NCBI RefSeq assembly: GCF_004571075.1 | Contig: NZ_SPQP01000008.1 | Span: forward strand, 1 to 64,000 | Length of the DNA stretch: 64,000 nucleotides | Origin: Blastococcus sp. TF02A-35 | Lineage (GTDB): Bacteria; Actinomycetota; Actinomycetes; Mycobacteriales; Geodermatophilaceae | Direction of reading: 5' to 3' | Shown: piece by piece, positions 1-64,000 of the stretch | Numbering within the stretch: the first letter of the stretch is position 1 | How the letters are laid out: each line of letters begins with the position of its first letter | Made by a program: the position numbers and the translations under genes | The notes under the pieces: generated by a model | Told to the model about the DNA's origin: nothing | The model's database searches: none | The model's input: the letters and a program-made list of their open reading frames with translations, nothing else

Positions 1-136
1 TGGCCGGCGCCGCGGGGGTGGCCGGCGCCGCGGGGGTGGCCGGCGTCAGGGCCAGCTCGGCCATGACCTCGCGGTACGGGCGGGCCTGCGCGGCGGGGCC
101 GCCGCGCAGGACCGCGCCCTCACGCAACGAACTCAT
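1..136 (-). CDS. fliH: Flagellar assembly protein FliH, N-terminal fragment (partial)
   Basis: Only the first ~45 codons are in the window; the rest lies beyond base 1. The start is an ATG (CAT at 134-136), overlapping the fliG 3' end by 17 bp. The peptide begins MSSLREGAVLRGG and runs into an Ala/Pro-rich segment. FliH is the negative regulator and stator partner of the export ATPase FliI, and the position directly after fliG is the usual place for fliH. The Ala/Pro segment is encoded by an 18-bp tandem repeat (2-19 and 20-37, continuing as a third partial copy). The call rests mainly on gene order because the conserved FliH domain is not visible. Confidence 0.7.
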   Translation of the reverse strand, partial: MSSLREGAVLRGGPAAQARPYREVMAELALTPATPAAPATPAAPA

Positions 137-1178
137 CGTCGCCGCCGCGCGAGATGGTCAGGACACCCTGCTCCTCGAGGGTGCGGATGACACCGACCAC
201 CTTGGCCTGGGCCTCCTCGACCGTGCGGGTGCGCACCGGGCCGAGCAGCTCGATCTCCTCGGCGAGGTTCTCGGCGGCACGCTCGGAGAGGTTGCGCTGC
301 ACCTTGTCGCGGACGTCGGGCCGGACACCCTTGAGGGCGGTGGCCAGGTCGTTGGCCTCGACCTCGCGCAGCACCAGCTGCAGGGAGCGGTCGTCGATGG
401 TGACGATGTCCTCGAAGACGAACATCTGCGCGCGGACGGCCTCGGCCAGCTCCGGGTCGCTGTTGTCCAGCCACTCGAGGATCGAGCGCTCGGTCGGCCG
501 CGGCGAGCGGTTGATGATCTCGACCAGGGTCTCGACGCCACCGACGGTGGTCATGTCCTGGTGGGCCAGGATCGAGCCCATCCGGCGGCCCAGCTCCTCC
601 TCGACCAGGCGGACCATCTCCGGGGAGGTGCGGTCCATCGTGGCGATGCGGTGGGCGACCTCGGCCTGCTGCTCGGGCACGAACCCGGACAGGACCTCGG
701 CCGACTGGGCGGCGGTGAGGTGGGCGAGCACCAGCGCGATGACCTGCGGGTGCTCGTCCTTGAGGAAGGTGACCAGCTGGCGGACGTCGGCGTTGCGCAG
801 CGAGGCGAACGGCACCTCGGTGTAGACGACGTTGAGCCGGGAGAGGATGCCCTCGGCCTTGTCCTGGCCGAGGCCGGCGGCGAGGACCTCCCGCGCGAAC
901 TCGACGCCGCCGCGGCCGACGAACTGCTGGGCGGTCATCAGGTTGTGGAACTCGCGCATGACGCCGTCGACGTCCTCGAGCTCCACCGAGCCGAGCTTCA
1001 TCAGCTCGCGGGTGAGGGCCTCGACCTCGCGGGGGCGCAGCTGGGCCAGCAGGACGCCGGCCTCCTCCTTGCTCATCTGGGCGAGGAAGACGGCGGCCTT
1101 GCGCAGGCCGGGCAGCTCGGGACGCGCGGGCACGGCCACGGGGGCCGGGGCGGCGGCGGGGATGCTGGCGAGGGTCAT
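120..1178 (-). CDS. fliG: Flagellar motor switch protein FliG
   Basis: 352 aa, the usual FliG length. FliG sits on the cytoplasmic face of the MS ring, and its C-terminal charged face meets the stator to make torque and switch direction. The N-terminal domain (from about residue 15) opens with a KAAVFLAQMSKEEA-type segment. The middle domain carries the conserved EHPQ motif (DEHPQVIALVLAHL), and the C-terminal third has the FVFEDIVTIDDRSLQ motor-domain signature. The start is ATG at 1178, overlapping the fliF stop as ATGA. A longer in-frame reading to 1496 is antisense-like, Arg-rich sequence over fliF and is rejected. It is co-transcribed with fliF and fliH. Confidence 0.96.
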   Translation of the reverse strand: MTLASIPAAAPAPVAVPARPELPGLRKAAVFLAQMSKEEAGVLLAQLRPREVEALTRELMKLGSVELEDVDGVMREFHNLMTAQQFVGRGGVEFAREVLAAGLGQDKAEGILSRLNVVYTEVPFASLRNADVRQLVTFLKDEHPQVIALVLAHLTAAQSAEVLSGFVPEQQAEVAHRIATMDRTSPEMVRLVEEELGRRMGSILAHQDMTTVGGVETLVEIINRSPRPTERSILEWLDNSDPELAEAVRAQMFVFEDIVTIDDRSLQLVLREVEANDLATALKGVRPDVRDKVQRNLSERAAENLAEEIELLGPVRTRTVEEAQAKVVGVIRTLEEQGVLTISRGGDDEFVA

Positions 1179-2773
1179 GACTTGCTCTCGCTGAGCCAGC
1201 CGCGCAGCATCGCCGCGACCTCGTCGGGACGCTCGCTGACCATCGTCGAGATCTCCCCTCGCACCTTGGCGCGTTCGGCGGCCTCCAGCTGGAGCTGGGC
1301 GTCGGTGACCGGTACCTCGGGCTCGCGGGTGCTGGCCACGCGGAGGCGGTCCAGCTCGGCGAGCATGTCGTCGTCGAGCTCGAGCGGCTCGTAGTCCTCC
1401 TCGGCGTCCTCGCGCCCGCGGCGGGAGCGGAGCCACACGATGAGGACGACCAGCGCGATGCCGGCGGCGATCCCGCCGGTGCGGATCATCGACCACATCT
1501 GCTCGCTGGCCTCGGCCTCGCGAGCGGCCTCCATCGCCTCGGCGGCGTTGGTGGCGGCGGTGTCGTCGAAGGGCATGGCGGCGACCGTGATGTCGTCACC
1601 GCGGGCCGGGTCCAGGCCGACGGCGGTGGTCATCAGGTTGGTCATCTGCTGCTGGTTGAGGTTGCCGGCGACGGCGTCGTTCATGACGACGGACACGGTC
1701 AGCCGGTTGAGGGCGCCCGGGGCGTCCTCCACGACCTCGACGGTCTTCCCGACGGCGTTGTTGGCCGTCGAGGACTCCTTCTCGTAGTTCGTGTTCCCGC
1801 CGCCGGCGTTGGCCGCGGCGTCGGGCATGTTCTCCGGGCCGAGGATGCCGCCGACGGGGGCACCGGTGCCGGTGTACCGCTCCGTGGTGGTCTGCTCCGA
1901 CACCGGGGGCGTCTGCTCGTCGTAGTTGTAGGTCTCCGACGTGGTGTTCCGCTTGGAGAGGTCGACGTCGGCGCGCACGGAGACGACGCTGTTGCCGGGG
2001 CCGACGACCGAGTCGAGGATCTTCTGCGCGCTCGCGGCGAGCCGGTTCTCGTAGTCCTGCTCGACCTGGGAGCGGGCGTCGCCGGCGGCGGGGGTCATGC
2101 CGCTGCCGGGGGCGGAGAGGACCTGCCCGCTGGCGTCGGCGACGGTGACCTGGTCGGGGGACATGCCCTGCACGCTGGAGGAGACCAGGTTGGTGACGGC
2201 CTGGATCTGCTCGCCGGACAGCTGGGTGCCGGGGGAGAGGTCGAGGAGCACCGAGGCGGTGGGCGCGGCCTTGTCGCGGACGAAGACCTCCTCCTCGGGC
2301 AGCGCCACCTTGACGATGGCGGAGTTGACGCCGGCAAGGGCCTCGAGGGTCTTGGCGAGCTCGCCCTCCAGCGCGCGCTGGTAGGTGACCTGCTGCTGGA
2401 ACTCGCTGGTGGTGATGCCCTGCTCGTCGAGCAGCGCGTACCCGGTGTCCTGGCCGGCCGGGAGGCCCTTGCCGCTCATGGCCAGGCGCAGGTCGTAGAC
2501 CTTGTCCTTGGCGACCATGATCGTGGCGCCGCCGTCGGCGAGCTCGTAGGGGACGCTCTGGGCGTTGAGCTCCTCCACGATCGCCGAGGCGTCGGAGGCG
2601 GCGAGGTTGGAGAACAGCGGGGCCTGGGTCGGGGTGGTGATCCAGCTGTAGAAGAAGAACCCGCCGAGCATCAGCCCGACGAGCAGCAGGCCGATGACGA
2701 CCTTCTGCCCGAGGCCGACGGATGCGAACGTGGAGCGGGCACGCTCCAGCGTCCCGGCGAGTGCCGAACTCAT
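1175..2773 (-). CDS. fliF: Flagellar M-ring protein FliF
   Basis: 532 aa. FliF forms the MS ring in the cytoplasmic membrane, the first structure of the basal body. A membrane segment is seen at about residues 24-46 (KVVIGLLLVGLMLGGFFFYS). It is followed by the YscJ/FliF ring-building domain (TPTQAPLFSNLAASDASAIV) and the large FliF C-terminal domain. A second membrane segment lies at about 435-450 (GGIAAGIALVVLIVWLRS), then an acidic cytoplasmic tail that binds FliG. It overlaps fliE by one base (TGATG) and fliG by four, so it is translationally coupled in the flgB-flgC-fliE-fliF-fliG-fliH operon. Confidence 0.96.
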   Translation of the reverse strand: MSSALAGTLERARSTFASVGLGQKVVIGLLLVGLMLGGFFFYSWITTPTQAPLFSNLAASDASAIVEELNAQSVPYELADGGATIMVAKDKVYDLRLAMSGKGLPAGQDTGYALLDEQGITTSEFQQQVTYQRALEGELAKTLEALAGVNSAIVKVALPEEEVFVRDKAAPTASVLLDLSPGTQLSGEQIQAVTNLVSSSVQGMSPDQVTVADASGQVLSAPGSGMTPAAGDARSQVEQDYENRLAASAQKILDSVVGPGNSVVSVRADVDLSKRNTTSETYNYDEQTPPVSEQTTTERYTGTGAPVGGILGPENMPDAAANAGGGNTNYEKESSTANNAVGKTVEVVEDAPGALNRLTVSVVMNDAVAGNLNQQQMTNLMTTAVGLDPARGDDITVAAMPFDDTAATNAAEAMEAAREAEASEQMWSMIRTGGIAAGIALVVLIVWLRSRRGREDAEEDYEPLELDDDMLAELDRLRVASTREPEVPVTDAQLQLEAAERAKVRGEISTMVSERPDEVAAMLRGWLSESKS

Positions 2774-3087
2774 CAGATCTGCATCCTCATGATCTCAGTG
2801 AAGGCCGCCACGGCCTGGTTCTTGATGGTCACGACCATCTCGAGCGCCACGCCGGACTCGGCGCTGGCGATCATGTAGTCGTGCACGTCCTTGAGGTCGC
2901 CGGTGGCGGCCTGGACGGCCAGGTCGGAGGTGACCGACTGCTTGGCCTGGAGTGCGTCGAAGCTGGAGGCGAGGACGGCGGCGAAGCCGTCGGTCGCCTC
3001 GACCGCGGGCGTGCCGCGGGTGCTGCCGGCCACGCCGCTGACGGCGCCGATCCCGACGGGCGGGATGCCGCCGATGGGCATCGTCAC
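2773..3087 (-). CDS. fliE: Flagellar hook-basal body protein FliE
   Basis: 104 aa. FliE is the small adaptor joining the MS ring to the proximal rod. The C-terminal helix (GVALEMVVTIKNQAVAAFTEIMRMQI) has the typical FliE ending, with YxxImR/MqI-like residues. A GTG start at 3087 overlaps the flgC stop (GTGA); an internal ATG at 3081 is possible. Gene order flgB-flgC-fliE-fliF is diagnostic. Confidence 0.94.
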   Translation of the reverse strand: MTMPIGGIPPVGIGAVSGVAGSTRGTPAVEATDGFAAVLASSFDALQAKQSVTSDLAVQAATGDLKDVHDYMIASAESGVALEMVVTIKNQAVAAFTEIMRMQI

Positions 3088-3491
3088 GAGCGCTTCCCGA
3101 GCTGCAGCGCGGCCTGGTAGGCGTTGGTGGCCCGCTCGATGACGGCGAGGTTGGCCTGGTAGCCGCGCTGCGCCATCATCATGTGGGTCATCTGGTCACC
3201 GAGGTCGATGTCGGGGTACTTCACGTAGCCCTCGGCGTCGGCCAGCGGGTGGTCCGGCTCGTAGACCATGCGGCCCTCGGGGTTGCCGAACTCGGCGCGC
3301 GCGACGCGGACGCCGCCCTCGCCGGACCCGTAGTCGACGGCCTGGGCGACGACCAGGCGTTCCTGGAAGGCGTCCTCGTTCGTCCGGGTGACGGTGTTGA
3401 TGTTCGCGATGTTGTCGGAGACGGCGTCGAGCCACTTCCGGTGCGTCATCAGGCCGGACTGGGAGATGCTCAGTGCCTGGAACATGCTCAT
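3084..3491 (-). CDS. flgC: Flagellar basal-body rod protein FlgC
   Basis: 135 aa, normal length. FlgC is a proximal rod subunit exported by the flagellar type III system. The N-terminal rod signature is SQSGLMTHRKWLDAVSDNIAN, with the conserved DNIAN(I/V)NT motif. The C-terminal half has YVKYPDIDLGDQMTHMMMAQ and RGYQANLAVIERATNAYQ, the FlgC/FlgG terminal helix. The ATG start at 3491 lies one base after the flgB stop. Confidence 0.96.
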   Translation of the reverse strand: MSMFQALSISQSGLMTHRKWLDAVSDNIANINTVTRTNEDAFQERLVVAQAVDYGSGEGGVRVARAEFGNPEGRMVYEPDHPLADAEGYVKYPDIDLGDQMTHMMMAQRGYQANLAVIERATNAYQAALQLGKRS

Positions 3492-3492
3492 G

Positions 3493-3840
3493 TCAGTTCG
3501 TCCTCAGTGCCGTGCGCATCGAGCTGTACTTGCCGTCGAGCGCGTTGATCGCCATCTGGTAGCGCAGGCCGGTCTCGGTCGCGATGACCGTCTCGGCGTC
3601 CAAATTGACGTTGTTGCCGTTGGTGTTGGTCGGCTCCAGCGAGCGGAGCGTGGTGCCGCCCGTGATCGCCGGCGTCTGACCGCTGCTGACGGCCCCGCGC
3701 AGCGACGTCTCGAAGTCCGTCCGCCCGGCCAGGAAGCCGGGGGTGTTGACGTTCGCGATGTTGTCGGCGGTGACCCGCTGCCGCTGGGCGAGCCCGGCGA
3801 GGGCTGCCTTGAGCACCGTCGACGTGGCGTCGGCGATCAT
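3493..3840 (-). CDS. flgB: Flagellar basal-body rod protein FlgB
   Basis: 115 aa from the ATG at 3840, close to the family's usual length. FlgB is a proximal rod protein. The rod motif RVTADNIANVNTPGFLAGRT is near residue 25. The C-terminus (TGLRYQMAINALDGKYSSMRTALR) matches the FlgB terminal helix. An in-frame extension to 3966 is rejected because a good flagellar-sigma promoter at 3963-3990 would put the transcription start at the extension. FlgB heads the rod/MS-ring operon. Confidence 0.93.
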   Translation of the reverse strand: MIADATSTVLKAALAGLAQRQRVTADNIANVNTPGFLAGRTDFETSLRGAVSSGQTPAITGGTTLRSLEPTNTNGNNVNLDAETVIATETGLRYQMAINALDGKYSSMRTALRTN

Positions 3841-3898
3841 CGAGCGGCGGGCCGGCAGGTGGAGCAGGACACGATCGACCTCCGGGGTAGGCGGAAGA

Positions 3899-3916
3899 GC
3901 ACTCGCGAGCGAGTGC
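3899..3916. promoter_or_regulatory. Inverted repeat in the flgB leader
   Basis: Perfect inverted repeat GCACTCG-CGAG-CGAGTGC between the predicted flgB transcription start (~3956) and the flgB start codon (3840). It could be an operator or an RNA hairpin in the long leader. The function is unproven. Confidence 0.4.
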
Positions 3917-3962
3917 GGGGCCGCCGATCCGTGGCGAAGGTGTTGCTCTCCGTGCAGTAGCT

Positions 3963-3990
3963 CCATCGGCAGCCGGCCCGGAGCGGTTGA
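3963..3990 (-). promoter_or_regulatory. Flagellar-sigma (FliA/WhiG-type) promoter for flgB operon
   Basis: Reading the minus strand: -35 TCAA (3990-3987), 16-bp spacer, -10 GCCGATGG (3970-3963). The known FliA/WhiG consensus is TAAA-N15/16-GCCGATAA. The same arrangement recurs before fliC and flgN. The predicted leader to the flgB ATG is about 115 nt. Confidence 0.65.
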
Positions 3991-4154
3991 CCGAGCGGGG
4001 GCACGGGAGGGACGTCAGGACCCGGGAGGGTCGACCGTGGCGCGTGTGACCAGCGGTGCGGTGGTCGCGTAGCGGGCCGACCGGGACTGGGGAGTTGGCA
4101 CCTTCCGTGCCCGGGGCCGGCGTCTGCGCTGCTCGGACCCCGGAAGACGACGAA

Positions 4155-4184
4155 CGCCCCGTCGCCGGTGACGGCGACGGGGCG
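4155..4184 (-). terminator. Hairpin terminator after the glycosyltransferase gene
   Basis: 13-bp perfect stem (CGCCCCGTCGCCG / CGGCGACGGGGCG) with a GTGA loop, 20 bases past the stop of the minus-strand glycosyltransferase at 4204. No T-tract follows, as is common in high-GC actinobacteria. It insulates that gene from the flgB promoter region. Confidence 0.7.
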
Positions 4185-4203
4185 TGCGTGCGGTGGGGTG
4201 GGG

Positions 4204-5295
4204 TCAGCGAGCGGCGGAGGCCAGCCGGCGGCCGTCCCCGGCGCGCGTGCGGTTCTCCCGCGCGGCGCGCCAGGCAGCCGCCCAGCGCTCGGCGGTGTGC
4301 TCGGTGAGGTGGTGGGCCAGGACCTGCTCGCGGGCGGCCGCGGCCACCTCGCGACGCCGGTCGGCGTCGCGGACGCCGGCGGTGAGCCACTTGGCCCAGT
4401 CCTTCGGCGAGCGGGCCGGCATGCCGAGCCCGAGCCGCTCGTACTCCTCGGTGCGCGCCCGCACGCAGTAGACGCCGCGCGCCGAGTACTCCAGCGGCTT
4501 CAGCCAGCTCTTCGAGGTGTTGAAGCGGTCCACCCGCAGCGGCGCGATGCCGATGTCGAAGAGCTCGCCCAGCCGGACGGCGTAGGAGTCGACGTCCATC
4601 TCCCAGGGCACCTCCTCCGGCTCGTCGGGCAGGTGCAGGCGCTCCTTCAGGTCCCACTTCTGGCCGAAGATGACCAGCCGGCTCTGCCCGCGGGTGCGGT
4701 CCAGGGCCTGCTGCAGGCCCGACCCCATCTCCTGCAGGTCGTACGGGTGGCTCGGCACGCTGCCGGCCCAGCCGATGGTGACGGTGTCCGGGGTGCGCTC
4801 GTAGGCCGGCGGCAGCTCCGCCGTGCGGCGGGGGACGGCGTTCTCGACGACGACCCCGCGGCCGTGGCGGGCGTACTCCTTGAGCAGCGCCGGCGTCGAC
4901 GTCGTCACCAGGTCCGCCTCGCGGGCGGCCTGGGCGGCGAACTCGCTGTTGCCGGCGCGGACCAGGGCGCTGTGCCCCATGTGGCCGTAGGGCACGGCCG
5001 AGAGCAGGTCGTCCATCTCGACGACGACCGCGACGCCCTGCGCCTGCAGGAGGCGCTGGATCTGCAGCATCTCGGCGGTCTTGGGCAGCTGCAGGACGAC
5101 GACGTCGGCACCCTGGGCGTCGACGTCGACGACCTCCATCGCACCGTCCTCGCCGACCGGGCGCATCGTGGTGCCGATGCCGCGGGCGACCGCGACCTCG
5201 ATGCCGAGGTCCGCGGCCTGGACGGCGCGGGCCGGCTCCTCGATGCGGTAGTACGTGGAGCCCTGGGCGATCGCGTGCGTGAGCAGTACGCGCAT
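4204..5295 (-). CDS. Glycosyltransferase-like protein within the flagellar locus
   Basis: 363 aa. The N-terminal half starts MRVLLTHAIAQGSTYYRIEEP, a Rossmann-type opening, and has a repeated sheet/helix pattern. The C-terminal half has TIGWAGSVPSHPYD, DIGIAPLRVDRFNTSKSWLK and LKPLEYSARGVYCV. That is the acceptor/donor-site arrangement of GT-B (GT4-like) enzymes, with a conserved E in the PLEY motif. Lying between flgB and fliD/fliS, it may glycosylate flagellin or another surface protein, but the substrate cannot be read from sequence. It has its own terminator at 4155-4184. A GCCGATGA box lies upstream at 5377-5384 without a recognisable -35. Confidence 0.75.
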   Translation of the reverse strand: MRVLLTHAIAQGSTYYRIEEPARAVQAADLGIEVAVARGIGTTMRPVGEDGAMEVVDVDAQGADVVVLQLPKTAEMLQIQRLLQAQGVAVVVEMDDLLSAVPYGHMGHSALVRAGNSEFAAQAAREADLVTTSTPALLKEYARHGRGVVVENAVPRRTAELPPAYERTPDTVTIGWAGSVPSHPYDLQEMGSGLQQALDRTRGQSRLVIFGQKWDLKERLHLPDEPEEVPWEMDVDSYAVRLGELFDIGIAPLRVDRFNTSKSWLKPLEYSARGVYCVRARTEEYERLGLGMPARSPKDWAKWLTAGVRDADRRREVAAAAREQVLAHHLTEHTAERWAAAWRAARENRTRAGDGRRLASAAR

Positions 5296-5468
5296 GGGTG
5301 ACCCTTCTCGTGTGTGGCCGCGGCCGGTGGGCGCGGGGGGCTGGCCCCGACGTCGCAGCCGGTGCTCGCCCCTACCTCATCGGCAGTCGGGCGGCCGGAC
5401 CGGCCACGGCGGCCGGAATTCGGCGGCGCGGGGCCCGGTGGCGCGGCGGACGGGCCGTCGCGGACGGG

Positions 5469-5903
5469 TCAGAGCGCGCGGTCGATGAACGACGCGACCG
5501 GGCGCTCGGTGCCGTAGGACATGCGCGCGGCGAGGTCGCGCTGCTTCTGGGACTGCATGATGCGCTCGACGAGCGCCTCGGCGACCGCCAGCTGGTGCTG
5601 CAGCAGGCGGGCGGCGCGCTCGCGGAGGTCGGGCGGGATGGGCCCTAGACCGGTCGGGGGGATCCAGTCGGTGGTGCGCCGGCCCCAGGCGGTGATCTCC
5701 TCGGCCCGTCCGCGGGCGAGGGTCTCCTGCGCGGCGAGGACGTCGCCCTCGAGCTGGGTGAGGGCCTCGTGCCAGTCGACGGGGCGGCGGCGGTCACCGT
5801 GGTCGCCGGCCTCCCTGTCGGAGGTGCCGGGCCGGGCCGGCGGCGCGTACGGGCTGAAGCCGGAGCCCGCCGCGGCCGAGCCGCTGACCGGGCCCACGGT
5901 CAC
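5469..5903 (-). CDS. Small helical protein after fliS, probable FliT-type chaperone
   Basis: 144 aa from the GTG at 5903, which overlaps the fliS stop (GTGA). An extension to 6071 is Arg/Gly-rich sequence overlapping fliS and is rejected. The first ~35 residues are Pro/Gly-rich and probably disordered. The rest is predicted helical (HEALTQLEGDVLAAQETLAR; LLQHQLAVAEALVERIMQSQ) and ends SFIDRAL. Its place directly after fliD-fliS is that of fliT, the FliD/export chaperone, and size and helicity fit. Identity to FliT is inferred from position because sequence conservation in this family is low. Confidence 0.6.
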   Translation of the reverse strand: MTVGPVSGSAAAGSGFSPYAPPARPGTSDREAGDHGDRRRPVDWHEALTQLEGDVLAAQETLARGRAEEITAWGRRTTDWIPPTGLGPIPPDLRERAARLLQHQLAVAEALVERIMQSQKQRDLAARMSYGTERPVASFIDRAL

Positions 5904-6286
5904 GACGGAACGCCCGCCAGCGAGGCGGCGGCCTGCCGCCACGCGTCGCGCAGCGGCTCGACGACCGCCCGGCAGGACGCGATGCGGTTGCCGTCCAGCT
6001 TGAGGTTGGCCTGGACCAGCTCGTTGACCAGCCACTTGTACAGGGCGGCCAGGCGCGGCCCGCCCTCCCACACGTCCACCTGGAGGCTGGACAGCAGCTC
6101 CAGGACGATCGACTGCGCGTGCTGCAGCTCCTCGTTGGCCCGGGCCCGGTTGCCCTCCGCGACGGCCAGCTGAGCGCGCTCGAGGTCGAGGGTCAGGCGG
6201 TCGTACAGCATGACCAGCACCTGCTGCGGCGAGGCGGTGGCGACGGAGTCGCCGAGGTAGCGGGCGCGAAGCGAAGCAGCACTCAT
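5900..6286 (-). CDS. fliS: Flagellin export chaperone FliS
   Basis: 128 aa. FliS binds the flagellin C-terminus in the cytoplasm and keeps it unpolymerised until export. Family features: RYLGDSVATASPQQVLVMLYDRL near the N-terminus (the conserved Y and the P-x-x-L-v-x-mLYDrl motif), a central four-helix-bundle pattern, and LYKWLVNELVQANLKLD toward the C-terminus. In Bacillus-type circuits FliS also cooperates with FliW and CsrA, both encoded in this window. It is followed with a 4-base overlap by the FliT-like gene. Confidence 0.94.
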   Translation of the reverse strand: MSAASLRARYLGDSVATASPQQVLVMLYDRLTLDLERAQLAVAEGNRARANEELQHAQSIVLELLSSLQVDVWEGGPRLAALYKWLVNELVQANLKLDGNRIASCRAVVEPLRDAWRQAAASLAGVPS

Positions 6287-6332
6287 CGGGAAGGGCTCCT
6301 GAAGCGAAGAGTCGAGCGGGGTGGGGCGGAGG

Positions 6333-7679
6333 TCAGGACAGCGAGCCGAGCTGGCCGGCCAGCCAGTTGGACTGGTTGGTCAGCGAGCTCAGCGCGGTCT
6401 CCATGGCGGTGAACTGCCGGGTCAGGGCGACCTTGCGGGCGGCCAGCCGGAGGTCCCAGGCGGCGATCCGGTCCTTGATGTCACGGGCGAGCGAGTCCTG
6501 GCCGGTCGCCATGTTCGTGAGGCTGCCGGTGGTCGCGTCGGAGGCGGCCTTGGCGACGTCGCGGACGCGGGCGGCCAGGCCCGTGACGGCGTCGGGGTCA
6601 CCGGCCGCGCCGCTGCCGGCCACGAGCCGCTGGGCGAGCTCGGGGTCGGACTTGAGGGCGGCGGTGAACTTCTCCTTGTCGAAGGTGACCAGGCCCTCGC
6701 GGGTGGTCTGGAACCCGACCTCGGCCGGCGAGCGGTCCTCGCCGACGGCCTCGGAGACGGCCGCGAGCAGCTGGCCGGCGATGGAGGTCACCGCGTACTC
6801 GCCGCGGAGCGCGGCCTTGCTGCCCGGCTGGTTGTCCGTGTAGGTCTTGATCGTCGAGATCGCCTTGTTGATCGAGTCCACGAAGCCGGAGACCTTGGCC
6901 GTCACGGCGCCGGGGTCGGCGGCCACGGTGACGGTCACCGGGGTGGACTCGGGCTTGCTCACCGTGAAGGTGGTGCCGGGGAGCACGCCCTCGAACGTGT
7001 TGGTGGCCGAGGTGATCGAGTACGCCGTCGTCCCGGCGCCGCTGCCGCCGACCCGCAGCTCGGCGTCCTGGCCGGTGCTGTTGAGGGAGAACTCGGTGCC
7101 GCCGACGGTGAAGCCGGCGGTCTTGCCCGACGTCGCCGCGGTGATCTGGAGGGCGAACTGCCCGGGGGAGACCTGGACGGCCGACGCCTTGAGGCCGAGG
7201 GCCGTCTGGGCGTTGATCTTGGCCGCGGCCTCCTCGAGGGTCTCGCTGCCGTCGAGGGTGACCGTGCCCTTGCTGGTGGTGCCGTCGGCGGAGCGGATGT
7301 CCAGGCTGCCCAGCCCGGCGGCGGTGGTCGTGCTCGACCAGCGGCCGGTGCTGACGCTGGAGGCGGTGGTCGCCACCTTGTCGACGGTGAAGGTGAGGGA
7401 CGCCGGCTGCGCGTAGGAGGCGGCGGTGACGGCGACCGAGGGCGCGGTGCTGCTGGCGGCGGCGCTGCTCCAGGACTCGGGCTTGAGCAGCGACTCGGCG
7501 GAGGTGGTCAGCGCGGCGAGCCCGCTGTTCACGGTGCGGTAGGCGCTGGCGGTGGTCTCGGTGGCCGAGAGCCGGGTCTTGAGCGCGGTCTGCGACCGGG
7601 CCTCCAGCTGCAGCAGCTGGGTGATCATCGTGCCCGTGTCCATCCCGGACACCAGGCCGGTGTTGATGCTCATCGTCAT
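6333..7679 (-). CDS. fliD: Flagellar hook-associated protein 2, filament cap FliD
   Basis: 448 aa from MTMSINTG at 7679. A longer reading to 7757 runs into the terminator hairpin and is rejected. FliD caps the growing filament and folds flagellin subunits. The N-terminal FliD domain has SGMDTGTMITQLLQLEARSQ. A middle Ser/Thr-rich region with FliD repeats follows, and a C-terminal domain (LASLTNQSNWLAGQL-like end) with the coiled coil used for assembly. Downstream are fliS and the fliT-like gene. Upstream lies a strong terminator after fliC, so transcription must come from read-through or an unrecognised promoter. Confidence 0.94.
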   Translation of the reverse strand: MTMSINTGLVSGMDTGTMITQLLQLEARSQTALKTRLSATETTASAYRTVNSGLAALTTSAESLLKPESWSSAAASSTAPSVAVTAASYAQPASLTFTVDKVATTASSVSTGRWSSTTTAAGLGSLDIRSADGTTSKGTVTLDGSETLEEAAAKINAQTALGLKASAVQVSPGQFALQITAATSGKTAGFTVGGTEFSLNSTGQDAELRVGGSGAGTTAYSITSATNTFEGVLPGTTFTVSKPESTPVTVTVAADPGAVTAKVSGFVDSINKAISTIKTYTDNQPGSKAALRGEYAVTSIAGQLLAAVSEAVGEDRSPAEVGFQTTREGLVTFDKEKFTAALKSDPELAQRLVAGSGAAGDPDAVTGLAARVRDVAKAASDATTGSLTNMATGQDSLARDIKDRIAAWDLRLAARKVALTRQFTAMETALSSLTNQSNWLAGQLGSLS

Positions 7680-7723
7680 GTCACTGGCTCCTGGGTCGAC
7701 GGGACGGGGCGGGGCGTAAGCAA

Positions 7724-7757
7724 GTGAGGGGGGAGGCACGGAGGCCTCCCCCCTCAC
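7724..7757 (-). terminator. Strong hairpin terminator after fliC
   Basis: 14-bp perfect stem (GTGAGGGGGGAGGC / GCCTCCCCCCTCAC) with a 6-nt loop, 48 bases past the fliC stop on the minus strand. Two smaller hairpins, CTGAGG/CCTCAG and CTGATC/GATCAG, lie between it and the stop. The group would separate abundant fliC mRNA from the fliD operon. Confidence 0.75.
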
Positions 7758-7804
7758 CCGGGGTGATGCTGAGGGTCTTGCCTCAGCTACTCAGCTGATC
7801 GGGA

Positions 7805-8638
7805 TCAGCGGAGCAGCGAGAGGACGCCCTGCGAGGCCTGGTTGGCCTGCGCGAGCATCGCGGTACCGGCCTGGGACAGGATCTGGGAGCGGGTGAACCC
7901 GACCATCTCCTGGGCCATGTCGGCGTCGCGGACCCGGCTCTCCGACGCGCTCAGGTTCTCGATCGAGACGTTGAGCGAGTTGATGGTGCTCTCGAAGCGG
8001 TTCTGCTTCGCACCGAGGGTGGCGCGCGACTCCGAGACCGTCTTGATCTGGGTGTCGAGCGTCGTCAGGTCAGCACCGGCGCTGTAGGTACCGGAGGCCG
8101 ACATGTTGGTGGCAACGCCGGTGACAGCCGTGGCAACGGTGGTGACGTTGCTCAGCTCGACGGTCATGGTCTCGCCCGTGTTGGCACCGGTCTGGAAGGA
8201 CAGGCTGGAGGCGCTGCCGTTCAGGAGCTTGGTGCCGTTGAAGTCGGTCCGACCGGCGATGTCGTTCAGCGCGCCGGCGAGCTCGGTGACCTCCTTGGCG
8301 ATGTACCCACGGGCCTTGGCGTCGACGACGCCGGTGTTACCCGCCTGGACCGTCAGGTCACGGACGCGCTGCAGGATGGAGTGCACCTCGGTGAGGGCAC
8401 CTTCCGCCGTCTGCACGACGGACACGCCGTCCTGCGAGTTGCGGACGGCGACCTTGAGGCCACCGACCTGCGAGCGCAGACCCTCGGAGATCGCCAGACC
8501 GGCCGCGTCGTCGGCGGCACGGTTGATCCGGAAGCCGGAGGACAGCTTCTCGAGCGACTTGCTCATCTGACCGTCGGTGACCGACAGGTTCCGGTGAGCG
8601 TTGAGAGCGGCGATGTTCTGGTTGATGCGCAGACCCAT
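7805..8638 (-). CDS. fliC: Flagellin FliC
   Basis: 277 aa, short: essentially only the conserved D0/D1 helices with a small central insert. N-terminal signature: INQNIAALNAHRNLSVTDGQ, then SSGFRINRAADDAAGLAISE. The C-terminus SRVRDADMAQEMVGFTRSQI ends QASQGVLSLLR. It is exported through the flagellar channel and polymerises into the filament. There is a very good ribosome site (AAGGAGG, a few bases before the ATG), a FliA-type promoter upstream and a CsrA-site hairpin in the leader. Together these suggest class III expression with FliW-CsrA translational control. Confidence 0.97.
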   Translation of the reverse strand: MGLRINQNIAALNAHRNLSVTDGQMSKSLEKLSSGFRINRAADDAAGLAISEGLRSQVGGLKVAVRNSQDGVSVVQTAEGALTEVHSILQRVRDLTVQAGNTGVVDAKARGYIAKEVTELAGALNDIAGRTDFNGTKLLNGSASSLSFQTGANTGETMTVELSNVTTVATAVTGVATNMSASGTYSAGADLTTLDTQIKTVSESRATLGAKQNRFESTINSLNVSIENLSASESRVRDADMAQEMVGFTRSQILSQAGTAMLAQANQASQGVLSLLR

Positions 8639-8644
8639 GATGTT

Positions 8645-8697
8645 CCTCCTTGGAATCAGGTCTTTCTGGGGGGATCCCGCTGCATCCGTGCTGCGGG
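8645..8697 (-). promoter_or_regulatory. Predicted CsrA-binding leader of fliC
   Basis: On the minus strand the fliC leader contains a hairpin (8697-8676): stem CCCGC-A-GCA, loop CGGA, stem TGC-A-GCGGG, presenting GGA in the loop. A second GGA lies in the Shine-Dalgarno AAGGAGG just before the ATG. CsrA recognises GGA in hairpin loops and at Shine-Dalgarno sites. In Bacillus the flagellin leader has two such sites, and FliW relieves repression. fliW and csrA are in the divergent operon here. The site is seen; the binding is inferred. Confidence 0.55.
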
Positions 8698-8710
8698 CCG
8701 TGCAAGTAGG

Positions 8711-8738
8711 TCATCGGCCGGGGGCGCCTGGCGCTTGA
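8711..8738 (-). promoter_or_regulatory. Flagellar-sigma promoter for fliC
   Basis: Minus strand: -35 TCAA (8738-8735), 16-bp spacer, -10 GCCGATGA (8718-8711), a 7/8 match to the FliA/WhiG -10 GCCGATAA. The predicted start near 8704 gives a leader of about 65 nt. Confidence 0.7.
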
Positions 8739-8761
8739 GCCGAGCCGGAAAGTTTTCCTCC

Positions 8762-9727
8762 TCAGGCGGTACGTGCCGCGGTCCCGCCGGCGGTGGCCCA
8801 GGGGTCCCGCGGCCGGGGGAGCTGGGTGGCCCCCTCGCGCCCGGTCACCCGGTCGAGGTAGGCCCGCTGCTGGTTCCGGGCGCGGACCCCGCCGGTCGCC
8901 GGGACCGGGGTGCCCTCCCAGATCTCGCCCATCGCGGCGTGCAGGAGGGTCAGCGCCCGCGCACGCATCTGCGAGACCCGGGAGAGGGTCACGCCGAGGT
9001 CCTCCGCGATGTCGGTCAGGGATTCATCACCGAAGAAATTCCGCTCGATGACCTCGTCGAGCCGGTCGGGGAGCGCGCGGATCGCCTCGTGCAGGTGACG
9101 GGCGCGCTCGCCGCGCATGACCGCCCGCTCCGGCGACTCGCCGGTGTCGGGGAGGTCGAGGGTCGTGCCGTCAGGGCCGGCCTCGGCGTCGATGCTGACC
9201 ATGACGGCGCGGTGCACGTCGACCTGCAGGTGGTCGAGCTCGCTGCGGGGGATGCCGAGGCTCTCGGCCAGCTCCTCCCGCGTCGGCGGCCGGCCCAGGC
9301 TGATGGTCAGCGCGTCGGCGGCGGCGTCGGTCCGCCGGGCCGCGGCCCGGACCGAGCGGCTGGCCCAGTCGCCGGAGCGCAGCTCGTCCAGGACCGCGCC
9401 CTGGAGGCGGGCCAGCGCGTAGGTGGCGAAGGAGGCGCCGGCATCGGGGTCGAAGCGCTTGGCCACCTCGACCAGCGCCACGTGCGCGCAGGAGAGCAGG
9501 TCCTCGCGGCTCACGTGCGTGGGCAGCGAGATGCGGGCGGCCACGGCGTTGACGGCGAAGGCGGCGAGCGGCAGGTGCTCGGTCACCAGCGCGTCCACCT
9601 CCTTCGGCGACCGGACCTTCGAGGGGTTCGGGAGCCGGCCGTTCTGGGGGCGCTCGCGCAACGGCCGGTCATGCGCGGACCGATCACGCAGGGAACGCTC
9701 GGTCGCGAGGGCACGGACTGGGGTCAC
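8762..9727 (-). CDS. FliA/WhiG-type flagellar RNA polymerase sigma factor
   Basis: A sigma-70 family member lacking region 1, as in FliA (sigma-28) and WhiG. Region 2 is EHLPLAAFAVNAVAAR ... REDLLSCAHVALVEVAKRFD ... GASFATYALARLQGAVLDELR. Region 3 is GRPPTREELAESLGIPRSEL. Region 4 has the HTH SLTDIAEDLGVTLSRVSQMR. The likely start is the GTG at 9727 (VTPVRALATERSL), 321 aa. An in-frame GTG at 9850 would add a Cys-containing leader that looks non-genuine. It probably transcribes fliC, flgB and flgN from the GCCGATGR promoters described here. It is divergent from flgN. Confidence 0.88.
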   Translation of the reverse strand: MTPVRALATERSLRDRSAHDRPLRERPQNGRLPNPSKVRSPKEVDALVTEHLPLAAFAVNAVAARISLPTHVSREDLLSCAHVALVEVAKRFDPDAGASFATYALARLQGAVLDELRSGDWASRSVRAAARRTDAAADALTISLGRPPTREELAESLGIPRSELDHLQVDVHRAVMVSIDAEAGPDGTTLDLPDTGESPERAVMRGERARHLHEAIRALPDRLDEVIERNFFGDESLTDIAEDLGVTLSRVSQMRARALTLLHAAMGEIWEGTPVPATGGVRARNQQRAYLDRVTGREGATQLPRPRDPWATAGGTAARTA

Positions 9728-9816
9728 GTCCGTATCTCTCGGCTGGCCGCGACGAGATCGGCACCACCCGTCGGCACAAATCGCGCAGAACTTGAGCGGG
9801 AGTTCCGGGCTTCGGC

Positions 9817-9844
9817 TTGACCCCCTCCGGACGGGTGCCGATGG
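9817..9844 (+). promoter_or_regulatory. Candidate flagellar-sigma promoter for flgN-flgK-flgL-fliW-csrA
   Basis: Plus strand: TTGA (9817-9820), 16-bp spacer, GCCGATGG (9837-9844). The -10 box and spacing match the fliC and flgB promoters, but the -35 is weaker (TTGA rather than TCAA). The start would lie about 80 nt before the flgN GTG. Confidence 0.5.
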
Positions 9845-9929
9845 CAGCACCTGACGGCGGTCGCCGCCCGGCCCTCCCGGCCCGGCCGACCGCGTGCGGA
9901 CCTGCGAGACGACGGAAGGCGGTGGACAC

Positions 9930-10415
9930 GTGGACTACCAGCACCTGTCGACGTTGCTGTGGCGGGAGCAGGAGCTCCTGGACCTGCTGCTGTTCAAGGC
10001 CGAGGAGAAGCAGTACCTGATCCTCACCGGCAAGACGCGCTGGCTGCAGCGGATCGCCCACGAGATCGAGGTCGTGCTCGACCAGCTCCGCACCCTCGAG
10101 GTGGAGCGCGCCGCGGCCACCGAGGCCGTGGCCCAGCACCTGGGCATCGGCAGCGACCCCTCCCTGCGGCAGGTCGCCGAGGCGGCCCCCGCCCCCTGGA
10201 ACGACCTCTACGGCAAGCACCACGAGGCCCTGCTCGTCCTGGTGACCGAGCTGCGCAGCCTGTCCGACGCCAACCGCGAGCTCATCGAGGGGGGCCTGTC
10301 GGCGATCGGCGACGCCCTCAGCAAGAGCCGGGCGCCGTCGGCCGGCACCTACGGCGCCACGGGCCGGCACTCCGACGGCACGCACCGCGCCGTCACCCTG
10401 GACGGAGCACTCTGA
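9930..10415 (+). CDS. flgN: Flagellar chaperone FlgN
   Basis: 161 aa from the GTG at 9930 (VDYQHLSTLLWREQELLD); an earlier in-frame ATG at 9894 is less likely. FlgN binds the hook-filament junction proteins FlgK and FlgL for export. The N-terminal helix LWREQELLDLLLFKAEEKQY and later helices with LRTLEVERAAATEAVAQ fit the FlgN fold. The gene sits one base before flgK, the expected partner. It heads the plus-strand operon. Confidence 0.85.
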   Translation: MDYQHLSTLLWREQELLDLLLFKAEEKQYLILTGKTRWLQRIAHEIEVVLDQLRTLEVERAAATEAVAQHLGIGSDPSLRQVAEAAPAPWNDLYGKHHEALLVLVTELRSLSDANRELIEGGLSAIGDALSKSRAPSAGTYGATGRHSDGTHRAVTLDGAL

Positions 10416-10416
10416 C

Positions 10417-11811
10417 GTGAGCACCTTCAGCCTCCTCAACACCGCGACCACCTCGCTGTGGGCGCAGCGCCGGGCGCTCGACGTCACCGGCCAGAACATC
10501 GCCAACGTCAACACCGAGGGCTACTCCCGCCAGCGGGCGGACCTGCAGGCGATCGGCGGCAGCGTCGTCCCCGCGTTCTACTCGGTCGGCGACGGCATCG
10601 GCGGCGGCGTCAACGCCGACAAGCTGACCCGCATCCGCGACGCCTTCCTCGAGGGCCGCGGGCACGCCGAGCACGCCAACAGCGCGCAGCTGCTCGCCGA
10701 GACCGAGGCATTCCAGTTCGCCGAGCAGGCGTTCCGCGAGCCCGGCACGACCGGCCTGCAGAACCTGATGGCCGACATGTGGCGCGGCTGGCAGGACGTC
10801 GCCAACAAGCCCGAGGACCCGGCCGCCCGCGGCCAGGTGCTCAAGCGGCTGGAGACCCTGGTCGGCGGCCTGCACTTCAGCAGCGCCCAGCTGGACGGCC
10901 GCTGGCAGCAGACCCGCGAGAACCTCGACGTCCTCGTGGCCGACGTCAACGCCGCGGCCGAGACGATCGCCCAGCTCAACACCGCGATCCTGCGCGCCTC
11001 CCAGACCGGCAAGCCGGCCAACGACCTGGCCGACCGCCGCGACCTGCTCATCATGAAGCTCGCCGACCAGGTCGGCGTCTCGGTGCGCCCGCAGGACGGC
11101 GGCGTCCTCGACGTCATCGTCGGTGGGACCAGCCTCGTCACCGGCGGCACCGCGTCCAAGCTCGCCGTCGAGGGCTCCGACGACCTCGCCGGCTACGCCA
11201 CCGACCGGCCCCGCGTGGTCACCGACCCGGGCGGCTTCACCGTCACCGTGGGCGGTACCGCCGGCGGCCAGCTGCACGCGCTGAACTCCATCCTGCCCAC
11301 CTACCGCGGAGAGCTGGACAAGGTCGCGCAGACGCTCGCCACCCAGCTCAACGACACGCACCGCGAGGGCTTCGACCTCGACGGGGTCGCGGGCGACCCG
11401 CTCGTCGGCCCCGACCCGGTCTCGGCGTCGTCCATCAAGGTGCTGATCACCGACCCGCGCAAGCTCGCGGCGTCCACCATCGACTCGGGCACCGGCAACC
11501 TCGGCCGCGCCAACGCCGACAAGCTCTCCCAGCTGGGGCAGGGCGTCGGCTCGCCCGACACCGCCTACCGCCAGATGATCGTCGAGCTGGGCGTCCAGTC
11601 GGCGGTCTCGCAGCGCAACCTCGACATCCAGTCGGTGATCACCGGTCAGGTGGACGCCAACCGGGAGTCGGTGGCAGGCGTCAACCTCGACGAGGAGATG
11701 ACCAACATGCTGTCCTTCCAGCACGCGTACTCGGCGGCGGGCCGGCTGGTCACCGCGATCGACGAGCTGCTCGACGTCCTGATCAACCGCACCGGCCGCG
11801 TGGGGCTGTGA
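10417..11811 (+). CDS. flgK: Flagellar hook-associated protein 1 FlgK
   Basis: 464 aa, near the short end for FlgK. FlgK forms the first ring of the hook-filament junction. N-terminal rod/hook motif: RRALDVTGQNIANVNTEGYS. Conserved QLNTAILRASQTGKPANDLADRRD segment in the middle. The C-terminal helix NLDEEMTNMLSFQHAYSAAGR plus VTAIDELLDVLIN is the FlgK signature. GTG start one base after flgN; flgL follows after five bases. Confidence 0.95.
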   Translation: MSTFSLLNTATTSLWAQRRALDVTGQNIANVNTEGYSRQRADLQAIGGSVVPAFYSVGDGIGGGVNADKLTRIRDAFLEGRGHAEHANSAQLLAETEAFQFAEQAFREPGTTGLQNLMADMWRGWQDVANKPEDPAARGQVLKRLETLVGGLHFSSAQLDGRWQQTRENLDVLVADVNAAAETIAQLNTAILRASQTGKPANDLADRRDLLIMKLADQVGVSVRPQDGGVLDVIVGGTSLVTGGTASKLAVEGSDDLAGYATDRPRVVTDPGGFTVTVGGTAGGQLHALNSILPTYRGELDKVAQTLATQLNDTHREGFDLDGVAGDPLVGPDPVSASSIKVLITDPRKLAASTIDSGTGNLGRANADKLSQLGQGVGSPDTAYRQMIVELGVQSAVSQRNLDIQSVITGQVDANRESVAGVNLDEEMTNMLSFQHAYSAAGRLVTAIDELLDVLINRTGRVGL

Positions 11812-11816
11812 TCTAG

Positions 11817-12710
11817 GTGCGCATCACGCAGAAGGCCGTCGCCCACACCAGCCTCCAGGGCCTCAACCGCAACCTCGAGACCTTCGGGAAGCTGCAGCAG
11901 CAGCTCACCTCGGGCCGCCTCATCAACGCGCCGTCGGACTCGCCGACCGGCACGAACAAGGCGATGCAGACCCGGTCGGACCAGGCCGCCGTCGAGCAGT
12001 TCTCGCGCAACATCAGCGACGCCGACAGCTGGCTGTCCATCACCGACTCCACGCTGCAGAACATGGTCGACGTCGCCCGGCGGGTGCGCGACCTGACCGT
12101 GCAGGGCTCCAGCACCGGCAGCTCCTCCCCGGCGAGCCGGCAGGCGCTCTCCACCGAGGTTGCCTCGCTCAAGGAGACGCTGTACGGCCTGGCCAACACG
12201 ACCATCCAGGGGCGCCCCATCTTCGGCGGCGTGACCACCAGCCCGCGGGCCTACGAAGGCGGTGCCTTCCAGGGCCAGGTCATGGACGGCTCCCAGGTGA
12301 TGCGCCGGGTGTCGTTCACCGAGGAGGTCCGCGTCGACCTCAACGGCATCGAGGCATTCGGCCCGGACACCCCGGGCGGCGACGACCTGTTCGCCGTCGT
12401 CGGCCGGATCGCCGACAACCTGGTGAACGCGCCCGAGGACCTGGGCCAGGACCTCGCCGACCTCGACGTGGCGATGAAGCGGATGCTCGGCGGCATCGCC
12501 GACGTCGGTGCGCGCGCCGCCCGGGTCGAGCGCGAGCAGCAGATCAACACCGACCTCGCGCTCACCCTCGAGACCGAGCTCGGCGAGGTCGAGAACGTCG
12601 ACCTGCCGAACACGATCATGCGGCTGCAGATGCAGCAGGTGGGCTACCAGGCGGCGCTGCAGGCGACGGCGAAGGCCATCTCCCCGACGCTGATGGACTA
12701 CCTGCGCTGA
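11817..12710 (+). CDS. flgL: Flagellar hook-associated protein 3 FlgL
   Basis: 297 aa, normal for FlgL. It forms the second junction ring between hook and filament and resembles flagellin at both ends. N-terminus: MRITQKAVAHTSLQGLNRNL with QQLTSGRLINAPSDSPTGTN. C-terminus: NVDLPNTIMRLQMQQVGYQAA, ending TLMDYLR. GTG start at 11817. The stop overlaps the fliW ATG (TGATG). Confidence 0.95.
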   Translation: MRITQKAVAHTSLQGLNRNLETFGKLQQQLTSGRLINAPSDSPTGTNKAMQTRSDQAAVEQFSRNISDADSWLSITDSTLQNMVDVARRVRDLTVQGSSTGSSSPASRQALSTEVASLKETLYGLANTTIQGRPIFGGVTTSPRAYEGGAFQGQVMDGSQVMRRVSFTEEVRVDLNGIEAFGPDTPGGDDLFAVVGRIADNLVNAPEDLGQDLADLDVAMKRMLGGIADVGARAARVEREQQINTDLALTLETELGEVENVDLPNTIMRLQMQQVGYQAALQATAKAISPTLMDYLR

Positions 12711-13153
12711 TGACCGCCCCCGCCTTCCCCGCACCGGCTCCCGCGCCGGCGACCGCACCCTCTCCGCCCCCGGTCCAGGTGCTGTCGTTCGCCGAGCCGA
12801 TGCCGGGCTTCCCCGGCCACGTGGACTACGTCCTGGTGGCCGGGGACTCGACCGGGCTGCTGTTCTGGCTGCAGTCGGTCGCCCCGGACGGCCCGCGGTT
12901 CCTCGCGGTGACCGCCCGGGAGTTCTTCCCGGACTACTCGCCGGTCCTGCCGGCGTCGGTCCGGCTGGAGCTGGGTCTCGCCGACGTCGCCGAGGCCCGG
13001 GTGCTCTGCCTGCTCAGCGTGCCCGACGGGAACCCCGCCGAGGCCACGGCCAACCTCCGCGCGCCGGTCGTCGTCGCCCCCTCGACGCACCGGGCCCGGC
13101 AGGTGGTCCTGACCGACGGGTCCCTTCCCCTTCGGCGGCGCCTACGCCGATAA
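12710..13153 (+). CDS. fliW: Flagellar assembly factor FliW
   Basis: 147 aa with a Pro/Ala-rich extension over the first ~20 residues. The core has FAEPMPGFPGHVDYVLV, LFWLQSVAPDGPRFLAV and the PDYSPVLPASVRLELGL segment typical of FliW. FliW is bound by free flagellin. When flagellin is exported, FliW is released and sequesters CsrA, lifting repression of flagellin translation. Encoded directly upstream of csrA, as in Bacillus and other bacteria. Its stop codon lies inside a GCCGATAA box that may serve csrA. Confidence 0.92.
   Translation: MTAPAFPAPAPAPATAPSPPPVQVLSFAEPMPGFPGHVDYVLVAGDSTGLLFWLQSVAPDGPRFLAVTAREFFPDYSPVLPASVRLELGLADVAEARVLCLLSVPDGNPAEATANLRAPVVVAPSTHRARQVVLTDGSLPLRRRLRR
13146..13153 (+). 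promoter_or_regulatory. Candidate flagellar-sigma -10 element for csrA
   Basis: GCCGATAA, an exact match to the FliA/WhiG -10 consensus, overlaps the last codons of fliW. No TAAA/TCAA-like -35 is seen at 15-17 bp. A start near 13160 would coincide with the first hairpin of the csrA leader. Tentative. Confidence 0.35.
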
Positions 13154-13158
13154 CCTCA

Positions 13159-13242
13159 CAGGGCCGCGATCTGCGGTCCTGGCCCGCACCGGCGGGCACC
13201 GCCACGGACGGCCACCACATCACCCATGGAGGGGTACCCATG
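13159..13242 (+). promoter_or_regulatory. Structured csrA leader with sequestered start codon
   Basis: Three hairpins lie in the 86-nt gap before csrA. CAGGGCCGC/GCGGTCCTG (13159-13181) has one mismatch. GCCCGC/GCGGGC (13182-13197) is the second. CATGG/CCATG (13225-13229 with 13238-13242) pairs the csrA ATG and holds the GGAGGGG Shine-Dalgarno at its base and loop. GGA occurs at 13205-13207 (ACGGAC) and in the Shine-Dalgarno, suggesting CsrA autoregulation. The first hairpin could instead terminate fliW transcripts. Confidence 0.4.
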
Positions 13243-13545
13243 CTCACTCTCACCCGCAGCGTCGGCGAGACCATCCGCATCGGCGACGACATCGAGGTCC
13301 ACGTCGTCGAGGTCCGCGGAGGCACCGTCCGCCTGGGCTTCAAGGCCCCGCGCGAGGTCGCGATCCACCGCGAGGAGGTCTACCGGCAGATCGCCGAGGC
13401 CAACCTGCTCGCGGCTCAGGTCACCGCCGACACCCTCGGCGCGCTGGCCGCGTTCGCCCCTGCCGCGCCGGTCGACGAGAACGCCGTCGACGGCCCGGCC
13501 GCGACCGACGCCACCGAGCCGGGTCCGGCACGCGTGAACGACTGA
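13240..13545 (+). CDS. csrA: Carbon storage / translational regulator CsrA
   Basis: 101 aa. Residues 1-60 are a classical CsrA: MLTLTRSVGETIRIGDDIEV, then RLGFKAPREVAIHREEVY. This includes the N-terminal strand and the R-E-V-x-I-H-R-E-E motif whose conserved arginine contacts GGA. Typical CsrA has 60-70 residues; the remaining ~35 are an Ala/Asp-rich acidic tail of unknown role. CsrA dimers repress translation of target mRNAs, and flagellin is the likely target here. FliW, encoded just upstream, is its antagonist. Good ribosome site GGAGGGG. Confidence 0.95.
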   Translation: MLTLTRSVGETIRIGDDIEVHVVEVRGGTVRLGFKAPREVAIHREEVYRQIAEANLLAAQVTADTLGALAAFAPAAPVDENAVDGPAATDATEPGPARVND

Positions 13546-13552
13546 CAGAACT

Positions 13553-13589
13553 GCACGGCAACGGGGGGTTCCCCCTCGGCAAGCCGTGC
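13553..13589 (+). terminator. Terminator hairpin after csrA
   Basis: Outer stem GCACGGC/GCCGTGC (13553-13559, 13583-13589) with an inner GGGGG/CCCCC stem and TT loop, 8 bases past the csrA stop. It ends the flgN-csrA operon. Confidence 0.75.
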
Positions 13590-13628
13590 CAAGTTGACGT
13601 CACCGCGCGCTGACCCGGGCGCGACACG

Positions 13629-13683
13629 GGCAACTATTGCCGAAGCTTCGCCCTCACAACTGCGTTGGACACAGCGAGTTGTG
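13629..13683. promoter_or_regulatory. Cluster of palindromes upstream of the unknown gene
   Basis: Three dyads in 55 bp: GGCAA-CTA-TTGCC (13629-13641), CGAAGCTTCG (13641-13650) and CACAACT...AGTTGTG (13655-13661 with 13677-13683). They lie in the gap between the csrA terminator and the gene at 13747, so they are candidate operators for the downstream unit. The local base content is also less GC-rich than the surroundings. Confidence 0.45.
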
Positions 13684-13746
13684 TTCCGTGTTCGGACCGC
13701 TCATGCGGCAGATTTCTCCCCAAGCAAGTGACAGGGGGCGATCAAT

Positions 13747-14253
13747 ATGGCACGCAACGCATTCACCGCTTCGGTGGCCGGCGACCAGACCGGCGAGCCG
13801 GAGTCCGTGGTGGTCCACGTGCAGCTGCGACCGCGCCGCGGTGCGACGCGCAAGTGCCTCGCGGCGCTGGCGTCGCTGGCGGCCGAGCACGAGGACGTCG
13901 TCGTCACGGTGACCGGGCTGAGCAAGGACGACCGGGTCGTCCGCGTGACCGTCGGCATCGACCTCGGCCCCCGCACGGCCATCGCGAAGTTCTCGCCCCA
14001 GGCGCAGGCGGCGTACGCCTTCGTCTCGGCGATCTTCACCTCGCTCTACGACCACATGCCGGTCTACACCGCCGAGCCCAGCGCCACCGAGCGCGCTGCG
14101 GCCACGGCCCTCTTCGACCGCCTGGCCGACGGCACCGCGCGTGTCGACGACCTCGCCGCCGACCTCGGCGACGCGCTGCCCGACGTGTCGGCGCCCGCGT
14201 CCCCGATCCCCGCGCCTCGGCTCCCCGGTCCGGGCGAGCGCATTCCGGCCTGA
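13747..14253 (+). CDS. Protein of unknown function between csrA and the sigma-like gene
   Basis: 168 aa, no family recognised. The first ~75 residues alternate short strands (SVVVHVQLRPRRG; HEDVVVTVTGLSKDDRVVRV). The middle is hydrophobic-helical (AQAAYAFVSAIFTSLYDHMP) and the C-terminus is Pro-rich (SPIPAPRLPGPGERIPA). Codon use is typical of the host. It has a separate leader with several palindromes and precedes the sigma-like gene by 72 bp in the same direction, so the two may be co-transcribed. Being beside flgN-csrA suggests, but does not show, a link to motility. The ATG at 13747 is chosen because AGGGGG lies 7 bases upstream. Confidence 0.75.
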   Translation: MARNAFTASVAGDQTGEPESVVVHVQLRPRRGATRKCLAALASLAAEHEDVVVTVTGLSKDDRVVRVTVGIDLGPRTAIAKFSPQAQAAYAFVSAIFTSLYDHMPVYTAEPSATERAAATALFDRLADGTARVDDLAADLGDALPDVSAPASPIPAPRLPGPGERIPA

Positions 14254-14325
14254 CGGCCTCCTCCGCAGTACCGGGTCACCGGCCCACCGGTGACCCATTC
14301 TTCCCCGTAGTGCCCAGGAGTACCG

Positions 14326-15426
14326 ATGTCCGACCGCTTCCCTCCCGCGAACCCGACGACCGACGACCGCAGCCGCATCCGCCAGCCGCTGGTGTTCGGC
14401 GGCATCCCCGAGGCCGAGGGCTGGGCCCTGGCGCCCATCACCCCCCGCGACCGGGTGCACTTCCGCGCCGACCAGGAGATCCCGCTCGACGAGTTCCGCA
14501 GCGAGCTCCCCGACGGCGTCACCGTCAGCTACGACCAGGGTGACGGCCTCTACCGCGTCGACGGCGCCTGCGGCACCGCCGCGGTGCTCGCCGACTGGGT
14601 CAAGGCCTGGTGCGCCGGCGCCGGCGTGACCACCATCGGCCTGCGCGCCGAGACCGACGTCCGCCGCCGCGCGCCGCGGGACCTGCCGCCGGCGTTCCTG
14701 GCCGACCTGTGCCGGCACTACGGGCCGGTCAGCCTCAAGCGCCTGCAGCGGAACATGAGCACCATCCGGCTGCACCTGCCCGACCCCGACGACCTGGGGC
14801 AGCAGGTGTACGAGTGGGTGCTCAAGGCCGTCGCGCAGTACGACGAGACCAAGTCGGTCCCGTTCGGCGCGTTCCTCGCCACGCAGCTGTCCAAGTGGGT
14901 GCACGACCTGGGCCGCAACGCCCACGGGCGCACCGCCGCGGACACCGAGCACAAGCAGCAGAAGGCCGTCGCCTCCTTCATGGCCGAGCACCAGCGCCGG
15001 CCCACGGAGAAGGAGCTGGCCGCCTACATGGGCCAGAGCGTCGCCACCCTGCGCCGCAACTCCCAGACCGTCGCCACGCTGAACGGCCTGCGCAACCTGC
15101 AGTCGCTGGACGGCGCGCCCGACGCGACCGAGATCCTGCTGCCGGACTCCTCGGAGGCGCCGGACGAGATCATGGGCGAGGCGGAGCAGACCCTGCTGTC
15201 GCACGCCCTCACCGCCGCCTGCGCCCCCGACCCGGACGCGCGCCGCGACCAGCGCGCGGGCCAGCCGAACGTCCTCGGCTGGGCGACCTGGTACCTGACC
15301 ACCTGGGGCGGGCAGACCAAGACCCAGCTCTCGCAGGACCTCAACACCTCGGTGCGGAACATGAACGTGTACGCCGACCGCGTGGAGAAGGCCCTCAAGC
15401 ACCGCCTCGCCGAGCTCGCCGACTGA
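14326..15426 (+). CDS. Divergent sigma-70-like transcription factor
   Basis: 366 aa. The first ~140 residues resemble nothing I know (strands and helices, QPLVFGGIPEAEGWALAPIT). Residues about 158-200 (YEWVLKAVAQYDETKSVPFG then ATQLSKWVHDLGRNAHGRT) look like sigma region 2. Residues 215-250 (EHQRRPTEKELAAYMGQSVA) look like region 3. Residues ~325-362 (QTKTQLSQDLNTSVRNMNVY then ADRVEKALKHRL) look like a region-4 helix-turn-helix. If correct, it is an atypical sigma factor with a novel N-terminal domain at the edge of the flagellar locus. It may act with the unknown gene at 13747. A large hairpin ends the unit. Confidence 0.7.
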   Translation: MSDRFPPANPTTDDRSRIRQPLVFGGIPEAEGWALAPITPRDRVHFRADQEIPLDEFRSELPDGVTVSYDQGDGLYRVDGACGTAAVLADWVKAWCAGAGVTTIGLRAETDVRRRAPRDLPPAFLADLCRHYGPVSLKRLQRNMSTIRLHLPDPDDLGQQVYEWVLKAVAQYDETKSVPFGAFLATQLSKWVHDLGRNAHGRTAADTEHKQQKAVASFMAEHQRRPTEKELAAYMGQSVATLRRNSQTVATLNGLRNLQSLDGAPDATEILLPDSSEAPDEIMGEAEQTLLSHALTAACAPDPDARRDQRAGQPNVLGWATWYLTTWGGQTKTQLSQDLNTSVRNMNVYADRVEKALKHRLAELAD

Positions 15427-15432
15427 CGCCCG

Positions 15433-15492
15433 ACGAGATCTGCACACTCGCCCCCATCAGCCCGCTGATGGGGGCGAGTGTGCAGATCTCGT
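15433..15492. terminator. Bidirectional terminator, 28-bp perfect hairpin
   Basis: Arms 15433-15460 and 15465-15492 are perfectly complementary over 28 bp with a CCCG loop. It separates the convergent sigma-like gene (ends 15426) and beta-propeller gene (ends 15497), so it serves both strands. Unusually long and perfect. Confidence 0.8.
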
Positions 15493-15496
15493 GGGG

Positions 15497-16819
15497 TCAG
15501 CGGGTCCAGGCCTTGAGGACGCTGGGGGAGACGACGCCCTCGCGGACGCGCTGCGGGTGGTCACCGACCGGGATGCGGGTGATCTCCTGCGCGGTGTCGT
15601 AGTCGATGACGACGACCTCGTCCTCGCCGCTCACCGAGACCCAGCACTCGTCGCCGAAGACGCCGTTGGTCGACCAGTACGGCTTGTCGCCCACCGGCAC
15701 GAGCCGGTGCTCCTCGGTCTCCCGGTCGACGATCGCCGCGTAGCCGTCCATCGTCCCGGCGGCGCACAGCGTGGTCCCCTCCGGGTTGATCGCCAGCCCG
15801 TGGTGGGCGGAGTCGAGCACGTAGAGCTCGCGCGGCTCCTGCGTCAGCTTCGGCAGGTCGACCACCCGCGTCACCGCTCCCACCGCCGGCTCGCCCTCGT
15901 AGGTGGTCCTGCCGTCCTCGTCGGGGGCCTGCGTGTCGAACTCGATCCAGCCGTGGAAGAACGACACCTGCAGGTAGACGAACCGCTCGTCGGGCGCCAC
16001 CGCCATGGGCCGCACCGCCGAGGCCATGTCCGGGTAGCCGGCCTCCTCGAGCTCCTTGCCCATGTCCCACCGCGCCTCGATCGCCATGTCGTCGGTGCGC
16101 ACGATCTGGAAGACCTGCTCGCCCTTGAGGGTGTCGTAGGGGAGGCGGAACTGCGGCCGGTCCGTCGGCGTGTAGACCCGCCCGATGCTGGCGTGGAACA
16201 CCCGCTCCCCGTCGGCGGTGTAGTTGTTCTCGTGGGGCGTGTCCCCGCTGGCGAACTCCCGGGTCTTCACGCCGGTGCGGATGTCCAGCTCGTGCACCTT
16301 GTTCGCGGTCGAGTCGCTGACCAGCAGCCGCTCGCCGTCGGGGGAGACGCCCATGTGGTCGGACCGGTAGCCCTCCATCGGGAAGCGCCACCTGATCTGC
16401 CCGCTCGCCAGGTCGATGCCCACGACGTCGGCGAAGCTCGGCCGGCTGACTGCGAGCAGCCGGCCGTCGTGCGTGGTGAACATGTCGTCGGTGTACTGCG
16501 CGCGGCCCTCGCCGATCGCCGCCTGGATCGCCAGGTAGAAGGCGAGCTTGTCCGGGCGGGTGACGATCTCGGCCATCCGCTTCGCCCGGTCCGGGATCGT
16601 GTCGACCGTCCGGATCGTCTCGTGTGTCCGGGCGTCGACCACCGTGGCGGTGCCGTCCCAGTTGTTGCCGACGAACATGACGTCGCGCGGCGGGCCGGCG
16701 TGGGCGGGCCGGCCGGTGTCGCCGCGGTCGGCCGACGGCACGGCCGCGGAGGTCCCGCCGGTCACGAGGACGGCGGTGAGGGCGAGGGCGACGGACAGCG
16801 GAGCGGCGGTTCGGCGCAC
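15497..16819 (-). CDS. Secreted YncE/WD40-like beta-propeller protein
   Basis: 440 aa from the GTG at 16819, which has a GGGAGG ribosome site. Residues 1-27 form a Sec-type signal peptide (VRRTAAPLSVALALTAVLVT, cleavage near SAA). The rest contains repeated blades with DARTHETIRTVDTIP, GVSPDGERLLVSDSTANKVHE and VVVIDYDTAQEITRIPVGDH. These resemble YVTN-type propellers and the heavy subunit of amine dehydrogenases. No CxxCH haem motif or catalytic residues are evident. It probably acts outside the membrane as a binding or scaffold protein; ligand unknown. It stands alone, convergent with the sigma-like gene. Confidence 0.8.
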   Translation of the reverse strand: MRRTAAPLSVALALTAVLVTGGTSAAVPSADRGDTGRPAHAGPPRDVMFVGNNWDGTATVVDARTHETIRTVDTIPDRAKRMAEIVTRPDKLAFYLAIQAAIGEGRAQYTDDMFTTHDGRLLAVSRPSFADVVGIDLASGQIRWRFPMEGYRSDHMGVSPDGERLLVSDSTANKVHELDIRTGVKTREFASGDTPHENNYTADGERVFHASIGRVYTPTDRPQFRLPYDTLKGEQVFQIVRTDDMAIEARWDMGKELEEAGYPDMASAVRPMAVAPDERFVYLQVSFFHGWIEFDTQAPDEDGRTTYEGEPAVGAVTRVVDLPKLTQEPRELYVLDSAHHGLAINPEGTTLCAAGTMDGYAAIVDRETEEHRLVPVGDKPYWSTNGVFGDECWVSVSGEDEVVVIDYDTAQEITRIPVGDHPQRVREGVVSPSVLKAWTR

Positions 16820-17073
16820 GGGAGCCTCCCGGTCGAGGGGGTGTCGAGATGAGAACGCGCCGGTCCGCCGCGGGTTACGCCCGCGGTGCGACATGGGTCA
16901 CGCGCACGGCCGGACACGCCCGACCGGCACCTCCGCCCGGAAAAGGGTCCGCGAAGGGGTCCACGAGGGCCTGCGCCTGCCGATATCCACTCCGTGATGC
17001 CCCGTCCGAGCACCCGCCACCACGCCACGCAGGCGCCGTCGGCGGACGGGCAGTGGTACGGGGGTGGCAGCCG

Positions 17074-17424
17074 ATGAGCCCGCTGCCCGCGAAGGACGCC
17101 GACGCCCAGGCGCTGGTGCCGTACTGGCTCGACTCGGCCGCCCGCCGGCTGCTGGCCGACACGGTGCGGACGGCGCTGGCCGACGACGACGTGCACCCGG
17201 TCGGCGCCATCCACCTGCAGGACGTGCTCACCGAGCTGCACGTGGCCGCGGCCCGGGAGGCGGTGTGGCCGTCCTCGACCGCACGCGTCCGGCTGGCCAC
17301 GGGCTGGGACGCCGACGTCCTCCCGGTTCGGCTCAGCCCCGCCGAGCTGGCCGGTGTGCTGGACCTGCCCGGCCTGCCCGACGTCCTGCGCGCTGTCCTC
17401 GGCGGCGGGGTGGGCCGCCCGTGA
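17074..17424 (+). CDS. Hypothetical protein, first gene of a two-gene unit
   Basis: 116 aa, family not recognised. It starts at ATG 17074 (MSPLPAKDADAQALVPYWLD) because the upstream in-frame sequence is Arg/Pro-rich intergenic reading. It is mainly helical, with ARRLLADTVRTALADDDVHPV and LHVAAAREAVWPSS, and no Cys, membrane segment or signal. The stop overlaps the next start (GTGA), so the two products are probably made together and may form a complex. Confidence 0.7.
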   Translation: MSPLPAKDADAQALVPYWLDSAARRLLADTVRTALADDDVHPVGAIHLQDVLTELHVAAAREAVWPSSTARVRLATGWDADVLPVRLSPAELAGVLDLPGLPDVLRAVLGGGVGRP

Positions 17425-18185
17425 CGGCATCCAGCATCTTCGGCACGTCGTCCGGTCTGCTGCACCGTCTCCGGGCCGCCCCGGTGGACGTCGGCGACCT
17501 GATCGACGTGGCGACGGAGCTGCTGCCCCGCCTCGAGACGACGAGGCTGCACCTGGCCCTGGTCCGCCGTCCCGGCGCCGGGACGGTGCTGCGGGTGGAG
17601 GAGGACGAGCGGAGCCAGCAGGTCCCGCTGGTCGACCTCGCCGACGACATGAGCCGCGCCGGGGTGCCTGGTACCAGCACCGGCATCGCGGCGGCGCTGC
17701 GCGCCTGGGTGGCCCGGCGCCCGGTGACCGACGACGCGGCGGCCCGCGCGGGCATCGCCGTCCTCGACTGGGCCGACGACGCGGAGACCGCGGTCGGCTG
17801 GACGGTCGTGGTGCTGCGGGGCGACTCCGCCGTCCCGTGGGCGCCGTCCCCGACGGCGCGCACCGTGGAGCTGCACCGCACCCGGTCCGCGGCGACCGGC
17901 CGGGCGCACGACGTCTCGCTGGACATGCGGGTCGAGGGCCCGCTGGCGCTGTGGTCGCACCGCACGGTCCCGGTCCTGGCGACGTCCGCGCTGGTGGCAC
18001 CGGAGCTGATGCTGCACCGCTCCACCACGGCCGGGCTCAGCACGCCGGACATGCACGTCGTCGTGACCCCGCACCGGCCCGTGGTCTGCGCCGAGCCCGG
18101 GGTGGCCCGCCGCCTGGCCGGCCAGAGCGGCGAGTCCAGCGTCACCCTGCCGTGGCGGGACGTCGTCGACCTGCCCTGGCTCTGA
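17421..18185 (+). CDS. Hypothetical protein, second gene of a two-gene unit
   Basis: 254 aa, family not recognised. GTG start at 17421 inside the upstream stop. Soluble alpha/beta pattern: VDVGDLIDVATELLPRLET, then strands LHLALVRRPGAGTVLRVEED and VGWTVVVLRGDSAVPWAPSP. It ends in a conserved-looking LPWRDVVDLPWL. No signal peptide or membrane segment. It faces the NlpC/M15 peptidase gene convergently. No regulatory site was recognised. Confidence 0.7.
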   Translation: MTASSIFGTSSGLLHRLRAAPVDVGDLIDVATELLPRLETTRLHLALVRRPGAGTVLRVEEDERSQQVPLVDLADDMSRAGVPGTSTGIAAALRAWVARRPVTDDAAARAGIAVLDWADDAETAVGWTVVVLRGDSAVPWAPSPTARTVELHRTRSAATGRAHDVSLDMRVEGPLALWSHRTVPVLATSALVAPELMLHRSTTAGLSTPDMHVVVTPHRPVVCAEPGVARRLAGQSGESSVTLPWRDVVDLPWL

Positions 18186-18200
18186 CCGCCCGCCGCCGCG

Positions 18201-20303
18201 TCAGGAGATGCGGCCGTACTCCCAGTGCCACGGTTCGGGCTTCTCGCCGCCGGGTCGGGCCCAGTCGGGCTGGACGAAGCCGAACCGCGCGGCGTTGGCC
18301 GTCATCCAGCGCCACTGCGGGGTGCCCGCGACGTTGATGCCGTCGCAGAGGTCGACCGCCAGCGCCCAGCCGTGGTTGGACGTGCCCGGCAGCGCGGCCA
18401 GCGAGGGCTTCCGGTAGTAGGCCGCCACCTGCCCGCCGAAGGAGCGGTAGGAGTCGGTGATGCACAGGGGCGTGCCGAACTCCGCGGTGTAGGCCTCGGC
18501 CAGCAGGCCGTAGGAGGCCGCGGCGTCGCAGCGGAGCGCGTGCCCGTCCACCCCGAGCCGGCACAGCGCCTCGACGGGGATCCGGCCGTTGGACCAGCCA
18601 CCCCACGCCGCGCTCACCGGTCCGGGGGCGGGCAGCGGGGCGCCGCAGGCGCCGGTGCTGTCGGCCAGGGCGGGCAGCGGGGCGTTGGCCGCGGCCGGCG
18701 CGGTCGCGGTGACGCGGACCGCCGACGAGCCGGGGTCCAGCGAGCGCACGCCCACCTGGTAGGTGGCGGCCGAGGCGCCGACGACGTCGCCGTCGCCCAG
18801 GTACATCCCGACGTCCGTGCCGCCGGGGGAGAAGACCAGGTCGCCGACCTGAAGGTCGCGCAGGGGGACGGCGGCGCCGCGGGCCCACTGGTCCTGCGGG
18901 GTCCCGGCCAGGGCGTACCCGCCCATGAGCCAGGACGCGCGGGTGAACCCGGCGCAGTCGTAGGTCTCCGGGCCAGTGGCCCCGGGCACGAACGGCTTGC
19001 CGAGCTGGGAGAGCGCGTTGCTCACCGCGGCGACGGTCTCGGCCGGCAGCACGGTGACCGGCTCGCTGCCGATGACCGACCAGACGACGCCGGGGAGCGG
19101 GGCGCCGTCGGGGTCGAGGGCGGCGGAGAACCCGTCCGGCAGCGCGGCGGGGTCGGTGATCGACGCCGCTGACGGCGGTGCGATCCCGGCCGCGGCCAGC
19201 CGTCCCAGGTACTCCTGCCAGCGCCGCATGACCGTGTCGTTGCGTGCCTGCTGCGGCCCGGCGACCGGGATGGAGCCGATGCCGGCGAGCACGCCGGAGA
19301 CCTCGGGGGAGAGGTCGTCGACCTCGGCCCGCACGGTCGCGAGCACCTCCTCCGCCCGCTCCTCGGCGACGGCGAGCTCGGCCCGGGCGGCGGCCACCCG
19401 GGCGCGGGCGGCACGCAGGTCGGCCGCCGCGCGCTCGGCGCGCACGACGCTGGCCTGGACGCCGAGCCCGGCCTCGTCGGCCACGGCCTGCCGCAGCAGG
19501 ACCGCGGGGGTGGCCGCGGCCTCCCGGGCGTCGAGCCCGAGCACGGGGAGGCGGTCGACCGGGGCCGAGCGGTAGAGCGCGGCGGCGCTGACGCCGACGG
19601 TCGACCGCTGGGCGGCCACCCGCTCCCGGGCGTCCTGCTCGGCGAGCTGGGCCTGCTGGAGCCGGGCGCGCCGCTGGTCGGCGGCCTGCTCCAGGCGGCG
19701 GTAGTGGTCGGTCTGCTCGAGCAGCGAGCTGCGCGCGGTGAGCGCCAGGGTGGTGGTGTCGGTGGCGCCCCCGAGCTGGCCGGGTGCCGGCAGCCCCAGC
19801 GCGAGCGCGGCCGGGAGCAGCAGGGCGCTGGTGGCGACGACGCCGATGCGGGTCGACCAGCGGGTGCCGGTGCGCTCGGGCGCAGTGGTGGTCCGCCTGC
19901 CCCGCGTGCGGGCCGGCGTGCGCCGGGCAGCGGTGCGACCGGCCGCGGGCCGCTTCGTGCCCCGGGTGCCGGGCCGGGCGGTGCTGCTGGAGCGACGGGC
20001 GGCGACGGCGGCGCGCGCGGCCGCCAGCTGCTCGGGGGTGACGTCGGGGCGGGCCGCGACGGCCTGGCGCAGGGCCACGGCCTCGCGCCGCGCCTCCAGC
20101 TCACGCCGGAGCTGGGCCTCGCGCAGCGCCTTGGCCTCCCGCAGGGCGGCCGCCTCCGCCGGGGTCAGGGGCGGTCGGCCGTCGCGGCGGGGAGTGCCGG
20201 TGCGGGTTCGGGCGGAGGGCGCGGTGCGGGACGTCGGACGGGCCCGGTTCGAGGTGGTCGAGCGGGTGGTCGACGCGCGCGCAGGCGTACGCGGTGCAGG
20301 CAC
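18201..20303 (-). CDS. Cell-wall peptidase: NlpC/P60-like domain fused to M15 D,D-carboxypeptidase
   Basis: 700 aa. A basic, Ala/Arg-rich cytoplasmic N-terminus is followed by one membrane segment (~152-172), a long coiled coil (~195-330, RAAADLRAARARVAAARAEL) and an NlpC/P60-like domain (~430-520, nucleophile motif YDCAGF, C450). The end is an M15B/VanY domain (~610-700: TDSYRSFGGQ, SNHGWALAVDL with ligands H644 and D651, and PWHWEY with H693). M15 enzymes remove the terminal D-Ala of peptidoglycan stems. Oddity: the NlpC histidine position reads TDVGMYLG, Asp in place of His, so that domain may be inactive or altered. It resembles RipA-like hydrolases in layout. GTG start after a structured leader. 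Confidence 0.88.
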   Translation of the reverse strand: MPAPRTPARASTTRSTTSNRARPTSRTAPSARTRTGTPRRDGRPPLTPAEAAALREAKALREAQLRRELEARREAVALRQAVAARPDVTPEQLAAARAAVAARRSSSTARPGTRGTKRPAAGRTAARRTPARTRGRRTTTAPERTGTRWSTRIGVVATSALLLPAALALGLPAPGQLGGATDTTTLALTARSSLLEQTDHYRRLEQAADQRRARLQQAQLAEQDARERVAAQRSTVGVSAAALYRSAPVDRLPVLGLDAREAAATPAVLLRQAVADEAGLGVQASVVRAERAAADLRAARARVAAARAELAVAEERAEEVLATVRAEVDDLSPEVSGVLAGIGSIPVAGPQQARNDTVMRRWQEYLGRLAAAGIAPPSAASITDPAALPDGFSAALDPDGAPLPGVVWSVIGSEPVTVLPAETVAAVSNALSQLGKPFVPGATGPETYDCAGFTRASWLMGGYALAGTPQDQWARGAAVPLRDLQVGDLVFSPGGTDVGMYLGDGDVVGASAATYQVGVRSLDPGSSAVRVTATAPAAANAPLPALADSTGACGAPLPAPGPVSAAWGGWSNGRIPVEALCRLGVDGHALRCDAAASYGLLAEAYTAEFGTPLCITDSYRSFGGQVAAYYRKPSLAALPGTSNHGWALAVDLCDGINVAGTPQWRWMTANAARFGFVQPDWARPGGEKPEPWHWEYGRIS

Positions 20304-20334
20304 TGCGGCGTCCCCCGGGCGTCGTCGTCGGTAC

Positions 20335-20371
20335 GGATGTGTCTCCTGAGGTCAGGAGGTCCCACACATCC
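20335..20371 (-). promoter_or_regulatory. Structured leader hairpin of the NlpC/M15 peptidase gene
   Basis: GGATGTGT (20335-20342) pairs with ACACATCC (20364-20371). Inside, CTCCTGA-GG-TCAGGAG pairs perfectly, leaving a 5-base bulge. The element ends ~32 bases before the GTG start. It is a probable RNA control element. I looked for a c-di-AMP (ydaO) riboswitch, common before actinobacterial wall hydrolases, but saw no GGGGAACC-type core. Confidence 0.45.
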
Positions 20372-20455
20372 ATCGACACGCCGGGGGAGGTGCTTGAAGA
20401 ATTCGCCGGAACGGGGGTGCGACCCGTCCGGGTCAGGTGGAGCCGGGCAGCCGGC

Positions 20456-20647
20456 TCAGGGCGCCCACCAGGCGCCGTGCCGGTGCACGAGGGGGATCCG
20501 CAGCTCGCCGCCGTCCTCGGTGGAGATGACGACCTCGAGCCTGGTGATCCGGACCGGCGGGCCGTCGTCCTCCGGCTCCAGGAGCCGGCCGGTGGCCAGG
20601 GGCATGGGCGGCAGGACGAGGACGTCCTCGTCGGGGAGCTCGGCCAT
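20456..20647 (-). CDS. Small hypothetical protein
   Basis: 63 aa from ATG 20647 with a GAGAGG ribosome site. The sequence starts MAELPDEDVLVLPPMPLATG and ends IPLVHRHGAWWAP, with a strand-rich middle (VRITRLEVVISTEDGGELRI). No family recognised. It lies between the peptidase leader and citrate synthase on the same strand. The compact Shine-Dalgarno and host-like codon use support it being real. Confidence 0.6.
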   Translation of the reverse strand: MAELPDEDVLVLPPMPLATGRLLEPEDDGPPVRITRLEVVISTEDGGELRIPLVHRHGAWWAP

Positions 20648-20706
20648 GCGGGGTCCTCTCACGTGCGGTGGCGCACCCACCGTAGGGACCTGGGGCGCGG
20701 ACGCAA

Positions 20707-20740
20707 CGGGCCGGGTGACCCCGGAGGGTCACCCGGCCCG
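20707..20740 (-). terminator. Terminator after citrate synthase
   Basis: 14-bp perfect stem (CGGGCCGGGTGACC / GGTCACCCGGCCCG), 6-nt loop, 15 bases past the gltA stop on the minus strand. Confidence 0.75.
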
Positions 20741-20754
20741 TGTGCCGGCGTCGG

Positions 20755-22071
<1,317 letters not shown>

Positions 22072-22101
22072 CGACTGGGACGCTACCCCCGACCGGGTCG
22101 G

Positions 22102-25100
22102 TCAGCCCGCCGTCGACGCGCGGTCGGTGCCCTCCTCGCAGGGGAGCTCGAAGGTCCACGTCGCGAGCGCGCGCCCGTCGTGCCACCAGCCACCGCCGCG
22201 CGGGACGAGCGCCAGCCAGGGCTCGGGCAGGAGCGTCGCCGGGTCGTCGGCGGCCACGAGCTCCAGGTCGATGTCGGGCCCGGCGGCCAGGGCGGCCTCC
22301 AGCAGCGGGACGGCCCGCTCGAGGTCGGCGGGCGGCACGGCGACCACGGCCTGCTGGGCCACGCCGGCGGCGAGGATCTCGCGGAAGGCCTGCACCGTCG
22401 CGCCGACCTCCACGGGGTCGAGGGCCGGGGCGGCGAGCGCGGCCGGGTACTCGCGGGTCCACACGTCCAGCTCCTGCGCGAGCCGCTCGCGGACCGCAGG
22501 GGAGTGTGCCCGCTGGGGCAGGTCCAGGGACCCGGTGCCCGGCGTCGGCCGGAGCATCTCCACGAGCGCCGCCGTGGAGAGGTAGGCGGCCTCGAGTGCG
22601 GCTCCGTAGTTCGGCGTGTCGATGAGCTGGTGGAGCCGGCTGGCCGCCTCGAGCAGCGCCCGCGCCTGGGCGCGCCGCAGCTGCCCCGGGCCGGCGAGGA
22701 ACCCGTGTCGGGCGCCCCAGTCGGTCAGCCGCGACCAGTCCCGCTCACCGCGGCCCAGGTACCGCGGGTTGTTCGTGTTCTGGCCGGCGTGGGAGCGGAA
22801 CCGGCTCAGGCTGCGCGGGGTGTAGAAGGCCGGGCCCTTGGCGAGCAGCTGCAGCCACAGCTGGACGTCGTTGAGCACGTCGACGGTGCGGCCGTCGAAG
22901 ATCCAGAGGTCCTCGGGGGAGACGTCGTCGCGGCGGAACAGCACGGTGGTGGGCTCGCCGATGACGTTGGCGCAGTTGAGCAGCACCAGGTTGCCCAGCT
23001 CGCGGCCGTCGAGCAGGCCGTCCCGGGCGCTCAGCTTGGAGAACTCGTGGTTGGCGACCGGCCGGCCGCTCTCGTCGATGAGCACCCGGTGGGAGAACGC
23101 CATCGTGGCCTCGGGGTGCTGCTGCATGCCGCGGACCAGCTCGCGCACGCAGTCGCTGCCGAGGACGTCGTCGTGCATCAGGTACTTCACGTACTCGCCG
23201 CCCGCCTCGGCCAGCAGGCGCCGGGGGTTCTCCAGGCCGCCGACGTTGGGGTCGAACCGGAGGACGCGCACGCGGGAGTCCTGGGCCGCCGTCGCCGCGA
23301 GGATCTCGGGGGTCCGGTCGGTCGAGCAGTCGTCGCCGACGATCACCTCGATGTTGCGGTAGCTCTGCCCGAGCGCGGACTGCAGCGTGGCCTTGAGGAA
23401 CCGCTCGCCGTTGTAGGCGGGGATGAGGATGCTGACGAGCGGGTCGCCCGGGGTCACGCCCGGCACGTCCCGGCCCTGGGCCAGGGCCGCCTCCAGGACG
23501 CGCCGGCGGCTCTCCAGCTGGGCGTCCACCCCGTAGGTGCGGCGGGTCGTGCGGAGCCCTGCCTGCGCCACCCGGCGCACGCCGTCGGGCCCGGCCACCA
23601 GCTCGAGGACCCGCGCCACGACCTCGTCGACGTCCGCCGGCGGCATGTGGATGTCGTGGCGGTCGGTGTACAGCCGGTTCTGGCCCATCGGGTCGGTGGC
23701 CACCAGGGCGACGCCGCACAGCGCTGCCTCGACGCAGGCGCCGGTCGGGAAGCCGTCGAAGGCGCCGGGGGCCAGCCGTCCGGGCGCGGTCGGGGAGACG
23801 ATGACGTCCATCCCGCCCAGGTAGAACGCCCGCAGCTCCGGCGTGCTGAGCACGCCCGAGAAGCTCAGGTCGAGGTCCGCGTGCTCCGGCCGGAGGTCCG
23901 AGGGGCCGAAGCCGCCGACCACGTGCCCCCGCACGGGGAGCCCGGCGTCCGCGAGCTGCCGGAGGGCCGCGAGGTAGATCGGCCACCCCTTGTCGGAGCC
24001 GTCGAGCGTGTACCGCGCCGCGACGAAGCAGACGTCGAGGAAGTCCTTGCCGCTGCCGAAGTAGTCGGTGCGCAGGCCGGCGCCGGGCGCCAGGTAGCTC
24101 CGGCCCACCGGCCCGCCGATCACCTCGGTGACCGGCACGGACCCGCCGGTGACCTCCTCGACGAGGGCGGTGACCAGCGGCTGCGTGGTGATCACGTGCC
24201 TGAGCAGCGGCGAGGCGAGGACGCGGCGCAGCTTCCGCTCCGCCGCCGGCTCGCCCAGGTGCAGGCCGCCGCCGGGGTACAGCTGGAGGACGAACGGCAG
24301 CGCGTGGCGCTCCAGGTCCGGGAGGAAGCGCGCGGCGTTGTTGAGGAACATGATCGACGCGCAGTCGAACTCCGCCAGCCGGCGGGCGTCGTAGGCGGAG
24401 ACCTTGCCGGCCGTCTCCGGGTACAGCGTGGCGTACTCGGCGAGGAGGGGGCGCAGCTCGGGGACGGTCGTCATCACCTCGGCGACGACCCCGCGGCGCA
24501 TCATCCAGTCGAACTCGGCGATTCGGAACCCGGTCCCCTTGGTGGGGAAGTAGTCGTCCAGCACCACCATCCCGCCGCGGCCTCCCGGTGCCCCGGCGCC
24601 GTCGGCCGGGGTCCGCGCGGCGTCCTGCGCGACCGGCTCGGGCAGGAGGGCGAGGACGTCGTCGCCGGTCAGGGCCACCTGCTCCGGCGGCCCCGAACGG
24701 CGGGTGGCCACGTCCGGGAGCAGGCCGACGGCGCCGTAGCGCGCCATCGCCAGGTCGACGAGCGGGCCGGGTACCGGCGCCTCGAAGACGCCCGGGTCCA
24801 GCCGCTCCAGCAGCTCGGCCCGGTAGACGGCGCAGCTGGGCGTCGCCGGCCCGGCGCCTTCGGTGAGCAGCCGGCCGGTCAGCTCGACGTGCGCGCCGTC
24901 GGCGGCCGGGAGGAGCGGGAGGGTCTGCGACGAGCCGGTCGCCTCGTCGACGACGAGCGTGCGGGTCGCCGCCGCGGACAGGTGGGGGTGCAGGTCGAGG
25001 AGCTCGACCTGCCGGCGGAGCTTGTCGGCCGAGGTCCACTCGTCCTCGGCCCGGAGGACGGCGACGTAGCGGCCCCGGCAGGCGGCGATGCCGCGGTGCA

Positions 25101-25332
25101 GCGTCGGCCCGGCGCCCAGCCGCTGCTCGTTGCGCACCACGCGGACGGCGACGCCCTCGCGCTCGGCCCACGCGGTGACGACCGGCAGCGTGCGGTCGCT
25201 GGAGGCGTCGTCGGCGACGACCACGTCGAGGGCCTCGTCGACCGCCTGGCTCCGGATCGACGCCAGCGCGCGCTCGACGTGCGCCTCGTCGTCGCTGGTG
25301 AGCAGGAGGACGCTCGCTCGGGGGGTGGTCAT
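22102..25332 (-). CDS. Tri-modular glycosyltransferase (GT2 - GT4-like - GT2)
   Basis: 1076 aa from the ATG at 25332. Module 1 (1-~230) is GT2: ASVLLLTSDDEAHVERALAS, DVVVADDASSDRTLPV. Module 2 (~255-610) is GT-B: VLDDYFPTKGTGFRIAEFDW, DFLDVCFVAARYTLDGSDKG, PTGACVEAALCGVALVATDP. Module 3 (~640-890) is a second GT2: VSILIPAYNGERFLKATLQS, EVIVGDDCSTDRTPEIL, LMHDDVLGSDCVRELV. The ~180-residue tail is unassigned. No membrane segments, so cytoplasmic. With the following acyltransferase and aminotransferase it likely builds a decorated glycan on a surface polymer or protein. The acceptor is unknown. Confidence 0.85.
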   Translation of the reverse strand: MTTPRASVLLLTSDDEAHVERALASIRSQAVDEALDVVVADDASSDRTLPVVTAWAEREGVAVRVVRNEQRLGAGPTLHRGIAACRGRYVAVLRAEDEWTSADKLRRQVELLDLHPHLSAAATRTLVVDEATGSSQTLPLLPAADGAHVELTGRLLTEGAGPATPSCAVYRAELLERLDPGVFEAPVPGPLVDLAMARYGAVGLLPDVATRRSGPPEQVALTGDDVLALLPEPVAQDAARTPADGAGAPGGRGGMVVLDDYFPTKGTGFRIAEFDWMMRRGVVAEVMTTVPELRPLLAEYATLYPETAGKVSAYDARRLAEFDCASIMFLNNAARFLPDLERHALPFVLQLYPGGGLHLGEPAAERKLRRVLASPLLRHVITTQPLVTALVEEVTGGSVPVTEVIGGPVGRSYLAPGAGLRTDYFGSGKDFLDVCFVAARYTLDGSDKGWPIYLAALRQLADAGLPVRGHVVGGFGPSDLRPEHADLDLSFSGVLSTPELRAFYLGGMDVIVSPTAPGRLAPGAFDGFPTGACVEAALCGVALVATDPMGQNRLYTDRHDIHMPPADVDEVVARVLELVAGPDGVRRVAQAGLRTTRRTYGVDAQLESRRRVLEAALAQGRDVPGVTPGDPLVSILIPAYNGERFLKATLQSALGQSYRNIEVIVGDDCSTDRTPEILAATAAQDSRVRVLRFDPNVGGLENPRRLLAEAGGEYVKYLMHDDVLGSDCVRELVRGMQQHPEATMAFSHRVLIDESGRPVANHEFSKLSARDGLLDGRELGNLVLLNCANVIGEPTTVLFRRDDVSPEDLWIFDGRTVDVLNDVQLWLQLLAKGPAFYTPRSLSRFRSHAGQNTNNPRYLGRGERDWSRLTDWGARHGFLAGPGQLRRAQARALLEAASRLHQLIDTPNYGAALEAAYLSTAALVEMLRPTPGTGSLDLPQRAHSPAVRERLAQELDVWTREYPAALAAPALDPVEVGATVQAFREILAAGVAQQAVVAVPPADLERAVPLLEAALAAGPDIDLELVAADDPATLLPEPWLALVPRGGGWWHDGRALATWTFELPCEEGTDRASTAG

Positions 25333-25403
25333 GCGCGGGGGTCGCCTTTCGGGGGGAACGCTGCGGGGGTCGCTGGGGCGCGGGGCCGGGCCCCGGCCGG
25401 GCG

Positions 25404-26066
25404 CTAGCCCAGCGGCCGGGCGGGGACGCCGACGGCCGTGACGCCGGCCGGCAGGTCCCGGACGACGGCGGCGCCGGCGCCGACGGTGGTGCGGGCGCCG
25501 ACGCGCCGGCCCTCGATGACGGTGGAGCCGGTGCCCATCGTCACCTCGTCCTCGAGCACGGCGTTGCCGGAGACCGAGACGTTGGGGTTCACGGTCACGT
25601 AGTCGCCGAGCACGGCGTCGTGGCCGACGGTGGCCGCCAGGTTGAGGTGGACGTGCCGCCCGAGCCGGACGTTGGTGGTCACGACCGCCGACGCGCAGAC
25701 GATCGAGCCGGGCCCCAGCGCGACCCGGTGCCGGCCCAGCACCGCGCTGGGGTGGACCAGGGTGGTCGTCTCGCGCCCCTCGGCGCGCGCCCACTCGTCG
25801 ATGCGCCTGCGGGCGGCACCGCTGCCGATGGCGATGACGTGGCGGACGTCGGCGGGCAGGGAGGTCAGCCCGGCGACGGCGCCCAGGAAGGGGACCCCGC
25901 GCTCCTCGACCAGCTCGACGTCGGCGTGGCCGTCGGCCAGGAAGCCGACGCACTCCAGCTGCGGGTCGCCGGTCGCGGCGCGGGCGTCGTTGATCGCCTC
26001 GATCACGTCGTGCACCTCGCGGCCGAAGCCGCCCGCGCCGATGACGACCAGCGGGGTCGCGCTCAC
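25404..26066 (-). CDS. PglD/NeuD-type sugar acyltransferase (left-handed beta-helix)
   Basis: 220 aa. The N-terminal Rossmann-like part (LVVIGAGGFGREVHDVIEAI) binds nucleotide sugar. The C-terminal hexapeptide repeats (SIVCASAVVTTNVRLGRHVH; NLAATVGHDAVLGDYVTVNP; GNAVLEDEVTMGTGSTVIEG) form the left-handed beta-helix. A conserved catalytic His is in HVHLNLAATVGHD. These enzymes N- or O-acetylate amino-sugars such as the product of a DegT aminotransferase. The GTG start at 26066 overlaps the aminotransferase stop (GTGA), so both act in one pathway. Confidence 0.88.
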   Translation of the reverse strand: MSATPLVVIGAGGFGREVHDVIEAINDARAATGDPQLECVGFLADGHADVELVEERGVPFLGAVAGLTSLPADVRHVIAIGSGAARRRIDEWARAEGRETTTLVHPSAVLGRHRVALGPGSIVCASAVVTTNVRLGRHVHLNLAATVGHDAVLGDYVTVNPNVSVSGNAVLEDEVTMGTGSTVIEGRRVGARTTVGAGAAVVRDLPAGVTAVGVPARPLG

Positions 26067-27337
26067 GGCGCCAGCGGGGTCGGCGCCGGCAGCCGCTCGG
26101 CGGGGAGGTCGTCGAGCGCCCTGCGGCGGGGGTGCGGGACCAGGCGGGGCGCGCGGGTCCCCGGGGCGGTCGTGGGACGGTGCGGCGCGGTCCGCGGCGT
26201 CGTCGCGACGGCGCGCAGGACCAGGTCGCGGATCCGCTCGAGGGAGCCGGCGCTGATGTCGTTGGCCATCGGCAGCCCGACGATCCGCTCGGACAGCGAC
26301 TCGGTGACCCCCAGGTCGCCCGCCCGCCGAGTGGACCCGAGGGCCGGCAGCCGGTGCATCGGCGGGTCGAAGTACATGCGGACCTCGATCCGGGCGTCGT
26401 GCGCCTTCTGCAGCAGCAGGTCCCGGGCGGCGGCCGACGGCAGCGCCACCGGCACGAACTGGAACGTGGAGCCGGCCGAGCCGGCCTGGAACCTGGCGCC
26501 GGCCGGCTCGAGCTCGTCCCGGAGCCAGCCCGCGGCGGCCCGGCGGTGCGCCAGGACGTCGTCGAACCGGTCCAGCACGGCGAGGCCGACGGCCGCGGTG
26601 AGCTCGGGCATCTTCGCGTTGATGCCCAAGGGGCCGGTGACCGAGCGGGCGTGGTCGAAGCCGAAGTTGATCAGCTCGGCGAGCGAGGCGAGGACCGCGG
26701 TCGAGCGGGAGGTGACCAGCCCGCCCTCCCCGATGGCGAAGGGCTTGGTGGCGTGGAAGCTGAACACCTCCGCGTCACCCTGGTCCCCGAGGGTGCGGCC
26801 GTCCTCGTCGACGGCGCCGAACCCCGCCGCGGAGTCGACCACGAGCGGGACGCCCAGGTCGCGGGCCAGGGCGGCCACGGACTCCCGGCGCGCGCGGCTG
26901 GGGGCGGTGCCGAAGGTGGAGCAGTGCAGGATGCCGGCCAGCTCGTCGCGCAGCTCCCAGAGCAGGGCGAGGGACGCGTCGGAGGGCTGCCAGTCGTCCG
27001 GGTCGACGTCGACGAACACCGGCTCGAAGCCCGCCCAGCACACCGCGTTGACGGTGGCGATGAAGGTGAACGAGGGGACGGCGACGAGCCGGCGCCGCCC
27101 CTGGGGGGTGCCGAGGCAGGCGCGCAGCGCCACCATCAGGCCGGAGGTCGCGTTGTTGACCGCCACGCCCGGGTGCTCGAGCCCCAGCCGGTCGGCGCAG
27201 CTCCGCTCCAGCCGGGCCACGCAGGGGCCGCCGTTGGAGAACCAGCGCAGCCGCTCGGCCTCGGCGAACCAGGGCTCGACCTCGCGCAGGCTGGGCAGGG
27301 ACGGCGCCTGGAAGCGGATCAGCTCGTGTGCGACCAA
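26063..27337 (-). CDS. DegT/DnrJ/EryC1/StrS-family PLP sugar aminotransferase
   Basis: 424 aa from a TTG at 27337 with a GAGGAG ribosome site ~10 bases upstream. No ATG/GTG in frame keeps the conserved N-terminus without a long spurious leader. The PLP lysine lies in EVFSFHATKPFAIGEGG. Other marks: GVAVNNATSGLMVALRACLG, VDSAAGFGAVDEDGR with the PLP-ring Asp, and LGINAKMPELTAAVGLAVLD. It transfers an amino group to a keto-sugar nucleotide; the acetyltransferase and tri-modular glycosyltransferase follow. The last ~45 residues are a basic, Pro/Arg-rich extension. Confidence 0.88.
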   Translation of the reverse strand: MVAHELIRFQAPSLPSLREVEPWFAEAERLRWFSNGGPCVARLERSCADRLGLEHPGVAVNNATSGLMVALRACLGTPQGRRRLVAVPSFTFIATVNAVCWAGFEPVFVDVDPDDWQPSDASLALLWELRDELAGILHCSTFGTAPSRARRESVAALARDLGVPLVVDSAAGFGAVDEDGRTLGDQGDAEVFSFHATKPFAIGEGGLVTSRSTAVLASLAELINFGFDHARSVTGPLGINAKMPELTAAVGLAVLDRFDDVLAHRRAAAGWLRDELEPAGARFQAGSAGSTFQFVPVALPSAAARDLLLQKAHDARIEVRMYFDPPMHRLPALGSTRRAGDLGVTESLSERIVGLPMANDISAGSLERIRDLVLRAVATTPRTAPHRPTTAPGTRAPRLVPHPRRRALDDLPAERLPAPTPLAP

Positions 27338-27645
27338 CGGGGTGCGCTCCTCACGTGACGGGGTCCGCCCGGGCGGACGCGTGAGGCGTCCCGCTGAGGA
27401 TCCCGACACGTGCCCGGCCGGTGGGCCGGGGGCGCGTGACGACCGCACGGGACGGTCGGGGGAGGGCGGGGCCTTCCGGCCCGACTCCGGACAGGAGGCA
27501 TCGTCACCCGCTCGGTACGGGCAGTCTCCTGCGACTCGCCGTCACCGTGAGGTTGCGCAGGGTTCGTGGAACCAGGGCTGCGCACCGACCCCAGACGTCC
27601 CAGGCGTCCCGGCCGGTGGTCGCACCGGCCGGGACGCCCGGAGCG
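27338..27645. other. Intergenic region between fumC terminator and aminotransferase operon
   Basis: 308 bp with no gene. It holds the fumC terminator at its right part (27603-27638) and the GAGGAG ribosome site of the aminotransferase at its left end. It must contain the promoter for the glycan operon, but I could not pick a convincing -10/-35 pair. Confidence 0.5.
27603..27638 (-). terminator. Terminator after fumC
   Basis: 16-bp perfect stem (GGCGTCCCGGCCGGTG / CACCGGCCGGGACGCC) with GTCG loop, starting 8 bases past the fumC stop on the minus strand. Confidence 0.8.
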
Positions 27646-29040
<1,395 letters not shown>

Positions 29041-29210
29041 GGTGCGCTCCCGGTGGTGTGGATGGTGACAGTGCTCCGCACGGGACCCTAGACACCCCTG
29101 GGAGCACCCGTGGTCCCGCCCCGGGCCCGCTGCGCCGATCCAGGCCTCGAGCGCCGTCGGCGTTCGGCCGACACCGGTGCCCTCGCCGGCACGAGCCCCG
29201 AGGAGGGCCC

Positions 29211-29867
29211 ATGTCCCAGCCGCCGCACACCCCCGAGCCCGCCCCGTCGACCGACGGTCAGGCGGCGCCCGGCTGGCCGGCTCCCGAGCCCGCCTGGCCA
29301 GCCCCGGGTACCCAGCCGGCCCCCGACTGGGCCGCGACCGCTCCCACCTGGCAGCAGCCCGCGCCGGTCGCCGCGCCGCAGCCGGCCCCCGCGGCCACGC
29401 CGGCCGGGCGGGGCCGCTGGGTCGCGGCCGGTGCCGCCCTGGCCGGTCTCGCCGCCGGGGCGGTCGGGGCCACCTTCCTGATGACGGCGGTCGTCGCCGG
29501 CACCAGCGAGGACATGGGCCGCGCGCTGGCGGGGGAGCTCGCGCCGGCGATCGCCGAGGGTGTGCAGAACGGCATGCTCGACGCCACCGAGCAGTCGATG
29601 GGCGCCCTCCTGGAAGAGGAGTCCATGGGCTGGTACGCCGAGCCCCCGGGCGGCGAGGTCGAGCAGTTCCCGCCGGTCGCGCCGAAGGACCTGGGGCCCG
29701 ACGAGGTGCTGGACGAGTACGCCCAGAGCTGCTTCGAGGGCGACTTCCAGGCCTGCGACGACCTGCTGTACGAGTCGCCGCCCCTGTCGGCCTACGAGGA
29801 GTACGCCGGGACGTGCGGCGGCCGGGTCAAGGAGTTCGCCGTCCCGGTCTGCACCGAGCTGGAGTGA
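29211..29867 (+). CDS. Hypothetical membrane protein with Pro-rich cytoplasmic N-terminus
   Basis: 218 aa from ATG 29211 with a GAGGAGGG ribosome site. Residues 1-~70 are Pro/Ala/Trp-rich ([20 protein letters not shown]). One membrane segment lies at ~72-96 ([20 protein letters not shown]). The outer domain is acidic, with four Cys ([29 protein letters not shown]) that probably form disulfides. This layout is common among actinobacterial DUF4190-like or secreted-domain proteins; no function is assignable. Divergent from fumC. Confidence 0.75.
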
Positions 29868-29925
29868 CGACGGGCCGCGGCCCGGCGCGGGTGCGCCGGT
29901 CCGTGGGGTCGGTACCGTCCCGGAC

Positions 29926-30546
29926 GTGAGCGACGACGCCGACCTCCCGGCCGTCCGCGCCTCCGACGCGGACCGCGAGGCCATCGTGTCGCGGTTGCAG
30001 ACCGCGGTGGGCGAGGGCCGCATCGACCTGGACGAGTTCACCCGGCGCACCGACGCCGCCTACTCGGCGGTGACCACCGCCGAGCTCGATCGGCTCGTCC
30101 ACGACCTGCCGGCGCCGGCGGAGATCGTCGGGAACCGCCTCCCGGCCCAGGTGAGCGAGGTCTTCGCCGACGTCCTCCTCGCCGGTGCCCAGCTTCCGCC
30201 GTCGCGCGTGTCCTCGGTCTTCGGCGACGTGCGCATCGACCTGCGCGGGCTGCGCACCGACCACCCGGCCGTCGACCTGCGCCTCACGTCGGTGTTCGGC
30301 GACATCGACGTCATCGTCTCCGAGGGCGTGGACGCGGTGCTGGAGGGCAGCACGGTCTTCGGCAACCGGAAGGTGCAGCTGGCGCCGGTGCCGCGGGTGC
30401 CCGGCACCCCGCGGGTGACGGTGCACGCCCGCAACGTCTTCGGGAACCTGCGGCTGCGCAGCCTCGCGCCCGGGGAGCCGGCCAGCCACTGGCGGGCGGT
30501 GCTCGGCCGGCTCGAGGGCGGCCGGGGCCGGGGGACGACGGGCTGA
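29926..30546 (+). CDS. DUF1707 (SHOCT-like) domain protein
   Basis: 206 aa from GTG 29926. The N-terminal DUF1707 segment is RASDADREAIVSRLQTAVGE then GRIDLDEFTRRTDAAYSAVT, its full signature. The C-terminal half has repeated short strands with FGD/FGN turns (SSVFGDVRIDLRGLRTDHPA; TSVFGDIDVIVSEGVDAVLE; STVFGNRKVQLAPVPRV). These resemble LiaF/cell-wall-active antibiotic response repeats. No membrane segment. The likely role is an envelope-stress-linked regulator, uncertain. It ends at a bidirectional hairpin facing glpX. Confidence 0.88.
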   Translation: MSDDADLPAVRASDADREAIVSRLQTAVGEGRIDLDEFTRRTDAAYSAVTTAELDRLVHDLPAPAEIVGNRLPAQVSEVFADVLLAGAQLPPSRVSSVFGDVRIDLRGLRTDHPAVDLRLTSVFGDIDVIVSEGVDAVLEGSTVFGNRKVQLAPVPRVPGTPRVTVHARNVFGNLRLRSLAPGEPASHWRAVLGRLEGGRGRGTTG

Positions 30547-30553
30547 CGGGCCC

Positions 30554-30579
30554 GGGGACCGGCCTGGCGGCCGGTCCCC
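30554..30579. terminator. Bidirectional terminator between DUF1707 gene and glpX
   Basis: 11-bp perfect stem GGGGACCGGCC / GGCCGGTCCCC with TGGC loop between two convergent stops (30546 and 30596). Confidence 0.75.
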
Positions 30580-30595
30580 GTCGTCGTGCCCGCGG

Positions 30596-31660
30596 TCAGC
30601 CGCGCTCGTCGTGCCGGTCGAAGGGCACCGCGGAGTAGGCGCTCAGCTTCTGCAGCGAGTGCAGGCTGTCGATGGAGCGGATGGTGCCCGAGCGCGACCG
30701 CATGACCAGCGACTGCGTGGTGCAGCCACCGGCGCTGTAGCGGACGCCGCGGAGCAGCTCGCCGTCGGTGATGCCGGTGGCCACGAAGAACACGTCGCCG
30801 CGGACCAGGTCGTCGATGTGCAGCACCCGGTCGAGGTCGTGGCCGGCGTCGAGGGCCTTCTGCCGCTCCTCGTCGTCCTTGGGCCAGAGCCTGCCCTGCA
30901 GCGCACCGCCCATGCACTTGAGCGCGCAGGCCGCGATGATGCCCTCCGGCGTGCCGCCGATGCCCAGCAGCAGGTCCACGCCGGTGCCCTCGCGCGCGGC
31001 GGCGATCGCGCCGGCGACGTCGCCGTCGGTGATGAACTTGATGCGGGCGCCGGCCTCCCGGACCTCGTGCACCAGCTGCTCGTGCCGGGGGCGGTCGAGG
31101 ATGCAGACGGTGACGTCGCCGACCGAGCCCTTCTTGGCCTTCGCGATCCGCCTGATGTTCTCCGCCACCGGGACGGTGATGTCGACGACGTCGGCGGCGG
31201 CGGGGCCGGTGGCCAGCTTCTCCATGTAGAAGACGGCCGAGGGGTCGTACATCGCGCCGCGCTCGGCGACGGCCATCACGGCGATGGCGTTGGGCATGCC
31301 CTTGGCCATCAGGGTGGTGCCGTCGATCGGGTCCACGGCGACGTCGCACTCGGGGCCGTTCCCGTCACCGACCTGCTCGCCGTTGTAGAGCATCGGCGCC
31401 TCGTCCTTCTCGCCCTCGCCGATGACGACGACGCCGTTCATGCTCACCGTGCCGATCAGGGCCCGCATGGCGTCCACGGCCGCGCCGTCGCCGCCGTTCT
31501 TGTCGCCGCGGCCCACCCAGCGGCCGGCCGCCATCGCGGCGGCCTCGGTGACCCGGACCAGCTCGAGGGCGAGGTTGCGGTCGGGGGCCGGGCGGTCGGC
31601 GCGGAAGCTCCCCCCGGCGGTCGTCGTGGGGAGGGGGCCTTCGGGGACGGGCAGCGACAC
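30596..31660 (-). CDS. glpX: Class II fructose-1,6-bisphosphatase GlpX
   Basis: 354 aa from the GTG at 31660, which has an AGGAGG ribosome site; longer in-frame readings are rejected. It hydrolyses fructose-1,6-bisphosphate in gluconeogenesis. Signatures: [54 protein letters not shown] (metal and phosphate site), [20 protein letters not shown]. In mycobacteria the class II enzyme is the main FBPase. A palindromic dispersed repeat (31674-31731) lies just upstream of the Shine-Dalgarno. Confidence 0.96.
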
Positions 31661-31673
31661 GGGGACCTCCTGG

Positions 31674-31731
31674 AGAAGGACCCCGTCCTCCCCACCCTGC
31701 GCGAGTTCAGGGCGGTGCCCGGGACGGGGCC
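31674..31731 (+). repeat. Dispersed palindromic repeat, copy A
   Basis: 58 bp with ends AGAAGGACCCCGTCCTCCCC and GGTGCCCGGGACGGGGCC flanking a variable centre of about 13 bp. The same ends occur at 38295-38352 in the opposite orientation. The ends can pair (GGACCCCGTCC with GGGACGGGGCC, CCACC with GGCGGTG). This looks like a REP/MITE-type element in the divergent glpX / DUF4245 gap. Confidence 0.6.
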
Positions 31732-31775
31732 ATGGGTGCGGCAGAGGGCGGGAGTGTTGCTGCGATCCTAGGGGC

Positions 31776-32402
31776 ATGACCGGAATCGGCCCGACGAGCC
31801 AGCACCCCCAGGGGCCCGACGACGCGGCGCCCGGCGAGGTGCCCCCGCCGGCGCCGACGGCGGTGGAGCGGGCCAACCGGATGAGCGCGGCGAACATGCT
31901 GCGCTCGCTGCTGCCCCTGGTGGTGATCTGCCTGCTCATCGTCGGTTGGCAGGCGTTCCGGACCGAGACCGGCGACCCGGTGCGGGAGGTCGACCCGACG
32001 ACCGCGGTGCGGGTGGCCCAGGCCGAGGCGGGCTACACCCTGCTGGTCCCGACCGGGCTCGACGAGGGCTACCGGCCGACGAGCGCGCGCAGCGACGCCG
32101 GGCGGGGCGGAGCGGGCGCTCCGGTGACCCTGGAGATCGGGTACGTGACCCCGTCCGGCCGGTTCGCCGGGTTCGTGGTCAGCGACTCCCCGACGGCCGA
32201 GCCGGTGGCCGCCGTGCTCGGCGGCGCGACCGGGGAGGGGCAGGTCGACCTCGGCGGGGAGGAGTGGACCCGGTCCACGACCGTCGAGGGGGAGACGGCG
32301 CTGTCCCGGGTCGCCGACGGGGTGACCGTCCTGGTCACCGGCTCGGCCCCCGACGAGGAGCTGGAGACCGTGGCCGGGTCGGTGCGGCCGTACGCAGGCT
32401 GA
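31776..32402 (+). CDS. DUF4245 membrane-anchored protein
   Basis: 208 aa from ATG 31776. A short Pro-rich cytoplasmic end, [20 protein letters not shown] leading into one membrane segment (~45-65), then an outer domain ([39 protein letters not shown]). This matches DUF4245, found beside glpX in many Actinobacteria. Function unknown. Convergent with xseB, with only 6 bases between stops and no room for a dedicated terminator. Confidence 0.85.
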
Positions 32403-32408
32403 CCGCGG

Positions 32409-32624
32409 TCAGTCCTCGGTGGGGGCGGCGGCGGCCAGGCGCTCGCGGGCCCGGTCGAGCCAGTGCTGGCACAGCTTCGCCAGCTCCTCGCCGCGCTCCC
32501 ACAGGCCGAGGGACTCCTCGAGGGTGAGGCCGCCGGCCTCCAGCCGGCGGACGACGTCGGCGAGCTCCTCGCGGGCCTGCTCGTAGGTCGTCGTCGGCTC
32601 GGGGCGCTCGTCAGGGCTGCTCAT
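32409..32624 (-). CDS. xseB: Exodeoxyribonuclease VII small subunit
   Basis: 71 aa. Signature: [20 protein letters not shown] then [20 protein letters not shown], the paired helices that bind XseA. ATG at 32624 overlaps the xseA stop (ATGA). A long in-frame reading to 33893 is antisense-type Arg-rich shadow of xseA. ExoVII degrades single-stranded DNA in repair. Confidence 0.95.
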
Positions 32625-33877
32625 GCGGGGTCCTCCTGGTCGGTGCCGCGCTCGGCGCGCGGGTCGCTGGTCCGGTCGACGCGCACGGGGAGCCGGCCGC
32701 CGGCGACCCGGACCCGGAGCGGCTCGTCGTCGGCCACCTCCGCCGGGTCGCGGACGAGCGAGCCGTCGGCCCGCTGCACCACCGCGTAGCCCCGCTCCAG
32801 GGTGGCGGCGGGGGAGAGGGCGGCCACCCGGGCGCGGGCGTGCTCGAGGTCGCGCTCTGCGGACTCCACCCGGTGGGTCAGGGTGCGCCGGGCGCGGGTG
32901 CGCAGGCCCAGGACGTCGTCCTCCCGGCCGTGCAGCAGCCGGTCGGGTGCGGCGAGCGCGGGGCGGCTGCGCACGGACTCCAGCCAGCGCTCCTGCTGCT
33001 CCAGCCGGGAGGCGACCAGGTGCCGAGCGCGGGCGCGGAGGCCGTCGACCAGCCGGCGCTGCTCGCCGATCTCGGGGACGATCCGGTGCGCGGCGTCCGT
33101 GGGCGTGGCCGCGCGGACGTCGGCGACGTGGTCGACCAGAGTGGTGTCGGTCTCGTGCCCGACGGCGGTGACCACCGGGGTGCGGCACGCGGCGATGGCG
33201 CGGACCAGGCCCTCGTCGGAGAACGGCAGCAGGTCCTCGACCGAGCCACCGCCGCGCGCGACGACGATGACCTCCACCGCGGGGTCGGCGTCCAGCCGCC
33301 GCAGGCCCTCGATGACGTTGCCCGCCGCAGACGGCCCCTGGACCACGCAGTGGTGGGTGGCGAAGCGGACCGCCGGCCAGCGGCGGCGGGCGGTGACCAG
33401 CACGTCCCGCTCCGCCGCGCTGTCGCGACCGGTGATGAGCCCGACGACGCCCGGGGCGAACGGGAGCGGGCGCTTGCGGGCGGTGTCGAACAGCCCCTCG
33501 GCGGCGAGCAGCCGGCGCACCCGCTCGATGCGGGCGAGCAGCTCGCCGAGGCCGACGGCGCGGATCTCGGTCGCCCGGAGCGAGAACGACCCGCGGGCGA
33601 CGTAGTAGTCGGGGCGGGCGCGCACGACGACCCGGGCGCCCTCGGTGAGCTCCAGGCCTGGCCGCTCGGCGACGTCGCGGTGGCAGGTGACCGGGACCGA
33701 CAGGTCGGCCGCCGGGTCGCGGAGGGTCAGGAAGACCGTGGCCGCGCCGCTGCGGCGGGACAGCTGGGCGACCTGCCCCTCGACCCAGACCTCGCCGAGC
33801 CGGCCGATCCAGTCGGCCACCTTGCGCGCGACGGTGCGGACCGGCCACGGCGACTCGGGGGACGACGGAGAGGTCAC
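32621..33877 (-). CDS. xseA: Exodeoxyribonuclease VII large subunit
   Basis: 418 aa, normal length. N-terminal OB-fold ([41 protein letters not shown]). Catalytic domain: [57 protein letters not shown] helical tail ends in the [13 protein letters not shown] segment. It is the catalytic subunit of the ssDNA exonuclease ExoVII, translationally coupled to xseB. Confidence 0.96.
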
Positions 33878-33920
33878 GCGTCGAGCCTGCCACGACCCTC
33901 CGACGGGTCCCCGCCGCAGC

Positions 33921-33951
33921 CCTCCGCGCCCCGGGGCCCGGGGCGCGGAGG
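33921..33951 (-). terminator. Terminator after the lipid-droplet-type protein gene
   Basis: 15-bp self-complementary arms CCTCCGCGCCCCGGG / CCCGGGGCGCGGAGG around a single central G, 18 bases past the stop of the minus-strand gene at 33969 and upstream of xseA. Confidence 0.65.
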
Positions 33952-33968
33952 TGCGGGAGGGCGCTCGC

Positions 33969-35108
33969 TCAGAGGCCGCGCGGGGCGAGCGGGCTGCTCT
34001 CGACGGCCTGCTCCTCGAGCTTCTCCAGCCGGTTGCGCAGCATCCGCAGGTACGGCTCGCGGGCGCGGTTGGCCTCCTCGTAGGCGAGGAGGTCGGCCAC
34101 GGTGCTCAGCGCGTAGCCGCGCAGGCGGCCGCGCAGCTGGGCGATGGAGAAGCTGTCGTAGCCGTCGACCGGCTCGGTGGCCGGGGCGCTGGAGGGCGCC
34201 TGGTCGCCGGACCCGCCGCCCTCGGCAGCGGTGTCGTCGGCGGGGGTGTCGTCCGTGGCAGCGGCGACCGGGCTGCCGCCCTCGTCGACGGCCACGGTCT
34301 CGGTGTCGGTGCTGGCGGTGTCGGTGCTGGCGGTGTCGGTGCCGGCGGCGTCGGTGGTCGCCACGGTCTCGTCGGTGCCGGCCTCGTCCTGCGGCGCCTC
34401 GACGGCGGCGATGCCCTCGTCGGTGACGGCCGCCTCGACGGTCTCCACGTCGCCCTCGGGCGTGAGCACGTCGACCGTCGTGGCGACGTCGGCGGTCTCG
34501 GTGGTGCCGGCCGGCGCGGCGTCGCCGGACTCCAGCAGCGCGCTCTCCAGCGCGTCGGCGTCCTCGGTGACCGGGGCGTCCTCACCGCCACCCGCGGCGG
34601 TCAGCGGGTCGGTGTCGGCGACCTCGGGCACCGCCTCGTCGATGGCGAGCTCGTCGAGCACCTCCTCGGTGCTCGGGGCCTCCTCGGCGACGTCGATGGC
34701 CTGCTCGGCGGTGGCCACCCCGTCGGCGGAGTCGACGACCGCGTCGTCGACGTCCACGCCGGCCTCCTCGGCGGCCGCGAGCACCGGCGCGACGTCGTCG
34801 TCGGAGACCCGGTCGAACGCCGAGTCGCGGACGCCGTTGGACGGCTGGGTCACGGTGACCGGCTCGACGTCGTCGTCGAACGTCGCCAGCCCCGGCTCGC
34901 TGTCACCCCGCAGCCCGGTGAGCAGCTCGTCGCCGCGGGCGACCAGCCCGGCGTAGGTCTGCTGCGCCTTCATGGCGTGCTGCATCGCCATCCCGATCAC
35001 GCGCACGGGCAGCCCCGGCAGCGTCTCGGGCAGCTTGCGCGCCTCGTCGAGCACGGTGGCTGCCAGACCGGCGGCAGCGCGGACAACCTCGGGGATCTCT
35101 CGGGCCAT
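33969..35108 (-). CDS. Acidic repeat protein with lipid-droplet-associated-type N-terminus
   Basis: 379 aa from ATG 35108. The N-terminus ([59 protein letters not shown]) matches the actinobacterial 'lipid droplet-associated protein' encoded next to xseA and ispH (Rv1109c-type, from memory). Here a ~210-residue Asp/Glu/Ala/Thr-rich insert with TDTAST repeats follows. The C-terminus ([20 protein letters not shown]) continues into a SAP-like helix and a final [16 protein letters not shown]. The insert is probably disordered. Binding to lipid droplets or membranes is inference. Confidence 0.75.
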
Positions 35109-35239
35109 GCGCACAGCGTGCCCCAGAAAGGCGCAGGCAACACACCGACCAGCGCGGATACGCCGGTACGGAGGACCGGCCGAGCGTGGCGCGTGGCCCG
35201 TACCACTCCCGCGGCGGCGGTTTCGGGGCCGTGCGCACC

Positions 35240-35245
35240 TACCAT
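35240..35245 (+). promoter_or_regulatory. -10 element for leaderless ispH transcript
   Basis: TACCAT followed by 6 bases and then the ispH ATG at 35252 puts the transcription start at or next to the A of the start codon. No Shine-Dalgarno precedes the ATG. No convincing -35 was seen. Confidence 0.45.
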
Positions 35246-35251
35246 GGGGGC

Positions 35252-36223
35252 ATGGCTGATCAGCGCGGACGTGTCCTGCTGGCCGACCCCCGGGGCTACT
35301 GCGCCGGTGTCGACCGGGCGGTGGTCGCGGTCGAGCGCGCCCTGGAGATCCACGGCGCCCCCGTCTACGTCCGCAAGCAGATCGTCCACAACAAGCACGT
35401 GGTGGCGACGCTGGAGCGGCGCGGCGCGATCTTCGTGGAGGAGACCGAGGAGGTGCCCGAGGGCTCGGTCGTCGTCTTCAGTGCCCACGGCGTCTCCCCG
35501 GCCGTGCACCAGGAGGCCGCGGCGCGGCAGCTGCACACCATCGACGCGACCTGCCCGCTGGTGACGAAGGTGCACCAGGAGGCCAAGCGGTTCGCCCGCG
35601 ACGACTACGACATCCTGCTGATCGGCCACCGCGGCCACGAGGAGGTCGAGGGCACCTTCGGCGAGGCGCCGTCGCACATGCAGCTGGTCGACGGTCCCGA
35701 GGACGTCGCCAACGTGCAGGTGCGCGACCCCGACAAGGTCGTCTGGCTGTCGCAGACCACGCTCTCGGTCGACGAGACCCTGGCCACGGTGGACCAGCTG
35801 AAGAACCGGTTCCCCGGGCTGCAGTCCCCGCCCAGCGACGACATCTGCTACGCCACCCAGAACCGCCAGCAGGCCGTGAAGCAGATGGCCGGCGAGTGCG
35901 ACCTGGTCCTGGTCGTGGGCTCGACCAACTCGTCGAACTCGGTGCGGCTGGTGGAGGTGGCGCTCGAGGCGGGCGCCCGGGCCTCCTACCTCGTGGACTA
36001 CGCCTCGGAGATCGACGAGGCCTGGCTGGAGGGCGTCGGCACGGTCGGCGTGACCAGCGGCGCCTCGGTCCCGGAGATCCTGGTCAGCGAGGTGCTGGAC
36101 TGGCTGGCGCAGCGCGGCTACCCGGACGTCGAGACGGTGAAGGCCGCCGAGGAGCGCCTGGTCTTCGCGCTGCCGCACGAGCTGCGGGCCAAGCGCCGGA
36201 CGCCGGACGCCGCGGGCGACTAA
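35252..36223 (+). CDS. ispH: 4-Hydroxy-3-methylbut-2-enyl diphosphate reductase IspH
   Basis: 323 aa from ATG 35252. It catalyses the last MEP-pathway step, making IPP and DMAPP with a [4Fe-4S] cluster. The cluster cysteines are in [26 protein letters not shown] and [14 protein letters not shown]. Also seen are [11 protein letters not shown], the catalytic [13 protein letters not shown] segment and a [13 protein letters not shown] tail. The +65-base in-frame extension to 35186 is rejected because of the -10 at 35240. Flanked by the lipid-droplet-type gene and DUF6542, as in other Actinobacteria. Confidence 0.97.
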
Positions 36224-36232
36224 CCCCGCCCC

Positions 36233-36285
36233 CACGAACGACGAAGCCCCGGTCCGCGAGTGCGGCCGGGGCTTCGTCGTTCGTG
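36233..36285. terminator. Bidirectional terminator between ispH and DUF6542 gene
   Basis: 20-bp stem: CACGAACGACGAAGCCCCGG (36233-36252) with CCGGGGCTTCGTCGTTCGTG (36266-36285), 13-nt loop. It sits between convergent stops at 36223 and 36290. Confidence 0.85.
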
Positions 36286-36289
36286 CGGG

Positions 36290-36937
36290 TCAGCGACGGC
36301 TGACCAGCCGGAACAGCGCGAGCAGGATGGCCGCGAGGGTGGCGGCGGCCATGGTCGGGAAGCCGCGCACCAGCAGCGTGGCCAGGGTCGCGGCGTTGAG
36401 GGTCGCCGACGGCGCGAGGGCGGCGTTGACGACCGCGACGAGCACGAAGACCAGGGGCGGCGCGACGACCACGGTGAGCAGGTCGCGGCGGCGGACCAGC
36501 AGCACGGCCATCGAGGTGCTCGCGGCGAGCGCCACGAGGGTGATCAGCCCGAGGCCGGTGCCGACGAAGGAGTCGATCCCGCAGCCGGCGAGCGTCAGCA
36601 GGAAGATGCCGGCGACGGCGAGGACGCCGCGCAGCTGGCTCTCCCGGCCGGCGGGCGCGGTGCGCGTGCGGGCGCTGGGGCGCTCGGCGGGGCGGGCGCG
36701 GTCGGCGGGACGCGGGCGGTCGTTGCCGCGCCGCGGCGGGGGTGCGGATTCGTAGCGGTCGTGGGCGTACTCGCGCTCGGCCGCGCGCAGCCGGTCACCG
36801 GACCGGCCGGGGACGGGCGCGCTCGGGCGGGAGCCGCGGCCGGGACGCTCGGCGGAGGCGCGAGGGGCGCGGGCCGGGTACGGCCGGTCGGGCCGCGCGC
36901 CGCTCTGCCAGGCGCCTGCTGTGCTCGCGGTGGCCAT
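36290..36937 (-). CDS. DUF6542 integral membrane protein
   Basis: 215 aa from ATG 36937 with a GGAGGTG ribosome site. The first ~100 residues are Arg/Pro-rich, cytoplasmic and disordered. Four hydrophobic segments follow (GVLAVAGIFLLTLAGCGIDS; LGLITLVALAASTSMAVLLV; VVVAPPLVFVLVAVVNAALA; MAAATLAAILLALFRLVS). This is the DUF6542 pattern encoded next to ispH/ychF in Actinobacteria. Function unknown. A small hairpin CCGACC-CGGAT-GGTCGG (36963-36979) lies in its leader. Confidence 0.8.
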   Translation of the reverse strand: MATASTAGAWQSGARPDRPYPARAPRASAERPGRGSRPSAPVPGRSGDRLRAAEREYAHDRYESAPPPRRGNDRPRPADRARPAERPSARTRTAPAGRESQLRGVLAVAGIFLLTLAGCGIDSFVGTGLGLITLVALAASTSMAVLLVRRRDLLTVVVAPPLVFVLVAVVNAALAPSATLNAATLATLLVRGFPTMAAATLAAILLALFRLVSRR

Positions 36938-37040
36938 GGCGCACCTCCGTCCCGTTCGATGACCGACCCGGATGGTCGGCCGTCGGGGCAACGGTAACGA
37001 CAGAAGCTGCCAGTCGGCCGGAGGACGCCACCGCGTCGCC

Positions 37041-37077
37041 CGCATCCCGTGGTGGTGGAGCTACGCAGCGGGATGCG
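37041..37077. repeat. Inverted repeat between DUF6542 and rmuC genes
   Basis: CGCATCCCG (37041-37049) and CGGGATGCG (37069-37077), 9-bp perfect arms 19 bases apart. Could be an rmuC terminator or an operator for the DUF6542 gene. Confidence 0.4.
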
Positions 37078-37133
37078 TGTGGCGAGCGGTGCCAACGAGT
37101 TGCCATCTCCCGCCGCCGGCGGGCCGGGATCCC

Positions 37134-38231
37134 TCAGCCAGATGTGCCGTCGCGCTCGGCCGCGTCGAACGACGTCACGGTGCGGTAGGTGTCGGAGCCG
37201 GGCGCCTCGGCCGGCCGCAGGGTGCGGACCGTGGCCTCGACCTCCTGCGGCTCGGGGACCGGGGACTCGGCGACACCGAGATCGTCGAAGCGGCGGGCCG
37301 CGGTCAGCACCGAGCGCTCGTAGGAGCCGACCGTCTCGTTGTAGCGGGTGAGCGTCGTCGACAGCGCCGACCCGAGCCGGGTGAGGTGGCCGGACAGGGT
37401 GCTCAGCCGCGCGTGCAGCCGGCGCCCCACCTCCAGCACCTGGTCGGCGTCGCGGGCCAGGCGCTCCTGCCGCCAGGAGTAGGCGACGGTGCGCAGCAGG
37501 GCGAGCAGCGTGCTCGGGGTGGCCAGCACGACGTCGCGGGCGAAGCCGTACTCCAGCAGCCCCGGCTCGGCCTCCAGCGCGGTGGTCAGGAAGCCGTCGG
37601 ACGGGACGAACAGGACGGTGAACGGCGCCGCCGGGCGGAACGCCGTGGGGTAGCGGCGGGCTGCCAGCTGGTCGACGTGGGTGCGCAGCTGCCGGGCGTG
37701 CATCGCCACGCGCTGGGCGCGGACGTCCCGGTCCTCGGCCTGCACCGCCTCGATGTAGCCGGTGAAGGGCACCTTCGCGTCGACCACGACCTGCCGGCCG
37801 TCGGCGAGGGTGACCACGAGGTCCGGCCGCACGCCGGCACCCTCGTCGTTGGTGCCGGAGGGCTGCTCCACGAAGTCGCAGTGCTCCAGGAGGCCGGCCA
37901 CCTCGACCACCCGGCGCAGCTGCACCTCGCCCCACCGGCCGCGGACGTGCGGCGTGCGGAGCGCCGTCACCAGGGCGGCCGTCTCCTGCTTGAGCTGCGC
38001 CGACGTCATGCCGACGGTGCCCATCTGCTCGCGCAGCTCGCCGTGCGCGGTCGCGCGGGCCCGCTCCATCCCGGCGAGCAGCCGATGCAGGTGGTCCAGC
38101 GACTCGTGCACCGGCTCCAGGCCGTCGTCGGCCGGGCGACGGCGGGCCAGCAGCGTGACCACGCCGAGGGTGACGGCGGTGGCGAGCAGCGCACCGAGGA
38201 GGAGCCCGAGGAGCAGGGAAGCGGCGTCCAT
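37134..38231 (-). CDS. rmuC: DNA recombination protein RmuC homologue
   Basis: 365 aa. N-terminal membrane anchor (SLLLGLLLGALLATAVTLGV), then a coiled coil and the RmuC nuclease-like domain: VRGRWGEVQLRRVVEVAGLL, RPDLVVTLADGRQVVVDAKVP (PD-(D/E)xK-like D...DAK), FVPSDGFLTTALEAEPGLL and ARDVVLATPSTLLALLRTVA. RmuC limits inversions and is thought to process DNA. The ATG start is at 38231. No operon partners; the alkylation-repair genes ogt and ada-alkA lie upstream on the same strand. Confidence 0.94.
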   Translation of the reverse strand: MDAASLLLGLLLGALLATAVTLGVVTLLARRRPADDGLEPVHESLDHLHRLLAGMERARATAHGELREQMGTVGMTSAQLKQETAALVTALRTPHVRGRWGEVQLRRVVEVAGLLEHCDFVEQPSGTNDEGAGVRPDLVVTLADGRQVVVDAKVPFTGYIEAVQAEDRDVRAQRVAMHARQLRTHVDQLAARRYPTAFRPAAPFTVLFVPSDGFLTTALEAEPGLLEYGFARDVVLATPSTLLALLRTVAYSWRQERLARDADQVLEVGRRLHARLSTLSGHLTRLGSALSTTLTRYNETVGSYERSVLTAARRFDDLGVAESPVPEPQEVEATVRTLRPAEAPGSDTYRTVTSFDAAERDGTSG

Positions 38232-38294
38232 GCCCGCAGGGTGCCGGAGGGGTCCGACAGTTCTCAGGAGGACCGGAGTTCCGACAGCTGTGCC

Positions 38295-38352
38295 GGCCCC
38301 GTCCCGGGCACCGCCGCGAGCGTGCGAGCGGTGGGGAGGACGGGGTCCTTCT
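38295..38352 (-). repeat. Dispersed palindromic repeat, copy B
   Basis: Read on the minus strand it begins AGAAGGACCCCGTCCTCCCC and ends GGTGCCCGGGACGGGGCC, the same ends as copy A at 31674-31731. The centre differs. It abuts the ogt stop codon at 38353, so it probably also works as the ogt terminator. Confidence 0.6.
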
Positions 38353-38904
38353 TCAGGCGGGGACGGCGGCGTGCGCGGCCTCGTGGTCGAGCAGCCAGCG
38401 CTTGACCGGGGTGCCCCAGCGGAAGCCGCCGAGGCCGCCGTCGGAGCCGAGCACCCGGTGGCAGGGGACGAACAGCGCGGCGGCGTTGCGGGCGCAGGCG
38501 TTCGCCGCCGCCCGGACCGCGGCCGGTCGGCCGCACCGGGAGGCGAACGCGGCGTACGTGTCGGGCCGGCCCGCCGGCACGGTGCGCAGCACCTGCCAGG
38601 CCTCCTCGAGGAAGGGGCCCGAGCGCTGTGCCACCGGCACGCGGTCGATGGCGGTGACGTCCCCGTCGACGAACGCCTCGACGGCCGAGAGCACGGGCAG
38701 GTCCGGCTCCTCGTCGGCGCCGCTGGGGCGCAGCGTGCGGTGGATGACCGGCCACAGGTCGCCGAGCTCCGCCGTCCACCCGCTGGCCAGGACGACGTCC
38801 CGGCCCTCGGCGTCGGTGTCGACGACGACGGTGAACGGGCCGGGCGGCGTCGCGACGGTGGCGTAGCGGACGCGCGGGGCGGAGGGGTCGAGCAGGGCGA
38901 TCAT
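38353..38904 (-). CDS. ogt: Methylated-DNA--protein-cysteine methyltransferase
   Basis: 183 aa. It transfers the methyl group from O6-methylguanine to its own cysteine, a suicide repair. The active-site motif FVPCHRVLGSDGGLGGFRWG is complete, and RTVPAGRPDTYAAFASRCGR with the conserved AVRAAANACARN helix precedes it. The start at 38904 overlaps the upstream ada-alkA stop (TGATG). The Ogt plus AlkA pairing in one operon is known from mycobacteria. Confidence 0.95.
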   Translation of the reverse strand: MIALLDPSAPRVRYATVATPPGPFTVVVDTDAEGRDVVLASGWTAELGDLWPVIHRTLRPSGADEEPDLPVLSAVEAFVDGDVTAIDRVPVAQRSGPFLEEAWQVLRTVPAGRPDTYAAFASRCGRPAAVRAAANACARNAAALFVPCHRVLGSDGGLGGFRWGTPVKRWLLDHEAAHAAVPA

Positions 38905-40394
38905 CAGGCGCTCCTGGGCAGCTCGGGTGCACGGGTGAAGAGGCTCGGGACGGCCAGCGCCCAGAGGTGGAGCACGGCGTAGGAGCTCCACGGCCGCCAG
39001 CGCGTGGCGGCGTCGGCGTCGCTGCTGCCGAGGGTGGCCAGCGAGCGCCGCAGGGCGAGGTCGCCGGGGAGCCAGACGTCGGGGTCGGCGAGGCCGCGCA
39101 GCCCGACGAGGGCCGCCGTCCACGGGCCGATGCCGGGCACCGCGAGCAGCGAGCGCTCCGCCTCGGCCCGCTCGGCGCCGGGCCCGAGGGCGATGGCGCC
39201 GCCGGCGAGGGCGGCGGTCAGGGCGTGCACCGTCCGGCGGCGGGCACCGGTCAGCCCGACGGCGGTCAGGTCGGCGTCGGCCAGGGCGGCGGCCCGGGGG
39301 AAGGCGTGGGTCAGGGTGCCCACCGGCTCGGCGAGGGGGGTGCCGGCCAGGAGCAGTCGGGCGGTCAGCGTGCGCGCGCCCGCGACGGACACCTGCTGCC
39401 CGAGGACGGCCCGCACGGCCAGCTCCTCGGCATCGGGGGAGGCCGGCACCCGGCGCCCGGGGGCGGCGGCGACGAGCGGGGCGAGCGCGGCGTCGGCACC
39501 CAGGACGTCGTCGACCGCGACCGGGTCGGCGTCCAGGTCCAGCACCCGCCGGCACCGGGTCACGGCCGCACCGAGGTCGCGGAGATCGGTGAGCCGCAAC
39601 CGGGCGGTGACCCCGGTGCCGTCGGCCGAGGGGGAGAGCCGGACGACGGCGGGCCCGTGCGGCAGGTCGAGGACGCGGGAGAACGTCGTCCCGTCCCACT
39701 CCTCGAGCCCGGGGACGGCGTGCGCCCCGAGGAAGAGGAGGACCTCGTCGGCGGCGTACGGCGGCCGGGCGGCCAGCCGCAGCGTGAGCCAGCCCGGGGT
39801 GCCCTCCCCGGTGCGCCGCCGGGCGCGGCGGAGGTCCGTGGGGGTGGCGGCGAAGACCTCGCGCACGGTGTCGTTGAACTGCCGGATGCTGGCGAACCCC
39901 GCGGCGAAGGCGACGTCGGCCATGGGCAGGTCGGTGGTCTCCACGAGGACCCGGGCGGTCTGCGCACGCTGGGCGCGGGCCAGGGCGAGCGGGCCGACGC
40001 CCAGCTCGCCGACGACGAGCCGGTGCAGCTGCCGCTCGGAGTACCCGAGGCGGGCGGCCAGGCCCGGGACGCCGGAGCGCTCCACCTCGCCGTCGGCGAT
40101 GAGCCGCATGGCACGGGCGACGACGTCGGCGCGGACGTCCCACTCCGGCGACCCGGGTGCGGCGTCGGGCCGGCAGCGACGGCAGGCGCGGAACCCGGCC
40201 CCATGCGCGGCCGCGGCGGTGGAGAAGAAGGAGACGTTGCGGGCCAGCGGGGTGCGCGCCGGGCAGGAGGGCCGGCAGTAGATGCCCGTGGTGTGCACGG
40301 CGGTGACGAACCACCCGTCGAAGCGCGCGTCCCGGCCCGCGACCGCGCGGTAGCAGCGCTCGTGGTCCAGGGCCTCGGTCACGACGTCGAGCAT
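38904..40394 (-). CDS. Ada-AlkA fusion: methyl-sensing regulator and 3-methyladenine DNA glycosylase
   Basis: 496 aa from ATG 40394; the reading to 40577 is rejected. The Ada N-terminal Zn domain has GIYCRPSCPARTPLARNVSF and FRACRRCRPD, giving four Cys including the methyl acceptor. An AraC-type HTH follows (DVAFAAGFASIRQFNDTVRE), then AlkA domains (AVRAVLGQQVSVAGARTLTA; LLAVPGIGPWTAALVGLRGL, with DVWLPGDLALRRSL holding the catalytic Asp region). It repairs alkylated bases and activates the adaptive response, coupled to ogt. Divergent from the ABC-transporter operon. Confidence 0.93.
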   Translation of the reverse strand: MLDVVTEALDHERCYRAVAGRDARFDGWFVTAVHTTGIYCRPSCPARTPLARNVSFFSTAAAAHGAGFRACRRCRPDAAPGSPEWDVRADVVARAMRLIADGEVERSGVPGLAARLGYSERQLHRLVVGELGVGPLALARAQRAQTARVLVETTDLPMADVAFAAGFASIRQFNDTVREVFAATPTDLRRARRRTGEGTPGWLTLRLAARPPYAADEVLLFLGAHAVPGLEEWDGTTFSRVLDLPHGPAVVRLSPSADGTGVTARLRLTDLRDLGAAVTRCRRVLDLDADPVAVDDVLGADAALAPLVAAAPGRRVPASPDAEELAVRAVLGQQVSVAGARTLTARLLLAGTPLAEPVGTLTHAFPRAAALADADLTAVGLTGARRRTVHALTAALAGGAIALGPGAERAEAERSLLAVPGIGPWTAALVGLRGLADPDVWLPGDLALRRSLATLGSSDADAATRWRPWSSYAVLHLWALAVPSLFTRAPELPRSA

Positions 40395-40534
40395 GCCAGG
40401 GGAGGACGACGTCCTCTGGCGGTTTTCGGACGCGGCCGTGCGGCGTTCGCCGGGGTCGCCGTCCACCGACCGGTGGACGGCGGACCAGCGGTTCGGCCGT
40501 CCCGCGGGGCGATGAAGCGGACGAGGGTCGGGGC

Positions 40535-41437
40535 ATGACGACGACCGATGCGGTGCCGGTCCTGCGGGACGCGGCACTCGACGAGCGACCGGCCGTGCGC
40601 GTGCGCGGGCTGGTCAGGCGGTACGGGAGGCGGGCCGTCGTCGACGGCCTCGACCTCGACGTGCGCCCGGGTGAGGTGTTCGCGCTGCTGGGCCCGAACG
40701 GCGCGGGGAAGACGACCACCGTGGAGATGCTGGCCGGCCTGCGCCCGCGGGACGGCGGGTCGGTCGAGGTGCTGGGGGAGGACCCGGCCTCCGGCGACCG
40801 GCGGTGGCGCGGTCGCGTCGGCGTGGTGGGGCAGACGACGGGGACCGGCAACGCCCTCACCGTGCGGGAGACCCTGGACCACTACGGGCGCTACCACGCG
40901 CGGCCCCTGCCGACGGGCGAGCTGCTGGCCGAGGTCGGGCTGGCGGAGGCCGCCGCCCAGCGCGTGGACAAGCTCTCCGGCGGCCAGCGCCGGCGGCTGG
41001 AGGTGGCCATCGGCGTGCAGGGCCGGCCCGAGCTGCTCTTCCTCGACGAGCCCACCACGGGGATGGACCCGGTGGCACGACGGCAGTTCTGGTCCCTGGT
41101 GGAGGGGCTGCGCGACCGGGGCACCACCGTCGTGCTCACCACCCACTACCTCGACGAGGCGGCACACCTCGCCGACCGGGTCGGCGTCATCACCGCCGGC
41201 CGGCTGGTCGACGTGGCGCCGCCGGCCGAGCTCGGGGCCCACCTCCGACGCGCGGCCACCGTCCGCTGGACCGAGGCCGGCGTGACCCGCGAGGTGGTCA
41301 CCGAGACCCCGGCGAGGACGCTGCGCGACCTGCTGGCCGCCGCGGGCGCCGGCGAGGTGCCCGGCCTGACCGTCACCCGTCCCGGGCTGGAGGACGTCTA
41401 CCTCCGCCTGGTCGCCGCCCCCGAGGAGGACCGATGA
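40535..41437 (+). CDS. ABC-2 type exporter, ATP-binding protein
   Basis: 300 aa, DrrA-like. Walker A FALLGPNGAGKTTTVEMLAG, Q-loop GVVGQTTGTG, signature DKLSGGQRRRLEVAI, Walker B PELLFLDEPTTGMDP, H-loop TVVLTTHYLDEAAHLADRVG, and a C-terminal DUF4162-like tail. It energises export of a drug or lipid by the permease encoded next; the stop overlaps the permease ATG (ATGA). A two-component system follows in the same operon and probably controls it. Confidence 0.95.
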   Translation: MTTTDAVPVLRDAALDERPAVRVRGLVRRYGRRAVVDGLDLDVRPGEVFALLGPNGAGKTTTVEMLAGLRPRDGGSVEVLGEDPASGDRRWRGRVGVVGQTTGTGNALTVRETLDHYGRYHARPLPTGELLAEVGLAEAAAQRVDKLSGGQRRRLEVAIGVQGRPELLFLDEPTTGMDPVARRQFWSLVEGLRDRGTTVVLTTHYLDEAAHLADRVGVITAGRLVDVAPPAELGAHLRRAATVRWTEAGVTREVVTETPARTLRDLLAAAGAGEVPGLTVTRPGLEDVYLRLVAAPEEDR

Positions 41438-42270
41438 CCGCCCCGAGCACCATCGCCGTTCGCACCGCACGCCCGGCACCGCCGTCGGCTGGCGCGATCG
41501 GGCTGGCCCGCATCGGCCTGGAGCTCCGGCTCTACGTCCGCGATCCCGCGCAGATCGCCTTCTCCTTCGCCTACCCGGTGGTCATGCTGGTCATCTTCGG
41601 CTCGGTCTTCGGCGACGAGCAGGTGCTCCCCGGGGTCGGCCTCCTGCAGTACTTCCTCCCGGGGATCGCGGCGACCGGCGTCATGCTGACGAGCTTCCAG
41701 GCGGTCGGCACGGCGGTCGCCGAGGAGCGGGACCGGGGAGACCTGGCTCGGCTGCAGACGCTGGGCACCCCCGCGCTCGCCTACGGGATCGGGAAGGCCG
41801 GCCAGGTCGTGGTCACTACGGTGGCCCAGCTGGCGGTGCTGCTCGCCGTGGCCGCGCTCGCCTACGACATCGCCCTCCCCACCGACGGGCCGCGGTGGCT
41901 GACCTTCGCGTGGGTGGTCGCGCTCGGCAGCGTCGCCGGTACGGTCCTGGGGCTTGCGGTGGCCACGTTCATCGGCAGCGCCCGGTCGGCCGGCGCGGGG
42001 ATCCCCGCGTTCGCCGTCGTCCTGCAGTTCCTCTCCGGCGTCTTCTTCGCCGACTCCGACCTGCCCACCTGGATGGACCGGGTCGCGGCGCTGTTCCCGC
42101 TGAAGTGGATGGTGCAGGGCATGCGGTCGGTGTTCCTCCCGGACTCGGCCGCGGCGATCGAGCAGGCGGGCAGCTGGGAGCACGGAACCACTGCCGTGGT
42201 GCTGGTCGCATGGGTGATCATCGGCGCCGTGGTGTGTGCCCGGACCTTCCGCTGGCGCCGGGCGGCATGA
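41434..42270 (+). CDS. ABC-2 type exporter, membrane permease
   Basis: 278 aa from ATG 41434; the long upstream in-frame reading is a shadow of the ATPase gene. About six membrane segments: IAFSFAYPVVMLVIFGSVFG, LLQYFLPGIAATGVMLTSFQ, VVVTTVAQLAVLLAVAALAY, LTFAWVVALGSVAGTVLGLA, AGIPAFAVVLQFLSGVFFAD, AVVLVAWVIIGAVVCARTF. The family motif FFADSDLPTWMDRVAALFPL is present. The stop overlaps the kinase ATG (ATGA). Confidence 0.93.
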   Translation: MTAPSTIAVRTARPAPPSAGAIGLARIGLELRLYVRDPAQIAFSFAYPVVMLVIFGSVFGDEQVLPGVGLLQYFLPGIAATGVMLTSFQAVGTAVAEERDRGDLARLQTLGTPALAYGIGKAGQVVVTTVAQLAVLLAVAALAYDIALPTDGPRWLTFAWVVALGSVAGTVLGLAVATFIGSARSAGAGIPAFAVVLQFLSGVFFADSDLPTWMDRVAALFPLKWMVQGMRSVFLPDSAAAIEQAGSWEHGTTAVVLVAWVIIGAVVCARTFRWRRAA

Positions 42271-43505
42271 GCCCGACGCGCCGGCTGGCCGCCGTCCTCG
42301 TCCCCGCGCCCGCGGACGAGGGCGGCGAGCCGCTGTCCGCGACCGGGTGGCAGGTCACCGTCGTCGGGATGCACGTCGTCTCCGCGGTGGTGTGGGCACT
42401 GGCGGTGGCCAGCGCCCTCTCCGGTGAGGTGACGGCGCCGGGTGCGCGCGGCCCGGTCCTCGCCGTCCTCGGGGCGCTGGCGGTCTCGTACGTCGTCGCC
42501 GGTGGGCCCGCCGTCGTCGGTGGGCGCCCGTGGCAGGCGGTCACCCACCTGACCGTCCTCGTCGTCTCCTTCGGCGTGCTCGGCTGGCTGGCGCCCGGGC
42601 TGCTGTTCCTGCTCTTCCTGGCCTACCCGCAGATCTGGTTCGTCGTGCAGGGGACGCTCACCGGGCTCGCGTGGACGGTGCTGCTCGCCGTCGCCAGCGC
42701 GATCGGGCCGCTGGTGGCCGACGGCGGGGGCCAGTCACCGCTGGAGGTGATGCGCGAGACCGTCGTCGGCCTGCTGTTCAGCCTGACGCTCGGGCTCTGG
42801 GTGAGCCGGGTCCTCAAGCAGAGCTCGGAGCGGGCCTCGCTCATCGCCCAGCTGGAGGCCACCCGGTCGGAGCTCGTGACCGCGGAGCACGAGCGCGGCG
42901 TGCTCGCCGAGCGGGAGCGCCTGGCGCAGGAGGTGCACGACACGCTGGCCCAGGGCTACACGTCGATCGTGGTCCTGGCGCAGACGGCGGGGGAGCTGGT
43001 GGCGACCGACCCCGACGCCGCGCGCGAACGGCTCGCGGTCATCGAGGAGGTCGCCCGCGACAACCTCGCCGAGGCGCGCGCGGTGGTGGCCGCCTTCCGC
43101 CCCGTGGGGCTCGACGGGTCGACCCTGGTCGAGGCGTTGCAGCGGCTGGCGGAGCGGTTCGCCCGGGAGACCGGCCTCCCGGTGCGGGTCGACACCGGTG
43201 CGCTCGACGGCACCCCCGGCCTGCGGACCGACGAGGAGGTCGTGCTGCTGCGCGGCGCGCAGGAGGCGCTGACCAACGTCCGCCGGCACGCGGAGGCCTC
43301 GGCCGTGGTGCTGCGGCTGGCCCGGTCCGGGGGGCAGGTGTCGGTCCGCGTGGAGGACGACGGCGTGGGGTTCGACCCGGCGTCGGTGTCGGTGTCCGGC
43401 CTCGAAGGGCTCCGCGGCCGGGTGGCCGAGGTGGGCGGTTCGGTCGACGTCGCCTCGGAGCCGGGCTCGGGCACGCGGGTGACAGTGCGGGTGCCGGGCC
43501 CGTGA
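42267..43505 (+). CDS. NarL-type sensor histidine kinase
   Basis: 412 aa from ATG 42267. About five membrane segments in the first 190 residues form a DesK/LiaS-like sensor without a large outer loop. The dimerisation box is LAQEVHDTLAQGYTSIVVLA (phospho-His in HDTLAQ, HisKA_3). The HATPase domain has LLRGAQEALTNVRRHAEASA and VRVEDDGVGFDPASV. It phosphorylates the response regulator encoded next and is coupled to the ABC genes. Such cassettes often sense cell-envelope-active compounds. Confidence 0.94.
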   Translation: MSPTRRLAAVLVPAPADEGGEPLSATGWQVTVVGMHVVSAVVWALAVASALSGEVTAPGARGPVLAVLGALAVSYVVAGGPAVVGGRPWQAVTHLTVLVVSFGVLGWLAPGLLFLLFLAYPQIWFVVQGTLTGLAWTVLLAVASAIGPLVADGGGQSPLEVMRETVVGLLFSLTLGLWVSRVLKQSSERASLIAQLEATRSELVTAEHERGVLAERERLAQEVHDTLAQGYTSIVVLAQTAGELVATDPDAARERLAVIEEVARDNLAEARAVVAAFRPVGLDGSTLVEALQRLAERFARETGLPVRVDTGALDGTPGLRTDEEVVLLRGAQEALTNVRRHAEASAVVLRLARSGGQVSVRVEDDGVGFDPASVSVSGLEGLRGRVAEVGGSVDVASEPGSGTRVTVRVPGP

Positions 43506-43581
43506 CCGCCGCGAGGACGACGGTCGAGCGAGCATCGCAGCGAGGGACGAGCGAGGAGCGGAACGAGGCCGGAGTCGAGCC
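43506..43581. repeat. GAGCGA-rich linker between kinase and regulator genes
   Basis: 76 bp with repeated GAGCGAG/CGAGGA units on the plus strand, strongly purine-biased at its end. It breaks the otherwise overlapping operon. No stem of note and no ribosome site other than the GGAG close to 43571. Confidence 0.35.
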
Positions 43582-44214
43582 ATGATCAGCGTCGTCGTGG
43601 TGGACGACCACCCCGTCGTGCGCGGCGGCCTGGTCGGGTGGCTGGCGTCGCAGGAGGACCTCGACGTCGTGGGCGAGGCCGGTGACGGCCTGGAGGCGCT
43701 CGCGCTCGTCGCGGCGGCGCGGCCCGACGTCGTGCTGATGGACCTGCGGATGCCGCGAATGGACGGCGTGACGGCTACGGCGCGGATCGGTGAGGCGCAC
43801 CCGGACGTGCGGGTGCTGGTGCTGACCACCTACGACACCGACGCCGACATCGTGCGCGCCGTCGCCGCCGGTGCCACGGGCTACCTGCTCAAGGACGCGC
43901 CGCTGCCGCAGCTGGCGGACGCCGTCCGTGCCGCCGCCCGGGGGGAGACGGTGCTGGCCCCGCCGGTGGCGGCCCGGCTGGTGTCGCGGATGCGGGCGCC
44001 GGCGGTCGAGGAGCCGACGAGGCGTGAGCTGGAGGTGCTGGCCGGGGTGGCCCGCGGGCTGACCAACGCCGAGATCGGCCGGGAGCTGTTCATCGGCGAG
44101 GCAACGGTGAAGACCCACCTCCTCCGGGTCTTCGCCAAGCTCGGTGTCGACGACCGGACGCGGGCGGTGATGGTCGCCGTCGAGCGGGGGCTGCTGCCGG
44201 GTCCGGGGCGCTGA
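43582..44214 (+). CDS. NarL/FixJ-family response regulator
   Basis: 210 aa. Receiver: VVVDDHPVVRGGLVGWLASQ, phospho-acceptor Asp in DVVLMDLRMPRMDGVTATAR, conserved Lys in GYLLKDAPL. LuxR-type HTH: TRRELEVLAGVARGLTNAEI then GRELFIGEATVKTHLLRVFA. It binds DNA when phosphorylated by the adjacent kinase and probably regulates the upstream ABC exporter genes. Confidence 0.95.
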   Translation: MISVVVVDDHPVVRGGLVGWLASQEDLDVVGEAGDGLEALALVAAARPDVVLMDLRMPRMDGVTATARIGEAHPDVRVLVLTTYDTDADIVRAVAAGATGYLLKDAPLPQLADAVRAAARGETVLAPPVAARLVSRMRAPAVEEPTRRELEVLAGVARGLTNAEIGRELFIGEATVKTHLLRVFAKLGVDDRTRAVMVAVERGLLPGPGR

Positions 44215-44300
44215 GCCGGCGCTGTCGTCAAGTGCCTGCTCGGGTCTGTGGACAAGCGCCTGACCTGCGGATTCACGCTGCGAGCGGCGACTCTTCCCGG

Positions 44301-44306
44301 TAGGAT
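44301..44306 (+). promoter_or_regulatory. -10 element for leaderless DUF222-HNH transcript
   Basis: TAGGAT, then 6 bases, then the ATG at 44313, with no Shine-Dalgarno. The geometry is the same as at ispH (TACCAT-N6-ATG). Confidence 0.45.
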
Positions 44307-44312
44307 TCGTAC

Positions 44313-45569
44313 ATGCGTTCGAGTCGCCCGGGAGGTGTCGTGGAGTCGCTGGAGTCGGTGCTCGACGAGCTCTCGGGCGAGCGGCTCGACGGCATGTTCG
44401 GCCCGGCGTTGCTGGAGCGGCTGGCCCCGCTGCTGGCGCTGCAGAACCGGGTCGCGGCGGAGGTGGCGCGCACGGTGCGGCAGTGCGAGCTGGCCGACGC
44501 CGCGGAGGTCGACGGCAAGGCCTCGATGCAGTCCTGGCTGCGCGGGCATGCCCGGTTCTCCGCCTCTGCGGCGAACGCGCTGGTGCGCACGGGGCGGGCG
44601 CTGGAGCACCTGCCGGCGGTGGCCGCGGCGTTCGCCGCCGGTGCGCTCTCGGCCGAGGCGGTCGGGGTCATCGCGCCCGTCGCGGCGGAGAGGAACCGGG
44701 TGGCCGCCGCGGAGCAGGGCGTGGACCTCGCCGGGATCGACGAGCTGCTGGCCGAGATTGCGAGCACCCAGTTCCACCCGCAGCTGCGCACGGCGGTCGC
44801 GCACTACCTCGCGCGGCTGGACCCCGACGGTGCCGAGCCCGACCCGACCGAGCAGCGGTCGCTGAGCTGGGCCAAGCACGCCGACGGCTCCCTCACCGGC
44901 CGGCTGGAACTGGATGCGGTGGGCGGGGAGAAGGTGCAGGCCGCGATCGAGTCGATCCTGCAGGCCTCCCGCCCGGCCGGGGACACCCGCACCCGCGCCC
45001 AGCAGCAGGCCGACGCCCTGGTCCAGCTGTGCGACAACCAGCTCGCCGCCGGCGCCCTGCCCACGCTGCGCACCCAGAAGCCGCACGCCGTGGTCACCGT
45101 CCCCATCGCAGACCTGGTCGACCCCGGCACCGGCCTGGGAGCCGCGACCCTCGGCTTCGGTGCCACCGTCTCCGCCGCCCGCGCCCGCTGGCTGGCCTGC
45201 GACGGCACCGTCACCCGCATCGTTCTGGGCCCCGAGGGCCAGCCCCTCGACCTCGGGCGCTCTCACCGCGTCGTCCCCCACCACCTGCGCCGCGCCGTCG
45301 AGGCCCGGGACGGCGGCTGCGTCTTCGCCGGCTGCGACGCCCCCAGCCACTGGTGCGACGTCCACCACCTCGTCCACTGGGCCGACGGCGGAGACACCTC
45401 GCTGGAGAACTCAGGGCTGCTGTGCGAGCGGCACCACACCAAGGTCCACCACGGGTTCCGGGTGGCACGACAACCCGACGGCCGGTGGCGGACCTGGCGA
45501 CCCGACGGCACCGAGGTCCTCGTCCTGCCGCGGATCGCGAACGAACCGGTCACCACCCGCGCGGGGTGA
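44313..45569 (+). CDS. DUF222 and HNH endonuclease domain protein
   Basis: 418 aa. The DUF222 domain covers ~30-290 (LLALQNRVAAEVARTVRQCE; RTGRALEHLPAVAAAFAAGA). A C-terminal HNH motif has RDGGCVFAGCDAPSHWCDVH then HLVHWADGGDTSLENSGLLC and ERHHTKVHHG, with Zn Cys and catalytic His. The family (13E12-type in mycobacteria) occurs in many copies per actinobacterial genome. Its role is unknown; association with mobile DNA is suspected. The all-Met, low-overlap context suggests an independent unit. Confidence 0.92.
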   Translation: MRSSRPGGVVESLESVLDELSGERLDGMFGPALLERLAPLLALQNRVAAEVARTVRQCELADAAEVDGKASMQSWLRGHARFSASAANALVRTGRALEHLPAVAAAFAAGALSAEAVGVIAPVAAERNRVAAAEQGVDLAGIDELLAEIASTQFHPQLRTAVAHYLARLDPDGAEPDPTEQRSLSWAKHADGSLTGRLELDAVGGEKVQAAIESILQASRPAGDTRTRAQQQADALVQLCDNQLAAGALPTLRTQKPHAVVTVPIADLVDPGTGLGAATLGFGATVSAARARWLACDGTVTRIVLGPEGQPLDLGRSHRVVPHHLRRAVEARDGGCVFAGCDAPSHWCDVHHLVHWADGGDTSLENSGLLCERHHTKVHHGFRVARQPDGRWRTWRPDGTEVLVLPRIANEPVTTRAG

Positions 45570-45623
45570 CCCAGCCGGTCGCACGGCGGGGCCGGCGCTC
45601 CTCGGCCCGTACTCTGAACTCCC

Positions 45624-46679
<1,056 letters not shown>

Positions 46680-46697
<18 letters not shown>

Positions 46698-47837
46698 CGG
46701 AGTGCAAACCTCCTGGTCAGTGGCCTGTTGGCGTCGCTCAGTCCGCAGGGAGTCCGCAGGATCGTCCAGTGCTGCGGACATCAGCCCGTCCGTGGCAGCC
46801 CTCGTGCGGTCGTCCGCGTCGGGCCACAGGTGTCCGTAGGTGTTCAGCGTTGTGGTCGCCGAGGCGTGCCCGAGGGCGCGCTGCACGGTGACCACGTCGC
46901 AGCCCGACGCGATGAGCCCCGAGGAGAAGAAGTGCCGGAGGTCGTGCAACCGCAAGCCCGTCAGCCCGGCCGCTGACTGCGCCTTACGCCACTGGTGGGC
47001 GACGGTGTTCTGGTGCGGCGGGGTGCCGGCCGGGGTGGCGAAGAGCCAGCGGTCCGGGCCACCGGCGGTAAGGTGCCGCTCGACGTGCCCGGCGATCAGG
47101 GTGAGCAGCCGGTCGGGGACGACGACCGTCCGCTCCGAGCCGTGCTTGGGTGCCCGCAGCTCGGCGGTGCCGTTCGGCCCGCGTTGCACCTGGCGGCTGA
47201 CGATGACCCGTCTGCGGAGGAAGTCGACGTCGCCGACATGCAGCGCGGCCGCCTCTCCGAGTCGGAGGCCACCGAAGGCGCAGACGGCGAGAAAGGCGGC
47301 GAACCGGTCGTCGGCGGCCGCGAGCAGGGCGCCGACCTGCGGTGGCGTGGGGATGGCCATGGCGTGCTCGCGGCGCCGACGGCGGGGGAGTGTCACCCCG
47401 TCGCTGGGGTCGGTGGCGATCACCCGATCGCGGACGGCGCCGCGCAGCACCGCGCGCACGTTCTGCACCCGGGTGTGGACGGTGCCCGGAGCCAGGCCGG
47501 CCGCGGTCATCTGCTTGACCCACGACTCGACGTGCGACCGGCGGAGCAGGCGCAGCTCGACGTCGGTGAAGGTGGCGGTCCGGACGGCGAGGCTCATGGC
47601 CAGTTCGGTGCCGGGAGCCCAGACCTGGCGGGCGGCCCAGACGGCGTAAAACGCGGCGAGGGTGATCCGGCCGGCCTTGGGGTCGACGTACGTGCCGGTG
47701 ACGACGGTGGCGGTGACCTCGTCCAGCCAGCGTTGGGCGTCGGCCTTCCGCTTGAAGTGCCGGGCGTGCTCCTTGCCGTCGGCGTCGCGGTACCGGGGGC
47801 GGTACGTGCCGTCGGGCCGCCGCGCGATGCTCGCCAT
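46680..47837 (-). CDS. int: Tyrosine-type site-specific integrase (open frame through att)
   Basis: N-terminal arm-binding domain (RRPDGTYRPRYRDADGKEHA), SAM-like core domain (~75-140), then the catalytic domain with R192 (FGGLRLGEAAALH), H298 and R301 (LRLHDLRHFFSSG), H324 (RALGHASATTTL) and nucleophile Y334 (NTYGHLWPD). It recombines attP with the ychF attB. There is no stop before the attachment core. Residues 381-386 (SDVEAE) are encoded by the core, and the frame then runs on antisense to ychF down to 45411 (808 codons in all). In the excised circle it would end after 16 further codons at 53739 (402 aa). The end given here is the element boundary. Confidence 0.92.
46741..46762 (+). repeat. 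Putative integrase arm-site repeats, left end
   Basis: Two adjacent 11-mers, GTCCGCAGGGA and GTCCGCAGGAT, 43 bases inside attL. They match the pair GTCCGCAAGAA x2 near attR (53666-53687) as GTCCGCARGRN. They lie inside the integrase coding region. Confidence 0.5.
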
Positions 47838-47925
47838 GTCTCTCCTCGATCGCCGGAGCGCTGCCCGGAGTCAGCCTGCCGCGAGTGGACGACAGTGCGC
47901 TACGCCGGTAGCCGGCACCTGTGCA

Positions 47926-48111
47926 TCACCGGTCGCTGTTCGCGACCTTGCTCTCCCACCAGCGGTCGCACTCGGCCTCGTCGTAGAGCACGCGGCGGCC
48001 GACGCGCACCCCGGCGGGGCCGATGCCGATGTGACGCCAGTAGCGGACGGTGGCCGGGCTGGTGCGGAACCGGTCGGCCACTTCTTCGGTGGTCAGCAGT
48101 CGGACGGTCAT
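47926..48111 (-). CDS. Excisionase-like MerR/AlpA helix-turn-helix protein
   Basis: 61 aa from ATG 48111 with a GAGGAG ribosome site. MTVRLLTTEEVADRFRTSPA, then TVRYWRHIGIGPAGVRVGRR and VLYDEAECDRWWESK. This is the winged HTH_17 fold of excisionases and recombination directionality factors. Encoded 88 bases upstream of the integrase on the same strand, it probably favours excision and may also regulate int. Confidence 0.9.
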   Translation of the reverse strand: MTVRLLTTEEVADRFRTSPATVRYWRHIGIGPAGVRVGRRVLYDEAECDRWWESKVANSDR

Positions 48112-48248
48112 GGCTCCTCCTCGCCGTTCGGCCGGGCGGTTGGACACGCACCCGTCATGGGGGAGAAGGCGCCAATCCGGGGCGATTGGTGACAGCCAGG
48201 CCAGGGTGACATCGAGAAATCCTGGTGGCGCCGCAAGTCACCCCGATG

Positions 48249-48761
48249 TCACCCCCGTGGCCACCGCTGGATCGTGGCGCCGCGTCGGTGCACGGCGCGC
48301 ATGACTTCGCCGACGGCCGCGGCGATGGAGGGCAGGTGCCGGTCGTAGATCGTGCCCTGCTCGACCTGGACGGCGAGCTCCCGCAGCAGGTCCACCCAAG
48401 CGAGCTGCCGCGGCTGCGGCGCTGCTGCGGGCGGCGTTGCCGGGACGGTGACCACCCGCTCGACGATCTCGACGGCGCTCCGCCCGGAAGAGGCGGCGCG
48501 TGCCTGCTCCCAGGCTCGGTGCCGGCACGTCGCCGAGCACCACTTCGGGATCGGTCCCCGTGACCGCGGGGTGATCGGCCCGCGGCACCACCCGCAGGCC
48601 GTCGCCGCTGCCCTTCGGGCCTCGGACCTCGAGCCGCTCTCTGCCGTCGCTCCGTCGAGTGGCGACGGCCGTCGCGCTGCGGCTCGCTCCTGCTGCTGAC
48701 GGCGACGCCGTTCGCGCTCACGCTGGCGTGCGCGGTACTCGCCGCTTCCCTTGCTGCCCAT
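48249..48761 (-). CDS. Hypothetical protein with CxxC...C...C zinc-binding motif
   Basis: 170 aa. The N-terminus is very basic and Gln/Arg-rich (RARQRERERRRRQQQERAAA). The middle has CGWCRGPITPRSRGPIPKWC then SATCRHRAWEQARAA, a four-Cys zinc finger of a type seen in small actinobacterial integrative elements. The C-terminal half is helical (LAWVDLLRELAVQVEQGTIY). Probably DNA- or RNA-binding. It lies upstream of the excisionase and integrase on the same strand, so it may be co-regulated. Function unknown. Confidence 0.75.
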   Translation of the reverse strand: MGSKGSGEYRARQRERERRRRQQQERAAARRPSPLDGATAESGSRSEARRAAATACGWCRGPITPRSRGPIPKWCSATCRHRAWEQARAASSGRSAVEIVERVVTVPATPPAAAPQPRQLAWVDLLRELAVQVEQGTIYDRHLPSIAAAVGEVMRAVHRRGATIQRWPRG

Positions 48762-49127
48762 GATCCCGAGCGTCCGGGGTGACGTTCATGTACCTGTCAC
48801 CACGAATTGCTCGTCGGCCTGATGCACCAGGTGTGTGGGACTGACTCCGTCTTTGCGCCACAGACGCGTATCGACGCAGTCCGACGCGGGTCCGGCTGCT
48901 CTGGCCGTGCGGCCTCCTGGGTGGGAGGATCGAAGTTGGGTGAAGTGGTAGTCAGCTCTTCCTCTTCCATCGCGCCAGAGGCTGAAACGGCACGCAGGTG
49001 GGCTTCCCACGCGGCAGGCGACACTGGGCATCGCACTGGGTCTCGCAGCGGAGCTAGCGAGGAACTCGACACGTAATCTCAGATACCCGCTCAGACGTCA
49101 GTCTGGGCACTGCTGGCGCGCTTGTTA
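48762..49127. other. Intergenic control region of the element
   Basis: 366 bp between the divergent zinc-finger gene and the winged-helix-like/DUF3800 unit. Short open frames here look non-genuine. It must hold the two divergent promoters. I saw AGCATGCT (~49147) close to the downstream start, but no clear promoter pair. Confidence 0.4.
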
Positions 49128-50078
49128 ATGACGACCAGCATGAAGCATGCTGATCTCATGAAGACGCAGCCGACACGCAAGCGCACCGGCAGCCGAGCAG
49201 CGCCTGCCGAGGCCCTGGCAGTGGCTGCCGATGAGAAGTTCACCCGAGAGTTCCTGCTCCAACGCGCTCGCCGTGAGAGCACGCCCATCCGCCAGGATTT
49301 CGTGCAGGCCCCGCGTGGTGGTGCGAGTCGCCACGGGCCCTTGGCGGCCTTCGTGACTGGGCGGGACCTGCGGGGTCTGCTGGCCTACCTGCTGGCCGTC
49401 GGGATCATCAGCAACGGCGATCGGGACGACGGCTGGAGCACCAGCCTGCCCATTGCCACGTGGGCCCGGGCGCTGGGACTGACTCGCAACGCCACACCGG
49501 CCTCCGCCGCGACTGGAGTGAGCAAGGTGTTCGCCCGGCTGGTCGACCGCAAGCTAATCGAGAAAACCCGGCATGGACGAGAGCGACAGATCAGGGTCAC
49601 CCTGCTCCGTGAGGACGGTTCAGGGGATCCATATGTCCGCCCCAAGGGCGATACCGGAAACAAGTTCCTGCAGCTCCCGCACGCCTTCTGGAACGAGGGC
49701 TGGCACGAGAAGCTCGACCTGCCGGCCACGGCCATGCTGCTGGTCGCCCTCCACGCCAAGCCGGTGTTCCCCATGCCCACCGAGCACATGCCCCAGTGGT
49801 ACGGGTGGTCGGCCGACACCGCCGAGCGCGGTCTGAAGACCCTGCAGGACGTCGGTCTGCTCACCAAGTCCTCTCGCTGGGTCAAGGACGCAGTGAGCCC
49901 CATCGGGGCCAAGAACCTCACTGAGTACCGGCTAACGGGGTCCTTCGAGCGGGTCCCTACCTCCAAGCCCAAGCCCAAGCGGGCCATGAAGGACGCGTCG
50001 GCGAGCATCGCCGCCGACGACGACACCACATCCGACACTGACACGGACCCCGTCACGACCAAGGAGACCGCCCCGTGA
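49128..50078 (+). CDS. Winged-helix-like protein paired with DUF3800
   Basis: 316 aa from ATG 49128 (TTG 49122, ATG 49140 or 49158 also possible; no clear ribosome site). A basic N-terminus, then FVTGRDLRGLLAYLLAVGII and SLPIATWARALGLTRNATPA then SKVFARLVDRKLIEKTRHGR, an HTH and wing. A second helix-turn-helix-like part has PTEHMPQWYGWSADTAERGL then KTLQDVGLLTKSSRWVKD. This resembles replication-initiator or MarR-type winged helices. The acidic tail ends TDTDPVTTKETAP. The stop overlaps the DUF3800 GTG (GTGA), so the two act together. The specific role is unknown. Confidence 0.75.
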   Translation: MTTSMKHADLMKTQPTRKRTGSRAAPAEALAVAADEKFTREFLLQRARRESTPIRQDFVQAPRGGASRHGPLAAFVTGRDLRGLLAYLLAVGIISNGDRDDGWSTSLPIATWARALGLTRNATPASAATGVSKVFARLVDRKLIEKTRHGRERQIRVTLLREDGSGDPYVRPKGDTGNKFLQLPHAFWNEGWHEKLDLPATAMLLVALHAKPVFPMPTEHMPQWYGWSADTAERGLKTLQDVGLLTKSSRWVKDAVSPIGAKNLTEYRLTGSFERVPTSKPKPKRAMKDASASIAADDDTTSDTDTDPVTTKETAP

Positions 50079-50824
50079 GCTCGTCCATGCCCGGGGAGGA
50101 ATCCACCGACGGGAACACGCTCCCGCCGGCGTCGCTCCCCGCGAACAGTTCCCTGCAGATGTTCTACGTCGACGACTCCGGGGTTGAGAACACCGGCTGG
50201 GCCACGTTCTCCTGGATCCAGACCACACCAAACGGGTGGCGAGCGATGCTCCGTCGCTGGCTGGACCTGCGCAAGGAGCTGTATGAGCAATTCCGCATCC
50301 CGCCCTCGGTCGAGATCCACGCCACCAAGTTCCTAGGCAGTCGCGGTCGCCCGTCCACTGACCCGGCGTTCAACCACCGCAAGCAGCGCATCCAGGCCGC
50401 GGAGCTGATGCTGAGCACGATCGCCGGCATGCCGGGGGTCGGCATCGGCACCGCCTACCGGCACACCACCGCACGCGGGTCGCGCTACGCGGAGGAGAAG
50501 GCCGACCTCTACCTGTCCCTGACCCAGCACCTGGACCAGCAGCTCGCTGACGCAGGCAACCTCGGGCTCATCTTCATGGACGGGACCGGCACCGACCCCA
50601 CCTACCGCCGTGCCCACCGAGCACTGAAGCTGGCCACCCGCTCGATCGTCGAAGACCCCATTTTCCAAGGCTCACATCTGTCCCAGCCCGTGCAGGCCGC
50701 CGACCTCATCGCCTGGACCACCTACCAGCACCTACTCCGCCATCCCGGCAAGAAGCAGTTTTGGACCTGGTACCAGGATTACCTGCAGCCCCTAGACGTC
50801 AACGGAGGCCCTATCCAGCTGTAG
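50075..50824 (+). CDS. DUF3800 (RNase H-like fold) protein
   Basis: 249 aa, GTG start at 50075 coupled to the upstream gene. Family motifs: LQMFYVDDSGVENTGW (acidic D-D near the first strand), SVEIHATKFLG, LGLIFMDGTGTDPTYR (second acidic strand) and SQPVQAADLIAWTTYQHLLR (third Asp). These are the predicted metal ligands of an RNase H-like nuclease fold. DUF3800 genes are frequent in mobile and defence-rich regions; a nucleic-acid-cleaving role is inferred, not shown. It is followed by a hairpin terminator. Confidence 0.88.
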   Translation: MSSSMPGEESTDGNTLPPASLPANSSLQMFYVDDSGVENTGWATFSWIQTTPNGWRAMLRRWLDLRKELYEQFRIPPSVEIHATKFLGSRGRPSTDPAFNHRKQRIQAAELMLSTIAGMPGVGIGTAYRHTTARGSRYAEEKADLYLSLTQHLDQQLADAGNLGLIFMDGTGTDPTYRRAHRALKLATRSIVEDPIFQGSHLSQPVQAADLIAWTTYQHLLRHPGKKQFWTWYQDYLQPLDVNGGPIQL

Positions 50825-50849
50825 CAGAGCCCGACCCCGGACATGGCTA

Positions 50850-50880
50850 GACCCGCCAATCCACGAATGTGGGGCGGGTC
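50850..50880 (+). terminator. Terminator after DUF3800 gene
   Basis: GACCCGCC (50850-50857) pairs with GGCGGGTC (50873-50880), with an inner CCAC/GTGG stem, 26 bases past the stop. Confidence 0.7.
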
Positions 50881-50892
50881 CGCTCTGCGAGA

Positions 50893-50919
50893 CTAGCACG
50901 GCAACAACTGCCGCGCTAG
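50893..50919. repeat. Imperfect inverted repeat
   Basis: CTAGCACGGCA and TGCCGCGCTAG, 11-bp arms with one mismatch, 5-nt loop, just downstream of the DUF3800 terminator. Could be a second terminator or an operator for the small ORF downstream. Confidence 0.45.
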
Positions 50920-51110
50920 CGGGCAGCTGGCTTCTGCCGCGGCGGCCCGTACAAGATCGCGCAGCGGTACGCAGCTGGCGAGCGAGACAGCAAGCCGCTG
51001 ATCGATCGGATGGCCCTTGGGCGGTCCCCCCTCGCCTCCGTCTTGAAGCCTCGATGGATCGTCGGCTCTCAGGACGCGACGCTAGCGGCGGTGTCGGCCA
51101 AGCTCCGGCC

Positions 51111-51296
51111 GTGACTGGTATCCACGAAATTTTCTGCCCCCGCCACGGCGACCGGTACCTATGCATCCAGGAGCCTGACGGGCCGGTGATTGTGCACTCA
51201 CACCAGGGCGCCGGCCCGTCACGGAGCATTCCTCGCGACGCCCGGCTGCAGCGGTACTGCAGTGCATGCGCCTGGATGGAGGACATGGACGAGTAG
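51111..51296 (+). CDS. Possible small Cys-rich protein
   Basis: 61 aa from GTG 51111 (VTGIHEIFCPRHGDRYLCIQ ... RYCSACAWMEDMDE). Cysteines in CPRHGDRYLC and CSAC suggest a zinc-ribbon. No ribosome site of note and no family recognised, so coding status is uncertain. An ATG at 51054 would add 19 residues. Confidence 0.35.
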   Translation: MTGIHEIFCPRHGDRYLCIQEPDGPVIVHSHQGAGPSRSIPRDARLQRYCSACAWMEDMDE

Positions 51297-51565
51297 GTCC
51301 CGACAGACGCCTTCTGCGAACACGGTCAGAGGGGAGCCCTTCGACATCGGCCGCGCGCTCTCGCGTCGTCTCGGGCAGCCGAGAGGTACGAGCCCACGTT
51401 CTGTCCGCTAGGAACGGCTCGTCAGGGCGCTTCGGCGTCGCCGATTCCGCCGGAGACTCTGACGGCGGCATCGGCAACGGCCCGGCGCTGGCACCGGTCG
51501 CCCAGACAAGTCTGGCGGCCCCACAACTTGGCGTGCCTGGCGACCAAACGAGCGGGATCCGAACC

Positions 51566-52774
51566 TCAGCGCCGCCTGCTAGAGATCGGGGTGACTTCGC
51601 CGTGCCCTTCCCGTCTCGAGGACGGTGTCCGACGGATCCGGCCTTCGAGCGGAATCGGCAGTGCGACGTCCTCCGATGAAACAGATGACCAGTCGATCCA
51701 CCGGGAAACCATTCGTTCACTCAAACCGACGACCCGGGCCGCTATGGTGACCGCTTCTTCTATCGCGGGTTCGGTTCGCGCGCGCCGGTCCAGGGCGCGT
51801 TGCAGCCAGATTGGTTCCTCATTGGTTGTGGGAACGGGCTCGTGCTTGTTCCAGCCGCGTTTAGAGATCTGCTTGTAAAGGCTGGTGGCTTGGTCAGCGT
51901 CGATGATGCCTAGTTGCTGGAAGCGAACGACCAGCGCTTTGATTGCGATGCCCCAAGTCGCTTTCAACTCGGCGAGCGTAGAAAGGGTTACTCGACCACC
52001 GAGTCGTTCCCAGTCCTCGATCAGTGGCTGCGCTGGAGCCAAGAAGGCGCTGGCAAACCGATGCGCTTGGCGTTCGATACGTTGGGCGTCAGCGGCAGTG
52101 GCCGGTGGAGGCATGTGGGAATGGAGTCCTAGATGGCCGATTTCGTGCGCAATTGTGAAGCGCTGCCTGTCTCCTGGTACGCCACCCTCGCCGGGCCTAC
52201 TGACTCGCACGAAGGGGACGCCGTCGATGCGGTGCGACATCCCGAGGTGGCGGCCGAGCTCGCTCACGAGCGGGAGGACGACGCATCCGAGTCGATCGGC
52301 AGCGCGCATCGCATTGCCCACGACGGCATCTGGTGCGATGTCGGCCGCGACGCGGACCTCGTCGGCGAATCGCTCGATGGCGTCGCCGTCATTGAGGTCG
52401 TCGTGGAAGAGTGGGATTTGGTCGGGAATCCGCTTTAGCTGCAGTGTGGTAATTACCTCGTGCGCGATCAGGTCGTCGGCCATGACACTGTCGACGGTCT
52501 TGGCGTTCGCGTCGGCGTAGGCCCGCAGCCAGGGACGGGTTGAAACCGCGTCGTGGCGTCCCCTCAGGAGAAACTCGGGCGTGCATTGCAACCCGATCGC
52601 GAGGGTCGACAGCAGGTCGTCATCGATGGGGTGGCGCCCATTTTCGATTTGCGAAACAAGTTTATTGCTGGGCACGTCACGGCCAGTTATGGCACGTGCG
52701 AGCTCGCTCTGACTGATATTTGCGGCAAGTCGCAGGACTCGAACGCGCTCGCCGATGGCAGCGGGCGAAGTCAC
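51566..52774 (-). CDS. XRE-family HTH fused to ImmA/IrrE metallopeptidase
   Basis: 402 aa from the GTG at 52774, which has a GAGAGG ribosome site (a TTG at 52789 is also possible). HTH_3 domain at ~8-70: GERVRVLRLAANISQSELAR, NKLVSQIENGRHPIDDDL. The ImmA/IrrE domain has the zincin motif RFTIAHEIGHLGLHSH and a following HRFASAFLAPAQPLIEDW helix with the third ligand region. Such single-chain proteins bind DNA and cleave repressors; ImmA is the ICEBs1 induction protease. It lies 48 bases downstream of the unknown 199-aa gene, probably one operon from the palindromic promoter at 53425-53458. Less GC-rich than the host. Confidence 0.9.
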   Translation of the reverse strand: MTSPAAIGERVRVLRLAANISQSELARAITGRDVPSNKLVSQIENGRHPIDDDLLSTLAIGLQCTPEFLLRGRHDAVSTRPWLRAYADANAKTVDSVMADDLIAHEVITTLQLKRIPDQIPLFHDDLNDGDAIERFADEVRVAADIAPDAVVGNAMRAADRLGCVVLPLVSELGRHLGMSHRIDGVPFVRVSRPGEGGVPGDRQRFTIAHEIGHLGLHSHMPPPATAADAQRIERQAHRFASAFLAPAQPLIEDWERLGGRVTLSTLAELKATWGIAIKALVVRFQQLGIIDADQATSLYKQISKRGWNKHEPVPTTNEEPIWLQRALDRRARTEPAIEEAVTIAARVVGLSERMVSRWIDWSSVSSEDVALPIPLEGRIRRTPSSRREGHGEVTPISSRRR

Positions 52775-52822
52775 CGGGAGACCTCTCAAGAAAGTAAGGA
52801 GGAGAGCAGGGCGTTGGTGAGG

Positions 52823-53422
52823 TCACGCAACGCCGGCGCTGCCGTCCTCGGTGCCCTCTTCGTCATCGAACCCGTCAAGCCCCTCTTCGGTCGACGTGAA
52901 GTTCGGCGGCGGGGTCATGTCGATCAACGGAATGACGGCGCCGAGCAGCAGCGTCACGGGGCCGTTGCCCTCGCTGCCGACAACTTCCGCAGCGATGATC
53001 TCGTCGAGCGTGTGGTCCTCGCTGCTGATGTAGCCGAGCAGCCAGCGCTCCTCCACGAAGAGTGCATCGACCTCGGTCGTCAGCAGGCTCGACCCGAGGC
53101 CGCACACAAATCGGTACGCGCCGTCTGCAGTCCGAGTGCCGCGCTTCACGCGGTACTTGCGCAGGTGCCCGCCACCGCTGGCGATCAGGTCCACGCCGCC
53201 GCTCACCTCCTCGATGGCGAACCCTTCTCGCGACGCCGCGCGACGCGCGGCGTCGAGGAAGAGTTCACGCTCAAGTGCGCTTGCCGGGCGGCGCGTCCGG
53301 CGGAAGGAGCGGTGCTGGTCGGTCGCGACACCGACCAGGTAGCCCGACTCGTCTCCGATCTCGGACATCTCCCGGGCGATGGCCTTGAGACTGTGAACCT
53401 CGGTCTCTGGTGGGCGAACCAT
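52823..53422 (-). CDS. Unknown protein in operon with XRE-ImmA
   Basis: 199 aa, no family recognised. Residues 1-140 are alpha/beta (SEIGDESGYLVGVATDQHRS; LFLDAARRAASREGFAIEEV; YRFVCGLGSSLLTTEVDALF). The C-terminal ~60 are hydrophobic then acidic (EGNGPVTLLLGAVIPLIDMT; TEEGLDGFDDEEGTEDGSAG). ATG at 53422 sits 6 bases after a TATTAT -10, so the mRNA is predicted leaderless. Being first in the XRE-ImmA operon, it could be the substrate, toxin or effector controlled by that protein. Confidence 0.75.
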   Translation of the reverse strand: MVRPPETEVHSLKAIAREMSEIGDESGYLVGVATDQHRSFRRTRRPASALERELFLDAARRAASREGFAIEEVSGGVDLIASGGGHLRKYRVKRGTRTADGAYRFVCGLGSSLLTTEVDALFVEERWLLGYISSEDHTLDEIIAAEVVGSEGNGPVTLLLGAVIPLIDMTPPPNFTSTEEGLDGFDDEEGTEDGSAGVA

Positions 53423-53424
53423 GC

Positions 53425-53458
53425 GGGAATAATATTCCCAGGCAATTCACCCTGTCCA
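53425..53458 (-). promoter_or_regulatory. Promoter and palindromic operator of the XRE-ImmA operon
   Basis: Minus strand: -35 TGGACA (53458-53453), 18-bp spacer, -10 TATTAT (53434-53429), then TCCCGC and the ATG. The -10 is embedded in the perfect palindrome GGGAATA-A-TATTCCC (53425-53439), a natural binding site for the XRE domain. Autoregulation is inferred. Confidence 0.65.
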
Positions 53459-53789
53459 GCAGACTCGCCGGGAGGCCTCACTGGGCGTGGCTCCTGCGGG
53501 GTCGGTCCTCCTGGCAGCCTCCCGCCGGGTGCGGCGAAGCCGGAAGGGGGGGCGGGGGGCCGTCCCGGAGGGACCGAAGGGCCCTTCCGGCGGCCGTTGC
53601 GGCTGGCATCCTCTCGGTGCGCGGAGCGGGGCAGTCGAGCTCCTTAGAGCGGCTAAGAGATCTTGGTCCGCAAGAAGTCCGCAAGAAGTTCAATAGCCCT
53701 CGTCTCCGGCCGTCGTTGGCCAACGACGAACACGCAGGTCAAGTGGCAAGTCCGTCGTCCTCCGCAGACGTCCAAACGCCCCCGGAACG
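53440..53789. other. Right-end non-coding segment of the element
   Basis: 350 bp between the XRE-ImmA promoter and attR. It holds the -35 element at its start, the 11-bp arm-type repeats (53666-53687) and, if the element circularises, the last 16 codons and stop (53739-53741) of the integrase. I saw no other gene. Confidence 0.5.
53666..53687 (+). repeat. Putative integrase arm-site repeats, right end
   Basis: Two perfect tandem copies of GTCCGCAAGAA, 102 bases inside attR, in the same orientation as the related GTCCGCAGG repeats near attL. Confidence 0.5.
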
Positions 53790-53808
53790 TTCCGCTTCAA
53801 CGTCTGAC
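53790..53808 (+). repeat. attR core (direct repeat)
   Basis: TTCCGCTTCAACGTCTGAC, identical to 46680-46698. It looks like a detached end of ychF, placed 5 bases before the stop of the convergent sigma factor gene. Confidence 0.88.
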
Positions 53809-53813
53809 ACCCC

Positions 53814-54683
53814 TCAGCGACGCAGTTCGGCCACCTCGTCGAGCCGGCCGAGCTTCTGCGGGTTCCGCATGGCGTACATGCGGGTGATCCGGCCGGCCTC
53901 GACGACGAACGTGATCGCGGTGTCGAACTCGCCTCCCGGGTCGATCCGTGCGCCGACCGCTCCGTTGACCAGCGGCGTGGTGACCGGCACGGGCGGCACG
54001 AGGTCGGCGAAGCGGGAGAGCGCGTTGGCGACCCGTGCCCGGCCGGCGACGGGGCGCAGCGCCGCGGGAGCCAACCCGCCGCCGTCGGCGACCACGACGA
54101 CATCGGGCGCCAGCACGTCGAGCAACCCCTGCACGTCGCCGCCGGTGAGCGCGCCGAGGAACCGCTCCACGACCTGCTGCTGCTCGGTGCGGCTCACCTC
54201 CATCCGGGGACGCCGGGCCGCCACGTGCTCGCGCGCCCGGTGCGCTATCTGCCGCACCGCCGCGGCCGACTTCCCCACGGCGGTGGCGATCTCGTCGAAG
54301 GGCACGTCGAACACCTCGTGCAGCACCAGAACGGCGCGCTCGGTCGGCCCGAGCGTCTCCAGCACGGTCAGCATCGCGATCGAGACGCTCTCGGCCAGCT
54401 CGACGTCGTCGGCCACGTCGGGACTGGTCAGCAGCGGCTCGGGCAGCCACTCGCCGACGTAGTCCTCCCGCCGGCGGGCCAGGGTGCGCAGCCGGTTCAA
54501 CGCCTGTCGGGTGACGATCCGGACCAGGTACGCGCGCGGCTCCCGCACGGTCTCCTGGTCCACGTCGGCCCACCGCAGCCACGTCTCCTGCACCACGTCG
54601 TCGGCATCAGCGGCCGAGCCGAGCATCTCGTAGGCGACGGTGAACAGCAGGCTGCGGTGGGCCACGAACGGGTCGTCGGTCAT
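53814..54683 (-). CDS. sigJ: ECF41-group sigma factor (SigJ-like) with SnoaL-like C-terminal domain
   Basis: 289 aa. Sigma region 2: DPFVAHRSLLFTVAYEMLGS, DADDVVQETWLRWADVD, REPRAYLVRIVTRQALNRLR. Region 4: LGPTERAVLVLHEVFDVPFD then EIATAVGKSAAAVRQIAHRA. The ~110-residue SnoaL-like extension carries the ECF41 hallmarks DGGG (VVVADGGGLAPAAL) and an NPDKL-like NPQKL near the end. In ECF41 this domain replaces an anti-sigma factor. The start overlaps the stop of the upstream decarboxylase gene (ATGA), the usual partner, and a matching promoter lies upstream of that gene. Confidence 0.94.
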   Translation of the reverse strand: MTDDPFVAHRSLLFTVAYEMLGSAADADDVVQETWLRWADVDQETVREPRAYLVRIVTRQALNRLRTLARRREDYVGEWLPEPLLTSPDVADDVELAESVSIAMLTVLETLGPTERAVLVLHEVFDVPFDEIATAVGKSAAAVRQIAHRAREHVAARRPRMEVSRTEQQQVVERFLGALTGGDVQGLLDVLAPDVVVVADGGGLAPAALRPVAGRARVANALSRFADLVPPVPVTTPLVNGAVGARIDPGGEFDTAITFVVEAGRITRMYAMRNPQKLGRLDEVAELRR

Positions 54684-55270
54684 GCCGGGGCGACCCCGTC
54701 CGTCGACGCGGTGGCCAGGGGCGGCAGGCCGCAGGCCGCGGCGAACTCCTGCGATCGGATGCCGAGCGCGACGTTGCCCCGGGCACTCATGTTCATCGCC
54801 CCGACCCGGAAGGTGAGCTCCAGCAGTGCCGCCTCACCCAGCTCCTCCAGCAGCGCGGCCGCCATCTCGTCGGTCACCGCTACGGGCGTCTGGCACATCG
54901 CCTCCGCGTACTCCATGACCCGCCGTTCGAGGGGCGTGAACACGGCGGACTCCCGCCACCGCGGGACCTCCCGTGCCTTGAGCTCGTCGAGGCCGTGGTT
55001 GTGCGTCATGAAGTAGTGGAGGTCCAGGCAGAAGCTGCAGCCGATCGCGCCGGCCGCAGCCATGGCGGCGAACGACGCGAGGTTGCGGTCCAACCGGTTC
55101 CACGAGTCGACCTTGCGGCCGAAGCCCATGGCGTCCTTGAGCAGTGCCGGGTAGTGCCACATCACCCCGGCGGCGTCGGGCACCTGGCCGAACATCCTCC
55201 TGCTCATCGTCGTCAGCAGGGTCCCGTAGATGCCGGTGATCCGGGTGGCCGGGATCCGGGTGCTCGTCAT
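54680..55270 (-). CDS. Carboxymuconolactone decarboxylase / AhpD-like protein
   Basis: 196 aa from ATG 55270 with GGAGGAG ribosome site. The AhpD-type motif GCSFCLDLHYFMTHNHGLDE contains the CxxC and general-acid His. It is likely an oxidoreductase/peroxidase-type enzyme rather than a true decarboxylase. Genes of this family are the standard targets and neighbours of ECF41 sigma factors. Here it is first in a two-gene operon driven by an ECF41-type promoter (55305-55331). Confidence 0.93.
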   Translation of the reverse strand: MTSTRIPATRITGIYGTLLTTMSRRMFGQVPDAAGVMWHYPALLKDAMGFGRKVDSWNRLDRNLASFAAMAAAGAIGCSFCLDLHYFMTHNHGLDELKAREVPRWRESAVFTPLERRVMEYAEAMCQTPVAVTDEMAAALLEELGEAALLELTFRVGAMNMSARGNVALGIRSQEFAAACGLPPLATASTDGVAPA

Positions 55271-55304
55271 GTCTCCTCCAGCGTCTCGATCGGGTCGACA
55301 TGAA

Positions 55305-55331
55305 GACACCGGCAGGGACCCGGGTGTGACA
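55305..55331 (-). promoter_or_regulatory. ECF41-type promoter
   Basis: Minus strand: -35 TGTCACA (55331-55325), 16-bp spacer, -10 TGTC (55308-55305). ECF41 promoters are known as TGTCACA-N15/16-CGTC; the -10 differs by one base. It drives the decarboxylase-sigma operon, implying autoregulation. Confidence 0.65.
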
Positions 55332-55403
55332 GCCGTCCGGGGGACGCCCGGGTGGCCGTCGGGATCGTGCCCCGGCGGCCACCCGGGTGGGAGGCGCTGC
55401 CGG

Positions 55404-55919
55404 TCAGGTCGTGACGAGGCTGCGCACGTTCCCGGTGACCACCAGGGCGAAGCGGCGCGCCACGCGCAGGCCCTGGTCGGCCAGCGCGTAGCTGGTCTCG
55501 ATGACCTCCTCCGGCCGCACGAGGACGGCGGGCACGAGGCTGCGCACGATCGTCGTCACGCCGTTCACGAGGCCGGCGACGGCGTCCTCGCTGCTGTCCG
55601 CCGCCGCGGAGAGCAGCTGCCGGGCCTGCTGCTGCTCCTGCTCGCGGAGCTCCGCGAGCAGGTCCCGGCGGACGGCGAGGACCAGCTGGCGGGCCCGCTC
55701 GTCGTGGGACCCGTTGCGCGACTCCTGCAGGACCTGGGCGGCCAGCAGCTCCCGCGCCCGGTCCTCGGCCTCGTCGCGCGTGCGGGCCAGCTCCTCCATC
55801 TCGCCGGCGGAACCGGCAGCGCTCCCCGTCTCGGGCTGAGGTGCGGCGTCCTGGGCGCGCCGGCGGGTTTGCTCCTCGGTGTCGGGTGCGGTCGAGGCCT
55901 TGGCAGACGGCGTGGTCAT
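55404..55919 (-). CDS. Hypothetical helical protein
   Basis: 171 aa from ATG 55919 with a GGAGGAAG ribosome site. N-terminal ~40 residues are Thr/Ala/Gln-rich. The rest is amphipathic helix (ARTRDEAEDRARELLAAQVL; LVLAVRRDLLAELREQEQQQ; VNGVTTIVRSLVPAVLVRPE). This resembles phasin-like or apolipoprotein-like coiled coils, but no family is certain. No membrane segment. Stands alone between the sigma operon and the flavoprotein. Confidence 0.65.
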   Translation of the reverse strand: MTTPSAKASTAPDTEEQTRRRAQDAAPQPETGSAAGSAGEMEELARTRDEAEDRARELLAAQVLQESRNGSHDERARQLVLAVRRDLLAELREQEQQQARQLLSAAADSSEDAVAGLVNGVTTIVRSLVPAVLVRPEEVIETSYALADQGLRVARRFALVVTGNVRSLVTT

Positions 55920-56038
55920 GGCTTCCTCCTGGGTCGGTGCTCGATTCCGGGCACCACGAGGCTCCGGCCGCGAGGTGACCGTGAGGCGAGCACCGCGCGC
56001 ACGGGAGGAGGAAGGGCCGCCAACAGTCGGGCGTCGGG

Positions 56039-57223
56039 TCAGACCTTGCCGCGGAGGATGCGGCGCCAGTAGACCTGCGGCAGGCCGTAGCGGTCGAACG
56101 CCCACTGCCAGCGACGGGGCACGAAGGGGTCGATGAGCGGGACCGACGGGCTCGGCCGGCCGTCGCGTTCGACCTCGTTCAGCATCAGCGTCCGCCGGCT
56201 CACCGTGATCGGCATGACCGTGTAGCCGTCGTAGCGCTTCAGCGCCCTGCCCGTGCGTGCGGCGGTCAGGTTCCGCGCCAGGACGTCGACCTGCTTCCGC
56301 AGGGCGCCGCCCGAGGGGCGGGTCGCGAGGTCCGCCGCGTCGCCGATCGCCCACACGCCGCCGTGCTCGCGGTGGCGCAGCGTCTCCGGGTCGACGTCGA
56401 CGAGCCCGGGGGAGCGGTCGGCGGACAGGCCGGCGTCGGCGACGAAGCGCGGCGCCCGGTAGTGCGGGACGGCGTGCGCGAAGTCGAGGTCCCCCAGCAC
56501 GCGCGAGCCGGTGGGCGTGCTCAGCGTGACCGAGTGCAGGTCGCCGTCCACCCGCTCGACCACCGACTCCCGCAGCACCTCCACCCCGAGGCCGGCGAAC
56601 GCGTCCTCGAGGAACCGGTCGGCCTCGGTCAGCCCCGTCGCCGTGGCCGCCGGCAGCACGAGCCGGACCTGCAGGTCGGCCAGGACGCCGGTCCGCCGCC
56701 AGTGGTCGCAGGCGAGGAACAGCGGCTTGAGCGCGGTCGGGCCGCAGGAGGCCGGCTCCGGCGGCACGGTGAACAGCACCGACCCGCCGCGCAGCGACGT
56801 CAGCCGCGGCCACACCGTCGGCGTGCTGCCCGGCACGTAGGACGACGCCGCCCACCCCTCGGCGTACGCGGAGTGCAGCCCGGGGGTGGCGTCCCAGTCC
56901 TCGACGAGCCCCGGGCAGAGCACCATCGTCGAGCAGTGCAGGACCCGCCCGCCGCGGGTCCGCACGGTCATCGCGGCCGGGTCCACCGACTCCACGGCGT
57001 CCCGCACCCACCGGCACCCGTCGGGCACGAGGTCGGCCATCGGGCGCTCGAGCTCGGCCATCGTCGCCTGCCCGCCGGCGACGTAGTTCAGCAGCGGCTT
57101 GTACCGGTGGACCGGCTGCGGGGCGACGAGCGTGACGTCACCGGCCCCGTCGCGCAGCAGGCGCGCAGCGAGGGAGATGCCGGCGTTGCCGCCGCCCACG
57201 ACCAGGATCTCGGAGTGCTCCAC
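56039..57223 (-). CDS. FAD-dependent sulfide:quinone oxidoreductase-like protein
   Basis: 394 aa from GTG 57223 (GAGGGAG ribosome site). FAD motif ILVVGGGNAGISLAARLLRD, conserved HRYKPLLNYVAGGQA, CPGLVEDWDATPGLH, GVWAIGDAADLATRPSGGAL (second FAD motif), and YDGYTVMPITVSRRTLMLNE near the C-terminus. This resembles SQR/type II NADH dehydrogenases. Cysteines are at SCGPT and LHCS; the paired catalytic cysteines of true SQR are not obvious, so the substrate is uncertain. Likely membrane-associated through the C-terminal region. Confidence 0.85.
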   Translation of the reverse strand: MEHSEILVVGGGNAGISLAARLLRDGAGDVTLVAPQPVHRYKPLLNYVAGGQATMAELERPMADLVPDGCRWVRDAVESVDPAAMTVRTRGGRVLHCSTMVLCPGLVEDWDATPGLHSAYAEGWAASSYVPGSTPTVWPRLTSLRGGSVLFTVPPEPASCGPTALKPLFLACDHWRRTGVLADLQVRLVLPAATATGLTEADRFLEDAFAGLGVEVLRESVVERVDGDLHSVTLSTPTGSRVLGDLDFAHAVPHYRAPRFVADAGLSADRSPGLVDVDPETLRHREHGGVWAIGDAADLATRPSGGALRKQVDVLARNLTAARTGRALKRYDGYTVMPITVSRRTLMLNEVERDGRPSPSVPLIDPFVPRRWQWAFDRYGLPQVYWRRILRGKV

Positions 57224-57320
57224 GCCCGCTCCCTCGGAAGAGGCCACGGGCACCCGGTGTCGCCGCAGCTCGCCCGAGCCTGCCCAACGCGAGCCGGTCC
57301 CGCAGCCCGGGGGGACGAGG

Positions 57321-57557
57321 TCAGCCGGCGAGACGGGCGCACTCGGCGCAGTGCGGCCCGCCACCCGACGCCGGCCAGTCCGCCGCGGCGAGAGCGACCA
57401 CGAGCACGCCGCAGATCGAGGCCTCGAGACCGTCCACCACCGGTCGCGCCACGGCATGGGCGACGTCGCCGGCGCGGCCGATGGCGAACCCGCGCCCGCT
57501 GAGCTCGCGGCCGGTGGACCCGGCACCGGAACCGGTCACGAAGAGGCTTCCCGTCAT
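57321..57557 (-). CDS. Possible small protein of unknown function
   Basis: 78 aa from ATG 57557. Contains a hydrophobic middle (EASICGVLVVALAAADWPAS) and a C-terminal GGGPHCAECARLAG, a CxxC-type pair with His. No ribosome site of note; no family recognised. A single-membrane-pass protein or a non-coding shadow are both possible. Confidence 0.4.
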   Translation of the reverse strand: MTGSLFVTGSGAGSTGRELSGRGFAIGRAGDVAHAVARPVVDGLEASICGVLVVALAAADWPASGGGPHCAECARLAG

Positions 57558-57624
57558 GACGCCAGGGTGGGGGCACCCGGTGTCCGGGGGGTGACCCGCC
57601 GCCGAACACCGGGTGTCATCTGGG

Positions 57625-58164
57625 TCAGCCCTCGTGCACCGGCCGGTAGACCAGGTGCAGCACGCCGGTCGGCAGCGCCTCCGACGACACCAGCTCCAGC
57701 GGCGTCCGGCCGAGCTCGTCGGTCCACCGCCGCTCGCCCGAGACCACGATCGGGTCCACGAGGAGCACGAGCTCGTCCAGGAGGCCGGCCTCCAGGAGCG
57801 CGCGCACGGTCGAGAGGCTGCCGGACATGCCGATCCAGCCGTCGGTCCGCTCCTTGAGCTCGCGCACCTCGTCCAGGCCGCGCAGGACCGAGGTGTTCTC
57901 CCAGCCCGACTTCTCCAGCGTCGTGGACAGGACGTACTTGCGGATCGGGTTGATGAAGTCACCGAACTCGTCGGTGGTGTTGCCCGGCCAGTACTCCGAC
58001 CACATGTCGTGCAGCACCCGGCCCATCAGGTAGGCCTCGCAGCGGTCGTTGTGCCGGTCCACCGCCTTGCCCATGGCGTCGTCGAAGTACGGGAAGTGCC
58101 ACTGGTCCGGCCGTTCGGCGGAGCCGTCGACGGTCGTGAACAGGGCGGCGGCGATCTTTCCCAC
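57625..58164 (-). CDS. RibD C-terminal / dihydrofolate reductase-like protein
   Basis: 179 aa from the GTG at 58164 with an AAGGAG ribosome site. Family motifs: [60 protein letters not shown] then [20 protein letters not shown]. The fold binds NADPH; actinobacterial members are uncharacterised reductases. Divergent from the NTF2-like gene with ~80 bp between starts. Confidence 0.9.
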
Positions 58165-58243
58165 GGGGTGTCTCCTTGCGATGAGCGGTTGTCGAGAAGG
58201 TAGACGGGGAGCCGGACCGGAACTCATCGGGCAGAGTGGTCAC

Positions 58244-58696
58244 GTGTCACGTCCGCCGTTCCCGCCGTTCACGCTCGAGACCGCCCGGCAGAAGGTGCGG
58301 GCGGCCGAGGACGCGTGGAACACCCGCGACCCGCTCCGGGTGGCCCAGGCCTACACCGAGGACACCGTCTGGCGGAACCGCGACGAGTTCCTGACCGGCC
58401 GCGACGAGGTCGTCGCCTTCCTGGCGCGCAAGTGGGAGAGGGAGATCGACTACGCCCTGCGCAAGGAGCTGTGGGCCTTCACCGACGACCGCATCGCCGT
58501 CCGGTTCCAGTACGAGTGGCAGGACGCCGAGGGCCGGAGCTGGCGCTCGTACGGCAACGAGAACTGGGAGTTCGCCGCCGACGGGCTGATGCGCCGGCGC
58601 GAGGCCAGCATCAACGACGTGCCGATCGCGCTGGAGGAGCGCTGGATCCTCGGCCCGCGCGACGACGGCGACACGACGCCGCTGCCGCTGCACTGA
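58244..58696 (+). CDS. NTF2-like / DUF1348 protein
   Basis: 150 aa, GTG start at 58244. The sequence [60 protein letters not shown] and [20 protein letters not shown] match the DUF1348 SnoaL/NTF2 cone fold. Members may act as isomerase-like or small-molecule-binding proteins. Function unknown; no operon partner. Confidence 0.9.
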
Positions 58697-58772
58697 CCCC
58701 CGAGCCGGAACCAGGGTCGGATCCGGGGGTTCCCCGATGTCCCGGGGGCGCCGCGGCGGCCAGGCTCGAGCC

Positions 58773-59072
58773 ATGACCACCGCAGAGACCCCCACCCCGC
58801 AGCCGGCTCCCGTCCGGCCCTTCCTCCGCAGCGGAACCGACCGGATGGCCGGTGGCGTCTGCGGCGGCCTGGCCGACTACACCGGCATCGACGCCACCCT
58901 CTGGCGGGTGGGCGCCGTCCTCTTCACGCTGACCGGCGGCGCCGGCGTCCTGGTGTACCTGCTCCTGTGGGTCGTCGTCCCCTCGGCACCGCTCTCCGAG
59001 GGCACCCGGCCCAGCCTGCTGGAGGAGTGGGCGCAGCGGCTGCGCGCCGCGGTGCTCGGGCGGCGCGGCTGA
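58773..59072 (+). CDS. PspC domain membrane protein
   Basis: 99 aa from ATG 58773. The PspC domain is RSGTDRMAGGVCGGLADYTG, IDATLWRVGAVLFTLTGGAG and VLVYLLLWVVVPSAPLSEG, with one membrane hairpin. PspC-type proteins sense envelope stress, often with two-component partners. Stands alone here. Confidence 0.93.
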   Translation: MTTAETPTPQPAPVRPFLRSGTDRMAGGVCGGLADYTGIDATLWRVGAVLFTLTGGAGVLVYLLLWVVVPSAPLSEGTRPSLLEEWAQRLRAAVLGRRG

Positions 59073-59075
59073 CGC

Positions 59076-59762
59076 TCAGCCGGCGCGCCAGAGGGCCCAG
59101 TTGGTGTTCGCCGACGGCGTCGCACCGGAGACCTGCCACCCGGCGTCGGTGCGCGCCATGGTGAACACCCAGTCCTGGTTGGCCGACACGTCGCTGCTGC
59201 CCAGGGACACGTTGACGCCGTAGTGCCCGTCCACCACGAGCACCGGCTGCGCGCCGGCCCGGCCCACGTGCACGGTCGTGTCGATCGGCGCGTGCAGCAG
59301 GGGACCGCCGTCGTCGCAGCCACCGGCCAGGTCGTCGGCCAGCGCGTGACCGTTGCCGTCGTCCTCCGGGAGGTCGCTCAGCAGCATCGGGACGTCGCCC
59401 GCCATCTCCTGCACGTCGGCCTGCACCGCGAGCAGGAAGTCCGGCGTGAGCAAGGTGGCCAGCTCGGGGCTCAAGGCCCCCTCGGCCCACCACTCGCAGT
59501 CGGCGAGCGACAGCCGCGCCACCCGGGCCGCACGGCCCAGCGCCACCGCGACCTCGCTCTCCCCGAAGGTGGCGACGGCGTCCCGGTAGCCGGCGTCCCG
59601 GACCACCGGGCCGGGGTCCTCGAGCGTCGGCTCCGGGGCGTCCGGCGCCGCCGTCCACGGCGCGGGGGCGGCCACGGCGGGGGCGTCGTCCCCGGCGGTG
59701 CAGGCACCGAGGCCGAGGGTCAGGACGGCGACGGCGCAGACCGGCCAGGTGGTGCGGCGCAT
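59076..59762 (-). CDS. Lipoprotein of unknown function
   Basis: 228 aa from ATG 59762. Signal peptide with lipobox LTLGLGAC (Cys 21). After a Pro/Ala-rich linker the domain has [40 protein letters not shown] and the ending [12 protein letters not shown]. Strands [20 protein letters not shown] suggest an NTF2-like or immunoglobulin-like fold. Convergent with pspC, 3 bases between stops. Confidence 0.85.
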
Positions 59763-59898
59763 GGCGTGGGGCCCTCTCGTGGTTCCGGCACCGGCGGGGA
59801 CCGGTCGGTGCCCACGATGCCGGGCGGTGGCGCCCCGACCACGGAGGAGCAGTGCGACACGACGGTCCGCGGCCGCCGGCGTGCTGCAGGATGTGCGC

Positions 59899-60516
59899 AT
59901 GACCGTCCCCGCCGGGCACCAGCCGGCCCCCATGGTGGTGCCGCACTTCTTCGTCAAGCAGCGGATCACGATGATGGTGAACCGCTACGAGATCCGCATG
60001 GCCGCCCCCGACGGCGGCCAGGGCCAGCTCATCGCCTTCGCCGAGCAGAAGCGGATGAAGCTCAAGGAGGAGGTCGTCTTCTTCTCCGACGAGTCGAAGT
60101 CCCGGCGGGTGTTCTCCTTCAAGGCCAGGCAGCGGCTCGACGTGCACGCCCAGCACGACGTCTACGACGAGTACGGCACGGTCATCGGGTACTTCAGCAA
60201 GGAGTTCGGGGCGAGCCTGCTCCGCTCCACCTGGAACCTCTCGGCTCCCGGCGTGGACGCCGTCGGCCAGGAGCGCAGCATGTTCATCGCGGTGCTGCGC
60301 CGCGTGTGGGGCTTCATCCCCTACCTGGGCGACGTCTGGGTCCCCTTCGTCTTCCACTTCGACTTCACCGACACCCGGTCCGGCCAGGTGGTCCTGTCGA
60401 GCCACAAGAGGATCGCGTTCCGGGACGCCTACGACGTGACGGTGCCCGACCCGCGGCTGGACTTCCGGGTGGCGGCCGCCATGGCCGTGGCACTGGACGC
60501 ACTGCAGAGCCGCTGA
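59899..60516 (+). CDS. LURP-one/scramblase-like protein
   Basis: 205 aa from ATG 59899. Motifs [60 protein letters not shown] and [20 protein letters not shown] fit the LOR/DUF567 tubby-like beta-barrel. These proteins probably bind membranes or phospholipid. Function in bacteria is unknown. Confidence 0.8.
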
Positions 60517-60539
60517 CGGCGGGAAGCCCTCCGGGCCCG

Positions 60540-60564
60540 CGTCGGTTGTCCCTGGCAACCGACG
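60540..60564 (+). promoter_or_regulatory. Inverted repeat before the luciferase-like gene
   Basis: CGTCGGTTG-TCCCTGG-CAACCGACG, 9-bp perfect arms, 14 bases before the luciferase-like start. Either a terminator of the upstream gene or an operator/leader of the next. Confidence 0.5.
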
Positions 60565-60578
60565 CGAAAGGCCTGCAC

Positions 60579-61556
60579 ATGAGCATCACGCTGTCCGTCC
60601 TCGACCTCGCCCCGATCCCGCGGGGGGAGACCGCCACCAGCGCCATCGCCGCCAGCGTGGCGTTGGCGCAGCGTGCGGAGGAGCACGGGTTCTCGCGGGT
60701 CTGGTACGCCGAGCACCACAACATGCCCTCGATCGCCTCGTCGGCGACCAGCGTGCTGATCTCGCACGTGGGCGCCCACACCAGCCGCATCCGGCTCGGC
60801 GCCGGCGGGGTCATGCTGCCCAACCACTCGCCGCTGACGATCGCCGAGCAGTTCGGCACCCTCGAGGCCATGTACCCCGGGCGCATCGACCTGGGCCTGG
60901 GCCGGGCGCCCGGCAGCGACCAGAACACCATGTACGCCCTGCGCCGCGACCCGCACTCGGCCGACACCTTCCCCCAGGACGTCCAGGAGCTGCAGGGCTA
61001 CCTGACCGGCAACACCCGGGTGCGCGGCGTCGACGCCATCCCCGGCAAGGGCTCGGACGTGCCGCTCTACATCCTCGGGTCCTCGATGTTCGGCGCCCAG
61101 CTGGCCGCCGCCCTCGGCCTGCCCTACGCCTTCGCCTCGCACTTCGCCCCGGCCATGCTCGAGCCGGCCGTCGCGGCCTACCGCAGCCAGTTCAAGCCCT
61201 CCGAGCAGCTGGCCGAGCCCTACGTCATCGCCGGTGCCAACGTCGTCGCAGCCGACACCGAGGACGCCGCCCGCGAGCAGCTCGAGGCGGTCAGGCGGAA
61301 CCTGGCGATCGGCCTGTTCGGGCGCGGCCAGGCGCTCACCGACGAGCAGGCCGACCAGCTCCTGGCGCAGGGCGCGGGACAGCACGTGAGCTCGATGCTC
61401 ACCCACACCGCGCTGGGCACCCCGGCCCAGGTGGGGGACTTCCTCGAGCGGTTCGCCAAGACCGCCGACGCCGACGAGCTGATCGTCGCCTTCCAGTCCC
61501 CGAGCCTCGAGGGCCGGCTGCGCGCGGTCGAGCTGACCGCCTCCGCGCTGGCCTAG
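60579..61556 (+). CDS. Luciferase-like flavin-dependent monooxygenase
   Basis: 325 aa from ATG 60579 (ribosome site AAAGG). LLM class: [60 protein letters not shown] then [20 protein letters not shown], the FMN/F420-binding layout. AEHHNM and LGLGRAPG place it in the 'LLM class flavin-dependent oxidoreductase, MsnO8-like' group. Substrate unknown. Confidence 0.93.
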
Positions 61557-61568
61557 GCGGCCGCCGGC

Positions 61569-62039
61569 TCAGTCCTCGTCGTCGCAGACCTCGAGCTCCA
61601 GCCGGCCGTCGTCCTCCAGGTCGGCCTCGAAGTCGACGTCCTCCTCGCCGCGGCGGAACTCGACGTCGGCCTCGTCCTCGTCGCTGCTGGTGCTCACGCT
61701 CCAGCCCTCGTCGGACCGCGCCTGGACGAGCGTGATCGCGTTCCCCTGGCGGGTGAGCGTCACGGTCCCGACCCCGGTGATGGCGTACACGCCGTCGGCG
61801 GTCTCCGGCACCGGTACGCAGGAGCCCGGCGCCGGCCGGGCGATCTCCGCCGGTCCCGGCCCCGCCGACGGCGAGGACGAGGCGGATGGCGAGGAAGACG
61901 ACGGTGCGGAGGACGAGGTGGGTGCCGACGGGCTGGTGCTCGCCGCCTCGCCCGCCGGCGCCGGTGGCTCGTCGCTCCCGCATCCGGCCAGGACGGTGGC
62001 GAGGAGCAGGGCCGGCAGGACGGCGGTGGGACGGCGCAT
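61569..62039 (-). CDS. Lipoprotein of unknown function
   Basis: 156 aa from ATG 62039. Lipobox VLAGCGS (Cys 20), a long Ser/Pro-rich linker (~25-65), then a small domain with SCVPVPETADGVYAITGVGT and a C-terminus dense in Asp/Glu ending LEVCDDED; the two Cys of this domain may form a disulfide. Divergent from the transporter gene. Confidence 0.85.
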   Translation of the reverse strand: MRRPTAVLPALLLATVLAGCGSDEPPAPAGEAASTSPSAPTSSSAPSSSSPSASSSPSAGPGPAEIARPAPGSCVPVPETADGVYAITGVGTVTLTRQGNAITLVQARSDEGWSVSTSSDEDEADVEFRRGEEDVDFEADLEDDGRLELEVCDDED

Positions 62040-62112
62040 GGCGCTGCCCTACCCGCTCGGGACGGGCCGTCCCCTTTTTGCGGCTTCCCGCCCCCTGCGA
62101 TGCACTGGGGCC

Positions 62113-63402
62113 GTGCCCGAGGACCGCGAACCGCTGACCGAGCAGGTGGACCCCGCGGCCGAGGCGCCGCTGCAGCGGACGAGGAAGTGGAGCCTCGTCG
62201 GCCCCGGCATCGTCGTCGCGGCCACCGGTGTCGGCGCCGGCGACCTCGTCGCCACGCTGATCGCCGGCTCCCGGTTCGGCTACGCGCTGCTGTGGGCGGT
62301 CGTGCTGGGCGTCGTCGTGAAGATCGCGCTCGCCGAGGCGACCGGCCGCTGGCACCTGGCCAGCGGCTCGACGATCTTCACCGGCTGGCGCACCCTCGGC
62401 GCCTGGACCTCGGTCTACTTCGTCGTCTACGTGGCCGTCTGGGGATTCGTCTACGGGGCGACGGCGATGACGTCGTCGGCCCTGCCGCTGGCCGCTCTGT
62501 TCCCGGTGCTGTCGATCCCCGCGTGGGGCGTCATCTGCGGCGTCGTCGGGCTGGCCGTCGTCTGGTTCGGCAGCTACCGGGTCTTCGAGAAGGTCATGAC
62601 GGTCCTGATCGGGGTCATGTTCGTGATCGTCGTCGGGCTCGCGGTCCTCGTGGTGCCCGACCTCGGCGCGACGCTCTCCGGCCTGGTGCCGAGGCTGCCG
62701 GAGGGCTCGGCGGTCTACACCCTCGGGCTGGTGGGCGGCGTCGGCGGCACGATCACCATGGCCGCCTACGGCTACTGGGTGAACGCCAAGGGCTGGCGCG
62801 ACGCCTCGTGGATGAAGGTCATGCGCCTGGACAACCGGGTCGCCTACATCACCACCGGCGTCTTCGTCGTCGCGATGCTGGTCGTCGGCGCGGACCTGCT
62901 GCACAACTCGGGCGTCTCGCTCACCGAGGGCGACCGCGGGCTGCTCGACCTCGACGAGATCCTGCGCGACCGCTTCGGCGCAATCGTGAGCACGCTGTTC
63001 CTCATCGGCTTCTTCGCGACGTCGTTCTCCTCGCTGCTCGGCGTCTGGCAGGGGGTCAGCCTGCTGGTCACCGACTTCGTGCGGACGTCGAAGCGGGCCG
63101 GCGGCCAGCTCGCGGAGGGGCCGGCCGAGCGGAGCCTGCCCTACCGCGCCTACCTGCTGTGGCTCACCTTCCCGCCGATGGCGCTGCTCTTCCTGGACCG
63201 CCCGTTCGCCCTCGTGGTGGCCTACGGCGCGCTCGGCGCGTTCTTCATGCCGTTCCTGGCGATCACCCTGCTGTGGCTGCTCAACAGCCGGCGCACCCCG
63301 GAGCGCTGGCGCAACGGGTGGCTGTCCAACGCGTTGCTCGCCGGCGCGGCCGTGCTCTTCCTGGCCCTCTGCGTGAACGAGCTCAGCGGCCTCGGTTCGT
63401 GA
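62113..63402 (+). CDS. Nramp-related divalent-metal transporter family protein
   Basis: 429 aa from GTG 62113; no ATG in frame. About 11 membrane segments. TM1 reads GPGIVVAATGVGAGDLVATL: the canonical metal-binding DPGN is replaced by GAGD. TM6 reads GGTITMAAYGYWVNAKGW in place of MPH. It therefore belongs with Nramp-related (NRMT/NrmT-like) proteins rather than classical MntH, and ion selectivity may differ. Other marks: KIALAEATGRWHLASGSTIF and FFATSFSSLLGVWQGVSLLV. Stands alone, divergent from a lipoprotein gene. Confidence 0.88.
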   Translation: MPEDREPLTEQVDPAAEAPLQRTRKWSLVGPGIVVAATGVGAGDLVATLIAGSRFGYALLWAVVLGVVVKIALAEATGRWHLASGSTIFTGWRTLGAWTSVYFVVYVAVWGFVYGATAMTSSALPLAALFPVLSIPAWGVICGVVGLAVVWFGSYRVFEKVMTVLIGVMFVIVVGLAVLVVPDLGATLSGLVPRLPEGSAVYTLGLVGGVGGTITMAAYGYWVNAKGWRDASWMKVMRLDNRVAYITTGVFVVAMLVVGADLLHNSGVSLTEGDRGLLDLDEILRDRFGAIVSTLFLIGFFATSFSSLLGVWQGVSLLVTDFVRTSKRAGGQLAEGPAERSLPYRAYLLWLTFPPMALLFLDRPFALVVAYGALGAFFMPFLAITLLWLLNSRRTPERWRNGWLSNALLAGAAVLFLALCVNELSGLGS

Positions 63403-63450
63403 TCAACACCGGGGTTTGCCCCCCGGGGTGGGTGCGGGTACGCCCGGTGG

Positions 63451-64000
63451 GTGACCTACTCGATCGTGGCCCGTGATCCCGAGACGGGGGAGATGGGCGT
63501 CGCCACCCAGTCCCAGGCGTTCGCCGTCGGCAACAGCGTCCCGTTCGCCCTGCCCGGGCACGGGGTGATCGCCACCCAGTCGATGGCCGAGCCGATGTAC
63601 GGCTCGGTCGGTCTGGACCTGCTGCAGGGCGGCTTCACCGCCCAGGAGGTGCTGACGGCGCTCAGCAGCGTCGACCCGCAGCCCGAGCGGCGGCAGGTCG
63701 CCGTCCTCGGCGTGAACGGCGACCTGGCGGCCTACACCGGCAGCAGCTGCGTGGACGACGCCGGCCACCTCATGGGCGACAACTGCGTCGCGCTGGCGAA
63801 CATGGCCAGCTCGCCGGCCGTGTGGGAGGCGATGGTCGAGCGCTTCGAGGGCTCGGCCGGCCCGCTCGCCCAGCGGCTGCTCTCCTCGCTGGTGGCGGGG
63901 GAGGAGGCCGGCGGCGACTTCCGGGGCCGGCGCTCGGCGGCGATCATGGTCATCCGCTCGACCACGACCGGCCGGCCCTGGCACGACATGGTGGTCGACC
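63451..64000 (+). CDS. DUF1028 (Ntn-hydrolase-like) protein, partial at window edge
   Basis: 183 codons visible from GTG 63451; the 3' end is outside the window. Motifs TYSIVARDPETGEMGVATQS, ALPGHGVIATQSMAEPMYGS, QVAVLGVNGDLAAYTGSSCV, DNCVALANMASSPAVWEAMV and FRGRRSAAIMVI are the DUF1028 family pattern, a predicted N-terminal-nucleophile-type fold. Role unknown, sometimes next to peptidases. Confidence 0.92.
   Translation, partial: MTYSIVARDPETGEMGVATQSQAFAVGNSVPFALPGHGVIATQSMAEPMYGSVGLDLLQGGFTAQEVLTALSSVDPQPERRQVAVLGVNGDLAAYTGSSCVDDAGHLMGDNCVALANMASSPAVWEAMVERFEGSAGPLAQRLLSSLVAGEEAGGDFRGRRSAAIMVIRSTTTGRPWHDMVVD

Follow-up and report, generated by a model that had tools for sequence, protein, structure and literature searches.

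The DNA analysed here, which we call the window, is a stretch of 64,000 nucleotides from Blastococcus sp. TF02A-35 (positions 1 to 64,000 of NZ_SPQP01000008.1). The genome, G000 among our samples, consists of 87 contigs, with the window on contig C86; its close kin on plasmids and contigs come from actinomycetes. Within the window lies an element of about 7.1 kb framed by a 20-bp direct repeat (46679-46698 and 53789-53808). Its features are the following.

46679-46698, plus strand: left attachment core, the 3' end of ychF including the stop codon; repeat of 53789-53808.
46699-47837, minus strand: tyrosine integrase (PF00589, E 8e-26; phrog_1 integrase, E 4e-61).
47926-48147, minus strand: excisionase-like MerR/HTH_17 protein (PF12728, E 1.6e-10).
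48249-48761, minus strand: small basic protein with a Cys motif (weak PHROG matches).
49122-50078, plus strand: gene 1, a two-winged-helix protein, probable plasmid-type replication initiator; start at 49122 or at the ATG at 49128.
50075-50824, plus strand: gene 2, a DUF3800 protein (PF12686) with an RNase HII-like fold in its model, predicted nuclease.
50850-50883, minus strand: conserved hairpin (34 nt) of a predicted small RNA, predicted +1 at about 50883/50884.
50890-50895, minus strand: predicted -10 element TAGTCT with upstream TG; A..T pattern at -12/-13 in 34 of 34 aligned rows.
51566-52789, minus strand: XRE-ImmA/IrrE regulator/peptidase, RmrA-like (PF06114, PF01381; PADLOC RmrA, E 3.5e-58).
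52823-53422, minus strand: partner ORF of the XRE-ImmA gene, no family match in Pfam, PADLOC, NCBIfam and PHROGs scans.
53789-53808, plus strand: right attachment core, repeat of 46679-46698.

A preliminary description of this DNA took the region to be an integrative element without transfer genes, and the element itself is borne out. Besides the direct repeat there is the evidence of congeners, in which the ychF site is found both in single copy and occupied. Two congener stretches (L127 and L128) have one copy of the attachment site at the end of ychF and no related integrase; two genomes (G006 and G007) have related integrases at the same site, together with MobF-like relaxases and without gene 1 or gene 2. 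A Pfam scan of the element's eight ORFs, three of which are without a clear family, recognized no transfer family (FtsK-like or relaxase). Actinomycetes are known to carry integrative elements called AICEs, such as pSAM2. The window element resembles them in having an integrase, an excisionase and a rep-like gene together in one integrated element, but it is without a recognized transfer gene and its attachment site is ychF, not a tRNA gene. The integrase frame (45411-47837, minus strand) is stop-free inside the element and reads through attL, giving 808 codons when integrated; judged from the reading frames, it would end after 402 codons in the excised form. Since the frame has no stop inside the element, integration may alter the C terminus of the integrase. 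The ychF 3' ends of G006 and G007 (L124 and L125) look like an insertion hotspot, with a shared integrase and a swapped payload.

What gene 1 encodes is best approached through its predicted model, which has two winged-helix domains (pLDDT 81). Its sequence gives sub-threshold HTH matches only in Pfam, weak matches, mostly to HTH regulators, in a profile search of PDB sequences, and a weak match to phrog_678 (initiation O-like, E 0.001). A Foldseek search with the model returned nothing at E <= 0.001. When the Foldseek candidates were realigned structurally, the top 43 rows (Z 10.8 to 9.2) were all plasmid initiators, Rep/RepE54 of mini-F followed by Pi of R6K, matching residues 42-274, and the row that follows them matches over a single domain, with Z 8.4. 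The two domains are arranged as in RepE (Z up to 10.8, with 185 residues and rmsd 4.3 for the Rep/RepE54 chains) and in Pi (Z 9.2), over 185-193 residues. The differences are that gene 1 has about 10% identity to these proteins, no Pfam Rep match and no iterons that we could find. The "HTH-like segments" noted earlier in gene 1 thus correspond to two winged-helix domains in the model, and the wording understates a plasmid-initiator fold.

At E <= 1e-3, relatives of gene 1 occur in 61 of 72,556 plasmid records and in 0 of 50,697 phage records; they are scattered over actinobacterial plasmids, mostly without DUF3800, and among the matches listed 36 of 40 are annotated "hypothetical protein". On the plasmid pRE117-2 (8,528 bp), 0 of 10 annotated proteins match a Rep family of Pfam; the gene-1 relative (327 aa) is the largest of the five that lack any telling match. 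A repeat cluster lies about 2 kb away from it. Some relatives are chromosomal (in G292, G225 and G068), with no integrase detected there by the queries used. The Rep_3 model matches gene 1 in none of Pfam, NCBIfam and PHROGs, and near gene 1 a search for iterons or an origin gave two-copy repeats only, with a 10-mer scan at background. Because no iterons were found, membership of the Rep_3 family is not claimed. From fold and distribution, gene 1 is probably the replication initiator of the 7.1-kb element, and an initiator-like family may be pointed out here behind "hypothetical protein" labels. The 522-aa RepA of pWTY27, as an excerpt of PMC3583192 describes it, was considered as a relative of gene 1 and dropped.

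Gene 2 was described earlier as a DUF3800 protein with acidic motifs, which is confirmed. It scores 35.3 bits against PF12686, where the cut-off is 21, and all 35 aligned relatives keep D33, D34, D169 and D210 without exception, together with the Asp-Asp-Ser-Gly motif. With the predicted model, RNase HII/H2 entries rank first (Z 10.3, 162 residues, rmsd 3.5); the best Foldseek E value is 2e-3, with nothing at E <= 0.001, and a profile search of PDB sequences gave no match. In RNase HII the motif of the first strand is D-E-A-G, with which the D-D-S-G in the first strand of gene 2 may be compared. The likeness is one of fold and motif; identity to RNase HII/H2 is 9-17%, and the other catalytic positions of gene 2 are tentatively assigned. 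We predict that gene 2 is a nuclease with an RNase H-type fold. Relatives of gene 2 are present on 39 plasmid records, and most of the DUF3800 copies examined stand alone. A divergent clade of Micromonosporaceae DUF3800 genes (L064, L072 and L073) has Arg in place of the Glu80 of the 32 other tree rows.

In the excerpts we cite, DUF3800 proteins are described as having an RNase H fold with a catalytic rearrangement and as seen with putative non-coding RNAs (PMC10910872); they adjoin Cas12a2 and also occur in VI-F loci (PMC10910872, PMC12669027), being placed in VI-F and V-A2 loci (PMC12669027). No stated function for them was found in the literature searched.

The four-base overlap (GTGA) of genes 1 and 2 is borne out, with ORFs at 49122-50078 and 50075-50824, both on the plus strand. 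The preliminary description went further and treated the two genes as one system. Similar pairs do exist. Of 35 DUF3800 loci on genome contigs, 7 have gene 1 immediately ahead of DUF3800; of 11 DUF3800 loci fetched from plasmids, 3 do, with gene 1 truncated in one of the three. With the window this makes 11 paired loci, about ten of them distinct, as L066, where gene 1 is interrupted, shares large pieces of sequence with L081. The overlap is of 4 bp in 10 of the 11 (the GTG at 5989 being used for L023) and of 1 bp in L056. On the gene-1 tree, from which the truncated L024 and the interrupted L066 are left out, the nine rows with an intact pair form two clades (2 changes versus 8.3 in shuffled labels, none of 500 shuffles being as low); for the DUF3800 tree the pair label takes 4 changes versus 8.8 (again none of 500). 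Among the loci are several near-duplicate pairs (L066/L081, L056/L144, L054/L146, L068/L150 and L025/L147). Among 394 genomes of the class, gene 1 is found in 17, gene 2 in 10 and both in 2, in one of which they are not adjacent. That the two families co-occur elsewhere is borne out by the overlapping pairs; at the level of genomes their co-occurrence is low, which speaks against the preliminary description. Because co-occurrence is so low in the class genomes, the pair, as read from these loci, is real yet a local capture, not a rule.

If the winged-helix protein guided or repressed the DUF3800 nuclease, the two would constitute a two-protein system. The overlapping arrangement at about ten distinct loci, the restriction of intact pairs to two gene-1 clades and the fact that the identities of gene 1 and gene 2 rise together would all be expected of such partners. 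However, the majority of the DUF3800 genes examined, and of the gene-1 relatives found, are not paired with the other gene, the predicted fold of gene 1 is that of an initiator rather than of a dedicated partner, and lone DUF3800 genes keep something else, namely the RNA discussed below. We consider a two-protein system improbable.

This RNA was discovered by comparing the DNA beyond DUF3800 stop codons. A terminator had been proposed after 50824. The plus-strand hairpin there has no T run, and a consensus scan of both strands detected no terminator; the proposal is not confirmed, and the locus is read as a small RNA gene, convergent to gene 2 and just past its end. At 36 of 44 loci a hairpin comes directly after the DUF3800 gene, starting at most 53 bases from its end, and it is present in 32 of the 35 rows of the DUF3800 gene tree. 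The count of 44 leaves out duplicates (L044, L046 and L063) as well as further fragments and very distant relatives (L049-L053 and L084-L092, of which L086 ends at a contig end); L050 (G225), outside the count, has the RNA. In four of the 36 the DUF3800 frame is broken or shortened (L069, L077, L079 and L082), and the distance for L079 is approximate. The eight loci without an adjacent hairpin are L045, L047, L048, L064, L072, L073 and the fragments L078 and L083. A covariance model built from the hairpins matches the window copy at 50838-50885 with 58.7 bits (two chance-level matches in the window, of 20.1 and 15.5 bits, were set aside). It finds the RNA elsewhere in the locus in L045, L064 and L072 and does not find it in L047, L048 and L073. 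The displaced RNA of L064 and L072 is on the strand of the DUF3800 gene, and in L072 it is beside an integrase.

The alignment of the hairpin has 34 rows; it omits a copy identical to another and a copy lying at the end of its record. It contains fourteen pairs, with 92.6% of cells paired. Double changes occur at 7 pairs versus 3.5 in shuffles, a count that kin rows can inflate; covariation is 0.203 versus 0.094 when shuffled (none of 500 shuffles reaches it), and with partners slid it does not exceed 0.074. Columns 5-39, read on the minus strand, hold 25 G-U, 5 G-C and 4 A-U pairs in the 34 rows. Read on the plus strand the same columns give 25 A-C mismatches, and for this reason we assign the RNA to the minus strand. 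Folding energy is unremarkable (z -1.8 to -2.4 in three copies). Ahead of the hairpin a NANNNT box is found at -12 in 24 rows and at -13 in 10, that is in 34 of 34, with a mean of 1.3 per offset. It is often preceded by TG, and part of the copies have a T(T/G)G signal near -35. Near the window copy, whose -35 is poor, neither a sigma-70 promoter nor a terminator was reported by a consensus scan of both strands. The -10 signature together with pairing on the coding strand leads us to predict that the RNA starts at the hairpin. Of 36 copies, 24 have a run of at least three T within 16 bases after the hairpin. The copy in the window is among the 12 without one, so its 3' end is uncertain and the RNA may be longer. 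A 3' tail of TAGCT or TTGCT is conserved in most copies. In sum, a small RNA of about 45 nt is predicted, transcribed from the first base of the hairpin.

One may also start from the RNA. In the class sample the covariance model matches in 9 of 394 genomes; the five matches of at least 49.9 bits are all in genomes with a DUF3800 gene, four of them adjacent to it and one (G173) at 1.3 kb; the G225 gene is split between two frames. In a sample of the order, 12 of 397 genomes have a match, and all nine of at least 45.3 bits are adjacent and convergent. As the window is in both samples, there are 13 distinct strong matches; 13 of 13 are by a DUF3800 gene and 12 are adjacent and convergent. Seven of them are, or equal, sequences from which the model was built: the window, L144 (equal to L056), L146 (L054), L147 (L025), L150 (L068), and G170 and G350, whose RNA stretches are the same as those of L070 and L098. 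The other six (G173, G225, L145, L148, L149 and L151) are independent of the model. Seven weaker matches score 24.5-36.8 bits. One of these, L152, has a DUF3800 gene about 1 kb off on the same strand, and at L140, L141, L142, L143, L153 and L154 there is none within 1.5 kb. The hairpins of L140 (1501-1550) and L153, at about 34-35 bits, have similar flanks and could be orphan copies or have other partners.

In 30 loci with gene 1 but lacking DUF3800, the covariance model finds no RNA. When lone loci are compared by blastn (L055/L058, L059/L061, L061/L098 and L023/L071), the similarity consists of the DUF3800 gene and the RNA and essentially nothing beyond. In L056 the triplet of gene 1, DUF3800 and RNA stands alone between thiS- and thiG-like sequence (names by sequence reading), with genes for a DAO-family oxidoreductase and a phosphomethylpyrimidine kinase further out. 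The DUF3800 gene is accompanied far more constantly by the hairpin RNA than by gene 1, and its linkage to the RNA is near-obligate.

Several suggestions can be made regarding what the RNA does. One is that the hairpin and its promoter are an antisense or transcription-interference device, which only tunes expression of DUF3800 and whose RNA does not act as a ligand of the protein. The convergent layout right at the gene end is what such a device would need, and since a third of the copies are without a T run, antisense transcripts might enter the gene. It would be harder to understand, however, why the hairpin is conserved, as its sequence and its covariation both show. Five Streptomycetaceae copies (L059, L061, L098, L130 and L134) have an extra hairpin between the DUF3800 gene and the conserved hairpin, and in L064 and L072 the RNA is placed elsewhere. 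A DUF3800-associated RNA of a different type, DUF3800-VI, even lies on the other side of its gene in L085. An antisense device of this kind is possible and, on this evidence, rather unlikely.

The case of L085 brings in RNAs that are already known. DUF3800-I and DUF3800-IX are listed among RNAs in an excerpt of PMC11701678. Rfam has no family match in the window or in the relatives; its DUF3800 models give none at E <= 10 in 46600-53900 or in a 201-base stretch, and none at E <= 5 in five relatives. A search of 100 genomes of the phylum with RF02969 gave no match, and its controls were likewise silent. At one of seven distant DUF3800 loci, L085, DUF3800-VI precedes the gene by about 44 bases, with a -10-like TAGGAT ahead and a T run behind. 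Because DUF3800-associated RNAs are a known class, the RNA of the window, which Rfam does not match, is taken to be a new variant. It shares with the Rfam DUF3800 RNAs (-I, -VI, -IX and others) a compact structure of about 50 nt beside a PF12686 gene, and with the DUF3800-VI of L085 a -10-like box just ahead and, in other copies than that of the window, a T run after. It differs in being convergent and downstream rather than in the 5' region, and in being a single bulged hairpin where DUF3800-VI has a three-helix form. Rfam files DUF3800-VI as cis-regulatory, and the layout in the window does not fit this; an opposite-strand arrangement argues against a 5' cis-regulator. The combination of promoter-like box, compact RNA and T run is common to two dissimilar RNAs placed on opposite sides of their genes, and this one comparison suggests that DUF3800-linked RNAs are small independent RNAs.

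Type III toxin-antitoxin systems are defined by a tandem-repeat RNA directly upstream of the toxin gene on the same strand. Such systems, ToxIN for example, have in common with the present unit a nuclease and a small structured RNA on mobile DNA, but the window RNA is single-copy, convergent and downstream, and the nuclease fold differs. A single convergent downstream hairpin does not fit the definition of type III.

Another potential role for the RNA could be that of guide or scaffold of an RNA-guided nuclease. An RNase H-type nuclease with a conserved RNA recalls OMEGA systems, and DUF3800 has been placed beside Cas12a2 and in VI-F loci in the excerpts cited (PMC10910872, PMC12669027). Compared with OMEGA and CRISPR guides, however, the window RNA has a predicted +1 at the hairpin, hence no 5' guide, and a 3' tail that in most copies is conserved, not variable; no guide is obvious, the transcript ends being predicted only. 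We regard this role as very improbable. A compact hairpin, a start at its first base and a conserved tail would leave no room for a 5' guide and would suit a fixed ligand, and from these predicted features we favour an RNA-controlled nuclease over a guided one.

The position behind gene 1 allows a further suggestion, that gene 2 and the RNA control plasmid replication, the RNA as primer or inhibitor and the protein in RNase H-like processing. Coupling to an initiator-like gene in two clades would then have a reason, and the plasmid records with gene 2 relatives would be in accord. Yet on genome contigs lone copies have housekeeping genes around them, the triplet of L056 is in a thiamine-gene region, and most initiator relatives are without gene 2 and the RNA. 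Such a role in replication seems to us a poor prospect.

The explanation that we prefer, and think slightly better than an even chance given the predicted models and the comparisons made, is that gene 1 is the initiator of the integrative element and that the element carries an RNA-controlled DUF3800 nuclease as cargo, for addiction or defence. Gene 1 would be the replication initiator of a small plasmid-like integrative element, and gene 2 with the convergent hairpin RNA gene would make up a cargo unit distinct from it, about 0.8 kb long. The RNA would be made from the first base of the hairpin and would bind the DUF3800 protein as a fixed ligand, either inhibitor or cofactor, rather than as a guide. 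The nuclease under its control may serve maintenance of the carrier DNA (addiction) or defence. The unit would have been captured behind rep, where the 4-bp overlap would couple synthesis of the nuclease to that of Rep. The earlier idea of a nucleic-acid-targeting cargo is still plausible in this form, with the amendment that its parts would be a protein and an RNA, not two proteins.

More tentatively, at a little less than even chances, we suggest that this is a mobile ribonucleoprotein unit not described before, about 0.8 kb in size, in which a hairpin RNA of about 45 nt controls an RNase H-fold nuclease and is transcribed towards it; the unit has lone chromosomal, plasmid and rep-captured copies. 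If correct, the class of DUF3800 RNAs would shift from supposed cis-regulatory motifs to trans-acting partners of a nuclease. DUF3800 adjoins rare CRISPR effectors and orphan structured RNAs. The present case, in actinomycetes that can be cultured, is compact, with RNA and gene almost inseparable and with strand, -10 box and structure legible from the sequence, and a cassette of about 0.8 kb makes the question of DUF3800 and RNA testable.

With respect to defence, the surroundings offer little. PADLOC-DB 2.0.0 gives 0 families for gene 1 or gene 2 at E <= 1. We compared 91 ORFs neighbouring 17 DUF3800 loci, chosen from 156, with PADLOC and Pfam. Among the PADLOC matches listed (25 of 35), each model, SduA and RmrA included, was matched in one member; among the Pfam matches listed (25 of 115), mostly housekeeping families appear. 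A clear defence-island signal was not seen around the 17 loci, a comparison that has no matched control and is hence weak. The defence reading has little support from neighbours.

A few observations on the neighbourhood may be added. The XRE-ImmA/IrrE gene at 51566-52789 is a neighbour, outside the DUF3800 unit. A module of an unknown protein with XRE-ImmA/IrrE recurs near gene 1, with or without DUF3800, at 51566-53422 (minus strand) in the window, 6965-8840 in L022, 2962-4932 in L065 and 13060-15073 in L026. The ImmA genes of these modules match that of the window weakly, the partners show no phmmer match to the window's partner, and the window copy is RmrA-like by PADLOC. Behind the small RNA, at 51054-51296 (plus strand), is an ORF of 80 aa with Cys/His pairs, which has no Pfam match and, except for same-locus copies, no relative in the fetched loci scanned. 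Finally, the ORF beside ychF (44313-45569, plus strand) has many DNA-level copies in G000 and congeners (query positions 1-570 correspond to 45000-45570 of the window); we take this multicopy family to be of the 13E12/HNH type.
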